Shown here: positions 1 to 64,000 of the stretch, piece by piece
Layout of the letters: each line of letters begins with the position of its first letter
Position numbering within the stretch: position 1 is the first letter of the stretch
From: Ruegeria marina
GTDB lineage: Bacteria > Pseudomonadota > Alphaproteobacteria > Rhodobacterales > Rhodobacteraceae
DNA length: 64,000 nucleotides
Reading direction: 5' to 3'
NCBI RefSeq assembly: GCF_900101475.1
Contig: NZ_FMZV01000002.1
Span: 186,001 to 250,000, forward strand
Notes under the pieces: generated by a model
Told to the model about the DNA's origin: nothing
The model's database searches: none
Seen by the model: only the letters and a program-made list of their open reading frames with translations
Made by a program: the position numbers and the translations under genes

Positions 1-507
1 CCGGGCATCCAGGGCGGCCCGCTGATGCATGTGATCGCGGCCAAGGCGGTGGCTTTCGGCGAGGCGCTGCGGCCCGAGTTCAAGAGCTACATCAAGAACG
101 TGATCAACAACGCCCAGGCGCTCAGCGACCAGCTGATCAAGGGCGGGCTCGACACCGTGACGCATGGCACCGACACCCATGTGGTGCTGGTCGACCTGCG
201 CCCCAAAGGGGTGAAGGGCAATGCCACCGAAAAGGCGCTGGGGCGGGCCCATATCACCTGCAACAAGAACGGCGTGCCCTTCGACCCGGAAAAGCCGACC
301 GTCACCAGCGGTATCCGCCTGGGCTCGCCCGCCGGAACCACCCGCGGCTTCGGCGAAGGTGAGTTCCGCCAGATCGCGGACTGGATCATCGAAGTGGTCG
401 ACGGGCTGGCCGCAAACGGCGAGGACGGCAACAGCGCAGTCGAGGAAAAGGTAAAGGCCGAGGTCGCAGCGCTCTGCGCCCGCTTCCCGATCTACCCGAA
501 CCTCTGA
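1..507 (+). CDS. glyA: Serine hydroxymethyltransferase, C-terminal part (5' end outside window)
   Basis: This is the last 168 codons of the PLP enzyme that interconverts serine and glycine while loading tetrahydrofolate with a one-carbon unit in the cytoplasm. The frame is open from base 1. The first residues, [16 protein letters not shown], are the conserved GlyA segment that follows the PLP-lysine region. They are followed by the C-terminal domain with [11 protein letters not shown], the [15 protein letters not shown] substrate-carboxylate segment and a normal C-terminus (FPIYPNL). Nothing looks damaged. The PLP lysine lies upstream of the window and cannot be inspected. A strong hairpin terminator follows 25 bases after the stop, so this is the last gene of its transcript. 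Confidence 0.95.
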
Positions 508-532
508 TCCGTTTCCCCGCAAACCGCCAGTC

Positions 533-567
533 AAGCCGCCGCCGGACATATCCGGTGGCGGCTTTTT
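533..567 (+). terminator. Rho-independent terminator after glyA
   Basis: A 14-bp GC-rich stem (533-546 pairing with 551-564, one G-T wobble, 4-base loop) runs directly into a T tract. It lies 25 bases past the glyA stop codon on the same strand. Confidence 0.85.
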
Positions 568-705
568 CGGATCCGCCAGGCGGAAAGCGATCGAACGGCC
601 CGGCACGGTCGGGAGGCGCACTCCCGCCCCCGGCGACTGCATCACGGATGCGCCCTCCGGTGTTGGGCCGGGCGCCGCGCTGATGCGCGGCGCTGTCAGC
701 CCCGG

Positions 706-1080
706 TCAGATGATCTTGCGCCAGGCCAGAAAGGCCAGCAACAACACCGCGAAGACCAGGATGTTGAAGGCCAGCCCGCCCAGCATGCCCAGCCACCAGC
801 CCTTGCGCCGGTCGGCAAGGTCGATCGAGCGCAGAAAGGTCTGCAGTTCTCCGGCAGCGGACAAAAGTTGCGGGCTGTTGAGCGTCAGGCGCAGTTTCGG
901 GTGATCGACCATGTTCTCGACCCGCGCCAGGATCATGGCCCGGCGATAGACGCGCCGCGGCAGGCGATGCTTGGCCCGGCGCAACGCCTGGCGCAGAGTC
1001 TTGCCCCGCACGCCGAGACGTTCGCGCAGCAACGCGACGGTCACCGCGATCTGATCCTGTATCTGGTCGTTTCCTGTCAT
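706..1080 (-). CDS. Hypothetical protein with C-terminal membrane anchor
   Basis: This is a 124-residue protein of unknown function. It begins MTGNDQIQDQIAVTVALLRE, has a basic, helix-rich middle (RQALRRAKHRLPRRVYRRA) and ends with one hydrophobic segment, about residues 98-119, followed by WRKII. That layout suggests a cytoplasmic helical domain held to the membrane by its C-terminus. I chose ATG 1080 because GGGGGAC precedes it at a good distance. The frame extends 13 codons further up, but with no better ribosome site. It is divergent from the hydrolase at 1169. I do not recognise a named family. Confidence 0.7.
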   Translation of the reverse strand: MTGNDQIQDQIAVTVALLRERLGVRGKTLRQALRRAKHRLPRRVYRRAMILARVENMVDHPKLRLTLNSPQLLSAAGELQTFLRSIDLADRRKGWWLGMLGGLAFNILVFAVLLLAFLAWRKII

Positions 1081-1168
1081 GTGACGTCCCCCGCCCGACA
1101 AACTATCCACTAACCTCACGGGTCACAATGGGGCTGGCCCCACCCTGCCCGACACGGTATCAGAACCC

Positions 1169-1927
1169 ATGTTGAACACGATCCTCCATGGCGCCCCAAC
1201 CGATTTTCCGCCCCTGCTCATCGCGCACGGGCTTTTCGGTTCCGGCCGCAACTGGGGCGTGATCGCGCGGCGCCTGGCCGATCAGCGGCAGGTCATTGCG
1301 GTAGACATGCGCAACCACGGCGACAGTCTCTGGTCCGACCGGCACGACTACCCGGCCATGGCTGACGATCTGGCGGAAATCATCGACGCCCACGGAGGGC
1401 AAGCGGATATCATCGGTCACTCGATGGGTGGCAAGGCCGCGATGATGCTGGCCCTGAACCACGGCGTGATGATCCGCCGCCTTGTGGTGGCCGATATCGC
1501 GCCGGTGACCTATACCCACACCCAGATGCCATTCATCGACGCCATGCGGGCGGTCGACCTGTCCCGCGTCGCTCGGCGGTCGGACGCCGAGGAGATGCTG
1601 GCCGAACAGGGCGTCGACAGGGCGTTGCAGAGCTTCTTCACCCAGTCGCTCGACGTGCAAGGCAAACGCTGGCGCCTGAACCTCGACGGGCTGGCCGCCA
1701 ACATGCCTGCGATCATGTCCTTTCCCGAAGCTTCCGGACATTGGACCGGGTCCGCCCTGTTCCTGACCGGCGCCAACTCAGACTATGTCCGCCCCGAACA
1801 CCGCGACCGCATCCGCGCGCTGTTCCCCGCAGCCCGCTTTGCCCGGATACCGGGGGCCGGTCACTGGCTGCACGCGGACAAGCCGCGCGAGTTCGAAGCC
1901 GCCGCGCGCGTCTTCCTGAATGCCTGA
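1169..1927 (+). CDS. Alpha/beta-fold hydrolase (YbfF-like esterase)
   Basis: This is a 252-residue soluble alpha/beta hydrolase. Visible features in order are the oxyanion-hole motif HGLFGSGRNW (20-29), the strand VIAVDMRNHGDS (42-53), the nucleophile elbow GHSMGG with Ser85, and the catalytic His in GAGHWLHADKP near the C-terminus. Length and motifs match the YbfF/ABHD11 group of short-chain esterases, so an esterase or thioesterase activity on small acyl substrates is likely. The natural substrate is not deducible. The gene stands alone on its strand between two minus-strand genes. Confidence 0.85.
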   Translation: MLNTILHGAPTDFPPLLIAHGLFGSGRNWGVIARRLADQRQVIAVDMRNHGDSLWSDRHDYPAMADDLAEIIDAHGGQADIIGHSMGGKAAMMLALNHGVMIRRLVVADIAPVTYTHTQMPFIDAMRAVDLSRVARRSDAEEMLAEQGVDRALQSFFTQSLDVQGKRWRLNLDGLAANMPAIMSFPEASGHWTGSALFLTGANSDYVRPEHRDRIRALFPAARFARIPGAGHWLHADKPREFEAAARVFLNA

Positions 1928-1959
1928 ACGCCTGAAGCCCTCGCCTGCGGCCGCATCTG

Positions 1960-1982
1960 CTTCTTTCTGGTCAAAAATACTC
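1960..1982. repeat. Intergenic repeat, copy 1
   Basis: CTTCTTTCTGGTCAAAAATA followed by CTC is one copy of a 23-24 bp element that recurs between genes at 6763, 32740/32787 and 54659/54699, with a weaker copy near 18480. Here it follows the hydrolase stop codon, and a GCCGCCATTG...CCATTGGTCCG segment follows it. A closely similar segment follows the copy near 18480. Confidence 0.7.
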
Positions 1983-2057
1983 ATTCGTGCCGCCATTGCC
2001 ACCATTGGTCCGGGCGGCATTGGCGATGCGGCTGGCCCCCCGGCCTCCTGTCCCCGG

Positions 2058-2246
2058 CTATGATCCCTGATCCCAGAGCCGCCGGGCCACCATCCAGCTG
2101 ACAGGCACCGCGACGACGAATCCCCCCAGCGCCGCCAGCAGGATCGCCTCCAGCGACACCAGCCCGGCGGCCAGCACCGCGATGACAGCGGTGCCCGCAG
2201 GGGCGGTCGAGGTCAGGCTGTAGAGAATCGAGGCAAGACGCATCAT
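2058..2246 (-). CDS. Small two-helix membrane protein
   Basis: This is a 62-residue protein with two hydrophobic segments, about residues 17-33 and 33-53, ending VSWMVARRLWDQGS. Similar tiny Rhodobacterales proteins have, as I recall, sometimes been labelled 'CTP synthetase'. Nothing here supports that, because it is far too short and has no glutaminase or ATP site. It starts ATGATG; the upstream ribosome site is weak. Inner-membrane location is inferred from hydrophobicity; function is unknown. Confidence 0.55.
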   Translation of the reverse strand: MMRLASILYSLTSTAPAGTAVIAVLAAGLVSLEAILLAALGGFVVAVPVSWMVARRLWDQGS

Positions 2247-2320
2247 GGCCGATACACCAGGAAATCAAGCGCGTCCGGCGGTAGTCTTGCAAACCCGGAA
2301 TGTGTTTCGCTTGACCTCGA

Positions 2321-2704
2321 TCACATACCGGGATCGACGGGTTCTATCCGCTCGCCCGTCCAGTCCGAAAAACCGCCCAGGTTGTACACCTCCGCGTATC
2401 CCATATCCTTGAGCAGCTTGCCGGCCAGCGCCGCCCGCCCGCCCGAAGCGCAATGCAGCACGATTACCCGATCCTTGCGCAGTTCCGGGTCGTGGAACGG
2501 GGTTTCCGGATCGGCTCGGAATTCCAGCATCCCGCGCGGGATGTGATGCGACCCGGCGGCGCGCCCGTTTTTCTCAAGTTCGGGCGCGTCACGGATATCG
2601 AGCAAAAGCGCCCCCTGCCCAACCAGTTCCTGCGCCCGGGCGCTGTCGATGCGCGGCACCGCCGCATTCGCCGCCGCCATCATGTCCTTGACTGTCAATG
2701 CCAT
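2321..2704 (-). CDS. Rhodanese-like domain protein
   Basis: This is a 127-residue single rhodanese domain. It has the LLLDIRDAPE strand (33-42), GHIPRG-like GSHHIPRG (51-58) and the active-site loop HCASGGRAA with Cys85, which would carry a persulfide. It ends with the family motif NLGGFSDW. The likely role is sulfurtransfer or persulfide handling in the cytoplasm; acceptor and donor are unknown. The six-residue active-site loop CASGGR is of the sulfur-transferring rather than phosphatase type. No signal peptide. Neighbours give no pathway clue. Confidence 0.88.
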   Translation of the reverse strand: MALTVKDMMAAANAAVPRIDSARAQELVGQGALLLDIRDAPELEKNGRAAGSHHIPRGMLEFRADPETPFHDPELRKDRVIVLHCASGGRAALAGKLLKDMGYAEVYNLGGFSDWTGERIEPVDPGM

Positions 2705-3252
2705 CTGCCGTGTCTCCCGATTGTCCTCTGCTCAGGCTAACATGCCGCTTTCCGCAGATGTAAGTCACATTCGCGCAGGCAAGCCGACATTCAGTCCAGC
2801 CAAGGGCGAACCCCGGCCCCATCCCGAACCGTTCGTGATTTTCTTTTACGCGCACCAGCGCTGTCCACCGGAACGCCAAAGCCTTGCGGGTCAGGGTGCG
2901 AGGCCAGCGCTTCCAGCCTCGAAAACCCATCCACCATATTCTGAAGATTGGCCATGCTCGGAACAGGCTTTCGGACCAAAGACGCTTTCGGAATGGAGTG
3001 CTGCGTCCTCAGCCCCAATGCCCGGCGGCTGGTCAGCCTCGCGCGGGACCAGAAGGACAGGCCACCCTCGGGCAACCCCCGCTTCATCGTCATGCACGGT
3101 ATCACAAGGATCACACCGGACCGCGCCGCAGCGCCCAAATCGAACGGTCCATCGCGTGAGAGCATCATGACCGTCATCGAACGAAAAGCTGTCGGTCCGG
3201 GTCCGGGGGCGGGTGCGTTCGGCAGATTTGACCACATGCCCCTCCCAGACGC
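2705..3252. other. Gap without a convincing gene; possible decayed hydrolase
   Basis: Several frames are open in both directions, but none has a credible start, ribosome site or recognisable full domain. On the minus strand around 2890-2960 the frame reads NMVDGFSRLEALASHPD, which resembles the C-terminal tail of metallo-beta-lactamase-fold lactonases (…GfxRLexLAsxPDxxvPGHDP). The expected PGHDP is missing because the frame is lost there. I read this as a possible remnant only. Confidence 0.3.
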
Positions 3253-3549
3253 TCACCGGATCACCTCACGATAGGTACGGACCACCCTTGACGCGATCAT
3301 GTCGCCCACTTTGGCGTCGAACGCCTTGAAATGGTCGCTCTCCAGATGCGCACCGAATGCAGCCGCGCTTTCGTAAACCTCGTACAGAAAAACCTCGGGC
3401 GCCGCGCCGTCATCGCGGCCGGTACAGATATCGAATTGCCGGCACCCGGACTCCAGTGCCCGCGAAAGGCGCGCGTTCTCGATCATCAGCGGCATGAACT
3501 CTGCCAGCCGGTCGGAGTGAAGGGTGAACGTGACAGTCACGACATACAT
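3253..3549 (-). CDS. Antibiotic-biosynthesis-monooxygenase (ABM) domain protein
   Basis: This is a 98-residue small ferredoxin-like alpha+beta protein. MYVVTVTFTLHSDRLAEFMP begins the first strand and helix, then SGCRQFDIC, then FLYEVYESAAAFGAHLES with the conserved His, ending RTYREVIR. This is the YgiN/LsrG-type ABM fold, which covers quinol monooxygenases and isomerases acting on small ring compounds. The exact substrate is unknown. ATG 3549 was chosen over upstream codons because AAAGGA lies just before it and the family begins there. The gene sits at the edge of a block of broken genes but is itself intact. Confidence 0.8.
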   Translation of the reverse strand: MYVVTVTFTLHSDRLAEFMPLMIENARLSRALESGCRQFDICTGRDDGAAPEVFLYEVYESAAAFGAHLESDHFKAFDAKVGDMIASRVVRTYREVIR

Positions 3550-3771
3550 CAGGCGGGGCGTCCTTTCAGGCGATGCTGGGCCCTTTTGACAATCGGTAGC
3601 TGACCGACGACCGGGCCGGGTTGAGTGCCCGCAGGATGGCGGCTCCGGCAAGGGAGATGAAAGCAGAAATGGAAACCCTGCGGGAATTTCTGGGCCAATT
3701 CCCGTGCAGTCGCTCTATCTCGCCCGCGCCAGACCCGCGGCTCTGTACAAGCGGACGGAAAGCCGCCGCCC

Positions 3772-4130
3772 TCAACAGCTGAGTTCATCGAGCACGCGCC
3801 CAAGCATCGAAGCGCAGGCGATGAGTTGTTCCTGTGCGACATATTCGTCCGGTTTGTGCCCCTGTCCTTCCATGAAGCCGGGGCCACAGACCACAGTCGG
3901 GATGCCGGGGACCTGGAAGAACCCCGCCTCGGTGCCGAGGGCGACCTTGGTCGTGGTCGCCTGACCCGACAGTTTGCAGACATGAGCGACAACCGCGTCG
4001 GCCGGGTCGAGGTCGAGACCGGGATAGGCGTTGACCTGCTCGACCGAGCTGGTCCCGGCACCGACGTAAGCGACCGCGATCCGGCTTGCCGCCCCCCCGG
4101 ATGCGCGCCAGCAGGTCTTCGGCCGCGCGG
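3772..4130 (-). pseudogene. Remnant of an ArgE-like (M20) deacetylase, C-terminal part
   Basis: Only the end of an acetylornithine-deacetylase-like peptidase survives. It reads VALGTEAGFFQVPGIPTVVC, then GPGFMEGQGHKPDEYVAQEQ, then the C-terminal helix, with the stop at 3772-3774. GTEAG and HKPDEYV are ArgE/DapE hallmarks (metal ligand His and substrate contacts). The N-terminal two thirds, including the first metal ligands, is absent. Upstream, the frame is lost near 4090. Before that the reading frame merges, near 4130, into the C-terminal piece of the flavoenzyme remnant (…AAEDLLARIRG looks ArgE-like). No functional product is possible. The 220 bases downstream of the stop contain nothing I can name. 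Confidence 0.8.
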
Positions 4131-5344
4131 ATCCCGGTCAGGCCTTGGTTCAGCACGATCTCCACGCCCGCCTCGGCCAGCCGGACATGAATGCTCCCTG
4201 CTCCAACGTGTTGCGGGTCCCGTCGCTGACACAGGGCGCGGGATTGACCAGCGTCACATCTGCACCGCTTTTCACCAGCAATTCGGCCAGGGCCCCGCCA
4301 AGGTAACAGTGATCGTCGTCAAAGATCACCACGCGGCCCCCGGGCAACCTGCCCTCCATCAGGTCGTCAGGAGCAAAGACCCGCGCCGGGGGCGACGGGC
4401 ATGGCCAACACACCCCGTCGCGCCGCCAGGTCGCGCCGGTGGCGATGCAGATGTTGCAGCCGATGAAATCGAGCGTCCCCGATTTCACCATCCGCACTAT
4501 CACATCGGTCAATTCGCGGATACCGCGCACCAACTGTTCCCGCGCCGTCTCATTCTTGAACCGCGAGGGGCCGGGGCAACCCTCCCACATGCCTTGCGCC
4601 AGGTCCCAGAGGTCGGGCAGGTTGCGGTTCAACTCGATGTAGTCGCGCAATTCGACATTGGAAAAACCAAGATCGCCAATGCTTTCGTCCAGGCTCACCC
4701 GCAGGGTGATCGCCATCGTGTCGCCCACCGCATCCCGGATATCGGCGATGACCTCCCGGCTGAACCGGGCACGGTTCGCGAGCGAGCCGCCATATTCGTC
4801 AGATCGCTGGTTGTTGGCCCGGTTCTGGAAAGGCTGGCAGGTTCCGAACCCATGCGCGCCATAGAGGCAGATCAGGTCGAATCCCGCCGCGCGACCGTTT
4901 CGCCGCCGTCAGGAACCAGCGCCGCAGATCGCGAATGTCGGATTTCGACTGGGCACGCGCCTGCACGGCTTCGTTGGTAAAGTTGCGGATCGGCCGCGCC
5001 GTGGGGGCCAGCGGCACCTCCTTGGTACAGAGGTTTGGCCCAATCACCCCGGAACAGGCCAGCTGGATACCCGGCGGCACCCCGTGTTCCTTCATCCTCT
5101 CGGACATCCGGCGCAGTTGCGGGATGTCCCTGTCCTCCCACAGGCGCAACTCGATGAAGGAGGGATTTCGCTCTTGTGATGCATCTCGCATTCTTCGGTG
5201 AAGATCACGCCCCATCCGCCCTCGGCCTTGATCCCGCGCATCGCGGCGGCGGCCGAGGGGACGCGGTAGCCGCCCCCGTTGCAATGGGGCACCTGGTAGA
5301 ACCGGTTCTTGGCGCTCAGGGGCCCGATCCCCGGCAGCGCCTGT
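4131..5344 (-). pseudogene. Broken Old-Yellow-Enzyme/trimethylamine-dehydrogenase-type demethylase
   Basis: Fragments in three frames, read in order from 5344 downward, assemble into a TMADH/2,4-dienoyl-CoA-reductase-like flavoprotein. They are GPLSAKNRFYQVPHCNG, IKAEGGWGVIFTEECEMH, then after a frameshift near 5160 IELRLWEDRDIPQLRRMSER and GIQLACSGVIGPNLCTKE, then after another near 4895 GFDLICLYGAHGFGTCQPFQ and RSDEYGGSLANRARFSREVI. The 4Fe-4S motif CNIC is joined directly to IATGATWRRDGV, so roughly 150 residues of the FAD/NAD domain are missing. Relatives demethylate dimethylglycine, stachydrine or trimethylamine. The gene is certainly dead. Confidence 0.88.
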
Positions 5345-6002
5345 GCCTCGCCCCTGAACGGTATGATGATCAACGGCCTACCATCCGGAGCGCGGTCATG
5401 CTGTGGCCGGATATTGGCGATCGTCTGACCATAGCCATTGGCCACCAGGCCGCGCATCACCGCAATGTCACGGGTCCGTCCCGCGATCAGCGGCTTGTTT
5501 CCCTGGAGCTGGAAGAAGGACAGAAAATAATCAGAGCTGAACGGCAGGTCGAGCAACATCATGGGCAATCCCGTTAGGTCATCAACACTGACACTGTCGC
5601 GGCCCGCCGCAACCCGCTGCAGATCCCGGCCTGGTTCATCTCGATCTGGCGGACATGCGCCTCGGGAAAGACCGCCTCGAAACTGCGGCGCACCATCGGC
5701 AGGACGATCTGCGCAAAGGTCAGGAGGTAGCCGATGGAGGGCGGCCCGCGCACCTGGCCCATGATGCCGCCGACAAGATCGGTCATCCGCTCGGCCTCGC
5801 GCAGGACCACGCGAGCCTAGTCCGGCATCACGCGTCCCGCCTGGATCAGCGACAGGCCCTGCGCATGCTGGCGCACGAAGAGCGGCACGTCGAACTCCAG
5901 TTCGAACTGCGAAATCGCCGCCGAGATCGAGGGCGAGGACACGTTCACCCGGGCCGCGGCCACGAAATATTCCAGCGGGCGCAGCGCATATCTGGTCGGC
6001 AT
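5345..6002 (-). pseudogene. Broken LysR-type regulator gene
   Basis: ATG 6002, with GGAAGAG upstream, starts MPTRYALRPLEYFVAAARVN. The winged-helix region continues VSSPSISAAISQFELEFDVP. About 15 residues usually present between FVAVA and VNVSSPSIS are missing, which would damage the helix-turn-helix. An in-frame TAG follows RVMPD near 5818. The effector domain continues as REAERMTDLVGGIMGQVRGP, shifts frame near 5570 and reads LDLPFSSDYFLSFFQLQGNK through PLIIIPFRGEAQAL. It then runs in frame into the flavoenzyme fragment near 5340. It probably once controlled the neighbouring demethylase genes. Confidence 0.88.
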
Positions 6003-6075
6003 CGGCGCTCTTCCGGCAATGGTAGCGGACGGAGGGCGGTACGATTCCCCGCCGGATGCAAGCCGCCACCCCTGC

Positions 6076-6750
6076 CTATTCGTCGCCCGGCACACCATAA
6101 GAGGGCGCAGCACGCGGATCCAGCGCCCGCTGGACATAGGCGTCGAGCTGCGGCTTGTAGACCTCCCAGGCCGTGGCTACCTCCTCGACGGGACAATCTT
6201 CGGTCCAGTCGCAGCGCAGATCGGCCACCGGCCAGCTTACCTTGTCCACCAGCATCATGCCCGCCGAATGCACCGGCCCGGCCTCGCCGCCGGCCGCCAG
6301 CCCGGCGCGCAGCGCCGCGATCAGCCGGTCGCCCAGATATCCGGCCTGACCAAGAAAGGCGTCGACCATGGCCTGCGGCACACGATCATTGGCCAGCAGG
6401 TTGCCACCCGCGGCCACGTCCGGCGCCTGCGCCTGAGTCCAGATGCCCAACGCATGGGTGCCGGAATGGATCGCCGCGCGCCCCTGCGCGTCGACGGCCA
6501 GCACCTGCCTGTAGTCGATGAACTTGCCGCGCCGGCGAACTTCGGCAACCGCATTCGGCGCCGACATGCCGCCCTCCATCAGGTCGAGCGCCATCGGCCC
6601 CAGCGCCGGGTCGGTCACGTTCTGCGACGCGACCGCGCCAACCCCGGCCCGCGCATGCGAACAGCGCGCCGCCACCGCCGGAGACGAGGAGGAAATCGCC
6701 ACTCCGAACATGCCTGTCTCCGCGCAGCGCGCCACCAGCGAAAAGGTCAT
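6076..6750 (-). CDS. DUF1028 family protein (Ntn-hydrolase-like)
   Basis: This is a 224-residue DUF1028 protein. It begins MTFSLVARCAETGMFGVAIS, then GVGAVASQN and the long helical core with AVDAQGRAAIHSG and GNLLAND; length and motifs fit the family. The fold is related to Ntn hydrolases and the biochemical role is unknown. In many genomes it travels with RidA and amino-acid catabolic genes, as here. GGAG precedes ATG 6750. A repeat copy (6763-6785) lies just upstream, so the 80-base gap to ridA may separate transcripts. Confidence 0.88.
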   Translation of the reverse strand: MTFSLVARCAETGMFGVAISSSSPAVAARCSHARAGVGAVASQNVTDPALGPMALDLMEGGMSAPNAVAEVRRRGKFIDYRQVLAVDAQGRAAIHSGTHALGIWTQAQAPDVAAGGNLLANDRVPQAMVDAFLGQAGYLGDRLIAALRAGLAAGGEAGPVHSAGMMLVDKVSWPVADLRCDWTEDCPVEEVATAWEVYKPQLDAYVQRALDPRAAPSYGVPGDE

Positions 6751-6762
6751 GATCGTCTCCTG

Positions 6763-6785
6763 CTTCTTTCTGGTCAAAAATACTC
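6763..6785. repeat. Intergenic repeat, copy 2
   Basis: The 23 bases are identical to the copy at 1960-1982. Here it stands between ridA and the DUF1028 gene and is followed by a GGGAGCG...CGCTCCC dyad (about 6791-6829), so a GC hairpin sits next to the element as it does at the later copies. Confidence 0.75.
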
Positions 6786-6830
6786 TCGGGGGAGCGCGAG
6801 GGGGCAGACGGCCCCATCGCTCCCACATGC

Positions 6831-7247
6831 TCAATCGGGAATGACGGCGGTGGCGTCGATCTCCACCAGCCACTCGGGCCGCGCGAGGGCCGACACCACC
6901 AGCCCGGTCGAGACCGGATGCACGCCGCGGATATACTCGCCCATGGTGCGATAGACCGCCTCGCGATGGCGCACGTCGGTGATATAGACCACGACCTTGA
7001 CCAGGTGCTCCATGCCGCCGCCCGCCTCCTCGATCAGCTGGCGGATGTTCTGCATCACCTTGTGGGTCTGTTCGGCCGGGTCGTGGCTGTCGATGTTCCT
7101 CGCGTCGTCCAGGTTCTGCGGGCATTGCCCCCGCATCCAGACGGTGCGCCCGCCGCGCGTCACGACGGCCTGCGCCAGGTCGTTGTCGAGCTTCTGCTCG
7201 GGATATGTGTCGCGCGTGTTGAACGGGCGGATGCGGGTATGGGCCAT
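6831..7247 (-). CDS. RidA/YjgF/YER057c family deaminase
   Basis: This is a 138-residue RidA-fold protein. Family members hydrolyse reactive enamine/imine intermediates released by PLP or flavin enzymes. The core reads VWMRGQCPQNLDD, QTHKVMQNIRQLIEEAGGGM, KVVVYITDVRHREAVY and the end GLVVSALARPEWLVEIDATA. Arg in ALARPEWLVEI occupies the position of the substrate-binding Arg of RidA (…aLp.p.a.vEI). It lies in a minus-strand series with the Rieske oxygenase and flavin monooxygenase, which suggests it clears an imine formed by oxidative N-dealkylation. That link is inferred from context. Confidence 0.88.
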   Translation of the reverse strand: MAHTRIRPFNTRDTYPEQKLDNDLAQAVVTRGGRTVWMRGQCPQNLDDARNIDSHDPAEQTHKVMQNIRQLIEEAGGGMEHLVKVVVYITDVRHREAVYRTMGEYIRGVHPVSTGLVVSALARPEWLVEIDATAVIPD

Positions 7248-7274
7248 GGGCGTCTCCGTGACTGGGCCTTGGGT

Positions 7275-8426
7275 TCAGGGTCGGGCCGCGGCGCGGCCCG
7301 CCTCGATCATCGCCATCAGGTACTGGGCGAAATCGTAATTCGGGCGTTCGAGATGACTCAGGTGCCCCGGGGCCGCCGCGTCCGAGCACAGACCGCGATA
7401 GACCTTCTCGGTACAGCCCCGGTCCTCGATGTTCACCCGGTCGAGCAATTCCTTGAGATCGGAAAAATTCTGCTGTGCGTCCGCATCGCCCGCGTAATCA
7501 TCCGACATACCTCCGCCAAAGCGGATATGCACCTGTCCCGGCCCTCTGGGATGCAGCGACAGGTACCAGAAATAGCCCGGCGTCAGGGTGATCAGCAGGC
7601 TGGGATAGAGCGCCAGCAGGAAAGTGGTACGCCGCTCCACCCCGTGCAGCCGGTCGTTCGATGGATGCGCCATGGCGATGCGCAGCGCGTCGTCCTTTAA
7701 GATGGTGTGATAGTTGAACGCCGGCAGGCCCGGCGGACAGACCATGTCCTCCAGCTTGGACAGACCGCCGATGGTGCCCGCGTGGCAGACCGGCAGATGA
7801 TAGCTTTCCATGAAATTCTCGGCCAGCACCTTCCAGTTGGTGTCCCAGACATGTTCCTCGTAGAAGGCTTCGGTATAGTTGGTCATGTCATAGCCGGCGA
7901 CCATCGCAGCGACCTGTTGCAGTTTTTCGGCCACCGGTTGCGCTTCGGGATTCAGGGTGACGAAAACCCAGCCCAGCCATTCCTCGCAGCGGATCGCGGG
8001 CAGCGCGTAGTCTTCCTTGCAGAAGCTCTTGTTCAGGCTCATCGCCGGGGCGCCGCGCAGCGAGCCGTCGAGGTTGTAGGTCCAGGCGTGATAGGGGCAG
8101 ACGATCGCGCGGGTATTGCCGCGCCCGTGCAGGAGCGTGGACATCCGGTGCAGGCAGACATTGCTCATGGCCCGGAGCGTGCCGTCGCGGTCGCGCAGCA
8201 CCACAATCGGCTGGCCCGCAAGCTCGCAGGTGGCATAGTCGCCGGGGTTCGCCAGCGCATCGGCGCGGCCGATGCAATACCAGTCCCTGCGGAAGATGTG
8301 ATCAAGCTCGGCGCTCAGGAACGCATCCGAGGTATACACCTCGGGCGGCATCGCGCGTGCGGATTCGAACGGTTGCGCCGTGTTCTGCCGCAGCGCCTCT
8401 ACCGGGTCGATCTGGTCTTTGGCCAT
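7275..8426 (-). CDS. Rieske non-heme iron oxygenase, alpha subunit
   Basis: This is a 383-residue aromatic-ring-hydroxylase-type oxygenase. The Rieske 2Fe-2S site is C91-x-H93 with C110-x2-H113. The mononuclear iron site lies in NWKVLAENFMESYHLPVCH (His210, His215). Overall length and the WKVLAENFMESYH motif fit the group that includes choline, glycine-betaine, stachydrine and hydroxyproline-betaine demethylases rather than ring-hydroxylating dioxygenases; that placement is my inference. No reductase gene is adjacent. ATG 8426 begins MAKDQIDPVEALRQN. It shares strand and spacing with the FMO gene upstream, 34 bases away. Confidence 0.9.
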   Translation of the reverse strand: MAKDQIDPVEALRQNTAQPFESARAMPPEVYTSDAFLSAELDHIFRRDWYCIGRADALANPGDYATCELAGQPIVVLRDRDGTLRAMSNVCLHRMSTLLHGRGNTRAIVCPYHAWTYNLDGSLRGAPAMSLNKSFCKEDYALPAIRCEEWLGWVFVTLNPEAQPVAEKLQQVAAMVAGYDMTNYTEAFYEEHVWDTNWKVLAENFMESYHLPVCHAGTIGGLSKLEDMVCPPGLPAFNYHTILKDDALRIAMAHPSNDRLHGVERRTTFLLALYPSLLITLTPGYFWYLSLHPRGPGQVHIRFGGGMSDDYAGDADAQQNFSDLKELLDRVNIEDRGCTEKVYRGLCSDAAAPGHLSHLERPNYDFAQYLMAMIEAGRAAARP

Positions 8427-8460
8427 AGTTCGGTTTTCCTCTCTTGCGGTCACGGCGGCG

Positions 8461-9720
8461 TCAGGCCCACGCTTCGGCGGGGCTGTAGGCCTCATAGCTG
8501 CGCTGTATCGCGATCTGGTCGGCCACGTGTTTCGCATCGTGCCAGACCCCCCAGATGAATGTCGAGCCGCGTCGCGACTGCCAGGGCAGGCCCAGAAAGT
8601 AGACCCCCGGTTCGCAGGACACGCCGCGCTGGTGGACGGGCCTGCCCGCACCGTCGAAGGCATCGACCTCCAGCCAGCCGAAATCCTGCCGGAACCCGGT
8701 GGCCCAGAGGATGGTGGAAATCCCCTCCTGCGCCAGATCAAGCTCCAGGATCGGATCGGTCAGGCAGTCCGGGTCGGGCCAGGCGACGCGGGCCTCGGGT
8801 TCCTCGGGCAGGTCGAGGCCCATTCGTTCGGCATAGGCATCGGCGGCATCCAGAACCGACAGGTAATTGGCGTCGCCATCGGCGATATTGGCGGCCAGGT
8901 CATCGGCAAAATGCAGAGCACCGTTTTCAAAGGACCGCGTCACCCCGACCAGCGTGATCCCCTCGCTGGCCAGACGCCGGAAATCCATCGTGGCGCCGCC
9001 ATAGGCGCCGCTGACCGCGATGGCCACATGTTCGCGGCCGGGTTCCAGCGCCGCCTGATCCCAGAGGCCCAGGACCCCCAGCCACCAGCAGTAGTCGCGT
9101 CCGCGATAGGCGCGCGGCGGCCGGTCATGCGCCCCGATCGACAGGAACACCCGGCGCCCAGCCCGGTTCAGTTCATCAGCGATCTGGGCGCCCGAGGACC
9201 CGCCGCCCACGACCAGCACCGCGCCGTCGGGCAACTGGCCTGGATTGCGGTAGTCGAAGGAATGCAGCTGGGTCACGCCGGCGTCCCCGGGCACCAGCGG
9301 CGGAATGACCGGGTACTGGAACGCGCCGGTGGCTGCGATGATCCGCTGCGCCTCGATCACACCCTGCGAAGTTTCGACCCGGAAACCGGACCGTCCCGGC
9401 AACCGCGTGGCGCGCCGGACCTCGATCCCCGTGCGGATCGGCGCGCCCACCATCTCGGCATAGGAACAGAGGTAATCGGCGACTTTCTCCTTGGCCGGGA
9501 AGTCGTCCGGCCCGCAACTGTCATGTTCGCGGTTCGGGAACCTGTCATGCCAGGCCGGGCCATTGGCCACCAGCGCATCCCAGCGGCCCGAGCGCCAGGC
9601 TTCGGCGACGCGGTTCTTTTCCAGCACCAGATGCGGCACGCCCAGCTGGCCAAGATGCTCGCTCATCGCGATCCCGGCCTGACCTGCGCCGACAACCAGC
9701 GTATCTATGCGTTCAACCAT
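8461..9720 (-). CDS. NAD(P)/FAD-dependent flavin monooxygenase (CzcO/YhiN-like)
   Basis: This is a 419-residue flavoprotein of the FMO/Baeyer-Villiger type. It has the FAD dinucleotide fold at the N-terminus (VVGAGQAG, residues 9-16) and a second nucleotide fold LVVGGGSSGAQIADEL for NADPH. The C-terminal signature ATGFRQDFGWL is followed by GVYFLGLPWQSRRGSTFIWG. The substrate is unknown; in this setting it probably oxidises an N-containing catabolite. ATG 9720 (MVERIDTLVVGAG) is favoured over the codon 11 residues upstream because GGAGGAG lies eight bases before it. Confidence 0.88.
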   Translation of the reverse strand: MVERIDTLVVGAGQAGIAMSEHLGQLGVPHLVLEKNRVAEAWRSGRWDALVANGPAWHDRFPNREHDSCGPDDFPAKEKVADYLCSYAEMVGAPIRTGIEVRRATRLPGRSGFRVETSQGVIEAQRIIAATGAFQYPVIPPLVPGDAGVTQLHSFDYRNPGQLPDGAVLVVGGGSSGAQIADELNRAGRRVFLSIGAHDRPPRAYRGRDYCWWLGVLGLWDQAALEPGREHVAIAVSGAYGGATMDFRRLASEGITLVGVTRSFENGALHFADDLAANIADGDANYLSVLDAADAYAERMGLDLPEEPEARVAWPDPDCLTDPILELDLAQEGISTILWATGFRQDFGWLEVDAFDGAGRPVHQRGVSCEPGVYFLGLPWQSRRGSTFIWGVWHDAKHVADQIAIQRSYEAYSPAEAWA

Positions 9721-9800
9721 CGTGCCTTGCTCCTCCGCCAATCGCGATTCCATGGACCCGACGGTAAAGAGGTATCCGAACTGCCGGAAATACGATTTGT

Positions 9801-9826
9801 CTAAGCATTGCTTGGGCCATGCCTAA
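9801..9826. promoter_or_regulatory. Imperfect dyad upstream of the FMO/Rieske genes
   Basis: CTAAGCATTGCTTGGGCCAT continuing GCCTAA forms an imperfect inverted repeat (CTAAGCAT against its near-complement GCCTAAG). It lies 80 bases upstream of the flavin monooxygenase start. Size and place suit a LysR-type operator, and the only nearby lysR gene is dead. This is inference from the sequence alone. Confidence 0.3.
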
Positions 9827-9879
9827 GTCAAACCTCTGTTTCCCTTCGATGCCTCACGCCATGCCGATGAACCCAAAGA

Positions 9880-10905
9880 TTAAACACCCCAGGTATCCCG
9901 CAAGCGGTAGCCCTCGGGCCAGGGGTCGTCCGGGTCCAGCATGTGCTGATGAATGCCGGTGATCCAGCCGCGTCCCGAGATCTCAGGCAGAATCGCCGGG
10001 CGGTCGCCCACCGTGGTCAGCCCGGCAATCCGGCCGGTAAATTCCGATCCGATAATCGAGGATGCGATGAACTGTTCCCCCTCGGCCATCTCGCCCCGCG
10101 CATGCAGGATCGCCATGCGCGCTGACACCGCGGTGCCGGTGGGCGAGCGGTCGATCTTGCCGGGCTGGATCGCCACGGCGGACCCGGCCCGCAACGTGCC
10201 ATCGCCCCGTTCGATCTCGCCCGCGAAGAGACAGAAGGAGATATGCCGCCAGTCGGGGTTCTCGGGGTGGCGAAAACCCAGCTGCGCATTTGCCGCATTG
10301 GTGATGGCGATCCCCAGTTCGGCCAGATCGCGGGCCCGGTCGCGGGCGATCTCGACCCCCACGTCGCCGGGCCGCACCACCACGAAACTGTCACCGCCAA
10401 AGGCGGTGTCCACCCGCACCCGCCCCACCCCCGGCACATCGAGCATGACATCCAGTTCAGCGGCAAAGGACGGCAGGTTGCGCACGAAGATGCGCTCGGC
10501 CTTGCCGCCCCGGCACTCGGCCCGAACCTGCACCAGCCCGCCCGGAGCCTCCAGTACCAGTTCGGTCACCGGCTCGACCATTTCGACCAGCCCGCTGTCG
10601 AGCAACACGGTGGCGACACAGATCGAGTTCGAGCCGGACATCGGCGGGGTGTCCTCGGGTTCCATGATGATGAAGGCGGCGTCGGCGCGCGGATCCTTGG
10701 GCGGCACCAGCAGGTTGACGTGCCGGAACACTCCGCCGCGCGGCTCGTTCAGCATGAAATTGCGCAACCGCCCGTCCCGCGCGATCCAGCTGCGCTGCTC
10801 CCACAGGGTCTCACCCGGCGGCGGGGCGACACCCCCGACGATGACATCGCCGACCTCGCCCTCGGCATGGGCGGAGATTACGTGAATGGTCTTGCTGCTG
10901 CGCAT
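9880..10905 (-). CDS. Proline racemase superfamily protein (hydroxyproline epimerase/dehydratase type)
   Basis: This is a 341-residue member of the proline racemase superfamily, which removes the alpha proton of proline analogues with two residues placed on either side of the ring. The first catalytic position lies in [16 protein letters not shown] and is Ser where racemases carry Cys (MCGHG). The second lies in [14 protein letters not shown] and is Thr where racemases have SPCGTG. Thr at the second site is typical of trans-3-hydroxy-L-proline dehydratases (Cys/Thr). A Ser/Thr pair is unusual as far as I know, so the reaction cannot be assigned. The start is ATG 10905 ([11 protein letters not shown]). 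Confidence 0.87.
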
Positions 10906-10970
10906 GTTGTCCTGCCTTGTCGTTTGATCCGGCCGGGGCGCCCCGGCGCGCGGCCGGACAGGCCCGGCCC

Positions 10971-11468
10971 TTAATGGGCGTGTTTTCCAGAATTGGTCAT
11001 GACTGTGCACGTGGCAAGCGGCAGTACCGGCTCGGTCAGCGAACACCAGCACAGGTTCGCACCCACCTGCCCGCCCGATGCCTGCAAGCGCGCGAGCGGT
11101 CCCTCGCCTGTCAACCTGTCCCGCACGCCCCGCCCGAAGGTGACAATCGCCGCGGTTCCTTCGGCGATGCGGCGGCCGTCGATCAGGTCCGCCAGCATCC
11201 GGCATTCGGCGGCCAAGGCATGCGGGCTGCCGATGGCGACAAGCTCGACCTTTTGTGGTCCGGGATAGAACTGCACCCAGGCACAGGCGAAATCCTCCGC
11301 CCCGAGCCCCGCATCGGTCGCGCCATCGACCAGGGCGGTGTCATGCTGCGGATGATGGGCATCGATCACCCGGCCCGTTTCGGGATCGGCCCCGGCCCGG
11401 AAACTCAGCCCCTCGTGAAAGTCCAGAACAGGCCCCGTCACCTCGGCCGCCACGATGCACTGCGCCAT
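10971..11468 (-). pseudogene. Aconitase X remnant: small-subunit start fused to large-subunit middle
   Basis: ATG 11468, with AGGGAGG before it, opens a 165-codon frame. Its first ~50 residues match the small (DUF126) subunit of aconitase X: LSFRAGADPETGRVIDAHHP then QHDTALVDG. The rest matches the large (DUF521) subunit: [20 protein letters not shown] and [12 protein letters not shown]. It stops after MTNSGKHAH, short of the true C-terminus. A deletion fused the two genes in frame and removed most of both. AcnX enzymes dehydrate cis-3-hydroxyproline or act in mevalonate metabolism. The neighbouring proline-racemase gene points to the hydroxyproline role. Confidence 0.8.
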
Positions 11469-11482
11469 GACCGCCTCCCTAC

Positions 11483-11905
11483 TCAGGCCACCACGCAACC
11501 ATGGGCATAGTGATCGCACGCGTCAATGAAGATGGTGTTGAACCCGGTGATCCGCGCCCAGCCGCCAATCGAGGGGATTATGCCCGGCCTCCCCGCCACC
11601 TCTGCCAAGGCCTCGACCCGGTCATGATACAGGGACCGGATGACGAATTCATGCACGACGTCGTCGTCGGGACGCAACTCGCCGCGCGCCGCCAGTTGCG
11701 CTATCCGGGCCGAGGTGCCGGTGCCGCAGTCCGGCCGGTCGATCGCCTTCTCGCCGGCAGTTCCGCGAAACGCTCCAGGCATGGCCCGCGCCAACCGGGA
11801 ACACCTTGGCATTCTCGATACCTGTGTCCGGAGTGATGCCGACCGCGCCGCGGCCCTGACCGCAGACCATATCCGTGGCGCACGCGATTCCCTGACCGAA
11901 CACAT
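11483..11905 (-). pseudogene. C-terminal remnant of a second proline-racemase-family gene
   Basis: From about 11755 downward the frame reads IDRPDCGTGTSARIAQLAAR, the second-Cys motif of 4-hydroxyproline epimerase or proline racemase, and then a normal C-terminal domain (YHDRVEALAEVAGRPGIIPS) ending GCVVA. The N-terminal half with the first catalytic Cys is missing. Upstream the frame is meaningless, and another frame reads VGITPDTGIENAKVFP before breaking. Unlike the intact paralogue at 9880, this copy had the classical Cys. It is 15 bases upstream of the aconitase X remnant, so both were probably cotranscribed before decay. Confidence 0.75.
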
Positions 11906-11950
11906 GGAGCGGCGGGTTCGCCGGTAATGAACCCGCTGCGCCGCGCCCGG

Positions 11951-14900
11951 TCAGAGCGACAACAGGAAGTCGTCGAAGACCAAAGCCGATCCGTCACTGG
12001 TTTCGAACGTGGCCGCGAGGATGTTGTCGAAGGCGGCCGTGTTCGTATTGCCCAGCGAATCCGCGAAACCGGCATCGTTGAAATCGAGCACAGTCGCGGC
12101 ATTCGAGGCGTCGATATTGTCAAAGACAAAGGAATCGAGTTCCACGATTTCGACTACATAGGTCGAAAAGCTGGCGTTGACCGGCGTTTCGGTCACGACC
12201 ACACCATAAGTGCGTACCGTCACCGACACGTCTTCGCTGATGGCCGCGTTGATCGACACACCGTCGAGGTTGAACGCCGTGGCGAGACCGGGTTGGAGAA
12301 CTGGCAATGTCGACCCGGGCGCCCCGAATTGGCCATTGAGCACAACTCGCGGCGCAGTCACCTCCTGGTTGATGCCTGGCGCGATGATGCCGAACAGGTC
12401 GTCGACCACCTGTTCGAAGACCGGTTGCCCCCGCTCATCCAGAACCGGCTGGTCGAATTCGTCCAGAACCGGCTCGAGACTGGTCGTGTAACCGCCCACC
12501 AGAACATTGTCGCCACCACTGGTGGTCTGGCCCAGGGTCACACCGGTCGCGCCCCGGCTCACGTCGATCTCGTCGGTTTCAATGACGGTCGCGACCCCCT
12601 GGAAGATGAAGCCGTCATAGCTGTCCACCAACACATCGGCGCGGGGTGTGTTCATGACCGGCAGAGGAATTGCCAAATCCGGATCGGGCGCCGAAAACGG
12701 TTCGAAATCCAGCACGAAACTGGTCGGGGCCGGAGGCGGCGGGGCGCCCGGATCGTCAAAAAGGGCCGTCACGACACCCTGGGTCGTGTCGGTCCCGTCA
12801 GTGACGGTAAAGACCAGGCTGCCATTGATGCTCTCGCCATCCGAAAGACCAAGATCGGCGAACGTGACGGTCACCACACCCGTTCCGGCATTGAAGTCAT
12901 AGCCGACGGAGCGGCCTTCCGTGCCGCCAAGCCGCAATTCACCCGGCGTGATGGTCAGCACATCCCCAAGGTCCGGATCGCTGACAAGCGCAGACAAGTC
13001 GATCTCAAGCGTCGGCGTGCCGGCGTCATCGACCACAACGGTGCCAAGATCCAGCGGAGCGACGACCGGGGCATTGTTGTCGTTGCTGTTGTCGACCCCG
13101 GTAAGGGCTAGGGCGATAACGCCGCTATCGGATGCCCCGGCGCTGTCTTCCACGGTAAAGGTCAGGTTCAGGTTGGCCAGTTCACCATCACCGAGGAAGG
13201 CATCCGTAGTGTCATTTCCGACCGGTGTGCTTTCGAGCATGTAGAACTGGCTCGGGTCGATCAGAATCGCGCCTTCTATCTGGGTGAAGTTGATCAACTG
13301 GTTGGTCAGGCTCCCGAAGCGAGTGCCACGGATTTCCGTGATCGTGGCCGTGTCGCCCGCATCGGGATCACTGACAAGATCCGCCAAAGCGATCTGGATC
13401 ATCGGACCATCCTCGGTGGCCGAGACCGAGGTATCCAGCGCCGTCGGCGGCGAGTTCGGCGGTGGCGGCAATACCAGATTGTCGGCGCCGTTGATGGTCA
13501 GGTTCAGCACTCCGCTGGCCGTATCGGACGCGGCATCACCGCTATCGTCCTGTACCACATAGGAAAACACGACTTGGGCCTGCTCACCGTCATCCAGCGC
13601 GAATCCCAGGTTGCTCGGGTCGATGCCGATCAGCCCGTCACCCACGATCTGGAAGTCGATCAGCCTGCTGTCACGGGTGATCCGGATATCCGAGAATGTC
13701 AGCACACCGCCTTCGGCATCCGTCACATAATCGCGCAGGTCGATGACGAATACGCCATCCGCCTCATCTACCGCCAAGGCTCCGGGATCGTCGGGAACGG
13801 GCGTTTCGTTTGCCCCCAAGACGTCGATTTCCAGCGTCGCGGTATCGACCCCTCCGTTGCCGTCATCGACCTCGACGGTGAACGTGTCGGTCTGGGTCTC
13901 ACCGTATTGCAGCGCCTGCACCGCAGCAGAGCCGTTGGCCAGGATATAGGTCCAGTCGCCCGTCGTCGGATCCACGCTGAGCGTGCCATAGGTCCCCGTG
14001 CCGCCGCCCTGAACGGAATATGTCAACGTATCGCTGGTATCCGGATCGCTCGCGGTTATGCCGCCGCTGGCTTGCTGAACCGCGCCGTCTTCCTCGACGG
14101 TGTCCACCACGTAATCGACCGATCCGATGGTCGGAGTGTCGTTCAACCCGTTTATCACGATGTCGAAGACTTGTTGTGTTACGTTGCCCTGCCCGTCCGA
14201 GACTTCGACCGTGGCCTGTTCGGTAACAGACTCATTGACCGCAAGATATTGATAGGCAGCCCCCGGATCGAACTCCAGACTGAATGAATATCCGATACCC
14301 ATGGGGGGAGACAGCGGTGTAGATCCGACCAACAGTGTCAGGGTTCCGCCCCCGGTTACCGATACCGAAGGATTGATCGCCGGCGTGCCGCCGTCGAAAT
14401 CATAGGCATCGACCGAAAAGACGACGGCATTGTCCTCGTCCGTCGACACCTCGTCGGGAACAACCAGCGGCGCATTCGCGCCTTCCAGGCTGAACGTGTA
14501 ATCATCGAACTGCAAGGCGCCGAAATGCCAGAGCCAGTCGGTACCTTCGTCTCCGTCCGAGTCGTCGACATCTGTGACGATCAGTGCATTCCGGAAACCG
14601 CCAACCTCCCATGTGTAGCCCAGGATCGAGCCATGAAACACGGCAATGTTGTCGCCGCCGTTGCCACGCAGGAAATCGTCGCCCAATCCGCCCGCAACAG
14701 TGTCGTTGCCGTCGCCGGCGTTCACTTCATCTTCACCATCCCCGCCGTCGATCGAGTCATTCCCGTCACCGCCGTTGATGTCGTCGTCTCCGGCCCCGCC
14801 CAGCAGGGTATCGTCGCCATCGCCACCGTTCAGCTTGTCATTGTCGTCGCCGCCATCAAGGAAGTCATTGTCGCCGCCACCGTTCAACTGATCCTCGCCA

Positions 14901-15052
14901 GCGAGACCAAGAATGGTATCATCGCCATCACCGCCGGAAATGACATTGCCGCTCTCATCCCCGAAAATTGAATCCGGCCCATCGCTTGAAGGAAAGCTCC
15001 CGCCACGATGTGTGCTGAAATCTGTCGGAAATACTGAATTCTGGATACTCAT
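11951..15052 (-). CDS. Large RTX/VCBS-repeat secreted protein
   Basis: This is a 1033-residue acidic, Gly/Asp-rich protein. Residues about 27-140 are glycine-rich calcium-binding nonapeptide repeats (GGDGDDTILG, NGGDGNDSIDGG). A segment IVTDVDDSDGDEGTDWLWHF then links to several VCBS/cadherin-like domains (SDPDTSDTLTYSVQ, YGTLSVDPTTGDWTYI, GETQTDTFTVEVDDGNGG). There is no N-terminal signal peptide, and the C-terminus DGSALVFDDFLLSL is compatible with a type I secretion signal, so export by an ABC/HlyD/TolC system is likely. The repeats stand at the N-terminus rather than the usual C-terminus. GTG 15055 is an alternative start. No secretion genes are adjacent. Confidence 0.88.
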   Translation of the reverse strand: MSIQNSVFPTDFSTHRGGSFPSSDGPDSIFGDESGNVISGGDGDDTILGLAGEDQLNGGGDNDFLDGGDDNDKLNGGDGDDTLLGGAGDDDINGGDGNDSIDGGDGEDEVNAGDGNDTVAGGLGDDFLRGNGGDNIAVFHGSILGYTWEVGGFRNALIVTDVDDSDGDEGTDWLWHFGALQFDDYTFSLEGANAPLVVPDEVSTDEDNAVVFSVDAYDFDGGTPAINPSVSVTGGGTLTLLVGSTPLSPPMGIGYSFSLEFDPGAAYQYLAVNESVTEQATVEVSDGQGNVTQQVFDIVINGLNDTPTIGSVDYVVDTVEEDGAVQQASGGITASDPDTSDTLTYSVQGGGTGTYGTLSVDPTTGDWTYILANGSAAVQALQYGETQTDTFTVEVDDGNGGVDTATLEIDVLGANETPVPDDPGALAVDEADGVFVIDLRDYVTDAEGGVLTFSDIRITRDSRLIDFQIVGDGLIGIDPSNLGFALDDGEQAQVVFSYVVQDDSGDAASDTASGVLNLTINGADNLVLPPPPNSPPTALDTSVSATEDGPMIQIALADLVSDPDAGDTATITEIRGTRFGSLTNQLINFTQIEGAILIDPSQFYMLESTPVGNDTTDAFLGDGELANLNLTFTVEDSAGASDSGVIALALTGVDNSNDNNAPVVAPLDLGTVVVDDAGTPTLEIDLSALVSDPDLGDVLTITPGELRLGGTEGRSVGYDFNAGTGVVTVTFADLGLSDGESINGSLVFTVTDGTDTTQGVVTALFDDPGAPPPPAPTSFVLDFEPFSAPDPDLAIPLPVMNTPRADVLVDSYDGFIFQGVATVIETDEIDVSRGATGVTLGQTTSGGDNVLVGGYTTSLEPVLDEFDQPVLDERGQPVFEQVVDDLFGIIAPGINQEVTAPRVVLNGQFGAPGSTLPVLQPGLATAFNLDGVSINAAISEDVSVTVRTYGVVVTETPVNASFSTYVVEIVELDSFVFDNIDASNAATVLDFNDAGFADSLGNTNTAAFDNILAATFETSDGSALVFDDFLLSL

Positions 15053-15216
15053 CACTCTCCCCTAACTCCTGAAGCCTGGTAACGAACACAGCCAAATCCA
15101 CCCGCGCACGTTGCAACCAAGGTCTATTGCTCATAGGCTACGCATAAATAACGAAAAAAAACAGAAAATTTCGTTGACAGCCGAACAGGGCGCTTCACAA
15201 CGTCCGTTCAAACTCC

Positions 15217-17214
15217 ATGGTGGCCAAATGTGGCACTCCGGTCGATTTTTCCTTGGAAGAATCGTGGACAATACTTACACGGCGTGCCCGTGACCGACCA
15301 ATCAATCCGCGAAAGGCTGGGATATTGAAACAAGCGTTCGAAGCACCCCATGCTGTCTATGGTGTCGAGAAATGGGGCAAGGACCTGATCGTCGTCACCG
15401 GGGACGGAGAGATCGGTCTTCGCAATCCGGCCAGGCCGGACGCCCCGGCAGTCAGCCTTCCCGAAATCCTGCGCGATCTCGAACAACGCGGGATCCGCGC
15501 GCCAATGCTTTTGCGGATCAGTTCCTATCTCGAAAACGAGATCGCCCATATCAACAACAGCTTCGCTGAAGCGATTGCACGGTCGGGCTACAAGGGCGTC
15601 TATCGCGGCGTTTTCCCGATCAAGGTCAACCAGCAGGCCCAGGTGATCGACCGCATCGTCGAGTTTGGCCATCGCTACAACTATGGGCTCGAGGCCGGGT
15701 CGAAACCTGAACTGGTGATCGCGCTGGCACACAAGCTGGCACCCGAGGCGCTGATCGTCTGCAACGGGGTCAAGGACGCCGAGTTCATCCGCCTTGCCAT
15801 CCTCAGCCGCAAGCTGGGCTTCAACACGGTCATCGTGCTGGAAAGCCCGAAAGAGGCCGAGACCGTCATCGAGGTGTATAAAGAACTCGGGATCGAGCCG
15901 CTGCTGGGCGTGCGCGTGAAGCTCACCAACCAGATCAGCGGCAAATGGGAGGAAAGCTCGGGCGACCGCTCTTCCTTCGGCATGAATACCGATCAGCTGG
16001 TGCGGGTGGTGGACAAGCTGCGCGATGCCGGGCTGATCCATTGCCTGAAACTGCAACATTCGCATCTGGGCAGCCAGGTGCCCGACGTCAACGACGTGCG
16101 CCGCGCCGTGGGCGAGGCCTGCCGCTATTTCACCGAACTCAACGCCGAAGGCGTACCACTCAGCCATCTGGACCTCGGCGGCGGCATGGGCGTCGACTAC
16201 ACCGGCGAGAAACGCGCCACCGAGAACTCGATCAACTACACGGTCGAGGAATATTGCGCCAATGTCGTGGAAACCGTGGCCTATGCGATGGACGAGGCAG
16301 GTGTGGATCACCCGACGATCGTCACCGAAAGCGGCCGCGCAGTGGTGGCGACCTCGTCGATGCTGGTCTTCAACGTGCTGGAAAGCACGCTCTACGACGC
16401 GCCCACCGCGCCCGGCGTCGAACCCGATGACCACCATCTGGTGGCCGACCTGGCCGCCGTCGACGGCTACCTGACACCCGCGCGGCTTCAGGAATGCTGG
16501 AACGACGCAACATTCTACCGCAACGAATTGCGGGCGCTGTTCCGCCGCGGCTATGTCGGGCTGCGCCAGATGGCAAGGGCCGAACGAATCTACCTGTCGC
16601 TGATGGCGCGGATCAAGACCATGGTGGCCGAAGTCGAGGCCGAGACCGACCTTGATGTACAGATGGAAAAGATCGCCGACATCTACCACTGCAACTTTTC
16701 CCTGTTCCAGTCGCTGCCCGATGTCTGGGCCATCGACCAGCTGCACCCGATCGTGCCGCTCCAGATGCTGAACCGGGAACCCGACCGCCGCGCGGTCCTG
16801 TCCGACATCACCTGCGACAGCGACGGCAAGGTCGACCGCTTCATCCTGGCGGATGGCGTGTCTCCCTCCCTGCCGGTGCATTCGCTGCCCGAGGACGAGG
16901 ACTATTACCTCGGTGTCTTCTTCGTAGGCGCCTATCAGGAAACGCTGGGCGATCTGCACAACCTTTTTGGCGACACCAATGTCGTCACCATCGACCTGCG
17001 CGCCGACGGCGGCTTCGACCTGCTGCACGAGCAGGAGGGCGACACGATTTCCGAGGTGCTCTCCTATGTCGAATACGATCCGGCCGATTGCGTCGCCGCC
17101 TTCCGCAAGCTTGTGGACGGCGCCATTTCGAATGGCGGCCTCAAGGCCAGCGAACGCAAGCTGATCATCGGCGCCTATCGCGACAGCATCAACGGCTACA
17201 CCTATTACGAATAA
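15217..17214 (+). CDS. speA: Biosynthetic arginine decarboxylase
   Basis: This PLP fold-III enzyme converts arginine to agmatine. The PLP lysine is K136 in YRGVFPIKVNQQAQ. HSHLGSQVPDV, DLGGGMGVDYTG, TESGRA and the C-terminal-domain Cys in ITCDSDGKVDRFI are all present. The open frame gives 665 residues. Relatives usually start about 10-15 residues before YGVEKWG, so the real start may be TTG near 15325 rather than ATG 15217; no good ribosome site decides this. It is the first gene of the run speA, carboxyspermidine dehydrogenase, nspC, speB that makes spermidine. It is divergent from the RTX gene across about 160 bases. Confidence 0.93.
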   Translation: MVAKCGTPVDFSLEESWTILTRRARDRPINPRKAGILKQAFEAPHAVYGVEKWGKDLIVVTGDGEIGLRNPARPDAPAVSLPEILRDLEQRGIRAPMLLRISSYLENEIAHINNSFAEAIARSGYKGVYRGVFPIKVNQQAQVIDRIVEFGHRYNYGLEAGSKPELVIALAHKLAPEALIVCNGVKDAEFIRLAILSRKLGFNTVIVLESPKEAETVIEVYKELGIEPLLGVRVKLTNQISGKWEESSGDRSSFGMNTDQLVRVVDKLRDAGLIHCLKLQHSHLGSQVPDVNDVRRAVGEACRYFTELNAEGVPLSHLDLGGGMGVDYTGEKRATENSINYTVEEYCANVVETVAYAMDEAGVDHPTIVTESGRAVVATSSMLVFNVLESTLYDAPTAPGVEPDDHHLVADLAAVDGYLTPARLQECWNDATFYRNELRALFRRGYVGLRQMARAERIYLSLMARIKTMVAEVEAETDLDVQMEKIADIYHCNFSLFQSLPDVWAIDQLHPIVPLQMLNREPDRRAVLSDITCDSDGKVDRFILADGVSPSLPVHSLPEDEDYYLGVFFVGAYQETLGDLHNLFGDTNVVTIDLRADGGFDLLHEQEGDTISEVLSYVEYDPADCVAAFRKLVDGAISNGGLKASERKLIIGAYRDSINGYTYYE

Positions 17215-17239
17215 CCCACCAGCCAGAGGAGAACTTCCC

Positions 17240-18451
17240 ATGGGCAAAACACTCGTTGTCGGCGCAGGTGGCGTCAGCCACGCCGCCGTTCACAAGATGG
17301 CCATGAATTCCGACATCTTCACCGAGATCACTCTGGCCAGCCGGACCAAGGCGAAATGCGACGCTATCGCCGCCTCGGTCAAGGAGCGCACCGGCGTGAC
17401 GATCAAGACCGCCGCTCTCGATGCGATGGACGTGGCCGCCACCGTTGCGCTCATCAAGGAGACCGGCGCCGAAATCCTCGTCAACCTCGCCCTGCCCTAT
17501 CAGGACCTCAAGCTGATGGATGCCTGCCTCGAGGCGGGGTGCCACTACCTCGATACCGCCAACTACGAGCCCGAGGACGTGGCCAAGTTCGAATACCACT
17601 GGCAATGGGCCTATCAGGACAAGTTCAAGGCCGCTGGCCTGACCGCGATCCTGGGGTCTGGTTTCGATCCGGGCGTCACCTCGGTCTTTGCCAAGTGGCT
17701 CAGGAAACACAAGCTTGCCACCATCCGCCAGATCGACGTGCTGGATGCGAACGGCGGCTCGAACGAGCAGGCCTTCGCCACCAATTTCAACCCTGAGATC
17801 AACCTGCGCGAGGTCCTGGCCGAGGCGCGGCACTGGGAAAACGGCGCCTGGCAGGTCACGCCGGCGATGACCCACAAGGTCGAGTTCGACTTCCCCGGCA
17901 TCGGGCCCAAGAACATGTACCTGATGTATCACGAGGAGTTGGAGAGCCTTTCCACCCATTTCCCCGAGATCGAACGCGCCCGCTTCTGGATGACCTTCGG
18001 CGATGCCTATATCACGCATGCGAAGGTGCTGGAAAACGTCGGCATGACCCGGATCGATCCGGTGGTGCACAACGGGGTCGAGATCATCCCGATCCAGTTC
18101 CTGAAAACCCTGCTGCCCGATCCCGGCACCCTGGCCGAGGAAACCAAGGGCAAGGCCTGCATCGGCGACATCGTCACCGGCGAGGCAAAGGACGGCTCGG
18201 GCGAGAAGACATACTATATCTACAACATCTGCGACCACGAGGAATGCTTCCGCGAGGTGGGCAGCCAGGCGGTCAGCTACACCACCGGCGTGCCCGCGAT
18301 GATCGGCGCGGCGCAGGTGCTCAAGGGCAACTGGCGTGAACCGGGCGTGTGGAACATGGAACAGCTCGACCCGGACGATTTCATGGACATGCTCAACAAG
18401 CACGGCCTGCCTTGGCAGGTGCACGAGCTTGACGGCCCCGTCACCTTCTGA
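17240..18451 (+). CDS. Carboxynorspermidine/carboxyspermidine dehydrogenase
   Basis: This 403-residue enzyme of the saccharopine-dehydrogenase/LYS9 family condenses putrescine with aspartate semialdehyde and reduces the imine to carboxyspermidine using NADPH. It has the Rossmann start KTLVVGAGGVSHAAVHKMA, then LVNLALPYQDLKLMDACLEA, GCHYLDTANYEP, SGFDPGVTSVFAKW and the C-terminal TGVPAMIGAAQVL, all typical of CANSDH. AGAGGAGA lies just before ATG 17240, 25 bases after speA. The downstream decarboxylase completes spermidine. Confidence 0.92.
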   Translation: MGKTLVVGAGGVSHAAVHKMAMNSDIFTEITLASRTKAKCDAIAASVKERTGVTIKTAALDAMDVAATVALIKETGAEILVNLALPYQDLKLMDACLEAGCHYLDTANYEPEDVAKFEYHWQWAYQDKFKAAGLTAILGSGFDPGVTSVFAKWLRKHKLATIRQIDVLDANGGSNEQAFATNFNPEINLREVLAEARHWENGAWQVTPAMTHKVEFDFPGIGPKNMYLMYHEELESLSTHFPEIERARFWMTFGDAYITHAKVLENVGMTRIDPVVHNGVEIIPIQFLKTLLPDPGTLAEETKGKACIGDIVTGEAKDGSGEKTYYIYNICDHEECFREVGSQAVSYTTGVPAMIGAAQVLKGNWREPGVWNMEQLDPDDFMDMLNKHGLPWQVHELDGPVTF

Positions 18452-18478
18452 GCGGGAGGCGCGGGCAAGCCCCCGCCT

Positions 18479-18560
18479 CTTCATCTTTTCGAAATTACTC
18501 CGGGGGGCCGCCATTGGCGCGCCATTGGTCCGAGCGACAATGGCGACGGGGCAGCGCCCC
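18479..18560. repeat. Intergenic repeat, divergent copy
   Basis: CTTCATCTTTTCGAAATTAC followed by TCCGGGGGG is a degenerate version of the element at 1960 and 6763. It is followed by GCCGCCATTGGCGCGCCATT then GGTCCGAGCG. The copy at 1960 is followed by nearly the same GCCGCCATTG...CCATTGGTCCGGGCG segment, so the shared unit is about 80 bases. It lies inside the polyamine operon, between the dehydrogenase and nspC. Confidence 0.55.
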
Positions 18561-18589
18561 GGCTTCCCCACCTCAGGGAGATGCAGGCC

Positions 18590-19759
18590 ATGGCCGACAT
18601 GATGACCACCCAGGCTGGCGACGCCGGTGCTTTCCGCCGCTTCGACCTCTCCCGCGTGCCCACCCCCTGTTTCGTCGTGGACGAGGTGGCCATCGAACGG
18701 AATCTGGCGGTTCTCAAGGATATTTCCGACCGCTCCGGCGCGCATGTACTCTCCGCGCTCAAGGCATTCTCCATGTTTGCGCTCGCGCCCCTCATCCGCC
18801 GGTATCTCGGCGGCACCTGCGCCAGCGGCATCTACGAGGCGCGTCTGGGCCGCGAGGAATACGGCGGTGAGGTCGCCACCTTCTGCGCCGCCTACAAGGA
18901 CGATGACATCGACGAGATCCTGTCGCTCTCCGACCACGTCATCTTCAACAGCCCGGCGCAAAAGGACCGGTTCCTCGACCGTGCCCGGGCGGCCGGCGTG
19001 CAGGTGGGTCTCAGGATCAACCCCGAGCATTCCGAGGGCGAGATCCCCAAATACGACCCCTGCGCGCCCTGTTCCCGGCTCGGCACCCCGGTCAGCCAAC
19101 TTACCCCGGAGGCCCTGCAAGGCGTCGACGGGCTGCACATGCACACGCTCTGCGAACAGGGTTTCGAACCGCTTGCGCGCACCTGGGCGGCGGTGGCGCC
19201 GAAACTCGCGCCTTATCTGCCGGGCCTGAAATGGCTCAACTTCGGCGGCGGCCACCATATCACCCGCGACGATTACGACCGCGACGCGCTGGTCGCCTTC
19301 CTGCGCGACATTCGCGAAACCCTGGGTCTCGACGTCTATCTTGAACCGGGCGAGGCGGTGGCGCTGGATGCCGGTATCCTCGTCGGCGAAATCCTCGACC
19401 TGCCCAACAACGGCATGACGCTGGCCATCACCGATATCTCGGCTACCTGCCACATGCCCGATGTGATCGAAGCGCCCTATCGCCCCGCCCTGATGGACGA
19501 GGCCGAGACCGGCCATACCTATCGTCTGGGCGGCCCCTCCTGCCTCGCCGGTGACGTGATCGGGGACTACACCTGGGCCGAACCGCTGCAAATCGGCCAG
19601 CGCTTTGCCTTTCTCGACCAGGCGCATTACTCGATGGTCAAGACCAATACGTTCAACGGCGTGCCCCTGCCCACCATCGCGCTGTGGAACAGCAAGACCG
19701 ACGCGCTGCGCATCGTGCGGCAGTTCGGCTACGAAGACTTCAAGGAGCGCCTTTCATGA
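18590..19759 (+). CDS. nspC: Carboxynorspermidine/carboxyspermidine decarboxylase
   Basis: This 389-residue PLP fold-III decarboxylase turns carboxyspermidine into spermidine. The PLP Lys is K58 in HVLSALKAFSMF. It also has GIYEARLGREEYGGEV, INPEHSEGEIPKYDPCAPCS, LHMHTLCEQ, LNFGGGHHITRDDYD and VYLEPGEAV. I chose ATG 18590 (MADMMTTQAG) because AGGGAG stands nine bases before it. ATG 18581 would sit on top of that site. The stop overlaps the speB start by four bases (ATGA), so the two are translationally coupled. Confidence 0.92.
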   Translation: MADMMTTQAGDAGAFRRFDLSRVPTPCFVVDEVAIERNLAVLKDISDRSGAHVLSALKAFSMFALAPLIRRYLGGTCASGIYEARLGREEYGGEVATFCAAYKDDDIDEILSLSDHVIFNSPAQKDRFLDRARAAGVQVGLRINPEHSEGEIPKYDPCAPCSRLGTPVSQLTPEALQGVDGLHMHTLCEQGFEPLARTWAAVAPKLAPYLPGLKWLNFGGGHHITRDDYDRDALVAFLRDIRETLGLDVYLEPGEAVALDAGILVGEILDLPNNGMTLAITDISATCHMPDVIEAPYRPALMDEAETGHTYRLGGPSCLAGDVIGDYTWAEPLQIGQRFAFLDQAHYSMVKTNTFNGVPLPTIALWNSKTDALRIVRQFGYEDFKERLS

Positions 19760-20604
19760 GCATCTTTCTCGACAGCGAACTGACCGCCGCCGAACGCGGT
19801 CCGGATGCCCGCTTCCGGATCATCCCGGTGCCGCTGGAGCGTACCGTCTCCTACGGTTCGGGCACGGCGGGCGGGCCCGCCGCCATCATCGAGGCGTCAA
19901 ACGAGCTTGAGCGGATCACCAACGGCGCCGAGCCCTGTGCCGCGGGCATCTTCACCGAAGACCCGCTCGACTGCGACGGCTCTTTGCCCGAGGTGATGGA
20001 ACGCCTCGCCCAGCGGACCGAAGCCGCCATCCGCGCGGGCCGGGTGCCGGTCACGCTGGGGGGCGAGCATTCGCTCAGCTTCGGCGCGGTGATGGGGGTG
20101 GCGAGGGCACTGGGAAAGCCGCTGGGACTGGTGCAGATCGACGCCCATGCCGACCTGCGCATCGCCTATCAGGGCGAGAAACACAGCCATGCCTCGGTCA
20201 TGCACCTGCTCGCGGGCGAAGGCATCCGCCTGGCGCAATTCGGTGTCCGCGCCCTTTGCCAACAGGAAATCGACGAGCGCGCCAAACACGGCGTATTCTA
20301 CAAGGATGCAGAGGAGCTGGTCACCGGCAATCTCCACGCCATCGACCTGCCCGAGGATTTCCCCGAACTGGTCTATGTCAGTTTCGACGTCGACGGGCTC
20401 GACCCCAGCCAGATGCCCGCAACCGGCACGCCGGTGCCCGGCGGACTGGGCTATTACCAGGCGCTGCACCTTGTCGAGCATGCGCTGAAGGGGCGCAAAT
20501 GCGTTGGTCTCGACGTTGTGGAACTGGCCCCCGACGGCAATGCCGCCTGGGATTTCACCGCAGCCCAGATCGTCTATCGCCTGATGGCCGCCTGCGCCGG
20601 GTGA
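19756..20604 (+). CDS. speB: Agmatinase (arginase/ureohydrolase family)
   Basis: This 282-residue manganese ureohydrolase would split agmatine into putrescine and urea. Metal ligands are visible as H105 in GGEHS, D129/H131/D133 in QIDAHADLR and D211/D213 in VSFDVDGLDPS. Family membership is certain. Agmatine as substrate is inferred from the operon, since speA makes agmatine and the dehydrogenase uses putrescine. The start ATG 19756 overlaps the nspC stop, and AAGGAG lies upstream. With speA and the two carboxyspermidine enzymes it gives a full arginine-to-spermidine route that needs no S-adenosylmethionine. Confidence 0.9.
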   Translation: MSIFLDSELTAAERGPDARFRIIPVPLERTVSYGSGTAGGPAAIIEASNELERITNGAEPCAAGIFTEDPLDCDGSLPEVMERLAQRTEAAIRAGRVPVTLGGEHSLSFGAVMGVARALGKPLGLVQIDAHADLRIAYQGEKHSHASVMHLLAGEGIRLAQFGVRALCQQEIDERAKHGVFYKDAEELVTGNLHAIDLPEDFPELVYVSFDVDGLDPSQMPATGTPVPGGLGYYQALHLVEHALKGRKCVGLDVVELAPDGNAAWDFTAAQIVYRLMAACAG

Positions 20605-20646
20605 CGACACCCGAAGATCATTTCATGCAGGAATGATCGGCAGTCT

Positions 20647-20889
20647 TTGTTTGCGCATTTGCCATTCGTGACACAGCGCCTGTTGGCCGACACCCGGTCC
20701 CGCGACGGGCTGCGCGACGCGGTGGCCGATCACCGCACGCCGCAGGACCGGGGCGCGTCGCAGCCTCTGGACCTGATTGCGCAGGCGCGCGCGCGAACCG
20801 CCGCGCTGTTGGCCCGGCCTGCCCCCGGCCATGTCCCGCCCGAGTTCGATGCCAGTATCCGGCGCGACTATCCGATCCGGCTGGCCTGA
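20647..20889 (+). pseudogene. Possible C-terminal fragment of an MttB-family methyltransferase
   Basis: The frame opens with TTG, has no ribosome site and encodes 80 residues: LLADTRSRDGLRDAV, then LDLIAQARARTAALLARPAP and the end VPPEFDASIRRDYPIRLA. That end resembles the tail of trimethylamine-methyltransferase-like (MttB superfamily) proteins, which finish …ArfxIRL. If so, more than 400 residues are missing and this is a scar. It lies between speB and the convergent reductive dehalogenase gene and may equally be a short unknown gene. The match is from memory and weak. Confidence 0.3.
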
Positions 20890-20892
20890 CGC

Positions 20893-23800
20893 TCAGAGGT
20901 CGATCTCGACCACGCCTCCCGGCTCCGCCGCGCGCGACTGGCACAGAATGATCGCTCCCTCGCGCTGTTTCTTCGACAGCACGAAATCGCGATGTTCGAC
21001 CACGCCCGCGATCAGGCCGCATTTGCAGACACCACAGATCCCGTCCGAACATTTGACGTCGATGTGGTAACCGTTCTCGTTCAGCACCTGCGCCGCGTCC
21101 TTGTCCGCCGGCACCTCCAGCACGCGGCCCGACCGTGCAAGCTTCAGGCTGAAGGGATGGTTTTCATATTCCGGCTGTTCGGGAACCGAAAAATACTCCA
21201 GATGCCGCGCCTCCTCGGGGAAGCCTTTTCGCTCGGCGGCTTGCATGACCCCCTCCATGTAGCGATCGGGGCCGCAGGTGTAGACATGCCAGCCGGGCCG
21301 GTACCCGGCCAGAACCGCGTCCAGATCGGCGCGCGTGCCCTCGTCCGAGAAATGCAGGTGCACCCGGTCGGCCCATGGCATGGCCGCAAGGTCGGCCAGA
21401 TACCCCGCCCCGGCCCGGGTCGAGACGGAATAATGCATCTCGAATTCCGCCCCCAGCGCATGCAGCCGATGGGCGAAGGCGATCATCGGCGTGATACCGA
21501 TGCCGCCGCCCATCAGGAACGTGCGTGTCGCTCCCTCCTCCAACTCGAAATGATTGATCGGTTTCGAGATGAACACCTTGCGTCCTTCGGCAAAGATGCG
21601 GTGCATCAGCTTCGATCCGCCGCGTCCCGCATCCTCGCGCAGCACGCCGATCTGGTACTTCGTCCGGTCTGCCGGATCGCCCGACATCGAATATTGCCGC
21701 AGGAACTCGGGCGCGACCAGCACGTCCAGATGCGCTCCTGCCGTCCATTCCGGCAAAGGCGCGCCGTCGAGCGCCGAGAACTCGTATTTCGTGACATCCC
21801 CGGTCATCTTCTCGGCCCGCGTCACCGCGACCCGGATCACCGGCGCGCTCTCGGCATCGGGCACGGTATAGCGATGTACCACTGACAGGTCGCCCTCCGT
21901 CAGGCGCGCCTTGTATTCCGCTGCCGTCACCATCGCCTCGTAGGCTGCAATACCCGCCTCGCGATCCATAGGAAACGGATAGGGCCAGGGATGCGGCGCC
22001 AGCGGCGCGGGATAGACGGCCAGCGTCTGGTCCTCGTATTTCAGGTCCAGGTCCCTTTGCAGGCCGCGCCGGTTCAACGGGTGGGTCGAGGGGCGATAGG
22101 CCCCGTCGGCCTGCAACTCGATATCCCACCACCATTTCTTCACATCGTTCAGCCCGCCATTGCCAACCGCATCGTCCAGCCGCGCCAGCGCCGGGGCCGC
22201 CGCCGGAATATGCATCGCCGCCCAGCGGAACGGCCGTTCGGCAAAAATCCCTTCCAGGTTCCAGGGACAGGTTTTCATGCAGCGCCCGCACATCGCGCCG
22301 CCCTGCGTCGTGATCCTGTAGGTGGCACATTTCTGGCTGTCGGATTTCCAGATCTCGTAGCCGTTGAACATCAGCTTCGGCCCGGCGGTGATCGCCCCCG
22401 ACGGGCATTCGCGGGCGCATTTGTTGCAAGCCTCGCAGAACCGTTGCAGACCAAAGTCGATGGGCTTGTCATGGTCCATCGGCATGTCGGTCGTCACCAC
22501 GCCCGATTTCAGGCGCGGGCCAAGGTAAGGGTTCAGGATCACCTCGCCGATGCGGCTGACCTCGCCCAGACCCGAAAGCAGCAGCAGAGGCGGCTGCAAC
22601 ACCTCGCCGTCCATCACCGTATGCGCCTTGGCCTTGTAGCCCAGGTTGCGGATCTGCTGCGCGATCACGCCCCCCAGCAGCGAGAAGCGAAGATAGGCGC
22701 GCATGGATTGCGCCACGCTGATCCAGTCGTCGCCCGAGGCGCCCTCCATCGTCTCATAGCCCTGGTCGATGATCATGCTGACCGCCTGGTCATGCGGTGG
22801 CACGATGGCCTCGCCGGTCGCGTCGTGGCTGTACCAGGTCCACGCCGGGCAGCGGCTGAGCCCGACCGCATCGACCCCCAGGAAATAGCTTGCCGCTTTC
22901 AGGTTGGCGGCGTTGCGCGCGGCGTCGTGGGGCCTGTACGAAACGGCACTTTCACCGTCCTGAAGCAGTACAAAAGCGCCAAGTGCGCGTCTCTGGGCGA
23001 AACTGGGCGCCGCCTTGCGCACATAATGACCGCCCTTCGCCCCCTCTTGCAGCGCCTTGCCCATGTCGCCGAACTGCGCCCGGGCGAAGATGTCCGCGCG
23101 CTTTGGTACACGGGCGACATTGGCCTCGTCGATATAGGTCGTGGGTGTCTCGACGCGTTTCAGCTTCTCGAACGGATGCGCCCCGTCGACATAGCGCCGC
23201 AGCGCGTAAACATCTCGGTTCATTGCATTCTTCGCAAAGCCCATGCCCAGCCACCAGGCCGGCCCCTGCGTCCTGAACCAGGGTTGCCCACCCATCGGGG
23301 CAAGCGGAAGGTCATGGGCGATCTCCATCTCGGTCGTGACTGCCGCCAGCCCGAACCGGGTTCCCAGCCAGGGGGCCACCAGCCGGTCGCCCTCGACTGT
23401 CACCAGCCCTGCCGCCACCGCCAGCCGGCCCAGGTCCACATCCGAAGAGGTCATCGTATGCGCCCGCGCATCGAAGCCTAACAGCCTGATGTAATTGGCA
23501 ATTACCACAGCATTTTCGCTGGCCAGCAGACAGGCGCGATGATCCTGCGCGTCCTGTATCCAGTCGCTTCCCGGCTCGTCCGGGGCGGGATCGCGGTGAT
23601 GTTCGTAAAGGAACACGATGGCATGGTGGTGGCTGTCGATGCCGGTCGGCTCGGCCTCCATGCTTTCCTTCAGATCCGCCATGATCACGTCGATGCCCGA
23701 GGCCAGCGTCTTGGTCTGGCGGGTCCTCAGCGCATGGGCGAGGCGGTCGATATCAGGGTTGCGGCGCGGCACATCCAGTCGCGCCCCGACCGCCAGCGGG

Positions 23801-24111
23801 CCACAGCCCATCATCGAGGCGTCGTTGAAATACCCGAAGGCCTTCAGGTGGTTGGCCCGTTCGATCGGGTCGTCGGGGATGTCCGCCCGCGCCGGGTTGA
23901 CGAACCCGTCGCGGATCGCGTCCATCATCGCCTGGAACTCGCCCATGGCATTGACAATGCTCTCGGGCTTTTCCGGCCGGTGAAAGCCGAGTTCCGGCAT
24001 TTCAGGCGCCTCCGGAAGGTCGGCGAAGCAAGGCAATCGCGCCAGTCGTTCCAGCGGATAAGGCCCCTTATGCACTGGACGGTTTCTGTCCGAGAAAAAG
24101 CGAATGCCCAT
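20893..24111 (-). CDS. Self-sufficient reductive dehalogenase fused to a flavin/2Fe-2S reductase
   Basis: This 1072-residue cytoplasmic protein has a cobalamin-dependent reductive dehalogenase core with two 4Fe-4S sites: CEACNKCARECP (Cys559/562/565/569) and Cys595 with CGRCMKTCP (Cys608/611/615). It is joined to a phthalate-dioxygenase-reductase-like module: FMN motif RQYS (805-808), NAD(P) motif GGGIGITP (868-875) and a 2Fe-2S ferredoxin domain CSDGICGVC (Cys1021/1026/1029) plus Cys1057. This is the catabolic, non-respiratory type known from NpRdhA and BhbA, which dehalogenate aromatics such as halophenols with NAD(P)H. There is no Tat signal or membrane anchor gene. CAGGAGG precedes ATG 24111. 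It is divergent from a LysR gene. Confidence 0.92.
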   Translation of the reverse strand: MGIRFFSDRNRPVHKGPYPLERLARLPCFADLPEAPEMPELGFHRPEKPESIVNAMGEFQAMMDAIRDGFVNPARADIPDDPIERANHLKAFGYFNDASMMGCGPLAVGARLDVPRRNPDIDRLAHALRTRQTKTLASGIDVIMADLKESMEAEPTGIDSHHHAIVFLYEHHRDPAPDEPGSDWIQDAQDHRACLLASENAVVIANYIRLLGFDARAHTMTSSDVDLGRLAVAAGLVTVEGDRLVAPWLGTRFGLAAVTTEMEIAHDLPLAPMGGQPWFRTQGPAWWLGMGFAKNAMNRDVYALRRYVDGAHPFEKLKRVETPTTYIDEANVARVPKRADIFARAQFGDMGKALQEGAKGGHYVRKAAPSFAQRRALGAFVLLQDGESAVSYRPHDAARNAANLKAASYFLGVDAVGLSRCPAWTWYSHDATGEAIVPPHDQAVSMIIDQGYETMEGASGDDWISVAQSMRAYLRFSLLGGVIAQQIRNLGYKAKAHTVMDGEVLQPPLLLLSGLGEVSRIGEVILNPYLGPRLKSGVVTTDMPMDHDKPIDFGLQRFCEACNKCARECPSGAITAGPKLMFNGYEIWKSDSQKCATYRITTQGGAMCGRCMKTCPWNLEGIFAERPFRWAAMHIPAAAPALARLDDAVGNGGLNDVKKWWWDIELQADGAYRPSTHPLNRRGLQRDLDLKYEDQTLAVYPAPLAPHPWPYPFPMDREAGIAAYEAMVTAAEYKARLTEGDLSVVHRYTVPDAESAPVIRVAVTRAEKMTGDVTKYEFSALDGAPLPEWTAGAHLDVLVAPEFLRQYSMSGDPADRTKYQIGVLREDAGRGGSKLMHRIFAEGRKVFISKPINHFELEEGATRTFLMGGGIGITPMIAFAHRLHALGAEFEMHYSVSTRAGAGYLADLAAMPWADRVHLHFSDEGTRADLDAVLAGYRPGWHVYTCGPDRYMEGVMQAAERKGFPEEARHLEYFSVPEQPEYENHPFSLKLARSGRVLEVPADKDAAQVLNENGYHIDVKCSDGICGVCKCGLIAGVVEHRDFVLSKKQREGAIILCQSRAAEPGGVVEIDL

Positions 24112-24160
24112 TGCGCGCCTCCTGTTTCTCTGGCCCTAGCGTGAAATGGACACAAAAACC

Positions 24161-24180
24161 ATTCATGTTTAATCATAGAT
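24161..24180. promoter_or_regulatory. Candidate LysR operator between rdhA and lysR
   Basis: ATTCATGTTTAATCATAGAT is an imperfect dyad (ATTCATG against CATAGAT, 5 of 7 pairs, 6-base centre) in the 72-base divergent gap. It is AT-rich and close to the LysR start, as expected for an autoregulated LysR site. The gap is too short for two separate promoter regions, so one site could control both genes. Confidence 0.45.
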
Positions 24181-24183
24181 GTC

Positions 24184-25119
24184 ATGAAGGATTTCGATTT
24201 CACCGATCTCGATGGAAAGGTGCTGCGCGCCTTTCTGACCATACTCGAAGAAAGCTCGGTGTCACGCGCCGCCGACCGGCTGGGCGTCACGCAATCGGCG
24301 GTCAGCCACACGCTGTCCAAGCTGCGCGCGGTTCTGGGCGATCCGCTCTTTGTCCGGTCAGGTCAGGGCCTGACCCCGACCGAACGCGCTCTGGCGTTGC
24401 AGGAGCCGGTGCAAAAGGTGCTGGATGGCATGCGGGCACTGACTGACGACCGTCCCTTCGATCCGCTCTCGGAAGAGATGGAGTTTCACATCGCGGCCAA
24501 TGACCTGCAACGCGAGATGATCTTTCCCAGCCTGCTGCGCGCGGCACGCTCCCAGGGGGTGCGGCTTAGGTTGGGTTTCCTCCCCTCCGGCGTTCCGGGG
24601 CCCGAGCTGCTGCGCAGTGACCGCTGCCAGCTGTTGCTGACACCGCTGCCGCCGGACGGGCCGGACATCTTCCAGAAACGGCTGTTCTCCAGCCCGCTCA
24701 TGGTGTTCTACGACGCCAGCCGCCGGACGCCGCCCGAGAGCTGGGAAGATTATTGCGCCGCCGAACATGTCGAAGTGCGCTTTCCCGACGGGCGCAACGC
24801 CCGCACGGTGATGCAAGGCGTGGACCAGAGCCAGATCAGGCCGCCCACGGTGATCCTGCCGCATTTCAACGCGATACCCGCCTTTGTCAAAGGCAGCGAC
24901 CTGATCTCGACCGACACGGCCCTGATGAAGCGCGGGCCACTGGCTGCGCTGGACTGCGCGCCGTTGCCCTTTCACTGCCCGCCGGTGTCGATCTACATGG
25001 TCTGGCACCAGCGCTCGGCCGCGGACCCCGCACATCGCTGGCTGCGTACCCGGGTCGAAGAGATCACGGCAGGATTGCAGACCGGACAGAAGGCCGCGCC
25101 CCGCACCACAGACAGGTGA
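24184..25119 (+). CDS. LysR-family regulator, probably of the reductive dehalogenase
   Basis: This 311-residue regulator has an N-terminal winged helix (FLTILEESSVSRAADRLGVT then QSAVSHTLSKLRAVLGDPLF, ending VRSGQGLTPTERAL). The effector domain starts near residue 95, with LPHFNAIPAFVKGSDLISTD in its second half. It is of the NodD/NahR/LinR-like subgroup by the DPLFVR-G-G-LTPTERA pattern, a group that often senses aromatic compounds. It is divergent from the rdhA gene with 72 bases between, so control of rdhA by a halogenated or aromatic inducer is likely but inferred. Confidence 0.88.
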   Translation: MKDFDFTDLDGKVLRAFLTILEESSVSRAADRLGVTQSAVSHTLSKLRAVLGDPLFVRSGQGLTPTERALALQEPVQKVLDGMRALTDDRPFDPLSEEMEFHIAANDLQREMIFPSLLRAARSQGVRLRLGFLPSGVPGPELLRSDRCQLLLTPLPPDGPDIFQKRLFSSPLMVFYDASRRTPPESWEDYCAAEHVEVRFPDGRNARTVMQGVDQSQIRPPTVILPHFNAIPAFVKGSDLISTDTALMKRGPLAALDCAPLPFHCPPVSIYMVWHQRSAADPAHRWLRTRVEEITAGLQTGQKAAPRTTDR

Positions 25120-25212
25120 CAGGGTCATGCCGCGACGGCTGATCCCGGGATATGCTTGGCCCGTTGGCGCATTGCCGGGTATGCTGAACCATCTTCCAAA
25201 CGGAGCTTGGGC

Positions 25213-25917
25213 ATGAAAGACAAAGTTGCATTGATCACGGCCGGCGGCAGCGGCATGGGTGCAGACGCCGCCCGCAGACTGGCGGCAGACGGTTTCCGTG
25301 TCGGCATCCTGTCATCATCCGGCAAGGGCGAGGCATTGGCGGCCGAGTTGGGCGGTCTTGGCGTGACGGGTTCGAACCAGTCCAACGAGGATCTCAAGAG
25401 ACTGGTCGACGCGGCGATGGAGCGCTGGGGCAGGATCGACGTTCTGGTAAACTCGGCCGGGCACGGACCCCGGGCGCCCGTTCTGGAGCTTTCGGACGAG
25501 GACTGGCACCGGGGGATGGAGGTCTATTTCCTCAATGCCGTGCGTCCGACCCGGCTGGTCACCCCGATCATGCAGACGCAGGGGGGCGGTTCGATCATCA
25601 ATATCTCGACCTTCGCCGCGTTCGAACCGGATCCGGTCTTTCCCACTTCAGGCGTGTTCAGGGCGGGGCTCGCGGCCTTCTGCAAACTGTTCTCCGACAG
25701 ATACGCGGCCGAGAACATCCGCATGAACAATGTCCTGCCCGGTTTCATCGACAGCCTGCCGGAAAAGGAAGAGTTCCGCAGCCGCATCCCCTTGGGGCGA
25801 TACGGCCGCAGCTATGACGAGATTGCCTCGGTCATCGCCTTGCTGGCGTCGGAGGGCGGCGGTTACATCACCGGACAGAACATCCGCGTCGATGGCGGGA
25901 TTACCCGCTCGGTCTGA
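25213..25917 (+). CDS. Short-chain dehydrogenase/reductase with altered active site
   Basis: This is a 234-residue Rossmann protein: VALITAGGSGMGADAARRLA (cofactor motif TAGGSGMG), LVNSAGHGPR, then INISTFAAFEPDPVFPTSGV and the C-terminal GYITGQNIRVDGGITRSV. The usual Tyr-x3-Lys pair is absent. The expected site reads PVFPTSGVFRAG, with Phe for Tyr and no Lys four residues on. Catalysis by the normal SDR route is therefore doubtful. The Ser of NIS is kept. ATG 25213 follows GGAG and begins MKDKVALITAG. It converges on the oxidase gene ten bases downstream. Confidence 0.85.
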   Translation: MKDKVALITAGGSGMGADAARRLAADGFRVGILSSSGKGEALAAELGGLGVTGSNQSNEDLKRLVDAAMERWGRIDVLVNSAGHGPRAPVLELSDEDWHRGMEVYFLNAVRPTRLVTPIMQTQGGGSIINISTFAAFEPDPVFPTSGVFRAGLAAFCKLFSDRYAAENIRMNNVLPGFIDSLPEKEEFRSRIPLGRYGRSYDEIASVIALLASEGGGYITGQNIRVDGGITRSV

Positions 25918-25926
25918 CCTTTTTGT

Positions 25927-27213
25927 TCAAGAGCCGATACGCGCCCTGACCAGGTGCGTCAGCGTGGCGCCGGTCTCGTAATAGGCTTGCTGCAAACCGG
26001 TCATGCGTTCGGCATGGCCCTCGACGGCGGCGATGGGCAGATTACCTTCGTCACCGCCGATCAGCGCCTCGGCCATGGCCTGGCCGAACAGGGTTCCGGG
26101 GCCGATGCCCCGGCCGGAATAGCCATGTGCGGCCAGGGCGTTGGGACCGGGCCGGGTGATCTTGGGGATATGGTCCGAGGTCATGGCGATCCGGCCGTGC
26201 CAACCCATCTGCAACGGCTGGTCCGCCAATTCCGGGAACAGGCGCGCCAGCTTGCGGCGCACCCAGGCGCGGTGAATGCCGCTGGCAAGATGGCTCAGAT
26301 CACCCATCGCCCCGATGATCATCCGGCCCGCCGCGTCCATCCGGAAGGACGACATCACCAGCGCCGTATCCCAGCACCCTTCGCCGCCCGGAAGGATCCG
26401 CGCACGCAGTGCATCGGGCAAGGGGGCGGTGGCAAACTGGAAATAGTGCACCGGAACATAAGCCGGCGCGTTTCGCTCCAGGCCCTGGTGATACGCATTG
26501 GTGGCCTGGATCAGCGCCCGGGCGCGCACCGTGCCGCCCGGGGTTCTGGCCTGCCAGGTTCCGTCCCCATGGCTCAGTTCGATGACCGGGCTTCGCGCAT
26601 GGATCTTCGCGCCCGCCGCCTGGGCCGCGCGCGCCAGACCTTTGACATACCCCAATGGCTGAATGGTTCCGGCGCGCGGATCGAACAGCGCGCCGTGGAA
26701 CACGGTTGAACCGGTGCGGCGCGTGGTTTCCTCGGCCGACAGCAACTGCACCGGTGCCCCGGATGCCGAAAGCTGCGCATGCCGCTTGCGCAGGTCCGCC
26801 AGCCCGGCAGCGGAATGGGCGCAATGCAGAGTGCCATTGCGCACCGGTTCGCAGGCGATGTCATATCGCGCAATCAGATCGTAGACACGGGCCGGTGCCC
26901 CCGCCAGCAATGCGATCAGCCGGTCGCCGGCCTGCTGCCCCAGATGCGCGCGGATGTCGTCAGGTGGCAGCCACAAACCGGCATTGGCCAGCCCCACGTT
27001 GCGGCCCGATCCGCCATGGCCGATCTCCTGCGCTTCGAGCAGGCAGACGCTGGCCCCTGCCTGCGCCGCATGCAGGGCCGCCGACACGCCGGTGAATCCG
27101 CCCCCGACAATGACCAGATCGACAGACGTATCGGACTCCAGCGGAGGTGCCGAGACCTGTTCGGCACAGGTCTTGTGCCAGAGGTTGCTGTCGTTTTCCG
27201 AAACCTTCACCAT
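25927..27213 (-). CDS. FAD-dependent amine/amino-acid oxidoreductase (DAO family)
   Basis: This is a 428-residue flavoprotein of the DadA/PuuB/OrdL type. After an N-terminal stretch (WHKTC) comes the FAD-binding fold VDLVIVGGGFTGVSAALHAA, then EIGHGGSGRNVGLANAG, the DAO core, and the C-terminal FAD segment AAHGYSGRGIGPGTLFGQAM. Relatives oxidise N-substituted glycines, gamma-glutamylputrescine or D-amino acids. The substrate is not deducible. It is the last of a minus-strand run after the FabD-like gene (47 bases), so it may share the aminotransferase/E1 transcript. Confidence 0.87.
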   Translation of the reverse strand: MVKVSENDSNLWHKTCAEQVSAPPLESDTSVDLVIVGGGFTGVSAALHAAQAGASVCLLEAQEIGHGGSGRNVGLANAGLWLPPDDIRAHLGQQAGDRLIALLAGAPARVYDLIARYDIACEPVRNGTLHCAHSAAGLADLRKRHAQLSASGAPVQLLSAEETTRRTGSTVFHGALFDPRAGTIQPLGYVKGLARAAQAAGAKIHARSPVIELSHGDGTWQARTPGGTVRARALIQATNAYHQGLERNAPAYVPVHYFQFATAPLPDALRARILPGGEGCWDTALVMSSFRMDAAGRMIIGAMGDLSHLASGIHRAWVRRKLARLFPELADQPLQMGWHGRIAMTSDHIPKITRPGPNALAAHGYSGRGIGPGTLFGQAMAEALIGGDEGNLPIAAVEGHAERMTGLQQAYYETGATLTHLVRARIGS

Positions 27214-27260
27214 GTTTCACCGCGTGTTTTCCGGGCAGCCGGGATGTTGTTCCAGAACTC

Positions 27261-28298
27261 TCAGGCCGCGCAGACCAAGCCGCGCTGGTCGTCACGCCCC
27301 ATGGCGACCAGAAACGGGACCTCGGCCTGACGCACCTGGAACGCTACCTTGTCGCCCATGCCGCGCCAATTGGCCAGTACCAGCGATTGCGCCACCGCGC
27401 CGCTCAGCGTGGCCCCCGGACCGGTGACGATGAAGAGGTCGGGCGCAAACTCACGCGCGGCGGTCTGCACGGCACGGGTGAAATCATAGGGTTCGGTCAC
27501 CTGATGGCCCAGCGTGTACCCCCACAGCGCCTCGGTATCGGTTGCGCCCGGCCACCAGATCTTGCCGCGTCCGTCGATCATCGGACGGTCGGGCTGGGTG
27601 AACAGATCGGCACTCAGCCGTTGCCGCCCCTCGACGGCGACCGGCGCCTGCAACCGGGTGTGGAATGCGGCATGATTGGCCAGCCGCATCGGGAACCTTT
27701 CCTGCACCACCGGCTGAGAGGCCTCGAAGGCCTTGAGTCCCTCCTCGTTGCCCGCCAGCACCAGCATGCCGCCCAGATTGATGGACTGAGACAGATCATG
27801 GCCCGGCAAGGCGTCGATTCGGGCCACATGCGCCAGAAGTTCGGCCTTGCGCGCGGGATCGTCCGCCCAGTCTTCGCCGGTAAAGGGATAGACCAGTTGG
27901 CCGCCGATCAGATGCTCCTGCATCAGCGTGCCCATTGTATTGACCACCCGAAAACCGTTTTCGGGGCTCAGCGCCCCGGCGGCGGCCAGCGCGATGTACC
28001 AGCCCATCGAATTGCCGGTGACGGCGACCACCTCTATATCTTCGGCCAGCACCTGCGCATCGGCCAGCGAGGCCGCGTAGATCAGCGGCGAGGCCACATC
28101 GCCGCGCGAGTATTTGCCGACCGTATAACGCTCGGCCGCGTCCAACGCAGTGACCGCCTCCTGCCCCGCCTCGGCGCGGATCGCATCGAAGCGCCGGAAC
28201 ATCTCCATCCGGGCACCATGGTGGCGATGCAGATAACCCAGTTCCGGCTTGTTGTAGGTGCCCCGTCCGGGGCAGATCAGAACGGCGGTCCGGGTCAT
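27261..28298 (-). CDS. FabD-like acyltransferase (malonyl-CoA:ACP transacylase family)
   Basis: This is a 346-residue acyltransferase-fold protein. The nucleophile elbow reads VAVTGNSMGWYIALAAA, with Ser97 in GNSMG where FabD has GHSLG. The catalytic His lies in NHAAFHTRLQ near residue 218. The N-terminus LICPGRGTYNK replaces the usual FPGQG. It is probably not the housekeeping FabD, since it is fused by overlap (ATGA) to a 2-oxoacid dehydrogenase E1 gene and no ACP or ketosynthase genes are near. Acyl transfer from CoA to an unknown acceptor is likely. Confidence 0.8.
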   Translation of the reverse strand: MTRTAVLICPGRGTYNKPELGYLHRHHGARMEMFRRFDAIRAEAGQEAVTALDAAERYTVGKYSRGDVASPLIYAASLADAQVLAEDIEVVAVTGNSMGWYIALAAAGALSPENGFRVVNTMGTLMQEHLIGGQLVYPFTGEDWADDPARKAELLAHVARIDALPGHDLSQSINLGGMLVLAGNEEGLKAFEASQPVVQERFPMRLANHAAFHTRLQAPVAVEGRQRLSADLFTQPDRPMIDGRGKIWWPGATDTEALWGYTLGHQVTEPYDFTRAVQTAAREFAPDLFIVTGPGATLSGAVAQSLVLANWRGMGDKVAFQVRQAEVPFLVAMGRDDQRGLVCAA

Positions 28299-30487
28299 TT
28301 TGCAGCTCCGGTCAGGGAAAGCGCGGCGGCGACGATGCCGTCCTTGGACGGCAGCGGGGCGGCATAGGCGGGGCCGGTGGCGATAAAGCAATCCTCGGCC
28401 ACCACGCGGGCGGTCGGGGCGGCTCGACTTTCTTCGGCGAAGAAAGTCATCAGCGCCTCGGACTGGCTGCCTGTGCGCCGGCATTCGTCGACGATCAGCA
28501 CATGCCTGCAATCTTGTGTTGCTTCGCGCAGCGCCTCGGCCGGCAGTGGCGCCAGCCAGCGCATGTCGATGATCCGGGTCTTCACTCCCGCCGCCTCCAG
28601 TTCGGGCAGCGCCTGTCGCGACAAGTAATGCCCGTTGCCATAGGTGACGATGGCCAGATCGGTGCCGTCTCCATGTACCCCGACCTCGCCCAAGGTGATG
28701 CGCCGGTCAGGCGAGGGATAGGTGGTCATCCAGCCACCGTCCTGCGCCCCGTGCAGATCCCGCATCGGATAAAGCGCGATCGGCTCCAGAAACACCACCA
28801 ACCGCTGTTCTTCGCGCGCCAGGCGCACGCATTCGCGCAGCATCTGCGCCGCGTCCGCTCCGGTCGAGGGGCAGGCGATGATCACCCCCGGAATGTCGCG
28901 CAGCACAGCCAGCGAGTTGTCATTGTGGAAATGCCCGCCGAATCCTTTCTGGTATCCCAGCCCCGCGATACGCAGCACCATCGGGTTCGAGAACTGCCCG
29001 TTCGAGAAGAACGGCAGCGTCGCCGCCTCGCCCCGGATCTGGTCCTCGGCATTGTGCAGATAGGCGAGGAACTGGATTTCAGGGATCGGGATAAAGCCGT
29101 TATGGCCCATGCCAATGGCGAGCCCAAGTATGGATTGCTCGTCCAGAAGCGTGTCGATCATCCGGTCAGGGCCGAAACGCTGTTGCAGCTTCTGGGTCAC
29201 GCCATAGACGCCCCCCTTGCGGCCCACATCCTCGCCCATGCAGACGATTTCACCATGTTCCAGCATCAGGTCGGTCAGCGCCCAGTTGATCAGGCGGCTC
29301 ATCGGCTGCGGCTCGTCCATGGCGCGCATGTCACCGCCGAAAGTCTGCGCGCGCGCCTCGGCGCTGGGGCCATTGGTGGGCTTGCAGGTGCGTTTCGGCG
29401 GGATAAGGCTGGCCGCAACCTCGGCGGCATTCGCCAGATGCGGGCGTGTCGCAGCCTCGGCCGCAATGCGGTCGGTGCGGGCGCAGGTCTGTTCGTAGAT
29501 CGCCAGCGCATCCGCAGGCATCAGCGCGCCGTCCTCGGCCAGCAACCGTACGCTGTGAAGCAGTGGATCGTTGGCTTCCTCCGCCTCAACCTCGGCCCGG
29601 GACAGATAGGTAGTCGGCACATCCGCCCCGGCATGGCCATAGAGACGCACGGTTTTCAGATGCAGGAACGCAGGCTTGCGTCGGATGCGGACATAGGCGG
29701 CGGCCTCTTGCGCCACGGCATATGTCTCATAGATGTCCAGCCCGTTGGCCTGAAAATAGCGGATGCCCGGCCGATGCTCCATCGACGCCTGAATCCAGCC
29801 GCGGGGCGTCTTGGTCGAAATACCGATCCCGTTATCCTCGCATACGAACAGCAGCGGCAGCGGGATCGACTGAACGCTGGTCCAGCCGGCGGTGTTGATC
29901 GCGCCCTGCGCCGTGGAATGGTTGGCCGAGGCATCGCCGAACGAACACATGGCAATCCCGTCCTCGGGCAATTGCCGGTGTTCGGGCGGGTGCCGCCGGG
30001 CCGCGCCCAGGCTATAGGCCGCGCCCACCGCCTTGGGCAGGTGGCTGGCGATGGTCGAGGTCTGCGGCGGGATCATCAGCGCCCTGGATCCCAGCACCTT
30101 GTGCCGCCCGCCCGAAGTGGGATCCTCCCTAGAGCAGGCAAAGCTCAGGAGCATGTCCCAGGCGATCTGCTGGCCAGGCACCTGTTCGGCGCGGGCGATC
30201 TGGAACGCCGCGTCCCGGTAATGCAGAAAAGCGATATCGGCCGGACGCAGCGCATGGGCCACCGCCGCCATCCCCTCGTGCCCCGAGGAGCCGATGGTAT
30301 AGAATCCCTGCCCGGCTTTCTGCATCGCCCGGCTGGTCCGGTCGAGCGCGCGGCTGAGCACCTGTGACCGGAAGAGAGACACCGCATCGCTGCGTGACAG
30401 GCCCGGACGCGGCGGCGCACCCTTGGGCAGGTCGCCCGCGGCAACCCGGCTCAGGAAATTTTCATGTACGATCTGGGCGCGGTCCAT
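28295..30487 (-). CDS. 2-oxoacid dehydrogenase E1, alpha and beta subunits fused
   Basis: This 730-residue thiamine-diphosphate enzyme would oxidatively decarboxylate a 2-oxoacid (branched-chain type). The alpha half (about 1-360) has GQGFYTIGSSGHEGMAAVAH, the TPP motif beginning FGDASANHSTAQGAIN and the YGHAGADVPTTYLS loop. The beta half (about 390-730) has EIVCMGEDVGRKGGVYGVTQ, PEIQFLAYLHNAEDQIRGEA and VVFLEPIALYP. No E2 or E3 gene is adjacent, so the usual complex is incomplete here. The gene overlaps the FabD-like gene by four bases and lies downstream of an aminotransferase, suggesting amino acid to 2-oxoacid to acyl group. Confidence 0.9.
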   Translation of the reverse strand: MDRAQIVHENFLSRVAAGDLPKGAPPRPGLSRSDAVSLFRSQVLSRALDRTSRAMQKAGQGFYTIGSSGHEGMAAVAHALRPADIAFLHYRDAAFQIARAEQVPGQQIAWDMLLSFACSREDPTSGGRHKVLGSRALMIPPQTSTIASHLPKAVGAAYSLGAARRHPPEHRQLPEDGIAMCSFGDASANHSTAQGAINTAGWTSVQSIPLPLLFVCEDNGIGISTKTPRGWIQASMEHRPGIRYFQANGLDIYETYAVAQEAAAYVRIRRKPAFLHLKTVRLYGHAGADVPTTYLSRAEVEAEEANDPLLHSVRLLAEDGALMPADALAIYEQTCARTDRIAAEAATRPHLANAAEVAASLIPPKRTCKPTNGPSAEARAQTFGGDMRAMDEPQPMSRLINWALTDLMLEHGEIVCMGEDVGRKGGVYGVTQKLQQRFGPDRMIDTLLDEQSILGLAIGMGHNGFIPIPEIQFLAYLHNAEDQIRGEAATLPFFSNGQFSNPMVLRIAGLGYQKGFGGHFHNDNSLAVLRDIPGVIIACPSTGADAAQMLRECVRLAREEQRLVVFLEPIALYPMRDLHGAQDGGWMTTYPSPDRRITLGEVGVHGDGTDLAIVTYGNGHYLSRQALPELEAAGVKTRIIDMRWLAPLPAEALREATQDCRHVLIVDECRRTGSQSEALMTFFAEESRAAPTARVVAEDCFIATGPAYAAPLPSKDGIVAAALSLTGAAK

Positions 30488-30525
30488 GGCTCGGCCTTCT
30501 TTTACCTGGGGCGGCTGCCCCCTTG

Positions 30526-31692
30526 TTACAACGCGGCGACGGCGCGGGCGATACGCGCAAGCCCTTCTTCCAGACTCTGCCTCGCATAAGCGAAAGACAG
30601 GCGCAAATGCCCCGGCGTGCCAAAGGCCCGCCCCGGCACCAGCGCCACCCCGGTGCTGTCCAGCAGATAGCGGCAGAATTCATGATCGACAGGCATGGCT
30701 GCGGGCGTCTTGGGGAACACATAGAACGCGCCATCCGGCAGTTCACAGTCAAGCCCGGCTGCATTCAGCCCCGCGACCACCAGATCGCGCCGCGCCAACA
30801 TCTCGGCCCGCCGCTCGGCCAGCAAGTCCTGCGGACCGGTCAGCGCCGCCAGCGCCGCCGCCTGCGCGATGGAACAGGCACCCGAGGTGATCTGCCCCTG
30901 CACCGCCACCATCGCCTTGATCAGCGACGCCGGGCCAATACCCCAGCCGATGCGCCAGCCGGTCATGGAATAGGCCTTGGACACGCCGTTCACGATCAGG
31001 GTCCGATCCGTCAGCTCCGGCACCGCTTGCACAAAGGGGGTAAAGGGAACATAGGCCAGATGCTGGTAAATCTCGTCCGAGATCACCCAGACATGCGGAT
31101 GGCCTTCCAGCACCGCGCCCAGCGCCTGCAACTCGGCTTGCGAATAGATGGCGCCGGTGGGGTTCGAAGGCGTGTTGAGCAAGAGCCAGCGCGTGCGCGG
31201 GGTGATTGCGGCCTCAAGCTGCGCGGGCGTCAGCTTGAATCCCTGCTCGCCCGGACAATCCAGCACCACAGGCACACCACCTGCCAACCGCACCATATCG
31301 GCATAGCTGGTCCAGAAGGGCGCGGTGGTGATCACCTCGTCGCCTGAATCGAGTGTGGCGAGGAACGCACCCGCCAGCACCTGCTTGGCCCCGGTCGAAA
31401 TGATCACATTGGCAGGCTCTACCCCAGCCTCGGCAGCAATCGCCGCGCGCAGGGCCGGAGTGCCTGCCGTCGCGGGATAGCGGGTCTGGCCCGCCAGCGC
31501 CGCCTGATGTGCGGCCTCGATCACGTGAGCGGGCGTAGGGAAATCCGGCTCGCCGGTGCTGAGCGCGATGACATCCACACCCCCGGCCCTCAGCCGGGCG
31601 GCATGTTCAGAGATCTGGACGATTTCCGACAGTTCGATGCCATCGAGCCGTCCGGCCCGCTTGAACCCGGTCACGCCGGTCTGGATGGTCAT
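30526..31692 (-). CDS. Class I/II pyridoxal-phosphate aminotransferase
   Basis: This is a 388-residue AspC-type aminotransferase. ALSTGEPDFPTPAHVIEAAH, LLLNTPSNPTGAIYSQAELQ, VISDEIYQHLAY and the PLP-lysine segment VNGVSKAYSMTGWRIGW (Lys in SKAYSMTGWR) are all present. The C-terminal Arg region GHLRLSFA is normal. The substrate is not evident. Position as first gene upstream of the E1 fusion suggests it supplies the 2-oxoacid. It starts at ATG 31692 opposite a LysR gene. Confidence 0.9.
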   Translation of the reverse strand: MTIQTGVTGFKRAGRLDGIELSEIVQISEHAARLRAGGVDVIALSTGEPDFPTPAHVIEAAHQAALAGQTRYPATAGTPALRAAIAAEAGVEPANVIISTGAKQVLAGAFLATLDSGDEVITTAPFWTSYADMVRLAGGVPVVLDCPGEQGFKLTPAQLEAAITPRTRWLLLNTPSNPTGAIYSQAELQALGAVLEGHPHVWVISDEIYQHLAYVPFTPFVQAVPELTDRTLIVNGVSKAYSMTGWRIGWGIGPASLIKAMVAVQGQITSGACSIAQAAALAALTGPQDLLAERRAEMLARRDLVVAGLNAAGLDCELPDGAFYVFPKTPAAMPVDHEFCRYLLDSTGVALVPGRAFGTPGHLRLSFAYARQSLEEGLARIARAVAAL

Positions 31693-31729
31693 GGCGCCCT
31701 CACAGTAGCCCTAGAAGTTTCCCGCAACA

Positions 31730-31751
31730 TTTCGCGCTGGATAACGCAAAA
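31730..31751. promoter_or_regulatory. Candidate LysR operator in the aminotransferase/lysR gap
   Basis: TTTCGCG and CGCAAAA flank an 8-base centre (6 of 7 pairs). The dyad sits 38 bases from the aminotransferase start and 27 from the lysR start, in an 85-base divergent gap. Geometry fits a shared LysR site; not verified. Confidence 0.4.
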
Positions 31752-31777
31752 AACCAGTGATATTTCATTGAAAAGGT

Positions 31778-32689
31778 ATGAGGAAAAGGCATGTGATTAC
31801 ACCTCGGCGATTTCTTCCTTCGATTTCCTCTCTGCTGGCGCTTGAGGCCGTAGACCGGCTTGGCAGCGCCACGGCCGCAGCAGAGGAACTGTCCCTGACC
31901 CAAAGCGCCATCAGTCGCCAACTGAAGGTGATGGAAGAGCAACTCGGCGTCGAACTGATCCAGCGCACACAAATGCGCCTGCACCTGACCTCGGCCGCCC
32001 AGGATTACGTGAAGACGGCACGAATGGTGCTACAGCACCTGGCGCAGGCCTCGCTCAAGCTCAAGGCCAACCCGACAGGCGGCACGCTCACCCTGTCCAT
32101 CCTGCCTGCTTTCGGCATGCACTGGCTGGCGCCGCGGCTCCAGGATTTCGCCCGCCGCCACCCCGAGGTGACGATGAACCTCAACACCCGGCTGAAACCT
32201 TTCGACTTCGAAAGCGAACCCTCGGACGCCGCCATTCATTTCGGGCGAAAAGATTGGGCCGGTGTGCAATATCTGCCAATCATGCGCGAAGAGGTTCTGC
32301 CGGTCTGCGCGCCAGGCGTGCGAGGCGAAGGCAACCCAGATCTCGAATGGCTAAAAAACGCCCCCCTGTTGCATCTCGACACCCGGCCCGATGCCTGGGA
32401 GCGCTGGTTTGCTGCCCAGGGCCAACCGGAAACGGGACTGCGCGGGATGCTGTTCGACCAGTTCTCGACCATGATTCAAGCCACCATACACGGGCTCGGC
32501 GTTGCCTTGCTGCCCTCATACCTGGTGGAGCAGGATATGCGAACCGGCCGATTGGTGCTTGCCTGGAACGGACCGGCGGTCAGTCTCGGTGATTACTTTC
32601 TGGTCTGGCCACAAAATCGCGCCGAACCGCAGCCGTTGAAATCTTTCCGAACCTGGTTGCAGACACGATTGAGCCGGGAGCGCCCTTGA
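31778..32689 (+). CDS. LysR-family regulator (GcvA-like)
   Basis: This is a 303-residue regulator. The HTH reads ALEAVDRLGSATAAAEELSL then TQSAISRQLKVMEEQLGVEL, ending IQRTQMRLHLTSAAQDYV. The effector domain carries ILPAFGMHWLAPRLQDFARR and NLNTRLKPFDFESEPSDAAI, the pattern of the GcvA/AmpR group. It is divergent from the aminotransferase-E1-FabD series and probably controls it. The gene ends into a field of hairpins at 32700-32870. Confidence 0.87.
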   Translation: MRKRHVITPRRFLPSISSLLALEAVDRLGSATAAAEELSLTQSAISRQLKVMEEQLGVELIQRTQMRLHLTSAAQDYVKTARMVLQHLAQASLKLKANPTGGTLTLSILPAFGMHWLAPRLQDFARRHPEVTMNLNTRLKPFDFESEPSDAAIHFGRKDWAGVQYLPIMREEVLPVCAPGVRGEGNPDLEWLKNAPLLHLDTRPDAWERWFAAQGQPETGLRGMLFDQFSTMIQATIHGLGVALLPSYLVEQDMRTGRLVLAWNGPAVSLGDYFLVWPQNRAEPQPLKSFRTWLQTRLSRERP

Positions 32690-32699
32690 GCGGCCTGGC

Positions 32700-32870
32700 G
32701 AGGGGCGCAGCCCCTCTTGCCCTGCGGGCAATTCACCCCGGAGTATTTTTTTCACCAGAAAGAAGCGCAAGATCCGGTCAGTCCTGCTTCTTTCTGGTTA
32801 CAAATACTCCAGGGAGTTTGAGGGACAGTGTCCCTCAACGAAGAATCGTGCGCGCCGCAGGCGCACGATT
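32700..32870. terminator. Cluster of hairpins between convergent genes
   Basis: Four hairpins are visible. GAGGGGC/GCCCCTC (32700-32716) is followed by a T-rich element. The repeat pair (32740-32810) folds on itself. TTGAGGGACA/TGTCCCTCAA (32818-32838) is perfect, 10 bp. AATCGTGCGC/GCGCACGATT (32844-32870) is perfect, 10 bp with a 7-base loop. They lie between a plus-strand lysR and a minus-strand acyl-CoA dehydrogenase and would end transcription from both sides. Confidence 0.7.
32740..32810. repeat. Intergenic repeat, inverted pair
   Basis: The left arm at 32740-32765 reads GGAGTATTTTTTTCACCAGA then AAGAAG. The right arm at 32787-32810 is the imperfect reverse complement, CTTCTTTCTGGTTACAAATA then CTCC. 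Both arms are copies of the element at 1960 and 6763, here facing each other with 21 bases between. Confidence 0.8.
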
Positions 32871-32884
32871 TGATTTCGAACGGA

Positions 32885-34042
32885 TCAGACGTCCATCGAC
32901 CGGGCGATCAGTTCCTTCATGACCTCGTTTGTGCCACCATAGATCATCTGCACCCGGGCATCGGCATAGAGCCGCGCGATGGGATATTCCATCATGAAAC
33001 CGTAACCGCCGAAGAGTTGCAGGCATTCGTGCATGATCTCGTTCTGAACCTCGGAGCCGTAGTATTTCACCATCGAGGCAGTCGCGGCGTCCAGTTGCCC
33101 GGCCTCGAGCCGTGCGATGCAATCATTGACGAAACTGCGCAGCACCTCGGCCTTGGTCTTGCATTCGGCCAGTTTGAAGCGGGTATTCTGGAAATCCATC
33201 ACCCGCTGGCCGAAGGCCTTGCGTTCCTGCACGTATTTCACCGTCTCGGCGATGGCGAAGTCGATGGCGCCCAGCGCCATGATGCCGATAGTCAGCCGTT
33301 CCCAGGGCAGCTGTTTCATCAGTTGGTAGAAGCCCTGCCCCTCTTCCGGGCCGATGAGGTTGGTCATCGGCACCTTGACGTCCTCGAAGAACAGCTCGGC
33401 GGTATCGTTGGCCTTCATCCCCAGCTTCTTGAGGTTGCGGCCCCTGCGGAACCCCTCGGCGCCTTCGGTTTCCAGCGCGATCAGCGATACACCCTTGGCG
33501 CCCAGGCTCTTGTCGGTCTTGGCGACCACGATGATCAGGTCGGCGCTCTGGCCATTGGTGATGAAGATCTTGGACCCGTTGATCCGGTAGGAATTGCCGT
33601 CCTTCTCGGCAGTGGTGCGCACCGCCTGCAGGTCCGACCCGGTGCCCGGCTCGGTCATCGCGATGGCACCCACCATCTCGCCCGAGGCGAGTTTCGGAAG
33701 CCATTTCGCCTTCTGCTCGTCGCTGCCGTAGGCGGTGATGTAATGTGTCACGATAGACTGGATGCCATAGCCCCATCCCGCATCCCCGCGCGAGGTCTGT
33801 TCATAGATGGTGACCGCGTCAAAGCCCATGCCGCCGCCGACGCCTCCGAATTCCTCTGGGATGGCCCCCGCCATCAGCCCTGTCTCGCCGGCCTTGCGCC
33901 AGAAATCCCGATCGACGACACCGTTGTCGACCCAGGTCTCGATATTGGGAACCAGTTCGTCATCGAGGAACCGGCCTGCCGCCTCGGCGAACATGCGGTG
34001 TTCGTCGGTGACCCAGGCCGCTGTGCTGGTGAAAAGGGACAT
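32885..34042 (-). CDS. Acyl-CoA dehydrogenase
   Basis: This is a 385-residue FAD enzyme introducing an alpha,beta double bond into an acyl-CoA. AIAMTEPGTGSDLQAVRTTA and INGSKIFITNGQ (FAD contacts), ERKAFGQRVMDFQ, QLFGGYGFMMEYPIARLYAD and IYGGTNEVMKELIAR are the family signatures. The catalytic Glu is expected in the YGGTNE segment, which is present. It is the last gene of the minus-strand acyl-CoA carboxylase operon, 102 bases after the TIGR03084 gene. By analogy with atu/liu operons it could act on a branched or prenyl-type acyl-CoA. Confidence 0.92.
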   Translation of the reverse strand: MSLFTSTAAWVTDEHRMFAEAAGRFLDDELVPNIETWVDNGVVDRDFWRKAGETGLMAGAIPEEFGGVGGGMGFDAVTIYEQTSRGDAGWGYGIQSIVTHYITAYGSDEQKAKWLPKLASGEMVGAIAMTEPGTGSDLQAVRTTAEKDGNSYRINGSKIFITNGQSADLIIVVAKTDKSLGAKGVSLIALETEGAEGFRRGRNLKKLGMKANDTAELFFEDVKVPMTNLIGPEEGQGFYQLMKQLPWERLTIGIMALGAIDFAIAETVKYVQERKAFGQRVMDFQNTRFKLAECKTKAEVLRSFVNDCIARLEAGQLDAATASMVKYYGSEVQNEIMHECLQLFGGYGFMMEYPIARLYADARVQMIYGGTNEVMKELIARSMDV

Positions 34043-34144
34043 GTCATTCTCCGATATCAGTTTTGCTCAGGCTACGCGCGGACCCGATTCAAGCCAATCG
34101 GGGTGACGCGGCGTTCCGGGAATGCAACGCAACGTCCTTGACCG

Positions 34145-34942
34145 TCAGCCCGCCACCCGATGGCGCGCGCCCTTGGCAGGAGGGGTTTCAGCGCCTCCGG
34201 CAAAGCATTGTGCGATCGACATCCATTCGGCGGCGACGGGCCCTTCGACCCGCAACGAGGTGTCCGCGATATTGCGGGTCTGGGCCACCACCTGAGCGAA
34301 TTCGACGGCGGAGCCTGAGATGCGGTTTTCGCCCGGCTCGCCGAAGGTCCAGACAGCACCCGACGGAGCCGTCAGCTCCAGCATGGGCATCGTTTCCGGC
34401 ACCGGGCGGCCATGCACCTTGTAGGACCAGCCGAAGGTGTTGACGCCAAGCACCACGATGTTCTTCACCCGGTCGGCCTCCGGCCGCGCAACGCCCAGAA
34501 TGTCGAAGACCTCCTGACCATGCGCCCAGGTTTCCATCTGACGCGCGGTGATCGACGAGCGGACGGACATTTCCGGGCCGGCCCATTTCACCCGGCGTCT
34601 GGGGTCGAGCGCGGCCCAGCGGCGGCCCATGTCGGAATAAAGCGCCTTCCAGGCCTCGCGCAGATATTCACCGCGTTCTGTGATCATCGCGTTCTCGGTG
34701 GCGCGGAAACCCTGTTTGCCGATCCCGGCAAAGGTTTCCGCCAGCCGCGCCTGAAATGCGGCCTCGTCGGTCAGCGACAAGTCCGCCATCTGGTTCCAGA
34801 AATGCAGATGCACCAGGACGTCGTTCAAGGTCCACCCCTTGAACTGGGTCACAGTCTCCCACCGTGCGCCCGAGACGCCTGCCAGCACCGCATGCAAAGC
34901 CTCGCTTTCGGCCAGGAAATCGCTTGCCTGTTCCATCTTCAT
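34145..34942 (-). CDS. TIGR03084/DinB-like (maleylpyruvate-isomerase N-terminal fold) protein
   Basis: This 265-residue protein has a DinB/YfiT-like four-helix N-terminal domain (WTLNDVLVHLHFWNQMADLS, with His residues that could bind metal; ITARQMETWAHGQEVFDILG). A C-terminal SCP2-like part follows (LTAPSGAVWTFGEP, WMSIAQCFAGG). The overall layout matches the TIGR03084 family, whose function is unknown and which often sits in acyl-CoA operons. The start overlaps the stop of the nitronate monooxygenase gene by four bases, indicating coupling. Confidence 0.8.
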   Translation of the reverse strand: MKMEQASDFLAESEALHAVLAGVSGARWETVTQFKGWTLNDVLVHLHFWNQMADLSLTDEAAFQARLAETFAGIGKQGFRATENAMITERGEYLREAWKALYSDMGRRWAALDPRRRVKWAGPEMSVRSSITARQMETWAHGQEVFDILGVARPEADRVKNIVVLGVNTFGWSYKVHGRPVPETMPMLELTAPSGAVWTFGEPGENRISGSAVEFAQVVAQTRNIADTSLRVEGPVAAEWMSIAQCFAGGAETPPAKGARHRVAG

Positions 34943-36066
34943 TCCTCCAACATCGCCATCAGCCGTTCGACGGCCCCAAGATAGTCGCGCTTGAATTCCT
35001 GCACGACTTCGGTCGTAGAGGTCATCTGGTTCATCAGCCCGACCCCCTGCCCGACCCAGTATGTTGCCAGGTCAGCCGCGCCCGCGTGGCCACTCTGGGC
35101 CAGTTTCTCGATCCGCGCCAGCGCCGGTTCCGAGATCAGCGACTGGAACGGCATCGGCAGCGGGGACGGCCCCTGCGCCTCCCACGCCTCGGTCCAGGCC
35201 GATTTCAGCTGGCGCGAGGTCTTGCCGGTGCGCGAACGGGACCGGACGGTATCAGAGGACGTGGCCGCCAGCATCTTGTCCTTGACCACCTGGCTCGGTT
35301 CGCCCTCGGTCGTGGTCAGCCAGACCGAGCCACACCAGGCGCCGGCAGCGCCCATCGCCATGGCCGCCGCCATTTGCCGGCCGGTCACGATGCCGCCCGC
35401 CGCAAGCACGGGGGTGTTGCCGGCGACCGAGACCACCTCGGGCACCAGAACCATGGTCGAGATCTCGCCGCAGTGGCCACCCGCCTCACCACCGGCGGCG
35501 ACCAGGATATCGACCCCGGCCGCGACCTGCCGTTCGGCATGTTTCTTCGATCCGACCAGAGCCGCCACCGGCACGCCCGCCGTTCGTGCGCGATCCAGCA
35601 TGATCCGTGGCGGCGTGCCCAGCGCGTTTGCGATCAGCCGGATGGGAAAGGAGAAGGCCACATCAAGCATCTCCGCGGCCCCGCCGCTTTCGAGATTGTG
35701 CGAGAAATGCAGCATCGCGCGACGGCGTTCGTCCAGATCGCCGCTGCCGACACCGGCGCGGGCCAGCGTTTCCTCGACAAAGGCCAGGTGGTCGGCCGGC
35801 AACCCGGCAAGCAACTGGTCGTCGGTAAGCGAGACACCCTGCCGCTGGATCGAGGTGGGCACGATCAGGTCGACACCATAGGGCTTGCCGCCGCAATTGG
35901 CGTCGATCCATTCCAGTTCGGTCCGAAGCTGTTGGGGCGTGTACATCACCGCGCCGAACACGCCCATGCCGCCGGCGCGGCTGACGGCGGCGACCACGTC
36001 GCGGCAATGGCTGAAGGCGAACAACGGGAATTCGATCCCCAATTCCCGGCACAGCGCGGAATTCAT
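34939..36066 (-). CDS. Nitronate monooxygenase / 2-nitropropane dioxygenase family
   Basis: This is a 375-residue FMN TIM-barrel protein. FPLFAFSHCRDVVAAVSRAG, then GVDLIVPTSIQ, GVDILVAAGGEAGGHCGEIS, VLAAGGIVTGRQMAAAMAMG and AAGAWCGSVWL are the FMN-binding motifs of the NMO family. The reaction in this operon is unknown. Some family members are enoyl reductases, so a role on an acyl-CoA is possible. The gene overlaps both neighbours by four bases. Confidence 0.87.
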   Translation of the reverse strand: MNSALCRELGIEFPLFAFSHCRDVVAAVSRAGGMGVFGAVMYTPQQLRTELEWIDANCGGKPYGVDLIVPTSIQRQGVSLTDDQLLAGLPADHLAFVEETLARAGVGSGDLDERRRAMLHFSHNLESGGAAEMLDVAFSFPIRLIANALGTPPRIMLDRARTAGVPVAALVGSKKHAERQVAAGVDILVAAGGEAGGHCGEISTMVLVPEVVSVAGNTPVLAAGGIVTGRQMAAAMAMGAAGAWCGSVWLTTTEGEPSQVVKDKMLAATSSDTVRSRSRTGKTSRQLKSAWTEAWEAQGPSPLPMPFQSLISEPALARIEKLAQSGHAGAADLATYWVGQGVGLMNQMTSTTEVVQEFKRDYLGAVERLMAMLEE

Positions 36067-38042
36067 GCGTCGATATCCTCTTCGATCTCGATCATCGCGT
36101 CGCCGGCGGCAAGGCTTTGGCCGGGTTTCACATGCACCGCCTTGATCCGTCCCGTGACCGGCGCCGCAATCTGGTGCTGCATCTTCATCGCCTCCAGCAC
36201 GGCCAGGGTGTCGCCCCTCGCGACAAGCGCGCCGGTTTCGACCGCAATCGCCTGCACAAGCCCCGGCATCGGCGCCACGACGCGCCCGCCCGCCTGTGCT
36301 GCGTCATCCTGCGCACCGGGCCGCAGACGCCGGGCCGACAGGCGCAAGGCACCGGTTGCCAGAAACACGGTGTCGCCTGCGACATGCGCCGTCAGGTCAT
36401 GGGTCGTCTCTCCGATAGATGCGCGCAAACCGTTGCCTTGCGCGACCAGTGAAATGTCGAATTGCGCTTCGCCGACACCGATCCGCCACCCCCCCGGAAA
36501 GGCACCGGCACTGCACGCAAGGACTTCCTCGCCGATTGCCAGCGACAGGCCGCGCGGCAGCAGGAGTGCACTGGACCAGCCCAGCTGGTCGGCGGCGATA
36601 TGGCCTGCCCGGGCGAGGGCATTGTCGCGGTCGTGCTGCATCAGCAGCGCCGCCGCCAGTGCCGCCATCGACGGATCGGTCGCCGTTCGGGCATAACCGT
36701 CCGGCCACGCCCGCGCCAACAGGCCGGTTGTCGCCGCGCCCGCAGCAAACTCCGGCAGGGCCAGCACATCGGCCAGAAAGGTGCTGTTCGTCGGTGTGCC
36801 AAGCAACACGCTGTCCTCGACGGCCCGTATCAGCCGCGTCCGCGCCACCTCTCGCGTGGGACCGTGCGCGATGATCTTGGCCAGCATGGGGTCATAGTGC
36901 GGCGAGATCTCCTGTCCCTCCACGACACCGGCATCGACCCGTACGCCCGCTCCGGCAGCAGGCCGCCAGCGCAGCACCGGACCGGTTGCGGGCAGATAGC
37001 CGTTGGCCGGGTCTTCGGCATAGAGCCGCACCTCGATGGCATGACCTTCGAGCCGGACATCATCCTGTGTCAGGGGCAGCGCTTCGCCTTGCGCCACCCG
37101 GATCTGCCATTCCACCAGATCAAGCCCCGTCACCATTTCGGTCACCGGGTGTTCGACCTGGAGACGGGTGTTCATCTCGAGGAAATAGAAGGCCCCCGCG
37201 GCATCGAGCAGGAATTCGACCGTGCCCGCGCCGCGATAATCGACCGCGCGTGCGGCGGCCACCGCCGCCGCCCCCATCTCGGCCCGCAGGTCGGGTGTCA
37301 TCACCGGGCACGGCGCCTCTTCGACCACCTTCTGGTGGCGGCGCTGCACCGAACAGTCCCGCTCGCCCAGGTGGATCACGTTGCCATGCGCATCGGCAAA
37401 GACCTGGAACTCGACATGACGCGGTTCGAGGATGGCCTTTTCCAGGATCAACTCCTCCGATCCGAAGGCGCCCAGCGCCTCGGACCGGGCACGCGCCAGC
37501 GCCTGTGTCAACGCCTCGGTCTGTTCGACCAGCCGCATGCCCCGCCCGCCGCCGCCAGCCGCGGCCTTGACCATCAAGGGGAACCCGATCTGCCCGACCG
37601 CGCGGGTCATGGCAATGTCCGACTGGTCCGTCCCTTCATAGCCCGGCACACAAGGCACACCCGCCGCGATCATCATCCGCTTGGCCCCGGCCTTGTTGCC
37701 CATCGCCTCGATCGCGTGCGGCTCGGGACCGATGAAAACCATCCCTGCTTCGACGACCGCCGCCGCAAAGGCTGCGTTTTCGGACAGGAACCCATAACCC
37801 GGGTGGATGGCGCCCGCTTTCGTCCGCTCTGCCGCATCCAGGATGCACTCAGCGTCAAGATAGCTGTCGCCGACCGGACCCTCCCCGATCCAGACGCTTT
37901 CATCCGCCAGAGCCACGTGCGGAGCATCCGCATCGGCGCTGGTATAGACCGCCACCGTGCGCAGACCCATTGCCCGCGCCGTGCGGATCACCCGCACCGC
38001 GATCTCGCCGCGGTTGGCGACCAGTATCGTGTCGAATGCCAT
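36063..38042 (-). CDS. Acyl-CoA carboxylase, biotin carboxylase/biotin carrier subunit
   Basis: This 659-residue alpha subunit has a biotin carboxylase part (IAVRVIRTARAMGLRTVAVY, the ATP-grasp loop AAAGGGGRGMRLV, EMNTRLQVEHPVTEMVTGLD) and a C-terminal biotinyl domain with VLEAMKMQHQI, whose Lys carries biotin. This is the layout of 3-methylcrotonyl-, geranyl- and propionyl-CoA carboxylases. With the beta subunit gene at 38841 it forms the carboxylase. The AtuA-like neighbour favours a geranyl-CoA-like (AtuF) role over LiuD, by inference. ATG 38042 begins MAFDTILVANRGEIA, 4 bases after the hydratase stop. Confidence 0.92.
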   Translation of the reverse strand: MAFDTILVANRGEIAVRVIRTARAMGLRTVAVYTSADADAPHVALADESVWIGEGPVGDSYLDAECILDAAERTKAGAIHPGYGFLSENAAFAAAVVEAGMVFIGPEPHAIEAMGNKAGAKRMMIAAGVPCVPGYEGTDQSDIAMTRAVGQIGFPLMVKAAAGGGGRGMRLVEQTEALTQALARARSEALGAFGSEELILEKAILEPRHVEFQVFADAHGNVIHLGERDCSVQRRHQKVVEEAPCPVMTPDLRAEMGAAAVAAARAVDYRGAGTVEFLLDAAGAFYFLEMNTRLQVEHPVTEMVTGLDLVEWQIRVAQGEALPLTQDDVRLEGHAIEVRLYAEDPANGYLPATGPVLRWRPAAGAGVRVDAGVVEGQEISPHYDPMLAKIIAHGPTREVARTRLIRAVEDSVLLGTPTNSTFLADVLALPEFAAGAATTGLLARAWPDGYARTATDPSMAALAAALLMQHDRDNALARAGHIAADQLGWSSALLLPRGLSLAIGEEVLACSAGAFPGGWRIGVGEAQFDISLVAQGNGLRASIGETTHDLTAHVAGDTVFLATGALRLSARRLRPGAQDDAAQAGGRVVAPMPGLVQAIAVETGALVARGDTLAVLEAMKMQHQIAAPVTGRIKAVHVKPGQSLAAGDAMIEIEEDIDA

Positions 38043-38046
38043 GCTC

Positions 38047-38841
38047 TCAGACCTCCGTCCAACGGGATTTGCGTTTTTCAAGGAATGCCGAAAGCCCTTC
38101 GCGCGCCTCGTCGGAGAGCAGCGCGGTTGCAAAACTCCCGGCGGCGGCCTGCCGCTGTTCCTCGCGCGACTGGAACGGCAGTTCCAAGAGTTGCCGCTTG
38201 ATCGCGGCCACCGCCTGCGGCGCGGCAGGGGCCATACTCCGCCGCAGTTCGGCCAAGGCCGCATCCATGCCGCCTACCGGAGCAAGCCGGTCGACAAGAC
38301 CGATCTCCCGCGCTGCTTCTCCGCTGACGCTCTCACCACTCAGCATCAGCCGCCGCGCCGTCCGCAGGCCCAGCCGCGCCACGACAAAGGGCGCTATCTG
38401 CGCGGGTGTCAGCCCCAGCCGCACCTCGGACAGGGCAAAGCGCGCGGTTTCCTCGGCCAGAACCATATCGCCACAACAGGCCAGCCCCAGCCCCCCCGCC
38501 ATGGCGGCACCCTCCACGGCCATGACCGTGAGTTGCGGCAGGCCCGCCACCGCATCAAACAGGCTCGCCGCCTGCAGGCTGAGCGCCAACACATCGGCAC
38601 GACTGGATGCCCCCCGCAACACCCCCTCGAACGCCTTCAGATCGCCCCCCGCGCAGAAAACACCGCCACGTCCGCGAAAGACGACGCCGCGCAGGTCGCT
38701 GTCGCGAAGCGCCGCGCAAAGGACCAGCAGATCCCGGACCCTGCCGGGCGTCAGCGGATTGCGCGCCTGCGGCGCGTTGAACCAGACCGTCAGCCAGGAC
38801 CCTGCCGGTTCCAACTCGTAGTGATCGGAAACCGGCAGCAT
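38047..38841 (-). CDS. Enoyl-CoA hydratase/isomerase family protein
   Basis: This is a 264-residue crotonase-fold protein. The oxyanion-hole segments are GGVFCAGGDLKAFEG and VEGAAMAGGLGLACCGDMVL, and ALSEVRLGLTPAQIAPFVVA follows. It would hydrate the carboxylated enoyl-CoA made by the flanking carboxylase, as AtuE or LiuC do. One of the two canonical Glu positions reads as Ala/Gly in GGLGLACCGD, so the exact chemistry is open. It overlaps the upstream carboxyltransferase by one base. Confidence 0.88.
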   Translation of the reverse strand: MLPVSDHYELEPAGSWLTVWFNAPQARNPLTPGRVRDLLVLCAALRDSDLRGVVFRGRGGVFCAGGDLKAFEGVLRGASSRADVLALSLQAASLFDAVAGLPQLTVMAVEGAAMAGGLGLACCGDMVLAEETARFALSEVRLGLTPAQIAPFVVARLGLRTARRLMLSGESVSGEAAREIGLVDRLAPVGGMDAALAELRRSMAPAAPQAVAAIKRQLLELPFQSREEQRQAAAGSFATALLSDEAREGLSAFLEKRKSRWTEV

Positions 38842-40460
38842 CAGAACCTCGCCACGCCATAGCTGCCCCGCTTGACCCGCCGCACCCGCGCCTCGCGCAC
38901 CGTTTCCAGGCAGAAGCCCAGCACCCGCCGCGTGTCGCGCGGGTCGATCACTCCGTGATCGAGACACCGGCCCGAGGTATGAAACGCCCCGGCCTGCCTG
39001 TCGAAATGCGCCGCAATCAGCGCCGATTGCTTGGCCAGGCGGTCCTCGTCGACCTCTTCTCCCTTGCGCTTCGCGCCCGCGCGGGCGACCATCGCCATGG
39101 TGCCCGCCGCCTGCTCGCCCCCCATCACGCCGGTGGTGGCATTGGGCCAGGCGAACAGGAAATCGGGCGCGTAGGCATAACCCGACATGCCGTAGTTGCC
39201 GGCGCCGAAGCTTGCCCCGATATAGAGCGTGATGCGCGGCACATCGACCGAGGTCACGGCCTGGATCATCTTGGCACCGTGCTTGATCATCCCGGCCTGC
39301 TCGTAGGCGGTTCCGACCATGTAGCCGGTGGTATTGTTGAGAAAGATCAAAGGCGTGTCGGACTGCCCGCACAGCTGGATGAACTGCGCCGCCTTGGTGG
39401 CCCCTGCCGGGTCAATGGGGCCGTTGTTGCCAATGATCCCTACCGCGATTCCGTTGATCGCCGCCTGCAGGCAAACCGTCGAGACCCCGTATCGCGGTTT
39501 GAAATCCTGAAACTCGGACCCGTCCACGATCCGCGCCACCACCTCGCGCACGTCATAGGGGTGGCGATAGTCGGTGGGCACCAGCCCCGCGATGTCGTCG
39601 ATGTCATAACGGGGCAGGGCAAAGTCGCGTGTCGGTTGCGGCGGCAGCGTCTTGTTCCAGTCGAGCGCCGAGATCACATCGCGGGCCAATTCGATCCCGT
39701 GCGCATCGTCCTCGGCCAGGTATTCCACGAGACCACTGGTCTCGGCATGCATCTCGGAGCCGCCCAGGTCACGGTCGTTCGCAACCTCGCCCGTGGCCGC
39801 GCGCACCAGGGCCGCGCCGGCGAGGGCGGCCATGCCGTTCTTTTTCACGCCCACGACATAATCGGCCAGCCCCGGCATATAGGCGCCACCCGCCGTCGAA
39901 GGCCCGTGCAGAACGGCGAGGTTCGGGATTCCCGCCGCCGACAACCGGGCAAGGTTGCGGAACAGTTTGCCGCCATTGGCCCAGAACTCGACCTTGTACT
40001 CCATCAGGTTGGCGCCGGCGCTTTCGACCAGATGCACGAAGGGCAGCTTCTGTTTCAGCGCGATCTCCTGCGCGCTCAGGAACGCCGCACCGGACATTTC
40101 GACCATGGCGCCGGCCTTGATTCCGCTGTCATCGACCACGATCATGCAGCGCACACCGGCAATGAAGCCGACACCGACGATGACCGAGGCACCGGGAACC
40201 GATTTCTCGGGGTTCGACGTGTCGACCATATAGCCGGCAAGGCTGTGCAGTTGCAGAAAGGGCAGGCCAGGGTCCAGCAGGCGCGCCAGCCGGTCGCGCG
40301 GGGTGATCTGGCCACGCGCCTCCATCCGTTCGCGCCGCTCCTCCGACAGGGCCACCGGCCGCGCCTCGAGCGCGCGCAACTGATCGACCAGCGCCAGCAT
40401 GTCGGCGCGGTTGCGGGCGTAGGTTTCGCTGTCTTTCACAACCAGGCTGACAAAGCTCAT
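38841..40460 (-). CDS. Acyl-CoA carboxylase, carboxyltransferase (beta) subunit
   Basis: This 539-residue crotonase-duplicated carboxyltransferase has an N-terminal half with GARGQITPRDR-like EARGQITPRDRLARLLDPGL, GVGFIAGVRCMIVVDDSGIK and GPSTAGGAYMPGLADYV. The C-terminal half has GIIGNNGPIDPAGATKAAQF, LIFLNNTTGYMVGTAYEQAG and GASFGAGNYGMSGYAYAPDF. This is the methylcrotonyl/geranyl-CoA carboxylase beta type (LiuB/AtuC). The FLNNTTGYMVG segment near the substrate pocket is the place to test for geranyl specificity. Confidence 0.92.
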   Translation of the reverse strand: MSFVSLVVKDSETYARNRADMLALVDQLRALEARPVALSEERRERMEARGQITPRDRLARLLDPGLPFLQLHSLAGYMVDTSNPEKSVPGASVIVGVGFIAGVRCMIVVDDSGIKAGAMVEMSGAAFLSAQEIALKQKLPFVHLVESAGANLMEYKVEFWANGGKLFRNLARLSAAGIPNLAVLHGPSTAGGAYMPGLADYVVGVKKNGMAALAGAALVRAATGEVANDRDLGGSEMHAETSGLVEYLAEDDAHGIELARDVISALDWNKTLPPQPTRDFALPRYDIDDIAGLVPTDYRHPYDVREVVARIVDGSEFQDFKPRYGVSTVCLQAAINGIAVGIIGNNGPIDPAGATKAAQFIQLCGQSDTPLIFLNNTTGYMVGTAYEQAGMIKHGAKMIQAVTSVDVPRITLYIGASFGAGNYGMSGYAYAPDFLFAWPNATTGVMGGEQAAGTMAMVARAGAKRKGEEVDEDRLAKQSALIAAHFDRQAGAFHTSGRCLDHGVIDPRDTRRVLGFCLETVREARVRRVKRGSYGVARF

Positions 40461-40473
40461 GGGGTCCTCCGCT

Positions 40474-42237
40474 TCAGGCGTCCGGGATCAGTCCGGCCGG
40501 CACTGGTACCGGCAGAGACAGGAGTTCCTGGGCAAAGGCCTTGCCCTGCGGGTCGTTGCGCAAGCTGGCAACCCCGCCGCCCCCGAGCACCCGCGTCATC
40601 ACGATGTTCATCGAATGGGTTCCGGGCAAGTAGAAACGGCTGACATCCGCCGGAGATTTTTCGTCGAAAAATCTCAGCACCGCCTCTGGCGAAAGTGCGG
40701 CCCAGATATGCGGCATGTAGGCCGGATTTCGGGCGATCACGCCAATATTGGCGCTGTCGCCCTTGTCGCCGGATCGTGCCCAGGCGAGGTCTTCAAGCGG
40801 GCGCAGGACCATTTCCAGGCCGCTTTCCGGTGGTTCCGGGGTCTGCGCGGCGCCAAGCGCGATGTCCCGCAGGGGCAGGTCCGTCGGTTCAAACGCGATC
40901 TCGGACCCGTCGAGCGATATCTTGCAGTGCAGGGCATCGGCCTCGATCAGGCAGGAAAACAGCGCCACCACCGGCGAGGGTTTCGGCCTTCCGCCGCCTG
41001 TAAAAAAATGCAGGCCCGGCGGGGTCGCCAGCGCCGCCCCCACAAGCTCCTTGAGGAACAGCCCGACCGCGCGCGCATCGTCGTGGCGCACCGCCGCCTT
41101 GAAGGCGATCTCTTCCGCGCCACCTGTTTCCGGCGCTCCGCCGAACGCTTCGAAACAGACGTCGCGGTAGTCGGGCGCACCCAACGCGCCGAGCCGCGCG
41201 CGCGCGCGGCCCAGCCCCGCCTGCGCAAAGGCCCTTGCCTTGTCACGCGCCGCGCGCCCGGTCATCTGGAACACCATGCCGCCGCGATATCCATCCGCCC
41301 AGGTGACTGAGACCTTGAGCCGGCCGGTCGGCGCCTGCCCGCGCGCGCCCGTCACCCGCACCCGGTCCGGGCCGCCCTGGACGAGCGTGACGCCGGTAAA
41401 GTCGCAGACCACATCTGGCAGCAGATAGGCGCGCGGATCATCGATCTCGTAGAGCATCTGCTCGCCCACCGACGCGGGCGAGACGATGCCGGTGGTGCCT
41501 TTGGGCTTGGTCAGGATGAATTCGCCGTCCGCAGAAACCTCTGCGATCGGATAGCCAATCCGCGCGATATCACCTGCTGCTTCCCAATCGGTGAAATTGC
41601 CGCCGGTCGCCTGCGGGCCGCATTCCAGCAGATGCCCGGCCAGCGATCCCGCCGCCAGCAGGTCGTGCCCGCCCATGTCCCAGCCGAAGCGGTGGATACA
41701 GGCCGCCAGCGTCAACGCGCTGTCCGCGCAGCGCCCGGTGATCACGATATCGGCCCCGGCGCGCAGGGCTGCAACCACCGGACCCGCGCCGAGATAGGCG
41801 TTCATCGAGGCGATGCGGTCCGCCGGGGGCATCGCCGCGCCGGTGAACATCTCGGTGCAGCCCGAGAATTCGGCCAGGCGTGGCATCAGATCGTCGCCCT
41901 CGACCACCGCCACCCTCAGCGACAAGCCCGCCTCGGCGATCCTGTCGCGAAGCGCGGCCGCGCAGGCCGCCGGATTGACCCCGCCCGCATTCGACAACAC
42001 CCGCACACCGCGCGCGGCAATGGCCTGGAGGTTGCGGCCCATCGCCTCGGTCACGAAATCGGTGGCATAGCCCTGCGCGGGGTCCTGCATCCGCGCGCGC
42101 GCCAAGATCGACATGGTGATCTCGGCCAGGTAGTCGTAGACCAGCACGTCCACCCCCGCCGCCAGTAGCTGCGCGGTGGCATGGGGCGCCTCACCCCAGA
42201 AACCGCAGGCCCCGCCGATCTTCAGAACATCCGTCAC
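40474..42237 (-). CDS. AtuA-like acyclic terpene utilisation protein (DUF1446)
   Basis: This 587-residue protein matches the AtuA/DUF1446 family. It begins TDVLKIGGACGFWGEAPHAT, then VDVLVYDYLAEITMSILARA, RGVRVLSNAGGVNPAACAAA and DIVITGRCADSALTLAACIH, with a C-terminal domain ARSGDKGDSANIGVIARNP. AtuA is needed for growth of Pseudomonas on citronellol/geraniol but its reaction is unknown. The likely start is GTG 42237, preceded by AAAGGA. It is the first gene of the minus-strand carboxylase operon, 13 bases before the carboxyltransferase. Confidence 0.88.
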   Translation of the reverse strand: MTDVLKIGGACGFWGEAPHATAQLLAAGVDVLVYDYLAEITMSILARARMQDPAQGYATDFVTEAMGRNLQAIAARGVRVLSNAGGVNPAACAAALRDRIAEAGLSLRVAVVEGDDLMPRLAEFSGCTEMFTGAAMPPADRIASMNAYLGAGPVVAALRAGADIVITGRCADSALTLAACIHRFGWDMGGHDLLAAGSLAGHLLECGPQATGGNFTDWEAAGDIARIGYPIAEVSADGEFILTKPKGTTGIVSPASVGEQMLYEIDDPRAYLLPDVVCDFTGVTLVQGGPDRVRVTGARGQAPTGRLKVSVTWADGYRGGMVFQMTGRAARDKARAFAQAGLGRARARLGALGAPDYRDVCFEAFGGAPETGGAEEIAFKAAVRHDDARAVGLFLKELVGAALATPPGLHFFTGGGRPKPSPVVALFSCLIEADALHCKISLDGSEIAFEPTDLPLRDIALGAAQTPEPPESGLEMVLRPLEDLAWARSGDKGDSANIGVIARNPAYMPHIWAALSPEAVLRFFDEKSPADVSRFYLPGTHSMNIVMTRVLGGGGVASLRNDPQGKAFAQELLSLPVPVPAGLIPDA

Positions 42238-42273
42238 GCCACGTCCTTTCCCGGCCCTTCCAGACGGCACTTT

Positions 42274-42291
42274 ACAGACCGCCCGTTCTGT
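42274..42291. promoter_or_regulatory. Candidate TetR operator
   Basis: ACAGACCGCCCGTTCTGT is an 18-bp near-perfect dyad (ACAGA/TCTGT arms with ACCG..CG centre). It sits 37 bases from the atuA-like GTG and 60 from the tetR ATG. The ACCG-containing palindrome is typical of TetR-family sites in fatty-acid and branched-chain catabolic operons, so it probably controls both directions. Confidence 0.6.
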
Positions 42292-42350
42292 TTTTAAGTT
42301 GCCTCTGGCCGCAGCGTCGGTCAACGGAAAAACCCGTGACGTGACGGAAC

Positions 42351-42980
42351 ATGAACGAGAGCGAAAAACCCACCCCGCAGGACCGGCGCTCGAAGGCGAC
42401 GCAGACCAGGATCATCCGGGCGACGATCACCTGCCTCGACAGGCTGGGATATGCCGAAACCACCTTTGCCCGCATCCAGGCCAGGGCGGGCGTGTCGCGC
42501 GGGGCGATCACCCACCACTTCCCCACCCGCCAGGCACTGGTCGCCGCCACGGCGATGGAGTTGCTCGCCAATGCTCTGGGACCGGTCGAGCGCCGCGCCA
42601 CCAGCGCAGACCGGCCCGAGCCGGTGCGCGATCTGATCACCCGCGCCTGGGATCAGGTGGTGAATTCGGCGGGAGGCCGGGCCATGGTGGAAATCCTGGT
42701 GGCCTGCCGGACCGACAAGGAACTCTACCGCCTGCTGGAACAGCGCCTGCACGACTGGGACGCGCAAAGCCGCGCGTCGATCACCCACGCCTATCGCGGC
42801 GCGGGCGTCGATCCGGACGATGCCGAACTTCTGTGGAGCATGACACGAAACTTCCTGCGCGGCCTCGTGCTGCACGAAAAATTTGTCTCGGACACCGCCT
42901 ATCTGGCGCGCATGGTCGCGCGGTTCGCCGACCTCATGGAAACACAACTCGTCGCCTTGCCCGCAAAGGACATGCCATGA
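42351..42980 (+). CDS. TetR-family regulator of the acyl-CoA operon
   Basis: This is a 209-residue repressor. The HTH region reads ATITCLDRLGYAETTFARIQ then ARAGVSRGAITHHFPTRQAL. The helical ligand domain (residues 70-205) is of the length found in acyl-CoA-responsive TetR proteins. It is divergent from the carboxylase operon across the dyad at 42274 and overlaps by four bases with an acyl-CoA dehydrogenase gene. An acyl-CoA intermediate as inducer is inferred. Confidence 0.88.
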   Translation: MNESEKPTPQDRRSKATQTRIIRATITCLDRLGYAETTFARIQARAGVSRGAITHHFPTRQALVAATAMELLANALGPVERRATSADRPEPVRDLITRAWDQVVNSAGGRAMVEILVACRTDKELYRLLEQRLHDWDAQSRASITHAYRGAGVDPDDAELLWSMTRNFLRGLVLHEKFVSDTAYLARMVARFADLMETQLVALPAKDMP

Positions 42981-44134
42981 CCTGCCCTTCTCCCTTCATG
43001 ACGCCCGAGCGCGAAGCCTATCGCAACACGCTCAAGCGGTTCTTCGACACCGAGGTGAAACCGAATATCGAAGCATGGGAGGCCGCACAGGCGGTCCCCC
43101 GGGCGTTGCATCGGCAACTGGGCGAACTGGGCGTCTTCGGCTTTGGCGTGCCCGAAGAATACGGTGGACTGGGGTTCGACGATGCCTTCATGCGGGCCGA
43201 CTATGCCGAACTGGCCTTTGGTTGTGGCGCGTCGGGCGTGGCGGCGGCCGTGGGCGGGCGGTCGATCTCGATCGGGCCGATGGTGCGGTTCGCGCCGGAG
43301 GCATTTCGCCGGACCGTGCTGCCCGAGATCGTGCAGGGCCGGATGAACTCGGCGCTGGCGATCACCGAACCCGGAGGCGGGTCGGATGTGGCCAGCCTGA
43401 CGACCCGGGCCGAACGATCGGGCAAAGGCTGGGTGCTGAACGGGGCCAAGGCCTATATCACCGGGGGCATGGACGCGCAGTGGTTCGTCGTCGGCGCCCG
43501 CACCGGGGGGCCGGGTCTTGCCGGCATCTCGCTCTTCCTGATCGAAGCGGACACCCCCGGCTTCAGCCGCACCCCGCTGGGCGGCAAGATGGGCTGGCAT
43601 TGCTCGACCCAGGCAATGCTGCATTTCGATGACTGCCAGGTGCCGGAACAGGCGCTGATCGGGCCCGAGAACAAGGGGTTCATCGCCATCATGAACAATT
43701 TCAACCACGAACGCCTTGCGATGATCGCGGGCGGGTTGGGAATGATGCGGCTCTGCTATGACGCGGCCCTGGATTGGGCGCGGGAACGGCGCACCTTTGG
43801 CAAAAGGCTGATCGAACACCAGGTGATCGCGCACAAGTTCGCCGAGATGTCGGCACGCATCGACATGACCGAAGCCTATCTGGAACGCATCTGCTGGGCC
43901 ATGAACCAGGGCCTGATGCCCGCCGCCGAAATCGCCAAGGCCAAGGTGCAATCGACCAGGGCGCTGGAATTCGTGGCCTCGGAGGGCATGCAGATCTTCG
44001 GTGGCGCGGGATACCTCGTCGGCAACCCGGTGGAGCGGGTCTGGCGCGAGGTCAAGGTGATGGCGATCGGCGGCGGATCCGAAGAGATCATGCGTGACCT
44101 TGCCGTCCGCCAGATGGGGCTGGCGGGCCAATAG
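42977..44134 (+). CDS. Acyl-CoA dehydrogenase (AtuD-like)
   Basis: This is a 385-residue FAD acyl-CoA dehydrogenase. ALAITEPGGGSDVASLTTRA, LNGAKAYITGGMDAQWFVVG, RRTFGKRLIEHQVIAHKFAE, GMQIFGGAGYLVGNPVERVW and IGGGSEEIMRDLAV are the hallmarks, the last carrying the usual catalytic-Glu region. The start ATG 42977 overlaps the tetR stop (ATGA). The open frame runs far upstream through tetR, but that part is a shadow. In the Atu scheme this would be the citronellyl-CoA dehydrogenase equivalent. Confidence 0.92.
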   Translation: MTCPSPFMTPEREAYRNTLKRFFDTEVKPNIEAWEAAQAVPRALHRQLGELGVFGFGVPEEYGGLGFDDAFMRADYAELAFGCGASGVAAAVGGRSISIGPMVRFAPEAFRRTVLPEIVQGRMNSALAITEPGGGSDVASLTTRAERSGKGWVLNGAKAYITGGMDAQWFVVGARTGGPGLAGISLFLIEADTPGFSRTPLGGKMGWHCSTQAMLHFDDCQVPEQALIGPENKGFIAIMNNFNHERLAMIAGGLGMMRLCYDAALDWARERRTFGKRLIEHQVIAHKFAEMSARIDMTEAYLERICWAMNQGLMPAAEIAKAKVQSTRALEFVASEGMQIFGGAGYLVGNPVERVWREVKVMAIGGGSEEIMRDLAVRQMGLAGQ

Positions 44135-44138
44135 CCCG

Positions 44139-47100
44139 TCAGTTCGACACGTAGCCCGCGACCACCTGCAACAGCTTGAACGCGGTCGCGGCGTCGTTCT
44201 CGACCACGGCCAGGAACTCTTCCTCGCCGATGCGCAGGCAGGTGATGTCGGTTTCGGCCACCATGCTCAGCGCGCGGGGCACCTTGCGGATCAGCCCCAA
44301 CTCACCCACCAGCCGCCCCGGACCGACCCTGGCGATCAGTTGATCCTCTTCGCCGTCGCGCGGCAGGTACAGCCCGGCCTCACCTTCGATTATCATGTAG
44401 GCGCCATCGGTCGGTTCGTCGTCCTTCAGGAACACGACCTCGCCCGCCTTGGCATTGTACCAACGCGCACCGAAAGCGAGCAGGCGAAGCTGCCGCCGGT
44501 CGAGACCGGAAAACAGCGGCGTCTGCTCCAGGGCGCGCAGCTTGCGAGTCAGGTCGGCCGAAGCGGCGCTGTCCTCTTCCTGCTGCTGCGGTACTTCTTC
44601 GGTCACGATCCGGCCCTGCTGCACTTCGATGAAAAGATCGAAAACAGCGGGATTCTGAAACGAATCGTTCAGATAGATCAAGGTCGTGTCCGGCAATAGT
44701 TCGCGCAGGTTGCGATAAACCGCGATCTGCGTTTGCATGTCGTAGCTGGCCAGAGCACGATCCATCACCAGAATATCCGGCCGTTTGATCGTCGCCCGGG
44801 TAAAGGCCAGAGGTTCGGCAAAGATCGCCGGAACGTTCTGCCCGCCAAGCGCCACCGGAATATCGTAGATCAACTCGATCACCAGCGGCCTTACGCCATG
44901 TTCGGCCAGGACATCGGCGATCAACTTGCGCAACTCGTCCGTACGCGACCCGCGAACTTCGCTCACCTTTCCGAAGAACGCGTTCTCCAGAACGTTCAAT
45001 CCCGGCGCGAAACTGTCCGGGTCCAACGGCGCGAACACATCGTCGAGGCTGTTCATCAGGGCTGCGGAATGGCTCCGGCGCAGTTCGAGAATGCGGGCCT
45101 TTACCTCGTCCGAGAACGCCGGGCCGATCTGGTCGGCCGATATCCGGAACGGCACCGCCAAGAGGCCGGCCAACTGCCCGTCATCCAGCGCCCGCGCCCC
45201 TTCGGCGCGTGTCTTTTCGACCAGGCTCAGGGCCGTTTCATAGGTGCGCGGCTCCAGGTTGAGCTTGCGGAACAACGGGTGATCGGTCCCGTCCAGACCA
45301 AAGATCTGGCGCAACATGTCGATCACGTCCTGGGTCAGGCTGACCAAAGGCTCGTCCAGCCCGATCTCGCGGATCTGGGCCAGGAAATCGGTCTGTCCGG
45401 CCAGTACCTCGGGGGTGAACGGCGAGCGCGGGGTGGCAAACAACAGGTTTTCGGCGACGGGCAGCGCCGGATTGTACTGTTCGGGATCGAAAAGATAGGC
45501 CTGCCCGCCGAGTCCGGCGCGCTCGACGGCGGCTTGCACCACCGGACGCAACGACACCAGTCGCGCCGCCAGATCCGGATGGTCCGCCTCGGAAAACACC
45601 TGCTCGGCACCACGCCGGTACAAGGTTGCGCCCGTCCCCAGACCTTCGACCAGTTTCAGCCACCAGTCGCGCAGCGCCGCCGGGTCCTGGAAACCGGCCA
45701 GCCCCGGCTCCAGCCAGTCGCTGTGATAGGGATCGGCGCTGTTTCCCGCGCGCAGCGTTTCAGCATGGAACTCCGGGTCGCCGCTGTCTTCCTGCGGCCG
45801 CACCCGCATCGGCATCATCACGTTGTCGCCAAAGCTGCCCTGGAACATGACCGGGCGGGATGTTGCAAGGCCGATGCGTGACGCGATCACCATCTGGTGC
45901 AGGTCCGATAGGTTGTGGTCGCCAATTCTCAGATTGCCGCTTGCGGGAAGCACCTCGCGCGTCAACAATTCAGACAGCGCCCGTCGGTCTTCCTCGCTGG
46001 ACGCGGCGATGCCGATCACCTTGCCGCCGGGCAGGGTCACGTCGAGATCGTCGAGCACCAGATTGCCGTCGCCATCGCGCACCGAGACATGGTCAAGCAC
46101 GATGTCGCCGGTCAGACGCGGGCGATCTTCGGGAAACCCCTTGAACTTTTCCTCGTCCAGCATGCCCTGGGGCGCGAACCGGTCCAGGATCACTTCCCAA
46201 CGCAACGACATGTCCTGTGTCTGGTTGTAATAGGCCAGCAATTCCTTCCACGGGCTGGACAGATCCTTGTAGGCTGCCAGCGCCGCAACCAGCGCCCCCA
46301 GCGAAACCTGCCCCTGCAAGACCAGAAAACCGCCGATCGAATAGAAGAAGAAAGGCGTCAGCTGACCGATGAAGTTGTTCACGAATTTCATGAAGAACTT
46401 CTTCTGGTAGATGTCGAAACGGATCAGGTAGAGCCGACCAAGCTGGTAACTGAGCATCGCCATCCGCCAGGGCCAACCCGCGTTCGACCTGAGGGTGGCA
46501 GCCCCGGCCGCGTTCTCGCCGATCTGCGCGGCGAGAACCCGAACCTCCTGGATGCGCTTCTTGTTGAGAAGGTTGATCTGGCGCTGCATCCGCGGAATCA
46601 GCCAGGCTTGCAGCGGGATCAGGGCAATGGCCGCCACTCCGAACCAGAAACTCTGCAGGAACAGGAACGACAGGATGGTGATCATCTGTCCTGCCTGCAG
46701 GACCGGCTGGCTGATCATGTCGCCCATCAGCCCGCCCATCGGCTCACTTTCGGCCGTGACCATCGACACCAGCTCGCCTTGGCTGACCCTTTCGAAATAG
46801 GGCTGCGGAAACCGCAGGATGCGCGAGATCAACAGATACCGGAAACGGCGCAGCATCCGTTCCGACATCACGCCCTTCATCGTGTTGATCTTCATCTTCA
46901 TCAACCCGTGCGCCAGAACCGCAATCAGGAATGCGGCACACAGGATGGCGAGATACGTGACCTGGTCGAAGGTAAAGCCCCACTTCTCGATGGTCGGGCT
47001 GGCAGCGCCGATCGCATCGTTGATGATTCGCTTGGGCAGTTCCAACGTCAGGTAAAGCAGCGGGAAAAGAGTGGAAGTCACCGCCAACAGGATCAACTGA

Positions 47101-47186
47101 TCGCGCCTGGAATTCTTCCAGATGAATTGGAACAAGGTGCGTTCGATGGCTCCGCCCCCCAGAAAGCGTCGCGAGACAATTGTCAC
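44139..47186 (-). CDS. Degenerate ABC transporter fused to a cyclic-nucleotide-binding domain
   Basis: Numbering counts from the furthest upstream GTG (47315). A six-helix ABC exporter membrane domain (about 60-365) leads into a nucleotide-binding domain whose motifs are lost. The Walker A position reads IGIAASSEEDRRAL (434-447, no GKS/T). The signature is LGGQN (823-827). Walker B is ILVMDRALASYD (848-859) with Arg for the catalytic Glu. The H-loop His is Asn (YLNDS). About 270 residues are inserted between Q-loop and signature (505-775). A cNMP-binding domain follows (925-1050; GELGLIRKVPRA keeps the Glu and Arg). I prefer GTG 47186 because relatives begin near ERTLFQFIWKNSRR. Function unknown. 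Confidence 0.8.
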   Translation of the reverse strand: MTIVSRRFLGGGAIERTLFQFIWKNSRRDQLILLAVTSTLFPLLYLTLELPKRIINDAIGAASPTIEKWGFTFDQVTYLAILCAAFLIAVLAHGLMKMKINTMKGVMSERMLRRFRYLLISRILRFPQPYFERVSQGELVSMVTAESEPMGGLMGDMISQPVLQAGQMITILSFLFLQSFWFGVAAIALIPLQAWLIPRMQRQINLLNKKRIQEVRVLAAQIGENAAGAATLRSNAGWPWRMAMLSYQLGRLYLIRFDIYQKKFFMKFVNNFIGQLTPFFFYSIGGFLVLQGQVSLGALVAALAAYKDLSSPWKELLAYYNQTQDMSLRWEVILDRFAPQGMLDEEKFKGFPEDRPRLTGDIVLDHVSVRDGDGNLVLDDLDVTLPGGKVIGIAASSEEDRRALSELLTREVLPASGNLRIGDHNLSDLHQMVIASRIGLATSRPVMFQGSFGDNVMMPMRVRPQEDSGDPEFHAETLRAGNSADPYHSDWLEPGLAGFQDPAALRDWWLKLVEGLGTGATLYRRGAEQVFSEADHPDLAARLVSLRPVVQAAVERAGLGGQAYLFDPEQYNPALPVAENLLFATPRSPFTPEVLAGQTDFLAQIREIGLDEPLVSLTQDVIDMLRQIFGLDGTDHPLFRKLNLEPRTYETALSLVEKTRAEGARALDDGQLAGLLAVPFRISADQIGPAFSDEVKARILELRRSHSAALMNSLDDVFAPLDPDSFAPGLNVLENAFFGKVSEVRGSRTDELRKLIADVLAEHGVRPLVIELIYDIPVALGGQNVPAIFAEPLAFTRATIKRPDILVMDRALASYDMQTQIAVYRNLRELLPDTTLIYLNDSFQNPAVFDLFIEVQQGRIVTEEVPQQQEEDSAASADLTRKLRALEQTPLFSGLDRRQLRLLAFGARWYNAKAGEVVFLKDDEPTDGAYMIIEGEAGLYLPRDGEEDQLIARVGPGRLVGELGLIRKVPRALSMVAETDITCLRIGEEEFLAVVENDAATAFKLLQVVAGYVSN

Positions 47187-47348
47187 GGCAGGGACAGGCC
47201 ACTGCAAATTTCGTCCAAAGTTAACGCGCAAGGTGGCCTGTACGCAACGGAATTGCTGCGGGATAATCAGCCGGCCATTAAAACTGAAAGGAGAGTGAAC
47301 CAGTTCATTTTGCACCTCGCCGAGAATAGGCTACTCTGGCCTCAGGGG

Positions 47349-47759
47349 ATGAAAACGGAGGAGATCCTGTTGCCAGCAACTATCGGCACAGTACTGATTT
47401 TGCTTTGCCTGTTTCAAGTAAAGCACATGCTTGCGGATTTCTTCCTCCAGACGCCGAGGATGCTTTCCGGGCGCTGCAAATACTGGCATCTCGGGCGCGC
47501 GCAACACGCCGGGGTTCATGCTGCCGGATCGGTTGTCGTGTTCCTGCTGGCCGGGTCGCCACTGGTTTTCATTCTGGTGTCCGTCGCCCTGGAATGGCTG
47601 GTGCATTTCAACATCGACTATGGCAAGGCCTTCTATTCCGATCAAAAGGAGCTCCAACCCAACCAGGCGAAGTACTGGTACGCGATGGGCTTCGACCAGT
47701 TCCTGCATCAGCTCACCTATCTCGCGATGACCTGGGCCTGGGTTTCCTTCGCCTTTTGA
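47349..47759 (+). CDS. DUF3307 membrane protein
   Basis: This is a 136-residue integral membrane protein with four likely helices. TVLILLCLFQVKHMLADFFL then QTPRM and VSVALEWLVHFNIDYGK give the His/Asp-rich DUF3307 pattern, and HQLTYLAMTWAWVSFAF ends it. ATG 47349 gives MKTEEILLPATIG. A TTG at 47370 has a better ribosome site (GGAGGAG), so the first seven residues are uncertain. It is divergent from the ABC-like gene and ends one base before the convergent amidohydrolase. Function unknown. Confidence 0.78.
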   Translation: MKTEEILLPATIGTVLILLCLFQVKHMLADFFLQTPRMLSGRCKYWHLGRAQHAGVHAAGSVVVFLLAGSPLVFILVSVALEWLVHFNIDYGKAFYSDQKELQPNQAKYWYAMGFDQFLHQLTYLAMTWAWVSFAF

Positions 47760-48893
47760 TCAGGCGGCGCCCGCGCCTCCCAGGGCCAGATTGCACCAGA
47801 ACGCCACGCCGTGCGGCATCGCGGCATCGTTGAAATCGTAGCCCGGATTGTGCAGCGGCATGGCCTGTGCGCCTTCGGTCCCGTTGCCCATCAGGATGAA
47901 GGCCCCCGGACGGTGCAGCAGGAATTCGGCGAAGTCTTCCGAGAACCCGACCCGGCCATACGCTCGGTTCACCTGTGCGCCCAGGGCCGCGGCATCGGCT
48001 GCGCGCCGCGTGCACTGCGGGTCGTTGACCAGCGGCCGGAAAGATGTCGAGTAACTCAGGCTGGCCTCTGCGCCCTGCGCGGCGGCAACCCCTTGCACGA
48101 TCTCGCGCATGCGCGTTTCCATCCGCGTCGATACCAGTTCGGAAAAGCCCCGGCAATCGCCGGTGATCTGCACCCTGCCCGCCAGGACATTTCGCGCGCC
48201 ATCCGTCTCGAAGCCGGTGACCGAGACCACCGCGTGTTCACCGGCGGGCACCGCCCGCGAAACGATGGTCTGCAACTGCATGACCAGCCCCGCGCCCGCG
48301 ACGATGGCGTCGACGCCGGATTCGGGCATCGAGGAGTGTCCGCCACGTCCGGTCAGATGGATCTCGAAATTGTCCTCGAACGCGCAGAAGGGACCTTCCT
48401 GAATGCCGAACCGCCCCAGTTCGAGGCCCGGCATGTTGTGCAAACCGTAAATCTCGGACATTGGAAAACGCTCGAACAGCCCGTCGGCGATCATCGCTGC
48501 CGCGCCGTTGCCGTTCTCCTCGTCCGGCTGAAACAGGAAATGCACCGTACGGTCGAGACGTGTATCGCTGGCCAGTTTAAGCGCTGCGGCCAACAACATG
48601 GTCGAATGCCCGTCATGCCCGCAGCCGTGAAACCGCCCGTCATCGCGCGATCGGTGGGAAAATGTATTTGCTTCGACGATCGGCAGCGCATCCATGTCGG
48701 CGCGCAGGCCGATGGCCTGCCCCCCCCGATGCAGCGTTGCGACCACGCCGGCACCGCCTACGTCCCGCGCCACCTCCAGTCCCGCGCGTTCAAGAACATC
48801 GGCGATACGTCCGGCGGTGCGCGTCACCTCGAACCCGGTTTCGGGATGGGCATGCAGGTCACGGCGGAAGGCGACGGGATCGAAATCAATCAT
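47760..48893 (-). CDS. M20D amidohydrolase (hippurate/N-acyl-amino-acid hydrolase type)
   Basis: This is a 377-residue di-metal amidohydrolase: DLHAHPETGFEV, LRADMDALPI, FHGCGHDGHSTMLL, QPDEENGNGAAAMI and YGLHNMPGLELG carry the metal ligands. GRGGHSSMPESGVDAI starts the dimerisation lid, and MPLHNPGYDFND ends the active site. It releases amino acids from N-acyl or amide conjugates; the substrate is unknown. ATG 48893 overlaps the lyase gene stop by eight bases, so the two are one transcript. Confidence 0.9.
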   Translation of the reverse strand: MIDFDPVAFRRDLHAHPETGFEVTRTAGRIADVLERAGLEVARDVGGAGVVATLHRGGQAIGLRADMDALPIVEANTFSHRSRDDGRFHGCGHDGHSTMLLAAALKLASDTRLDRTVHFLFQPDEENGNGAAAMIADGLFERFPMSEIYGLHNMPGLELGRFGIQEGPFCAFEDNFEIHLTGRGGHSSMPESGVDAIVAGAGLVMQLQTIVSRAVPAGEHAVVSVTGFETDGARNVLAGRVQITGDCRGFSELVSTRMETRMREIVQGVAAAQGAEASLSYSTSFRPLVNDPQCTRRAADAAALGAQVNRAYGRVGFSEDFAEFLLHRPGAFILMGNGTEGAQAMPLHNPGYDFNDAAMPHGVAFWCNLALGGAGAA

Positions 48894-49902
48894 TGGCAAC
48901 GGCGCCTTCGGACAGGATGACCAGAGGATTTGCCGGAGGCGCGTCTTCCGCCAGCAAGGCCGCGAGCCCGGCCGCGCCCGAGGGCGAGGTGCGATGGCCC
49001 GCCTGCACGGATTTGTCCGCCGCGGCAGCGGCCGCCGCGTCTGAAACCGTGACGAACCGGTCGGCCGTATGGCGGAGAATGTCGAATGCCAGCATCGACG
49101 GCACCTTGCAATCCAGCCGCCCCATGATCGATTCCGGCCCCGTGACCGTCACCACCCGACCGGCGGCGACCGATGCCTTCAGACAGGGGGCCGCGTCCGG
49201 CTCGACCACCACGATTTCCGGCTGGACCGTCCAGTCGCGCCGGATCATCCCGGCGATGGCCGCTGCCAGCCCGCCAACGCCAGCCTGCAAGTAAACATGG
49301 CTGGGCCAGTTGCTGTTCGCGGCAAAGCTGTCCCGCATTTCGCCGGCAATCACGGTATACCCTTCCATCACCAGCCGCGGCGGTTCGGTGTAGCCGGGCC
49401 ATGACCCGTCGGCGAGATGCAGGGCGCCGGTGGTTTCCGCATCTGCAATGGCGGCGGCGACCGCTTCGTCGTAAACCGCCCCGGAACGGACCACCTCGGC
49501 CCCTTTGCCGCGAAGACGCGCCGCAAAACTTTCAGGAACCGTCGCCGCCAGATGGATGCGCGCCCGGGCGCCGAACAGGCGCGCGCCCGCCGCAACCGCC
49601 ATACCGTGATTTCCGGCACTTGCGCAGACGAATGTCAGATCCGATGCGCGTGACCGGACGGCATCCGTGATCAGTTCCGCCGGCTCGTCGCAGCCCAGAT
49701 GACGGGCCACCAGCCGGGCAACCGCGTAAACGCCGCCCAATGCCTTGAACGCGCCAAGGCCCATGCGCCGGCTTTCATCCTTGACCCACAGGTCCCGCCC
49801 GCCGATACGCGCACGCGTCAAAGGCGTCGCGACATAGGCCGGACAAACCGAGAGAAATCGAAGGGGTTCAGCGGGATCGAGGGGAAAATCAGCGTTTTTC
49901 AT
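48886..49902 (-). CDS. PLP-dependent lyase, diaminopropionate ammonia-lyase-like
   Basis: This 338-residue fold-II PLP enzyme has the PLP Lys53 in DESRRMGLGAFKALGG. The phosphate-side loop FVCASAGNHGMAVAAGARLF and the glycine loop LQAGVGGLAAAIAG are both kept. The end, HRTSPSGAAGLAALL with LVILSEGA, is typical of DpaL/threonine-deaminase relatives. It would eliminate ammonia from a diamino or hydroxy amino acid. It sits upstream of an M20 hydrolase and is divergent from an Lrp regulator, so it probably degrades an amino acid released by that hydrolase. Confidence 0.87.
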   Translation of the reverse strand: MKNADFPLDPAEPLRFLSVCPAYVATPLTRARIGGRDLWVKDESRRMGLGAFKALGGVYAVARLVARHLGCDEPAELITDAVRSRASDLTFVCASAGNHGMAVAAGARLFGARARIHLAATVPESFAARLRGKGAEVVRSGAVYDEAVAAAIADAETTGALHLADGSWPGYTEPPRLVMEGYTVIAGEMRDSFAANSNWPSHVYLQAGVGGLAAAIAGMIRRDWTVQPEIVVVEPDAAPCLKASVAAGRVVTVTGPESIMGRLDCKVPSMLAFDILRHTADRFVTVSDAAAAAAADKSVQAGHRTSPSGAAGLAALLAEDAPPANPLVILSEGAVAND

Positions 49903-49990
49903 GTCTGGAGTCTACCGCACCCGAGTGATTGTATTTGGTCAATATTGACCGTATCTTCGGGAAAATTTCTCACAATTCAACAAAAGTCCG

Positions 49991-50452
49991 ATGGATTCAA
50001 TAGACGCCAAGATCCTTTCCCTCTTGCAACGCGACTGCCGGCTTGGGCTGGAGACCCTGGCGGCGGCCACTGGCCTTTCGGTGGCCTCGGTACAACGGCG
50101 GCTAAAGTCCCTCCGGGCTCAAAAGGTGATCGAAGCCGAGGTGGCGGTGCTTGATCCCGCCAAAGTGGGACAGTCGATGGGGTTCGTCGTGATGGTCGAA
50201 CTTGAACGCGAAAGGCTGGACCAGATCGACGCCTTCGTCCGCCGCGCGCAGGCCGAGCCGAAGGTGCAACAATGCTACTACGTAACCGGCGAAGCCGATT
50301 TCTGCCTGATCTGCACCGCAGCGGACATGGAGGATTTCGAAGACCTGACCAAACGGCTGTTTTTCGAGGATTCCAACGTGCGGCGCTTCCGGACATCGGT
50401 GGTAATGGCGCGCCGCAAGGTCGGGCTTGAGGTTCCGGTCGGTTCAGGATGA
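49991..50452 (+). CDS. Lrp/AsnC-family regulator (lyase side)
   Basis: This is a 153-residue feast/famine regulator. The N-terminal HTH reads MDSIDAKILSLLQRDCRLGL with LSVASVQRRLKSLRAQKVIE. The RAM ligand domain has GFVVMVELERERLDQIDAFV and QQCYYVTGEADFCLICTAAD. It is divergent from the PLP lyase/M20 pair across 88 bases and probably controls it in response to the amino acid substrate. Confidence 0.9.
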   Translation: MDSIDAKILSLLQRDCRLGLETLAAATGLSVASVQRRLKSLRAQKVIEAEVAVLDPAKVGQSMGFVVMVELERERLDQIDAFVRRAQAEPKVQQCYYVTGEADFCLICTAADMEDFEDLTKRLFFEDSNVRRFRTSVVMARRKVGLEVPVGSG

Positions 50453-50613
50453 ATGGCGCCGCGCCGCCGAAGATCCGCTCGACGCATGCCTCCTTATCGT
50501 CATGCGGGCCGCATAAGAACCACGTCCAGCCGGTCAGGTCAAACCGCCCGTAACCGTGCCCGGCGCCACTCCCTCGCAGAGCATTTCGACCGGGCGTTGC
50601 CAACTATGGCCCG

Positions 50614-51072
50614 TCATAACGAGACCGGCCTGTTCCGCTTGATGGTTCGCAATACCACATTCGTTTGCGCGCTGGCGACCGCGGGCATGCGAAACAGAAA
50701 CCGCTCCAGAAATGTGTTGTAGGCGGCCAGATCCTTGCACAGGACCCGCAGGTGATAATCCGCCTGTCCGGTGGTTGCGTAACAGTCCTGCACTTCGACA
50801 CAGCCGTCAATCGCCCGGATGAATTCGACGATGCGGTCGGGGTCGTGACGCGTCAGGTGGACATGCACGATCGCCTCGAAACCAAGCCCCATCTCGGCGG
50901 GATTGACGACCGCACCATAGCGTTCGATCACGCCCGCCTCCTCCAGCGCACGCACCCGCCGCCACAATGCGGATGCGGACATACCCACCGCATCAGCCAG
51001 TTCAGCATTCGAGATTCGGCAGTCCTGCTGCAACAGCGTCAGGATTCGTCGGTCCCGGTCATCCAGCTCCAT
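50614..51072 (-). CDS. Lrp/AsnC-family regulator (oxidoreductase side)
   Basis: This is a 152-residue Lrp protein: MELDDRDRRILTLLQQDCRI, then GMSASALWRRVRALEEAGVI and the ligand domain VQDCYATTGQADYHLRVLCK. ATG 51072 follows AAGGGA. It is divergent from the indolepyruvate oxidoreductase gene across 140 AT-rich bases and is the likely regulator of it. The 160 bases between this gene and the other Lrp gene hold nothing recognisable. Confidence 0.9.
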   Translation of the reverse strand: MELDDRDRRILTLLQQDCRISNAELADAVGMSASALWRRVRALEEAGVIERYGAVVNPAEMGLGFEAIVHVHLTRHDPDRIVEFIRAIDGCVEVQDCYATTGQADYHLRVLCKDLAAYNTFLERFLFRMPAVASAQTNVVLRTIKRNRPVSL

Positions 51073-51212
51073 AATTGGCAAATCCCTTCACTTTCCCAGC
51101 CAAATTTGAAAAAATCCTTCGATAATCGGCGTATTTCTTATCCCAATTGGCGTAATTTTCCAATGCTTTCGGATTATCCTTTCCAATACAACAGATGTTT
51201 TCAGGACACCGC

Positions 51213-54200
51213 ATGACCCATCCCGCCCCCGCCCTGCGCAGCTATGCGCTCGAGGATCGCTATGACCAGACCACCGGCCGCGTGTTCCTGACCGGCACGC
51301 AGGCTTTGGTCCGGATCATGATGGACCAGGCCCGCCGCGACCGCGCCGCCGGACTGAATACCGCCGGATTCGTGTCCGGCTACCGCGGCTCACCGCTTGG
51401 CGGGCTGGACCTTGAGATGTGGCGCGCCGGTGCGCGGCTGGAACAGGACCGCATCAGTTTCATGCCCGCAGTGAACGAGGATCTCGGCGCCACGGCCGTG
51501 CTGGGCGCGCAACAGGCGGTGCTCGACCCGGATTGCCAGTACGAAGGCATCTTCTCGATGTGGTACGGAAAGGGGCCGGGCGTGGACCGGTCCGGCGACG
51601 CGCTGAAACACGGCAACGCCTATGGCAGCGCGCCCAAGGGTGGCGTGCTGGTGGTTGCGGGCGACGATCACGGTTGCGTCTCCAGCTCCATGCCGCACCA
51701 GTCCGACGTGGCCTTCATGGCGTGGTTCATGCCGACGCTGAACCCGGCTTCGGTCGCGGAATACCTGGAATTCGGCGAATACGGCCTGGCACTGTCACGG
51801 TTTTCCGGCACCTGGGTCGGGTTCAAGGCGATCAGTGAAACGGTGGAAAGCGGCCGCTCGGTCGAGCTGCGCCCGGACAGGCAGTTCACCCTGCCGCAGA
51901 TCGACCTGCCCGCGGGTGGCCTGCATGTGCGCCGCGCCGACCTGCCCAGCCCCGAAATCGAGACCCGCATCCAGGCCAAGCTGCGCGCCGTGCGCGCCTT
52001 TGCCGAGGAAAACCCGATCGACCGGCGCATCTACGACATCCCCAACGCCCGCTTCGGTTTCGTCACCACCGGCAAGGGGCATCTCGACCTGATGGAGGCG
52101 CTGCGCCTTCTGGGGCTGGACGAAGACAAGTGCCGCGACCTCGGGATCGACATCTACAAGGTCGGCATGGTCTGGCCACTGGCCCGACGCAACGCGCTGC
52201 GCTTCGTGCGCGGCAAGCAGGAGGTGCTGGTCGTCGAAGAGAAACGCGGCATCATCGAGAGCCAGTTCAAGGAGTATTTCTACGACTGGCCCGGCGACAA
52301 GCCGTACCGGATGGTCGGCAAATACGACGAACACGGCGAACCGCTGATTCCCTGGACCGGCGAGCTGAGCCCGCTGATGCTGGCCCCCGTGGTGGCCCAG
52401 CGCCTGCATGAATTCTTCCCCGAGGAGAACCTGCCCGCCCGTGCCCGCGCGCTGACCGAAACGCCGCCGCCCGTGATCGCGGTGCCGGGCGCCACCCGCA
52501 CCCCCTATTTCTGTTCGGGCTGCCCGCACAATACCTCGACCAAGGTTCCCCAAGGCTCGCGCGCCAACAGCGGCATAGGCTGTCACGTCATGGCCAGCTG
52601 GATGAACCGTGACACCGATGGCTATGCCCAGATGGGCGGCGAAGGGGTACCGCATGTGGTGGCCAGCAAATTCAACGGCGGCAAGCATGTGTTCCAGAAT
52701 CTCGGCGAGGGCACCTGGTATCATTCCGGTTCGCTGGCGATCCGGCAGGCGGTCGCGGCGGGCACCAATATCACCTACAAGATCCTCTACAACGACGCGG
52801 TGGCGATGACCGGCGGCCAGCCGGTCGACGGGCCGGTCAGCGTCTCGGGCATCGCCCAGACCTGCCGCGCCGAAGGCGTGGACCGCATCGCGCTGGTCTC
52901 GGACGACATCTCGAAGTTCGACCGCTCCGCGTTCCCCGCCGGCACCACTTTCCACGATCGGGCCGAGCTGATGCCGGTGCAGCGCGAGCTGCGCGAGATC
53001 AAGGGTGTCACGGTACTGATCTACGAACAGACCTGCGCCACCGAGAAACGCCGCCGCCGCAAGCGTGGCAAGATGGAAGACCCCAACCGCTTCGCCTGGA
53101 TCAACGACCTGGTATGCGAGGGCTGTGGCGACTGTTCGGTCGAGTCCAATTGCCTGAGCGTCGAGCCGCGCGAGACCCCGCTGGGCCGCAAGCGCAAGAT
53201 CAACCTGAGCTCCTGCAACAAGGATTTCTCCTGCCTCAACGGGTTCTGCCCCAGCTTCGTGACCGTCGAAGGGGTGACACGCCGCAAGAAGGCGGTCACA
53301 CTGGACCTGAACCAGCTGGAAAACGGCCTGCCCGCTCCGCGCCTGCCGGCCCTGGCGGACCCGTTCGACCTGCTCGTGACGGGCGTCGGCGGCACCGGAG
53401 TCGTCACCGTGGGCGCTCTGATCACCATGGCCGCCCATCTCGAAGGGCTGGGCGCCTCGGTACTGGATTTCACCGGTTTCGCGCAGAAATTCGGCACGGT
53501 GCTCAGCTACATCCGGCTGGGCGCCAGCCCGGATGCGCTGCATCAGGTGCGCATCGACACCGGCGCGGCGGATGCGGTGATCGGCTGCGACATGGTGGTC
53601 AGTTCGGCGCCCAAGGCCTCGGCCCATTACCGGGCCGGCACACGGGTGGTGCTGAACCGGGCCGAGATGCCCACCGGCGACCTGGTGCTGCGGCGCGATG
53701 CCCAGTTGAACGTCGGGGCCCGCGAAGCCGCGATCCGCGCAGTTGTGGGCGCGGAGAACGTCGATGGTTTCAATGCCAACGATGCTGCCGAAACCCTGCT
53801 CGGGGATGCGGTCTTCGCCAATGTCATGATGCTGGGATATGCCTGGCAGCAAGGGTTGGTTCCGGTCAGCCAGACCGCGCTGGGACAGGCGATCCTGCTC
53901 AATGGCGTGGCGGTGGAGAAGAACCGTCTGGCCTTTGCCGTGGGGCGCGTGATGGCCACGGATCCGGTGCGACTGGAGGGCTACCGCGATACGAAATCCC
54001 GGGAAGAGACTTATGATCAGATGGTGGCGCGCCGCGCCGCGTTCCTGACCGAATATCAGGATGCAGCCTATGCGGATCGCTACAGAAAACAGCTGGCAAG
54101 CTTTCGCGCGGCAATGCCACAGGCGAGCGACGAAATCCTGCGGACTGCCGCGCGCAACCTGTTCAAGCTCATGGCCTACAAGGATGAATTCGAAGTGGCC

Positions 54201-54617
54201 CGGCTGATGACCTCGGAAAATTTCAAGCGCGAACTGGCCGAGACTTTCGACGGCGATTTCACGGTGAAATACCATATGGCGCCGCCGCTTCTGAGCCGGA
54301 AAACCGATGCCCGCGGGCGGACGGCAAAGCGCGCTTTCGGATCCTGGATGACGCCTGTCTTGCGGGGGCTTGCGCGGATGAAGGGGTTGCGTGGCTCGCG
54401 TCTCAATCCGTTCGGTTATCATGCCGAGGCCAGATTGCACCGCGAATTGACCGTTTGGTACAGCGACCTGATGGCGAATGTGCCATTTTGTACAGACCCC
54501 GAAACGGCGCTCGCGGCGCTCGAAACTGCCGATGAGATCCGTGGCTATGGCCCTGTGCGCATTGCCGCCGCCGCGCAGGCACGGGCCGAGGCCGCCCGTC
54601 TGCTGGACAGCCGGTGA
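51213..54617 (+). CDS. Indolepyruvate:ferredoxin oxidoreductase, fused subunits
   Basis: This 1134-residue 2-oxoacid:ferredoxin oxidoreductase oxidises aryl- or branched-chain 2-oxoacids (from amino acid transamination) to acyl-CoA. Domains in order: TPP-enzyme alpha part (GFVSGYRGSPLGGLD, AVNEDLGATAVLGAQQAV); C-terminal-domain core FCSGCPHNTSTKVPQGSRAN with SGIGCHVMASWMNR for TPP; a Cys-rich insert (CEGCGDCSVESNC, SSCNKDFSCLNGFCP); then the gamma domain LLVTGVGGTGVVTVGALITM. The Cys insert could hold Fe-S clusters. ATG 51213 (MTHPAPALRSY) has CAGGACA upstream. It ends before a hairpin and the repeat pair. Confidence 0.9.
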   Translation: MTHPAPALRSYALEDRYDQTTGRVFLTGTQALVRIMMDQARRDRAAGLNTAGFVSGYRGSPLGGLDLEMWRAGARLEQDRISFMPAVNEDLGATAVLGAQQAVLDPDCQYEGIFSMWYGKGPGVDRSGDALKHGNAYGSAPKGGVLVVAGDDHGCVSSSMPHQSDVAFMAWFMPTLNPASVAEYLEFGEYGLALSRFSGTWVGFKAISETVESGRSVELRPDRQFTLPQIDLPAGGLHVRRADLPSPEIETRIQAKLRAVRAFAEENPIDRRIYDIPNARFGFVTTGKGHLDLMEALRLLGLDEDKCRDLGIDIYKVGMVWPLARRNALRFVRGKQEVLVVEEKRGIIESQFKEYFYDWPGDKPYRMVGKYDEHGEPLIPWTGELSPLMLAPVVAQRLHEFFPEENLPARARALTETPPPVIAVPGATRTPYFCSGCPHNTSTKVPQGSRANSGIGCHVMASWMNRDTDGYAQMGGEGVPHVVASKFNGGKHVFQNLGEGTWYHSGSLAIRQAVAAGTNITYKILYNDAVAMTGGQPVDGPVSVSGIAQTCRAEGVDRIALVSDDISKFDRSAFPAGTTFHDRAELMPVQRELREIKGVTVLIYEQTCATEKRRRRKRGKMEDPNRFAWINDLVCEGCGDCSVESNCLSVEPRETPLGRKRKINLSSCNKDFSCLNGFCPSFVTVEGVTRRKKAVTLDLNQLENGLPAPRLPALADPFDLLVTGVGGTGVVTVGALITMAAHLEGLGASVLDFTGFAQKFGTVLSYIRLGASPDALHQVRIDTGAADAVIGCDMVVSSAPKASAHYRAGTRVVLNRAEMPTGDLVLRRDAQLNVGAREAAIRAVVGAENVDGFNANDAAETLLGDAVFANVMMLGYAWQQGLVPVSQTALGQAILLNGVAVEKNRLAFAVGRVMATDPVRLEGYRDTKSREETYDQMVARRAAFLTEYQDAAYADRYRKQLASFRAAMPQASDEILRTAARNLFKLMAYKDEFEVARLMTSENFKRELAETFDGDFTVKYHMAPPLLSRKTDARGRTAKRAFGSWMTPVLRGLARMKGLRGSRLNPFGYHAEARLHRELTVWYSDLMANVPFCTDPETALAALETADEIRGYGPVRIAAAAQARAEAARLLDSR

Positions 54618-54631
54618 TCCGGCACCAGAAG

Positions 54632-54651
54632 CTGGGGGGCCAGCCCCCCAG
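54632..54651. terminator. Hairpin after the oxidoreductase gene
   Basis: CTGGGGGGC pairs perfectly with GCCCCCCAG around a 2-base loop, 15 bases after the stop codon. It is followed by the CCGGAGTATTT element. The GC hairpin next to the repeat mirrors the arrangement at 32700. Confidence 0.65.
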
Positions 54652-54658
54652 ACCCCCC

Positions 54659-54722
54659 GGAGTATTTCAGACCAGAAAGAAGCAGAATCGTCCTGCGCCT
54701 TCTTTCTGGTCTGAAATACTCC
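54659..54722. repeat. Intergenic repeat, perfect 24-bp inverted pair
   Basis: The arm at 54659-54682 (GGAGTATTTCAGACCAGAAA then GAAG) is exactly complementary to 54699-54722, with 16 bases between. Both arms belong to the element family seen at 1960, 6763 and 32740. It marks the last host-like sequence: beyond it base composition falls and the integrase follows about 210 bases later. Confidence 0.88.
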
Positions 54723-54934
54723 CGCCGGGGGTGCGTGACGCCACGTTACGCCATTTTCACTGGTCAACGCCACCTCTCACTAGCTCTCATTCCACGAGAA
54801 TATGCAAGTAAATCCAATGCGTTAGAAACTTGCAGACGTATTTTCGTTGTCTCACTCTGTCCCACGGACGGGCGCTTACCGCTTCTGCGAATTGAAGACG
54901 GTCAACCCCGAAGCAACCCCGAAGGAGCCAGACA

Positions 54935-56059
54935 ATGAACAACGGACAACGACTCACAGACAGACTCATCCGCAGCAGACTACCTCAACCCCCGGAGCGG
55001 ATTGAGATAACAGATAGCGCCACCCCCGGTCTGTTCTTGCGAGGCCATACCAAGCGGGCCGTATGGACGCTTCGCCGCAAAGTTGACGGGCAGATGGTGC
55101 GGCAAGTCCTTGGCGAGTTCCCAACCATCGGTGCGAACGACGCAAGATCACTCGCGGGTCAGGCCGTTGAAGCCGCGCGCACCGGGCCGGTGGCCGGCAT
55201 CGACGCGGGAACGACGCTTAGGAATGTTCTCGACGCATGGAGCGACGCGAGAAGTGACCTTAGAAGGACCGAAGCACGAAAAGCAGCCCTTGCTAGGGCT
55301 TTTCCAGACCTCCTTCCAAGGGCCACGGTAACGATGGATACGCCTGTATTCCTGCGAGCCGCTGACGGGCTATCGGCCGGAGCGCGGGTCAAGGCCTTGC
55401 GTGACATGCGAGCAGTAGCGTCCTGGGCGGCTTCGCGCGGACTGATGCCAGAAGGGGTTTTGCAAAACATCAAGTTAGAGCGGGGTGGCGAGCGAGACTA
55501 TGTGCCAGAAGTCGAGCATGTGCATGCGTATTGGAAGGCCTGCGAAGTGTTAGACGAAGTTCGTTGCCGGTTCTTCAGGTTCATAGTTCTTTCGGCTTGG
55601 CGGAAGTCTGAGGTGCGAGAAATGCGATACGACTGGATAGACGGTGACAAGGTAGTTGTGCCAGCCGCACACACGAAGACAAAGAAGGATCAGGTCCACC
55701 CCCTGCCTGAAGGTTGGAAAGACTTGATCGGAACCGGCGACGGCATTGTCTTCCCGCGCGACGACGGCAGACCTCTATCCGACTACACGGATGGGCACCA
55801 TAAGCGGGTGATCGAAGAAGCCGGGGTGCCACACTTTACGCTGCACGACCTGCGACGGGCTTTCGCTACGCATATGGCTGATGCGGGGGGCGACCTACTA
55901 TCTATCGAACTGTGTTTAGGACACTCCCCCAGTCGTGTGTTGGGGTCAGTAGGAGCGGTGTATAACCGTAGTCAACGGTTTGATATGAGACGTCAACTTC
56001 TGGATCAATGGGCCGCGACCGTCAAAACGCGCGATATCGCAACCCTCGCCGCTGAATAA
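54935..56059 (+). CDS. Tyrosine recombinase / phage integrase
   Basis: This is a 374-residue integrase. The N-terminal arm-binding part (PGLFLRGHTKRAVWTLRRKV) resembles the DUF4102 domain of P4-type integrases, then a core-binding helical domain (95-185). The catalytic domain shows Arg223 (LSAWRKSEVREM), Lys248 (HTKTKKDQ), His304 and Arg307 (HDLRR), His330 (LGHSPSR) and the nucleophile Tyr343 (GAVYNRS). All catalytic residues are present, so the element may still be mobile. GGAG precedes ATG 54935. P4-type integrases often use tRNA genes, but none is seen here. Confidence 0.92.
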   Translation: MNNGQRLTDRLIRSRLPQPPERIEITDSATPGLFLRGHTKRAVWTLRRKVDGQMVRQVLGEFPTIGANDARSLAGQAVEAARTGPVAGIDAGTTLRNVLDAWSDARSDLRRTEARKAALARAFPDLLPRATVTMDTPVFLRAADGLSAGARVKALRDMRAVASWAASRGLMPEGVLQNIKLERGGERDYVPEVEHVHAYWKACEVLDEVRCRFFRFIVLSAWRKSEVREMRYDWIDGDKVVVPAAHTKTKKDQVHPLPEGWKDLIGTGDGIVFPRDDGRPLSDYTDGHHKRVIEEAGVPHFTLHDLRRAFATHMADAGGDLLSIELCLGHSPSRVLGSVGAVYNRSQRFDMRRQLLDQWAATVKTRDIATLAAE

Positions 56060-56068
56060 TGGTTCGGA

Positions 56069-56096
56069 GACCCTTCAATCCTGCGATTGAGGGGTC
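56069..56096. terminator. Hairpin between integrase and tape measure genes
   Basis: GACCCTTCAAT pairs with ATTGAGGGGTC (one wobble, 6-base loop) exactly between the two convergent stop codons. It would serve either strand, though no long T tract follows. Confidence 0.5.
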
Positions 56097-56097
56097 A

Positions 56098-57705
56098 TCA
56101 TACGGCTTTCCTGCGCGCTGTGGTGCCTGCTTCAACCGCACGGGCATATGTGCCCTGACCGGTCATCATCGACCGTGAAAAGTCTTGCTGTACTGCTTGA
56201 CGGGCCTGCCCAATTATTACACTGATTTCGGCTTCGCTGATCCGCTGAACTTCTACAGGACTACCAGTGTAATTGTGAATGTTGACGACGGGCGCTACAG
56301 CACCCACTCCCAATGTTCCGTTGTGCCGCTGAAGTGGAACGATTGCCTCCGGGCCAGCTTCGCCCATTAGGCCGGTGCCGCCGTTCTTCATAGGGAAGAC
56401 TGTCGGAGACGATACTACGCCACCCTTCGCAAATTTTACTGCCGTTTCCACGTTGGCCATCTGGGAAAGTATGCTGCCGAACGAAGTAAGTTCTGTTCCA
56501 CCGGATTTAAAACCGAAAGCCTTCATCAATGTGTTAAGAATGAACATTCGTGCGGTAAGTTTGGCTATATCAACAGCGAGATTGCGTGCGAAATCTTTGA
56601 AGCTAAGTTGACCCTCGATCAAGGCATCACTGAAGCTGAACAATGCCTCAGTGCCGGTCTTCATAAATGTTTCATTAAGATTGGTTTCTGTCTTCGCAAT
56701 CCATTCATTCAATGTAATTATGCGTTCTGTGATCTCCTTTATTTGGCGACCACTTCCACCCCCAGATTGGGAATCTGAAGGAATACGAGGGGGTGTAAAA
56801 GTACGGGGCTCGCTGTAATACGGGTCTCCTTCACCGCCGAACGCATCAAGCTGTTCTTGCCGTACACGTGCGGCCATACCAAGCATCGTGTAATACATCT
56901 GCGAGGTCTTCGCCAACAGACCATCGGCAGCGGTTTCCGCAGAAGTGAACACCCCCGAGATATCAAGTCCTGTGATATCCTTCAGGATGTTCTTCGTTTC
57001 CTCGGATTTCTTACGGAGTTCTTCGGCTTGCGGGACAAGTTGGTTATAAAGTTCGAGTTGGACACGATAGAATGCGACGAGCATTTGGTGCTCTGCGATC
57101 TGGTAGTCGATCTTCATCAACAGGGCGTCTGCACCTTCAAGGACAGTAGTATTGATCCTCTGGTACTCGTCCAACAAAGCAGAGATAGCTCTACTTTCGG
57201 CCTCAATCGCATTCAAGAAAGATTGTTGTTGTGGGTCCAAACCCTTTTGCAGCCGTTCAATCTCAAGGCGAAGTTCTTGAATTGAGTTGGTGGCTTCTGC
57301 GGCTTGCTCACGAGACAGCTTCAATGCGGCGGACATAGTGTCCCCGGCCTCTGCGGCACTGTACAAGGCGCGGCCGAGACCGATGACGGCGGGGACGACA
57401 ATCGAAAGTCCCATCCCCCACGGTCCGAGGAACTGCGCGATCTGAGCGAACTGCTGCGAAAAGGCTACGAGTGCTGATTGTCCAGAAGTGACCTGTACAA
57501 CGAAGTCATTGACTTGGAATCCTGCGTTCTGAACGAAAGCACCGTACTGGCGTGCGTTCCGTCCTGCCGTGGCAAGACTTCGTCCGGTGTTGGCTGTAGC
57601 AGTGGTAGTGGCGTTCAGCGCACCTTCCATCTTGCGCAGATCGGATATGGCCTTGCTGGCTTCAAGATGAGCACGGATAAGTAGGGTTTGTGTTGCGTCT
57701 GCCAT
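56098..57705 (-). CDS. Phage tail tape measure protein (short)
   Basis: This is a 535-residue protein. The N-terminal half is coiled-coil-like (KAISDLRKMEGALNATTTAT, ATNSIQELRLEIERLQKGL) with a hydrophobic stretch FLGPWGMGLSIVVPAVIGLG that could enter the membrane on infection. The C-terminal signature FAKGGVVSSPTVF with GLMGEAGPEAIVPLQR is that of lambda-type tape measure proteins. At 535 residues it is short, predicting a short tail if tail length scales with it. It is last in the minus-strand structural series and overlaps the upstream stop by one base. Confidence 0.87.
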   Translation of the reverse strand: MADATQTLLIRAHLEASKAISDLRKMEGALNATTTATANTGRSLATAGRNARQYGAFVQNAGFQVNDFVVQVTSGQSALVAFSQQFAQIAQFLGPWGMGLSIVVPAVIGLGRALYSAAEAGDTMSAALKLSREQAAEATNSIQELRLEIERLQKGLDPQQQSFLNAIEAESRAISALLDEYQRINTTVLEGADALLMKIDYQIAEHQMLVAFYRVQLELYNQLVPQAEELRKKSEETKNILKDITGLDISGVFTSAETAADGLLAKTSQMYYTMLGMAARVRQEQLDAFGGEGDPYYSEPRTFTPPRIPSDSQSGGGSGRQIKEITERIITLNEWIAKTETNLNETFMKTGTEALFSFSDALIEGQLSFKDFARNLAVDIAKLTARMFILNTLMKAFGFKSGGTELTSFGSILSQMANVETAVKFAKGGVVSSPTVFPMKNGGTGLMGEAGPEAIVPLQRHNGTLGVGAVAPVVNIHNYTGSPVEVQRISEAEISVIIGQARQAVQQDFSRSMMTGQGTYARAVEAGTTARRKAV

Positions 57706-57977
57706 TAGTGAAGTTTCCTCTTATCCAGACGGAAAGTGTAAATGCGAGCAAGAAAGTCGCCTGTGTCTGCGGGACGTAGACCTTGAAAATGTTCAGCGAG
57801 CATCGAAACTCCGAATACTGAATTCGGAAAAGGATCATCGCGAATAAGCGGCCATACGGAGACAGTCAGGAAGTGAAACTTGACTGCGAATTCTTGATCG
57901 TTGTCGATTGACCAAATTCGCTGAAGTTCATGTCCTATCTTATTGAAAGTTTCGGTCTCAATCGTGAACTGTTCCAT
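57705..57977 (-). CDS. Phage protein of unknown function, 90 residues
   Basis: MEQFTIETETFNKIGHELQR begins a small acidic-to-neutral protein with EFAVKFHFLTVSVWPLIRDD in the middle. Its place directly before the tape measure gene is where tailed phages keep tail-assembly chaperones, but I see no chaperone motif or slippery frameshift sequence. It overlaps both neighbours, supporting real translation. Not recognised. Confidence 0.6.
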   Translation of the reverse strand: MEQFTIETETFNKIGHELQRIWSIDNDQEFAVKFHFLTVSVWPLIRDDPFPNSVFGVSMLAEHFQGLRPADTGDFLARIYTFRLDKRKLH

Positions 57978-58362
57978 TTTCGATTGCCTCCTTCAGAAGT
58001 CTGTCGGCGGCATCTTCCCCCTGATTGCAGGCGTACATTTCTGCATAGTAGAGGAATGACGCTGCTTCGATTTGGTAATCTTGTTTATTTGGAGCACCGA
58101 TGTTTATCTGTTTATTCGCGTTGCAATGACACATGCGAAGATAAATTCCGATGACATCGCGGATACGTTTATGCTTCAACGAAATGCGAAAATTGAGATT
58201 CACGTAGATGTGAACGTGATCGTCGTAAAGGTAATTGACCGACACGGAGGAATTATAGCCAATGCGTTGAGGCTTACCGACTGTTGTGGGCATTGTAGGC
58301 TTCGCAGGGGTCAACTTTGACTTTGACGGGTTCATGCGCTTCGCCGGATTCATGTTCATCAT
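57958..58362 (-). CDS. Phage protein of unknown function, ~134 residues
   Basis: The start is ATGATG at 58362/58359, overlapping the capsid stop and preceded by GGGGGGA. The N-terminus is basic and repetitive (MNPAKRMNPSKSKLTPAKPT), followed by a compact part with YLYDDHVHIYVNLNFRISLK, CHCNANKQINIG and FLYYAEMYACNQGEDAADRL. Position after the capsid gene suits a head-completion or neck protein. No family is recognised, and that role is inferred from place only. Confidence 0.6.
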   Translation of the reverse strand: MMNMNPAKRMNPSKSKLTPAKPTMPTTVGKPQRIGYNSSVSVNYLYDDHVHIYVNLNFRISLKHKRIRDVIGIYLRMCHCNANKQINIGAPNKQDYQIEAASFLYYAEMYACNQGEDAADRLLKEAIENGTVHD

Positions 58363-59801
58363 TCCCCCCAAGTCACGGAAGTGAGGTAAGCGACAGAAGA
58401 AGCGTCCACTACGGCCCAACTGGTAGGTTGGACGACGCGCAAAGCTGCACTGTTGGTCTGGAACATGGACCGAACGTCTGTGGGAGGAACGGTGCTCGCT
58501 GCATCGCTGATTTGGATACTGCCAGCCTCGTCAACGTAACCGTCTGTCTGGCTGCCACCTGTCATCTGGGGGGCGGGCTGCATGTCGTCGGCCATGGCAA
58601 GAGTTACAGCGCCGCTCGTGTCGATCATCGGAGACTCGATACCGTGATAGAAGGCATTGGCGTCTACGGCAGTGACAACACCTTCGGGAACGTAAGGTGA
58701 ATGTATGAGTTCCATGCCCCAGAGGTTGTTCGCGGCGACCATGGGGGCGAGAGGGAAAGTGCCGTTGGCCGAGATCACCATCTCCAAGGCATTCTTGCGC
58801 TTGGTGTTCATGATAATCGCCGGTCTGCGGGCATTCGTCATGGCCGTTCGTAGATAGGTGAAGTCTGTGAGGATGTTTTCGAGCGTCTTACCGGCAGACG
58901 CTTTATTGTCTGCACCGTTCGTGATTGCGGCAGGACGAAGACCACCAATTGCAGCGTAAGACGGATCCAACAGGAACGAATCAAAGCCTTGAGACAGATC
59001 GTCAAGAATGAAATCTTCGAAGATGCCCAAGGCATTGGATACTTTGATCAATTCCCGTGTGGCTGTTGTGATGACACCAAGCTTGAATCTGTTAATCGTG
59101 GTGGTGCCGAGAGTCGCCTGCTTGACAGGTATGGTTGCGTGCTCAGACACCCATGCTGGCATCATCGAACCGGAATCTCCGGGTGCCCGCTTCGGAATTG
59201 AAATCGAATTGTGCGGACCGAACGGGATCGCCGTTCCCTTGGAAGACAGTTGTGCCAGCGCCGACCGCTGTTGAAGGCTGCGCCAGAAAGCCATCAATCC
59301 TGTGTCAACGAGTTCTGTTCCACCCCCAGGCAGGGCCGTGCCAAGCGGGTCGGTCGCAGATTTCGTCAACATTGCTTCAGCGAAGTGGAAGTTGTACTTG
59401 TCGTTGTCTTTGCTGAGCAGCTTTTCAAGAGACTTGCGGGTAGGTTCATTGAAGAAGTGGTTGCGCAATTGTGCGACGAAGACACCGGCCAGTGCTTTTG
59501 AAAGTCTGAATCCTTCCATCGGGTCTTTTGGCTTTGCGGGCTGTACCAGCGTCGATTGCACCTGAATGGGACGGTCATGCTTCCGGCGAAGCTGTTGGAC
59601 CTCGGCAGTGAGTTCTAGCATCTGACTACGCAGACGCGGAAAGTCAGAGACGTCCTGCTCGACAGCTTTCACCGCATTATCGAATGCCTTTCGATAGGCG
59701 AGTTCCTTCAAGGCTTTCGTAGCCTTCTTTTCGTAATCCGGATCGTAGAGATTACCTACTACGAAGGAACCGTTATTCTTTGGATTGAAAGGGGTGCTCA
59801 T
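58359..59801 (-). CDS. HK97-fold major capsid protein
   Basis: This is a 480-residue capsid protein of the phage HK97 group. Residues 1-90 are helical and charged (KKATKALKELAYRKAFDNAV), like a delta/scaffolding domain. The fold proper begins near SATDPLGTALPGGGTELVDT and ends VQPTSWAVVDASSVAYLTSV. AWVSEHATIPVKQATLGTTT and FILDDLSQGFDSFLLDPSYA are typical P-loop and spine segments. No maturation protease gene is nearby, so the N-terminal arm may stay uncleaved or be cut by a helper. It starts one base after the coiled-coil gene stops. Confidence 0.87.
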   Translation of the reverse strand: MSTPFNPKNNGSFVVGNLYDPDYEKKATKALKELAYRKAFDNAVKAVEQDVSDFPRLRSQMLELTAEVQQLRRKHDRPIQVQSTLVQPAKPKDPMEGFRLSKALAGVFVAQLRNHFFNEPTRKSLEKLLSKDNDKYNFHFAEAMLTKSATDPLGTALPGGGTELVDTGLMAFWRSLQQRSALAQLSSKGTAIPFGPHNSISIPKRAPGDSGSMMPAWVSEHATIPVKQATLGTTTINRFKLGVITTATRELIKVSNALGIFEDFILDDLSQGFDSFLLDPSYAAIGGLRPAAITNGADNKASAGKTLENILTDFTYLRTAMTNARRPAIIMNTKRKNALEMVISANGTFPLAPMVAANNLWGMELIHSPYVPEGVVTAVDANAFYHGIESPMIDTSGAVTLAMADDMQPAPQMTGGSQTDGYVDEAGSIQISDAASTVPPTDVRSMFQTNSAALRVVQPTSWAVVDASSVAYLTSVTWGE

Positions 59802-59802
59802 C

Positions 59803-60180
59803 TTATGCGCTCCGACGAGTGGATTTGAAGGGGATCATTGCGGCTTTGTGCTGAGCGGCCATCTTATTCAGGGTGTTCAGGTCGGGGGCAGAGTCTTCGG
59901 TTCCCCCCTGAGTTTGGGATTGGGGTTCTGCCTTGAATTCCTCGATCTGCTTTTCTGCCGATTCCAGCTTGGACTTCAGAGCAGAAAACTCTTTCGTGAG
60001 TTCGTCGAAGCGCTTCTGGAAAGCTTCTTCCTTGAGTGCCATCTGTTTCTTGACCGTTGAAGCTATGACCCTGGCGATTGTGTCCATCAACTCTTTGTTG
60101 GACTGTCCTGTTCCGCCCCCCTGAGTGGATTTGGTCGAGGAGACGATGCTGGAATCTCCGAAAGGGTTATTGTATTGCAT
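59803..60180 (-). CDS. Coiled-coil phage protein, scaffold-like
   Basis: This is 125 residues from ATG 60180 (MQYNNPFGDSSIVSSTKSTQ), preceded by GGAGG. Residues 35-90 form a strong charged coiled coil (FDELTKEFSALKSKLESAEK), and the end is basic (AAMIPFKSTRRSA). Size, composition and position directly before the capsid gene suit an internal scaffolding or capsid-size-determining protein. The frame extends 26 codons further up without a better ribosome site. No family recognised. Confidence 0.65.
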   Translation of the reverse strand: MQYNNPFGDSSIVSSTKSTQGGGTGQSNKELMDTIARVIASTVKKQMALKEEAFQKRFDELTKEFSALKSKLESAEKQIEEFKAEPQSQTQGGTEDSAPDLNTLNKMAAQHKAAMIPFKSTRRSA

Positions 60181-60640
60181 TGTTCGCCTCCAATTAAGAG
60201 CGTCGGGGCGGGAAACCTTGCGATATCGCGCCTTTTGGGGGTCGTGCGTTTCATTCATGTGAGCGATTCATCCGTTTTCACAGAATTGAGTGGATTCATC
60301 CCGTGGACGGAATAGTCGTTTTAATAATTTTGCGCCAAATTCGGTTGAAAAGCATATGTTATTGAATAATGCGTCGCGGGCTAATCCTGTGGGATTAGGG
60401 TTGAATCGTAGAACGTTACGGCTGTGATGAAGGTCGATGGTCGGACCGTTGGGCGACGGCGGCGACCAGGGCGGCGACCGGGGCGGGTTGCGCGCGCGGG
60501 GCGGGCCTGAACGCGTCCGGGGTGGCCCGTTAAGCGCCTTGGGCCGACGCAGCGGGCCGGGGCCGACGCGCGGGCCGGGGCGGGCTCTGCGCCAATTCTC
60601 GACCATTTTAGGCTCTATACGATGGAGGTCTTCAGTGGCT
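60181..60640. other. Gene-free segment with an extreme G-rich block
   Basis: No convincing gene. Bases about 60440-60600 are almost entirely G and C with a strong G bias on the plus strand (repeats of GGCGACC, GGGGCGGG, GGGCCGGGGC). The flanks (60290-60430) are AT-rich. The frames across the block give low-complexity Pro/Arg/Gly peptides with no start signals. It could form G-quadruplexes or act as a structured RNA, replication or packaging signal; none of these is shown. Confidence 0.5.
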
Positions 60641-60838
60641 TCAGTAGAAGCTTGAGCGGTACTTGTGGGTTGGCCTCACCCCCCGCTCAAGCTTTTCGCG
60701 AAGATCTGCGTTTTCTTTTGGATCGCGCTGCTTTAACTCGCTTTGTCTTAGTTCCTCAAGTTTCTTCTTAAAACCGCGTTCTCTGCGGCTAAAAAATAGG
60801 TCGTTTTCTGCTTTTTCAGACTGTTTCTTGAACGGCAT
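60641..60838 (-). CDS. Small, highly basic phage protein
   Basis: This is 65 residues, about 40% Lys/Arg/Glu (MPFKKQSEKAENDLFFSRRE), predicted helical with no hydrophobic core. AGGAGG stands nine bases before ATG 60838, the best ribosome site in this part of the element, which is the main reason to call it. A DNA-binding or regulatory role is possible. Not recognised. Confidence 0.55.
   Translation of the reverse strand: MPFKKQSEKAENDLFFSRRERGFKKKLEELRQSELKQRDPKENADLREKLERGVRPTHKYRSSFY
60648..60694. repeat. Perfect 12-bp inverted repeat at the end of the small basic gene
   Basis: AAGCTTGAGCGG (60648-60659) and CCGCTCAAGCTT (60683-60694) are exact complements with a 23-base loop. The pair straddles the last codons of the small gene and could be a terminator or protein site. 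Confidence 0.55.
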
Positions 60839-61501
60839 TTTTGGGGACCTCCTGAAGCTAGATTCCTAAATTGCGATTCAAAATTGAGTTTGGGGTCCGA
60901 GTGTGGGTCACATGGCAAAGCTTGAAGTGACCCTCCCCCAGACATATAACGTCCCGAACTGCGTTCGAAAATTTGGCCGGATGTTGGGGCGGGCAATTGA
61001 AGCCAGTATTCAAGGTTCCGTAGAACTGAAAATTCCGTGGGGTCGGGACTCTGTTTGACACTTCGGAGCCAACGAAGCAGCAGTTGTGCAGGGTTGAACA
61101 ATGCGTCGTGGTGGCGACACGTATGCGACGGAAGCGTTGGGGTGATTGTGCTTGCTGTACGTGTTGCATATTGAACACCAGAGCAAAGAGGTTGCCCTCT
61201 CTTGCTCCTTGACGATGCAGAAAGAAACAAGAGAGGGCATTTACTCTAAAATGTAGGACCAAGCCACATATAGAGTAAAGTAGAGCGTGAGTTACATCAA
61301 GACGGTTGAGAAGGATCAAGACGTAAATTTATTATTTCCTGAATTTCAATGAATCGCTAATGGATTTGTATCGTGCGTCGTTCAGTTCAATTCTGGAATT
61401 CAATCGGTGATTCTGAATAATTACGCGAGCGGATACCCCCCAACATATAAATCGCCCCAAGTTGGAAAGATTCCCAAGTTAACTGCCAGAAACCAATCCA
61501 G

Positions 61502-61521
61502 CAGGGGGCTGGAGCCCCCTG
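61502..61521. repeat. Perfect 9-bp palindromic hairpin
   Basis: CAGGGGGCT and AGCCCCCTG pair exactly around GG. About 140 bases downstream of the primase stop on its strand. The arms share GGGGGCT with the tandem repeat at 61604. Confidence 0.6.
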
Positions 61522-61603
61522 GGGACCCGTGGAGACCCGTCGTTCAACTGGAGTCGAGGTAACCCCCCAACCGTTGAGGGGGTCATCCTGCTTAATTAAA
61601 ATT

Positions 61604-61633
61604 GGGGGCTCCAGGGGGCTCCAGGGGGCTCCA
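61604..61633. repeat. Three tandem copies of a 10-bp unit
   Basis: GGGGGCTCCA occurs three times in direct succession, 32 bases from the primase stop codon. The same GGGGGCT core occurs in the hairpin at 61502. Could be iteron-like binding sites, or simply slippage. Confidence 0.7.
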
Positions 61634-61664
61634 CCTTCAGTTGTGGGATACTTTTACCGATCAA

Positions 61665-63992
61665 CTACCAGTTGGCGCGATCATCGTCAATGAAAGACGG
61701 ACTACGCTCGATCAGAAACAGTCCTCGCCGCAGCAACTCGTTCGCCCGAACCACCTTCAGTTTTCCTTCAGCGATCAGCAGCTGCATATCACTAAAGGTT
61801 ACAGACAGAGCCTCAGACCTGCTTATGAAGGCCATCCTTTCCTTCTTGTGGCTAGTCCACCCCTGATAGTCCCTGTCTGGTTCCTGTTCCCACGGAAACA
61901 GCACAGTGCCGTACTGCTCGTTGTGCAGGTACGAAACCTGCGGTTGCTTGTTCTTCATGGGGGAGAAAAACCCACCCTTTCTCACGGCCTCGAAGCGGGC
62001 CTTGTCACCGATCTTTTTATCAAGCAGCCCTGCCCGTTCCATACTAACGAACAACTCTTTAGCCATCACGACTTCGCCGAACAGAACCTCTCCGGTGTCC
62101 TCGTTGACCTTAAGCTTCAATCCCCCCAGAGCATCCAGCAGGTGCTGCGACCAAGCGGCCACCGACATTTCGATGAACTCCTTCTTGGTTTCAGTGAGGG
62201 GGGCGTGTTCACCGGGTTCGACGAAGGTATAGCCTTCGGCCTCGTAACTGTTTTCCAACCACCAACGGAGGTTTCTCAAACCTACACCCCCGTCACGGAA
62301 AGCCAGAACGTCGCGTAGCATGTTGCGCGGTAGGGTCTGTTCTCGACAATGGACAACGAGCCATCGACGGTCGTCACCGGTCAAAGCCAAAGCGCCAACC
62401 TTGTTCGTAGCACCCGCCAGCGAAGCCGCGTTATCGGTCTCGAATTGAGCACCGTACTTCTCGTTGATCTGTATCTTTTCCTCGGTGATGATCGTCTTAA
62501 GCTTATCTACTGCCTTGTAGTTGTCCTCGGCATATATCTCGTGGCAGATCACCAACAGGGCGTTGTGCATCGCACCGTTAAAGTCACTTTCCAGCAGAGC
62601 CCTATCGCTAATCTCGGCTACGTAGACACCCCCCAGGAAACTTCGAAGGACACTCAACAGCAGACTCTTGCCAACACCCCCCTTCACTGAAAATAACAGC
62701 AAGGCGTACTGCATTTTCTGCTCTGGCTTGGCCAAGACGGTAGCTATCCACCTGATCAGTTCTCGTCGTTCATCGGCATCGGGAACAAGCCAGTAGATGA
62801 ACTCAATCAGGACGCCCACATCACCCTGTTGGGGGGTGGGCCTCAGATCCTTGTACTGGTTAAACTTCCAGTCACGACCATCGTCATCGTAGAACGGCCC
62901 AACAGACTTTCCGGGGCGGAAAGCTAGGCCGCCCATGGTCTGCAATCGCTGAGCCTTAAGTTTAGGGGCGACTTCTGCCAGATGTGAGAAGTTGCGAACC
63001 GCATCGTTGAGCGTATTTGTGAAGAATACGCGCAGAGGATCAGACTTGCGAACGAACATAGTCTTGTTTCCTGAGACCATGTAACAATCGTCAATGAACC
63101 GGTTAGTCAGGTCAAAGATCGGTCTTCCGTCCCGAAAACCAACCTGATGCGTAACCCAGAACGCTGGCTTCAGGAACGCTTCCAAGTCCTCTCTAGCCCA
63201 TACCAGTTTGCCTTCATGATCTTTGACGTAGTTTGCCTTTGGCATAGGGTCAGCGAAGTCCCAACCTTTAGGAACTTTATCTATCTTCATTGTATCGAAC
63301 ATGAAGACCTCAAGGCGAGTACCGGCCATGCCCTCTGACGCACTGAAAACCGCCCTTAGGCCTTCTTGGTCTGCATCTGGCACAAATACTATTTCTTCCA
63401 CCCCGGCCTTGATGGCTGTATCAGACAGTAACCGCCAATCTACGCGCCGCGCTCCGGGGGCACCGAAACCCCAACCTACGTGGAAGGCGTCAGAACGGCA
63501 AAGGAAGGCGTTTAGCGGCTCCTGTGTGACCATGCCTCGGCGGATATGTTCAACCGCCTTCTCGCCTTCGTGGACGAACAGACGCTTCTTCGCTTTTGAC
63601 GCCCGCAATTCGCCAATGCCATAGATGCGGTGAAAGTCTTCAGGTTCGCCTAGCACCCATTCTCCCCCTTCGTGGGGGGTGAAGGTCATGAAACGCTTTA
63701 CACCGTTTGATCGCCGATATCGCACGCGGATGCACTCGACCAACTTTGCCGGGTACTCGTCGGCTATGATCTCGTCTTCGAAGTCCCAGTACGTATAGAC
63801 GTCCTCAGGGTCTGCATTCGCGATAAGGTCTGGCAACAACTCGAACCCGAGAAGGCTGCGGTTCGGCCTGACACTGAGCAATGGTCCTTTGCCAGCCCCC
63901 TCGATGACGACCTTGGTCGGCTCGGGCGCGCGATATCGCAACGCTTCGGCCTTGAACATCTGGTTCTCGGCCTCGGTCATGGGGTGTTCCAT
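61665..63992 (-). CDS. Phage/plasmid primase-helicase (D5-like, SF3)
   Basis: This is at least 775 residues. A TOPRIM-like part (LFVHEGEKAVEHI with VFVPDADQEGLRAV, about 137-220) is followed by a superfamily 3 helicase: Walker A SVKGGVGKSLLL (435-446), Walker B LLVICHEIYAEDN (479-491), motif C AGATNKVGAL (526-535) and the arginine finger DDRRW (540-544). No zinc-finger primase domain is visible at the N-terminus. Such proteins start replication of phages, satellites and plasmids. The frame stays open to the window edge, so ATG 63992 may not be the true start; no ribosome site is seen. Confidence 0.88.
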   Translation of the reverse strand: MEHPMTEAENQMFKAEALRYRAPEPTKVVIEGAGKGPLLSVRPNRSLLGFELLPDLIANADPEDVYTYWDFEDEIIADEYPAKLVECIRVRYRRSNGVKRFMTFTPHEGGEWVLGEPEDFHRIYGIGELRASKAKKRLFVHEGEKAVEHIRRGMVTQEPLNAFLCRSDAFHVGWGFGAPGARRVDWRLLSDTAIKAGVEEIVFVPDADQEGLRAVFSASEGMAGTRLEVFMFDTMKIDKVPKGWDFADPMPKANYVKDHEGKLVWAREDLEAFLKPAFWVTHQVGFRDGRPIFDLTNRFIDDCYMVSGNKTMFVRKSDPLRVFFTNTLNDAVRNFSHLAEVAPKLKAQRLQTMGGLAFRPGKSVGPFYDDDGRDWKFNQYKDLRPTPQQGDVGVLIEFIYWLVPDADERRELIRWIATVLAKPEQKMQYALLLFSVKGGVGKSLLLSVLRSFLGGVYVAEISDRALLESDFNGAMHNALLVICHEIYAEDNYKAVDKLKTIITEEKIQINEKYGAQFETDNAASLAGATNKVGALALTGDDRRWLVVHCREQTLPRNMLRDVLAFRDGGVGLRNLRWWLENSYEAEGYTFVEPGEHAPLTETKKEFIEMSVAAWSQHLLDALGGLKLKVNEDTGEVLFGEVVMAKELFVSMERAGLLDKKIGDKARFEAVRKGGFFSPMKNKQPQVSYLHNEQYGTVLFPWEQEPDRDYQGWTSHKKERMAFISRSEALSVTFSDMQLLIAEGKLKVVRANELLRRGLFLIERSPSFIDDDRANW

Positions 63993-64000
63993 GGAGAACT

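Follow-up and report, generated by a model that had tools for sequence, protein, structure and literature searches.

A probable phage satellite of Ruegeria marina with its own capsid and tape measure genes and no recognised packaging genes

We describe an integrated island of Ruegeria marina that is probably a phage satellite belonging to a new family: it would build shell and tail ruler from genes of its own and depend on a helper phage for the portal, protease, motor and other tail parts. No helper, induction, particles or transfer have been observed. The island lies in the window (the whole 64,000-nucleotide stretch of DNA that was analysed), extends past its right edge and carries an incomplete set of virion genes, which meets that criterion for a satellite. 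Since genes for shell and ruler are present and genes for filling a shell with DNA are absent, the island probably builds hybrid particles with parts of an infecting phage. The positions of its features are collected in Table 1.

Table 1. Features of the island, in window coordinates
Feature	Position	Strand	Evidence or remark
attL core	54718..54731	none	14 bp
Tyrosine integrase, 374 aa	54935..56059	+	PF00589 E 2.4e-14; phrog_1 E 4e-33
14-bp site, copy 1	56029..56042	+	palindromic core GCGATATCGC
Tape measure (TMP), short, 535 aa	56098..57705	-	PHROG tape measure families, RcGTA_tape
p90, all-helical, 90 aa	57705..57977	-	family co-occurrence with tape measure
134-aa protein, no assigned function	57958..58362	-	directly after capsid gene
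HK97-type major capsid protein, 480 aa	58359..59801	-	PF05065, TIGR01554
Lys147 codon, first motif residue	59361..59363	-	presumed prohead-protease cut
Scaffold-like coiled-coil protein, 125 aa from conserved start (M..NPF)	59803..60180	-	Phage_scaffold PF06810 (weak)
14-bp site, copy 2	60218..60231	-	precedes the scaffold-capsid-tape measure genes by about 40 bp
Short repeats, presumed replication origin	61502..61632	none	just 3′ of primase gene
Primase / SF3-type helicase	61665..64000 in window	-	whole gene 61665-64355, 896 aa
14-bp site, copy 3	63928..63941	+	
14-bp site, copy 4	65739-65752		outside window
attR core	68225-68238		14 bp; outside window (L002 15225-15238)

Comparison with empty sites in two congeneric genomes (G031 and G459; loci L133 and L132) defines an island of 13,507 bp. 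In both, the left and right flanks share a 14-bp core on the uninterrupted site; attL and attR are identical at 12 of these 14 positions, and the right copy lies 4.2 kb beyond the window edge. Exact matching of the flanks had returned one 12-base chance match and nothing else, because the copies differ at two positions, and the core was found through the empty sites instead. The left edge given by an earlier sequence-only reading of this DNA (54723) falls inside the core. With an integrase of its own and precise ends, the island qualifies as a discrete integrated element. No RNA was found in it by Rfam at E 0.5, and neither the window nor loci L002 and L003 contain a tRNA gene that ARAGORN could detect.

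Profile matches and coordinates bear out the gene content named in the sequence-only reading: an integrase, a primase-helicase, a capsid protein with a coiled-coil partner, two unknown proteins and a tape measure. The primase-helicase matches DUF5906 over the cut-off (E about 6e-19 to 7e-19), a VapE-like family (E 8e-8) and phrog_1156 (E 3e-29); its match to the P4-family primase TIGR01613 (E 3e-7) stays below the cut-off. The structural genes overlap or abut, as had been described, with no packaging gene between capsid and tape measure. Beyond the window the primase gene runs to completion. After it come two short ORFs (99 and 84 aa), a protein of 294 aa that matches AbiJ_NTD4 weakly, two more ORFs (120 and 295 aa) and finally a host HAD phosphatase. 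The 134-aa protein and p90 have no good family match, and the fold search that had been proposed for them came back empty, with no PDB match at E ≤ 0.001 for either one; we therefore claim no function from structure for them, even with an AlphaFold pLDDT of 86 for p90. Relatives of the 134-aa protein do lie 3′ of the capsid gene in five other loci (L055, L056, L057, L077, L078) and, by profile, in L079.

The sequence-only reading had allowed that the missing genes might lie beyond the right edge, and had held that finding a terminase, a portal and a tail module in the interval from 64000 to the right-hand attachment site would refute it. They were searched for and not found. Up to attR, we recognise no portal, prohead protease, large or small terminase, HNH endonuclease, tail tube or tail tip in the window island. 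No unassigned ORF of at least 300 aa remains in its six frames, as the only ones of that size are the integrase, tape measure, capsid and primase-helicase. Across the nine genomes that carry islands of this kind, PF04860 (portal) and PF03354 (large terminase) were the only portal and terminase families searched genome-wide, and none of 13 islands was hit. Called genes of at least 250 aa in these islands are capsids of the family, tape measures, integrases or a remainder that was scanned with Pfam; the scan gave primase, helicase, other domains or nothing, with no portal or large terminase. The single PF04860 portal of the host genome sits in its RcGTA-like cluster and PF03354 has no match in that genome, so the structural genes are not one half of a resident prophage of these portal and terminase families.

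The search for related islands, suggested earlier for Rhodobacteraceae genomes, was productive. Including that of the window, there are 13 full-size islands in nine Rhodobacterales genomes of four genus codes, three of them in one genome, and each of the 13 has, besides a related capsid gene, one of primase or helicase type. Gene content varies within the family: integrase genes were found in 11 of the 13 (not in L054 or L056), a scaffold-like gene in 11 and a tape measure in six, and an HNH gene is present in the sister island L052. Two truncated islands (L010 and L081) are excluded from these counts. Except for the window island, whose ends come from the empty sites, the limits of the islands were judged by eye on the basis of their genes. 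Weak capsid matches were not counted as family in 29 of 35, 8 of 9, 1 of 4 and 1 of 4 matching genomes in separate searches; one such match (G297) is a prophage. A scan of genome contigs gave one locus, in Tateyamaria sp. Alg231-49, where the copy is truncated. Scans of viral contigs, which reach close relatives only, gave no contig of island type: searches with single proteins returned no relatives, and one with alignment A4 returned three distant contigs.

Under the satellite hypothesis, infection by a tailed helper phage would lead the island to excise and to replicate from an origin next to the primase gene, where the short repeats of Table 1 lie; in 10 of the 13 islands, 9-mer clusters occur no more than about 320 bp 3′ of the replication gene. 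A shell would be made from the island's own scaffold and capsid protein, probably a smaller one suited to a 13.5-kb genome. The helper portal may serve as its start point, the helper protease would trim the island capsid protein at a retained cleavage site, and the terminase motor, connectors and tail would be supplied by the helper. Replacement of the helper ruler by the island tape measure and a chaperone-like partner, p90, would then give the hybrid particle a satellite-specified and probably shorter tail. The defence-like gene with the weak AbiJ_NTD4 match may be cargo. A 14-mer specific to the element occurs four times in the 5.0-Mb genome, each time inside the island (Table 1).

The capsid assignment is over the cut-off for both PF05065 (E 3.4e-12) and TIGR01554 (E 2.7e-13), and the island capsids form one group with support 94/96, the window's own being distant both from the GTA capsid and from that of a prophage in genome G255. 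A [KR]-[SAD]-[AS]-T motif is present in all 14 island capsid rows that reach its column, and a lysine stands there in 11 of 14 other capsid rows. We take this motif to be a prohead-protease cut site, a role carried over from HK97; it is kept despite the lack of a recognised prohead protease gene in the window island. The name of the scaffold-like protein rests on weak profile matches and position: its match to Phage_scaffold (E 9e-5) is below the cut-off and stands amid many chance coiled-coil matches. With a profile built from the islands, the gene is found 5′ of the capsid gene at E<1e-15 in all but L053 and L054.

One alternative, to which we assign a low but real probability, is that the structural genes are weapons: the island capsid protein would co-assemble with that of the helper and resize a shell made mostly of helper protein, and the tape measure and p90 would poison or shorten helper tails. 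The precedent is Ccm of SaPIbov5, likewise a satellite-encoded capsid homologue, which works with the helper capsid protein and is cleaved like it (PMC8569155). The conserved cleavage motif would fit co-assembly with a protease-bearing helper, and apart from the scaffold-like gene the island has no further recognisable head gene. That gene, however, precedes the capsid gene in 11 of the 13 islands and would be unneeded for co-assembly alone. In addition, mature Ccm starts at residue 88 and the mature helper capsid protein at 129 (PMC8569155); the N-terminal region of Ccm is thus the shorter, with about 146 residues before the motif in the island capsid. The window island further differs from the SaPIbov5 case in adding the scaffold-like gene and a tape measure.

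The sequence-only reading had left open whether this was a reduced prophage or a phage satellite. The 12 further full-size capsid-bearing islands favour the satellite and speak against the prophage; we consider it very improbable that the island is what remains of a prophage after loss of the packaging and tail modules. Its phage-type genes do form a partial set, two sister copies are truncated, and the window copy may itself be partly decayed, because a 182-aa gene that precedes the scaffold gene in 10 of the 13 islands is missing (no remnant in L002) and about 1.3 kb before its scaffold gene holds no convincing gene. Against this, the capsid genes of all 13 islands are still open frames, related at about 30% identity, and in no island was a portal or large terminase recognised; the reduced gene set thus appears old and maintained, and the window island is not a lone decayed prophage. 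Its precise att sites and the grouping of the island capsids point the same way.

The tape measure matches PHROG tape measure families down to E 3.4e-17, and RcGTA_tape (E 2.8e-17, below the cut-off) is the best NCBI family for its C-terminal region. Each of the six islands with a tape measure homologue has a p90-type partner, and the p90 family is found in none of the other seven; as the p90 gene also adjoins the tape measure gene, p90 is presumed to be the partner of the tape measure. It has no match to tail chaperones (TAC) by sequence or fold. A weak small-terminase-like gene occurs in five other islands, never together with a tape measure, and a TerS profile built from these sister islands does not match in the window island. 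One possible hypothesis, which we put forward as somewhat unlikely, is that the family makes two alternative claims on the hijacked particle: a small-terminase-like gene that would direct the helper motor to satellite DNA, or a tape measure and p90 that would set satellite shells on satellite-length tails.

The RcGTA_tape match, together with the presence of an RcGTA-like cluster in the host genome (G000), raises the question of whether the island is a satellite of a chromosomal gene transfer agent whose head and tail it enlarges to be carried, a reading we find scarcely tenable. Across the order, the tape measure profile also picks up short frames presumed to encode RcGTA-type tape measures, and the window tape measure matches such frames (best E 6e-18) about as well as it does a phage tape measure (E 9e-20) in pairwise searches of different sets. 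By profile, however, the tape measure of the G255 prophage (L112) outscores the best short frame (E 1e-45 versus 5e-30), with 28% identity to the window protein over 520 aa, most of its length, and the island capsid is distant from the GTA capsid. By the PF04860 portal test, no RcGTA-type cluster was found in two genomes with two full-size islands each (G543 and G1041) or in a third with a truncated island (G240), and the gene transfer agent was set aside as helper. For the satellite reading, the GTA-like siphophages of Rhodobacterales, represented by the G255 prophage, are only a candidate helper type. They share an alignable tape measure with the island and differ from it, judging by gene order and size, in having the complete phage order with terminase, portal, protease and tail. 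Prophage-like stretches were also compared in four island-bearing genomes. Those in G526 and G1031 hold gene sets resembling a siphophage's, and their tape measures (627 and 2,320 aa) gave no match to those of the satellites at E ≤ 0.001; in the stretches of G213 and G502 no tape measure match was seen.

The sequence-only reading had called a capsid and tape measure without portal and terminase an unusual set, and indeed the island matches no published satellite family definition that we compared. P4-like satellites and SaPI-type PICIs carry characteristic regulators and genes that set capsid size, among them Sid, Psu and CpmAB; in the scanned island proteins no gene of this type was named by Pfam, PHROGs, NCBIfam or PADLOC, to which the scan was confined. 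Capsid-forming PICIs (cf-PICIs) are also small islands with an HK97-type capsid of their own, rely on helper tails and in some cases are reported to carry a putative tmp gene (PMC12987554). Their head and packaging set comprises capsid, protease, portal, connectors, the two terminases and HNH (PMC10690885, PMC13230959). From that list only the capsid is recognised here; as to connectors, the 134-aa protein and p90 match no family well and no fold. Without a recognised portal, protease, terminase or HNH gene, the window island falls outside the cf-PICI definition. Nor do we give any real weight to a cf-PICI that has recently lost part of its head module, for although capsid, integrase and primase genes in a small island would suit it, as would the putative tmp genes of some cf-PICIs (PMC12987554, Extended Data Fig. 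10), a recent loss would not strip a whole family, and the other 12 islands likewise have no portal or large terminase as far as examined.

Among the closest known systems is PLE of Vibrio cholerae, an integrated satellite whose own tape measure also lies beside a small partner gene, although the parallel does not rest on sequence comparison of the proteins and p90 has no TAC match. PLE places its own tape measure in chimeric tails and alters tail length, deletion of the gene lowers transduction by 96-99.9%, and PLE11 virions combine helper capsid protein, a contractile tail and a PLE baseplate hub (PMC12987554). Virions of the window island have not been observed. The window island encodes capsid and scaffold-like proteins of its own, and the hosts are unrelated.

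Satellite tape measures (PLE) and satellite capsid proteins (Ccm, cf-PICIs) are thus already published; the two together without packaging genes were not found in the literature searched. According to PMC12987554 (March 2026), effects of satellites on heads and packaging were known before the PLE finding, and PLE was the first family for which insertion of its own tape measure into tails was shown. The family described here would be the second case, in other hosts and joined to an own capsid without a recognised packaging gene. If true, a satellite that owns shell and ruler and borrows portal, protease and motor would divide the labour with its helper in a new way. It would make testable which virion parts can be mixed, how a foreign shell starts on a helper portal and whether selection acts on satellite tail length, with the tape measure and small-terminase alternatives inside one family offering natural comparisons.

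The capsid-bearing element at the right end of the window is an integrated island of 13,507 bp, spanning window 54718-68238 in a source genome (G000) of 5.0 Mb, where the window covers C29:186001-250000. Its limits were set against the congeneric genomes G031 and G459, in both of which the site is uninterrupted. In coordinates of the locus (L002, C29:239001-258000; window coordinate = L002 + 53000), the right flank alignment to the empty site begins at 15225 in both genomes, and the left flank alignment reaches 1731, in one piece in G031 and gapped in G459. The two alignments overlap by 14 bp on the empty site, where G031 and G459 share one sequence; attL and attR are identical at 12 of 14 positions. 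GC content, followed past the right edge of the window, is approximately 0.40-0.61 over the island versus mostly 0.6-0.7 in the surrounding host DNA.

With the whole island delimited, exactly four ORFs of at least 300 aa are found in six frames (integrase, tape measure, capsid and primase), while a portal or large terminase requires about 350 aa or more. All four are assigned and none is a portal or terminase, so neither was recognised beyond the right edge, where the sequence-only reading allowed that the missing genes might lie. Its finding of a capsid-bearing element without visible packaging genes is real. Whole-genome searches with PF04860 (portal) and PF03354 (large terminase) in 10 island-bearing genomes, namely all nine with full-size islands plus G240, gave no match within any of the 13 islands. 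Called island genes of at least 250 aa were also scanned with Pfam (family capsids, tape measures and integrases excepted), returning replication domains, the L077 reverse transcriptase, and few others or nothing. Four island proteins have neither a Pfam match nor an assigned function (L054, 613 aa; L051, 301 aa; L055, 298 aa; L080, 389 aa), the last of which clusters with primases. The table lists the features located, including possible cargo genes.

Features of the window island (genes in left-to-right order) and of related loci
Feature	Locus	Position	Strand	Remarks
Integrase	Window island	leftmost gene	+	
Tape measure, 535 aa	Window island	right of integrase	-	
p90, all-helical, 90 aa	Window island	after tape measure	-	presumed tape measure partner
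134-aa protein	Window island	between p90 and capsid	-	
Capsid, 480 aa	Window island	after 134-aa protein	-	
Scaffold-like protein	Window island	right of capsid gene	-	
Stretch of ~1.3 kb	Window island	window 60268-61500		no convincing gene; between scaffold-like and primase-helicase genes
Primase-helicase, 896 aa	Window island	right of ~1.3-kb stretch	-	
ORFs of 99 aa and 84 aa	Window island	right of primase-helicase	-	
294-aa protein	Window island		+	AbiJ_NTD4 E 5e-4 (below cut-off), PADLOC PDC-S32 E 3e-6; both weak
120-aa ORF	Window island	next to 294-aa protein	+	
Defence-like cargo	Window island	L002 12854-14102 (window 65854-67102)		294-aa protein and 120-aa ORF
295-aa protein	Window island		-	phrog_25239 E 2e-10, unknown function
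9-mer cluster	Window island	window 61502-61632		
14-bp site, four copies	Window island	window 56029, 60218, 63928, 65739 (L002 3029, 7218, 10928, 12739)		
Small-terminase-like gene	L009	7680-8219		Terminase_4 E 0.05
Small-terminase-like gene	L053	11961-12419		Terminase_4 E 4e-5; TIGR01558 E 8e-4
Small-terminase-like gene	L054	11586-12083		Terminase_4 E 0.005
Small-terminase-like gene	L079	7758-8249		Terminase_4 E 0.005
Small-terminase-like gene	L080	6597-7061		no Terminase_4 match; included via similarity to L053 and L079
Shedu C-terminal domain	L053	7308-8534		edge of island, just beyond limits set
Reverse transcriptase	L077	5737-7434		inside island

The phage-satellite reading is likewise supported, as the island carries its own integrase and belongs to a recurring family. 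Counting the window island, there are 13 full-size islands in nine genomes and four genus codes, with three in G502 and two each in G543 and G1041. Two truncated copies stand besides these, L010 in G240 (same family as G000) and L081 in G1042. At E 1e-50 or better, and with G000 counted, closely related capsids were found in 3 of 394 family genomes and 6 of 390 order genomes; in the class-level search of 385 genomes G000 alone reached this level. Capsid matches were present in 5 of 25 genomes in the genus of G502 and in 4 of 54 in that of G543, one of them weak.

Gene maps, clustering and Pfam were used to tally the family genes. All 13 islands have a capsid gene and a replication-type protein (primase, helicase or other), the latter drawn from a number of unrelated types (VapE or DUF5906, AAA_25, DUF3987, Toprim, primase PHROG). 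An integrase is recognised by similarity in 11 islands; the stretches of L054 and L056 showed none. The scaffold-like gene is found at E<1e-15 in 11 (weak in L053, absent by profile in L054), preceded in 10 by a 182-aa protein that is absent from L053, L054 and the window island, where no remnant of it was found in its place at window 60268-61500. Since the family profiles were built from the 13 islands themselves, members match by construction, and the informative part is the absences and the few extra matches. Among the three islands of G502 (L055-L057), the capsids of L055 and L057 are nearly identical, and L056 and L057 have extended near-identical regions in their tape measures but differ elsewhere, a pattern that suggests recombination between resident satellites.

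A survey of 2,333 stop-to-stop frames of at least 40 aa across the 13 islands revealed two variants. The tape measure is present in six (L002, L051, L052, L055, L056, L057), and the p90 family in the identical six and none of the others. Five islands instead hold a gene related to small terminases, for which all Terminase_4 and TIGR01558 matches are below cut-off. The tape measure and the small-terminase-like gene co-occur in none of the 13 (two-sided Fisher p = 0.021, based on small numbers and not corrected for kinship); in this survey neither gene turned up in L077 or L078. Tape measure carriers are spread over three subclades of the capsid tree, which implies repeated transfer or loss of the module.

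For the window tape measure, which has a conserved GEAGPEA block in its end region, the best NCBI family is RcGTA_tape, named for the gene transfer agent (E 3e-17, 63 bits versus a cut-off of 220). The tape measure profile matched at least 256 of 292 genomes at E 1e-10 or better, satellites counted. Among the matches listed, nearly all non-satellite ones are in frames of approximately 150-325 aa, presumed GTA tape measures, and the best is the 623-aa tape measure of a G255 prophage (28% identity to the window one over 520 aa). In pairwise comparison the window tape measure matched GTA-type ones about equally well (best E 6e-18). Further prophage tape measures measure 627, 810-948 and 2,320 aa. 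These similarities suggest, without proving, that the helper has a siphophage tail of GTA-like type. By the tail-length rule from lambda (0.15 nm per residue), 535 aa would mean a tail of about 80 nm.

In a maximum-likelihood capsid tree of 15 island rows and 14 others, island capsids fall on one side of a branch with support 94/96 (94% of bootstrap trees), slightly short of what the tool counts as firm support; long branches leave the root and the positions of some phages unsure. The nearest rows, joined at 87/79, are two viral contigs, and L059 with L134. L059 (in G596) and L134 (8884-9978, on plasmid pK101a of Sinorhizobium sp. K101) are small stretches that each hold an integrase and an isolated capsid gene. 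No terminase or portal was noticed in either, most genes being unscanned, and both are possibly further satellite families.

All 14 island capsid rows that reach the column carry [KR]-[SAD]-[AS]-T. Lysine occupies it in 11 of the 14 other rows and arginine in two, which means that the motif does not set the islands apart. The HK97 protease cuts after such a lysine. No protease was recognised in the window island, and phage records matching the island capsid include protease-capsid fusions (the PAJU2 record; capsid frames of ~640 aa in L011 and L058). A presumed cut site kept without a recognised protease points to a helper protease as the one that would cut the island capsid protein. In SaPIbov5, N-terminal domains are removed from both the helper capsid protein and its homologue Ccm, according to PMC8569155, where Ccm is described.

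Clusters in which a 9-mer is repeated three times within 250 bp (no shuffled control) lie within ~320 bp of the replication gene 3′ end in 10 of the 13 islands, the exceptions being L054, L056 and L079; that of L053 is of a single 9-mer. Such placement would suit an origin, although 10 additional clusters are found at other places in the islands. The island also holds a 14-bp site, palindromic at its core, of which the 5.0-Mb genome has four copies and all four are here, compared with none for the reversed control; the site is in none of the stretches holding the other 12 islands. Two copies fall within genes, a third separates the small ORFs from the defence-like gene, and the fourth lies ~40 bp ahead of the run that begins with the scaffold gene and continues through capsid and tape measure. 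An island-specific regulator, its identity unknown, probably binds this site.

One or more PF04860 portals are present in 7 of the 10 island-bearing genomes, and G240, G543 and G1041 have none in the whole-genome search. PF03354 large terminases are found in four of the ten. One of these, in G502, neighbours an unscanned 1128-aa protein (L146 774-8076); no capsid gene was noticed there, and the stretch is perhaps another satellite type. The lone PF04860 portal of G000 sits in a cluster with RcGTA-like order and gene sizes, which we take to be RcGTA-like, and G000 has no PF03354 terminase; a helper in this strain is therefore less likely to be a resident prophage than a phage that infects it, as far as these two families tell.

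The literature holds, as far as we found, no satellite family from Rhodobacterales that combines a capsid and a tape measure but lacks packaging genes, which is weak evidence given the poor coverage of subscription journals. Published precedents exist: the PLEs of Vibrio cholerae are described as the first satellites known to make chimeric tails, and a legend reports putative tmp genes in a sampling of cf-PICIs, the capsid-forming PICIs (both PMC12987554); the cf-PICI gene set is given in PMC10690885 and PMC13230959, and other elements are described in PMC4936722 and PMC12324425. From gene content, co-occurrence and these precedents, we infer that the island would supply its own shell and its own ruler, and would borrow the portal, protease, motor and tail.
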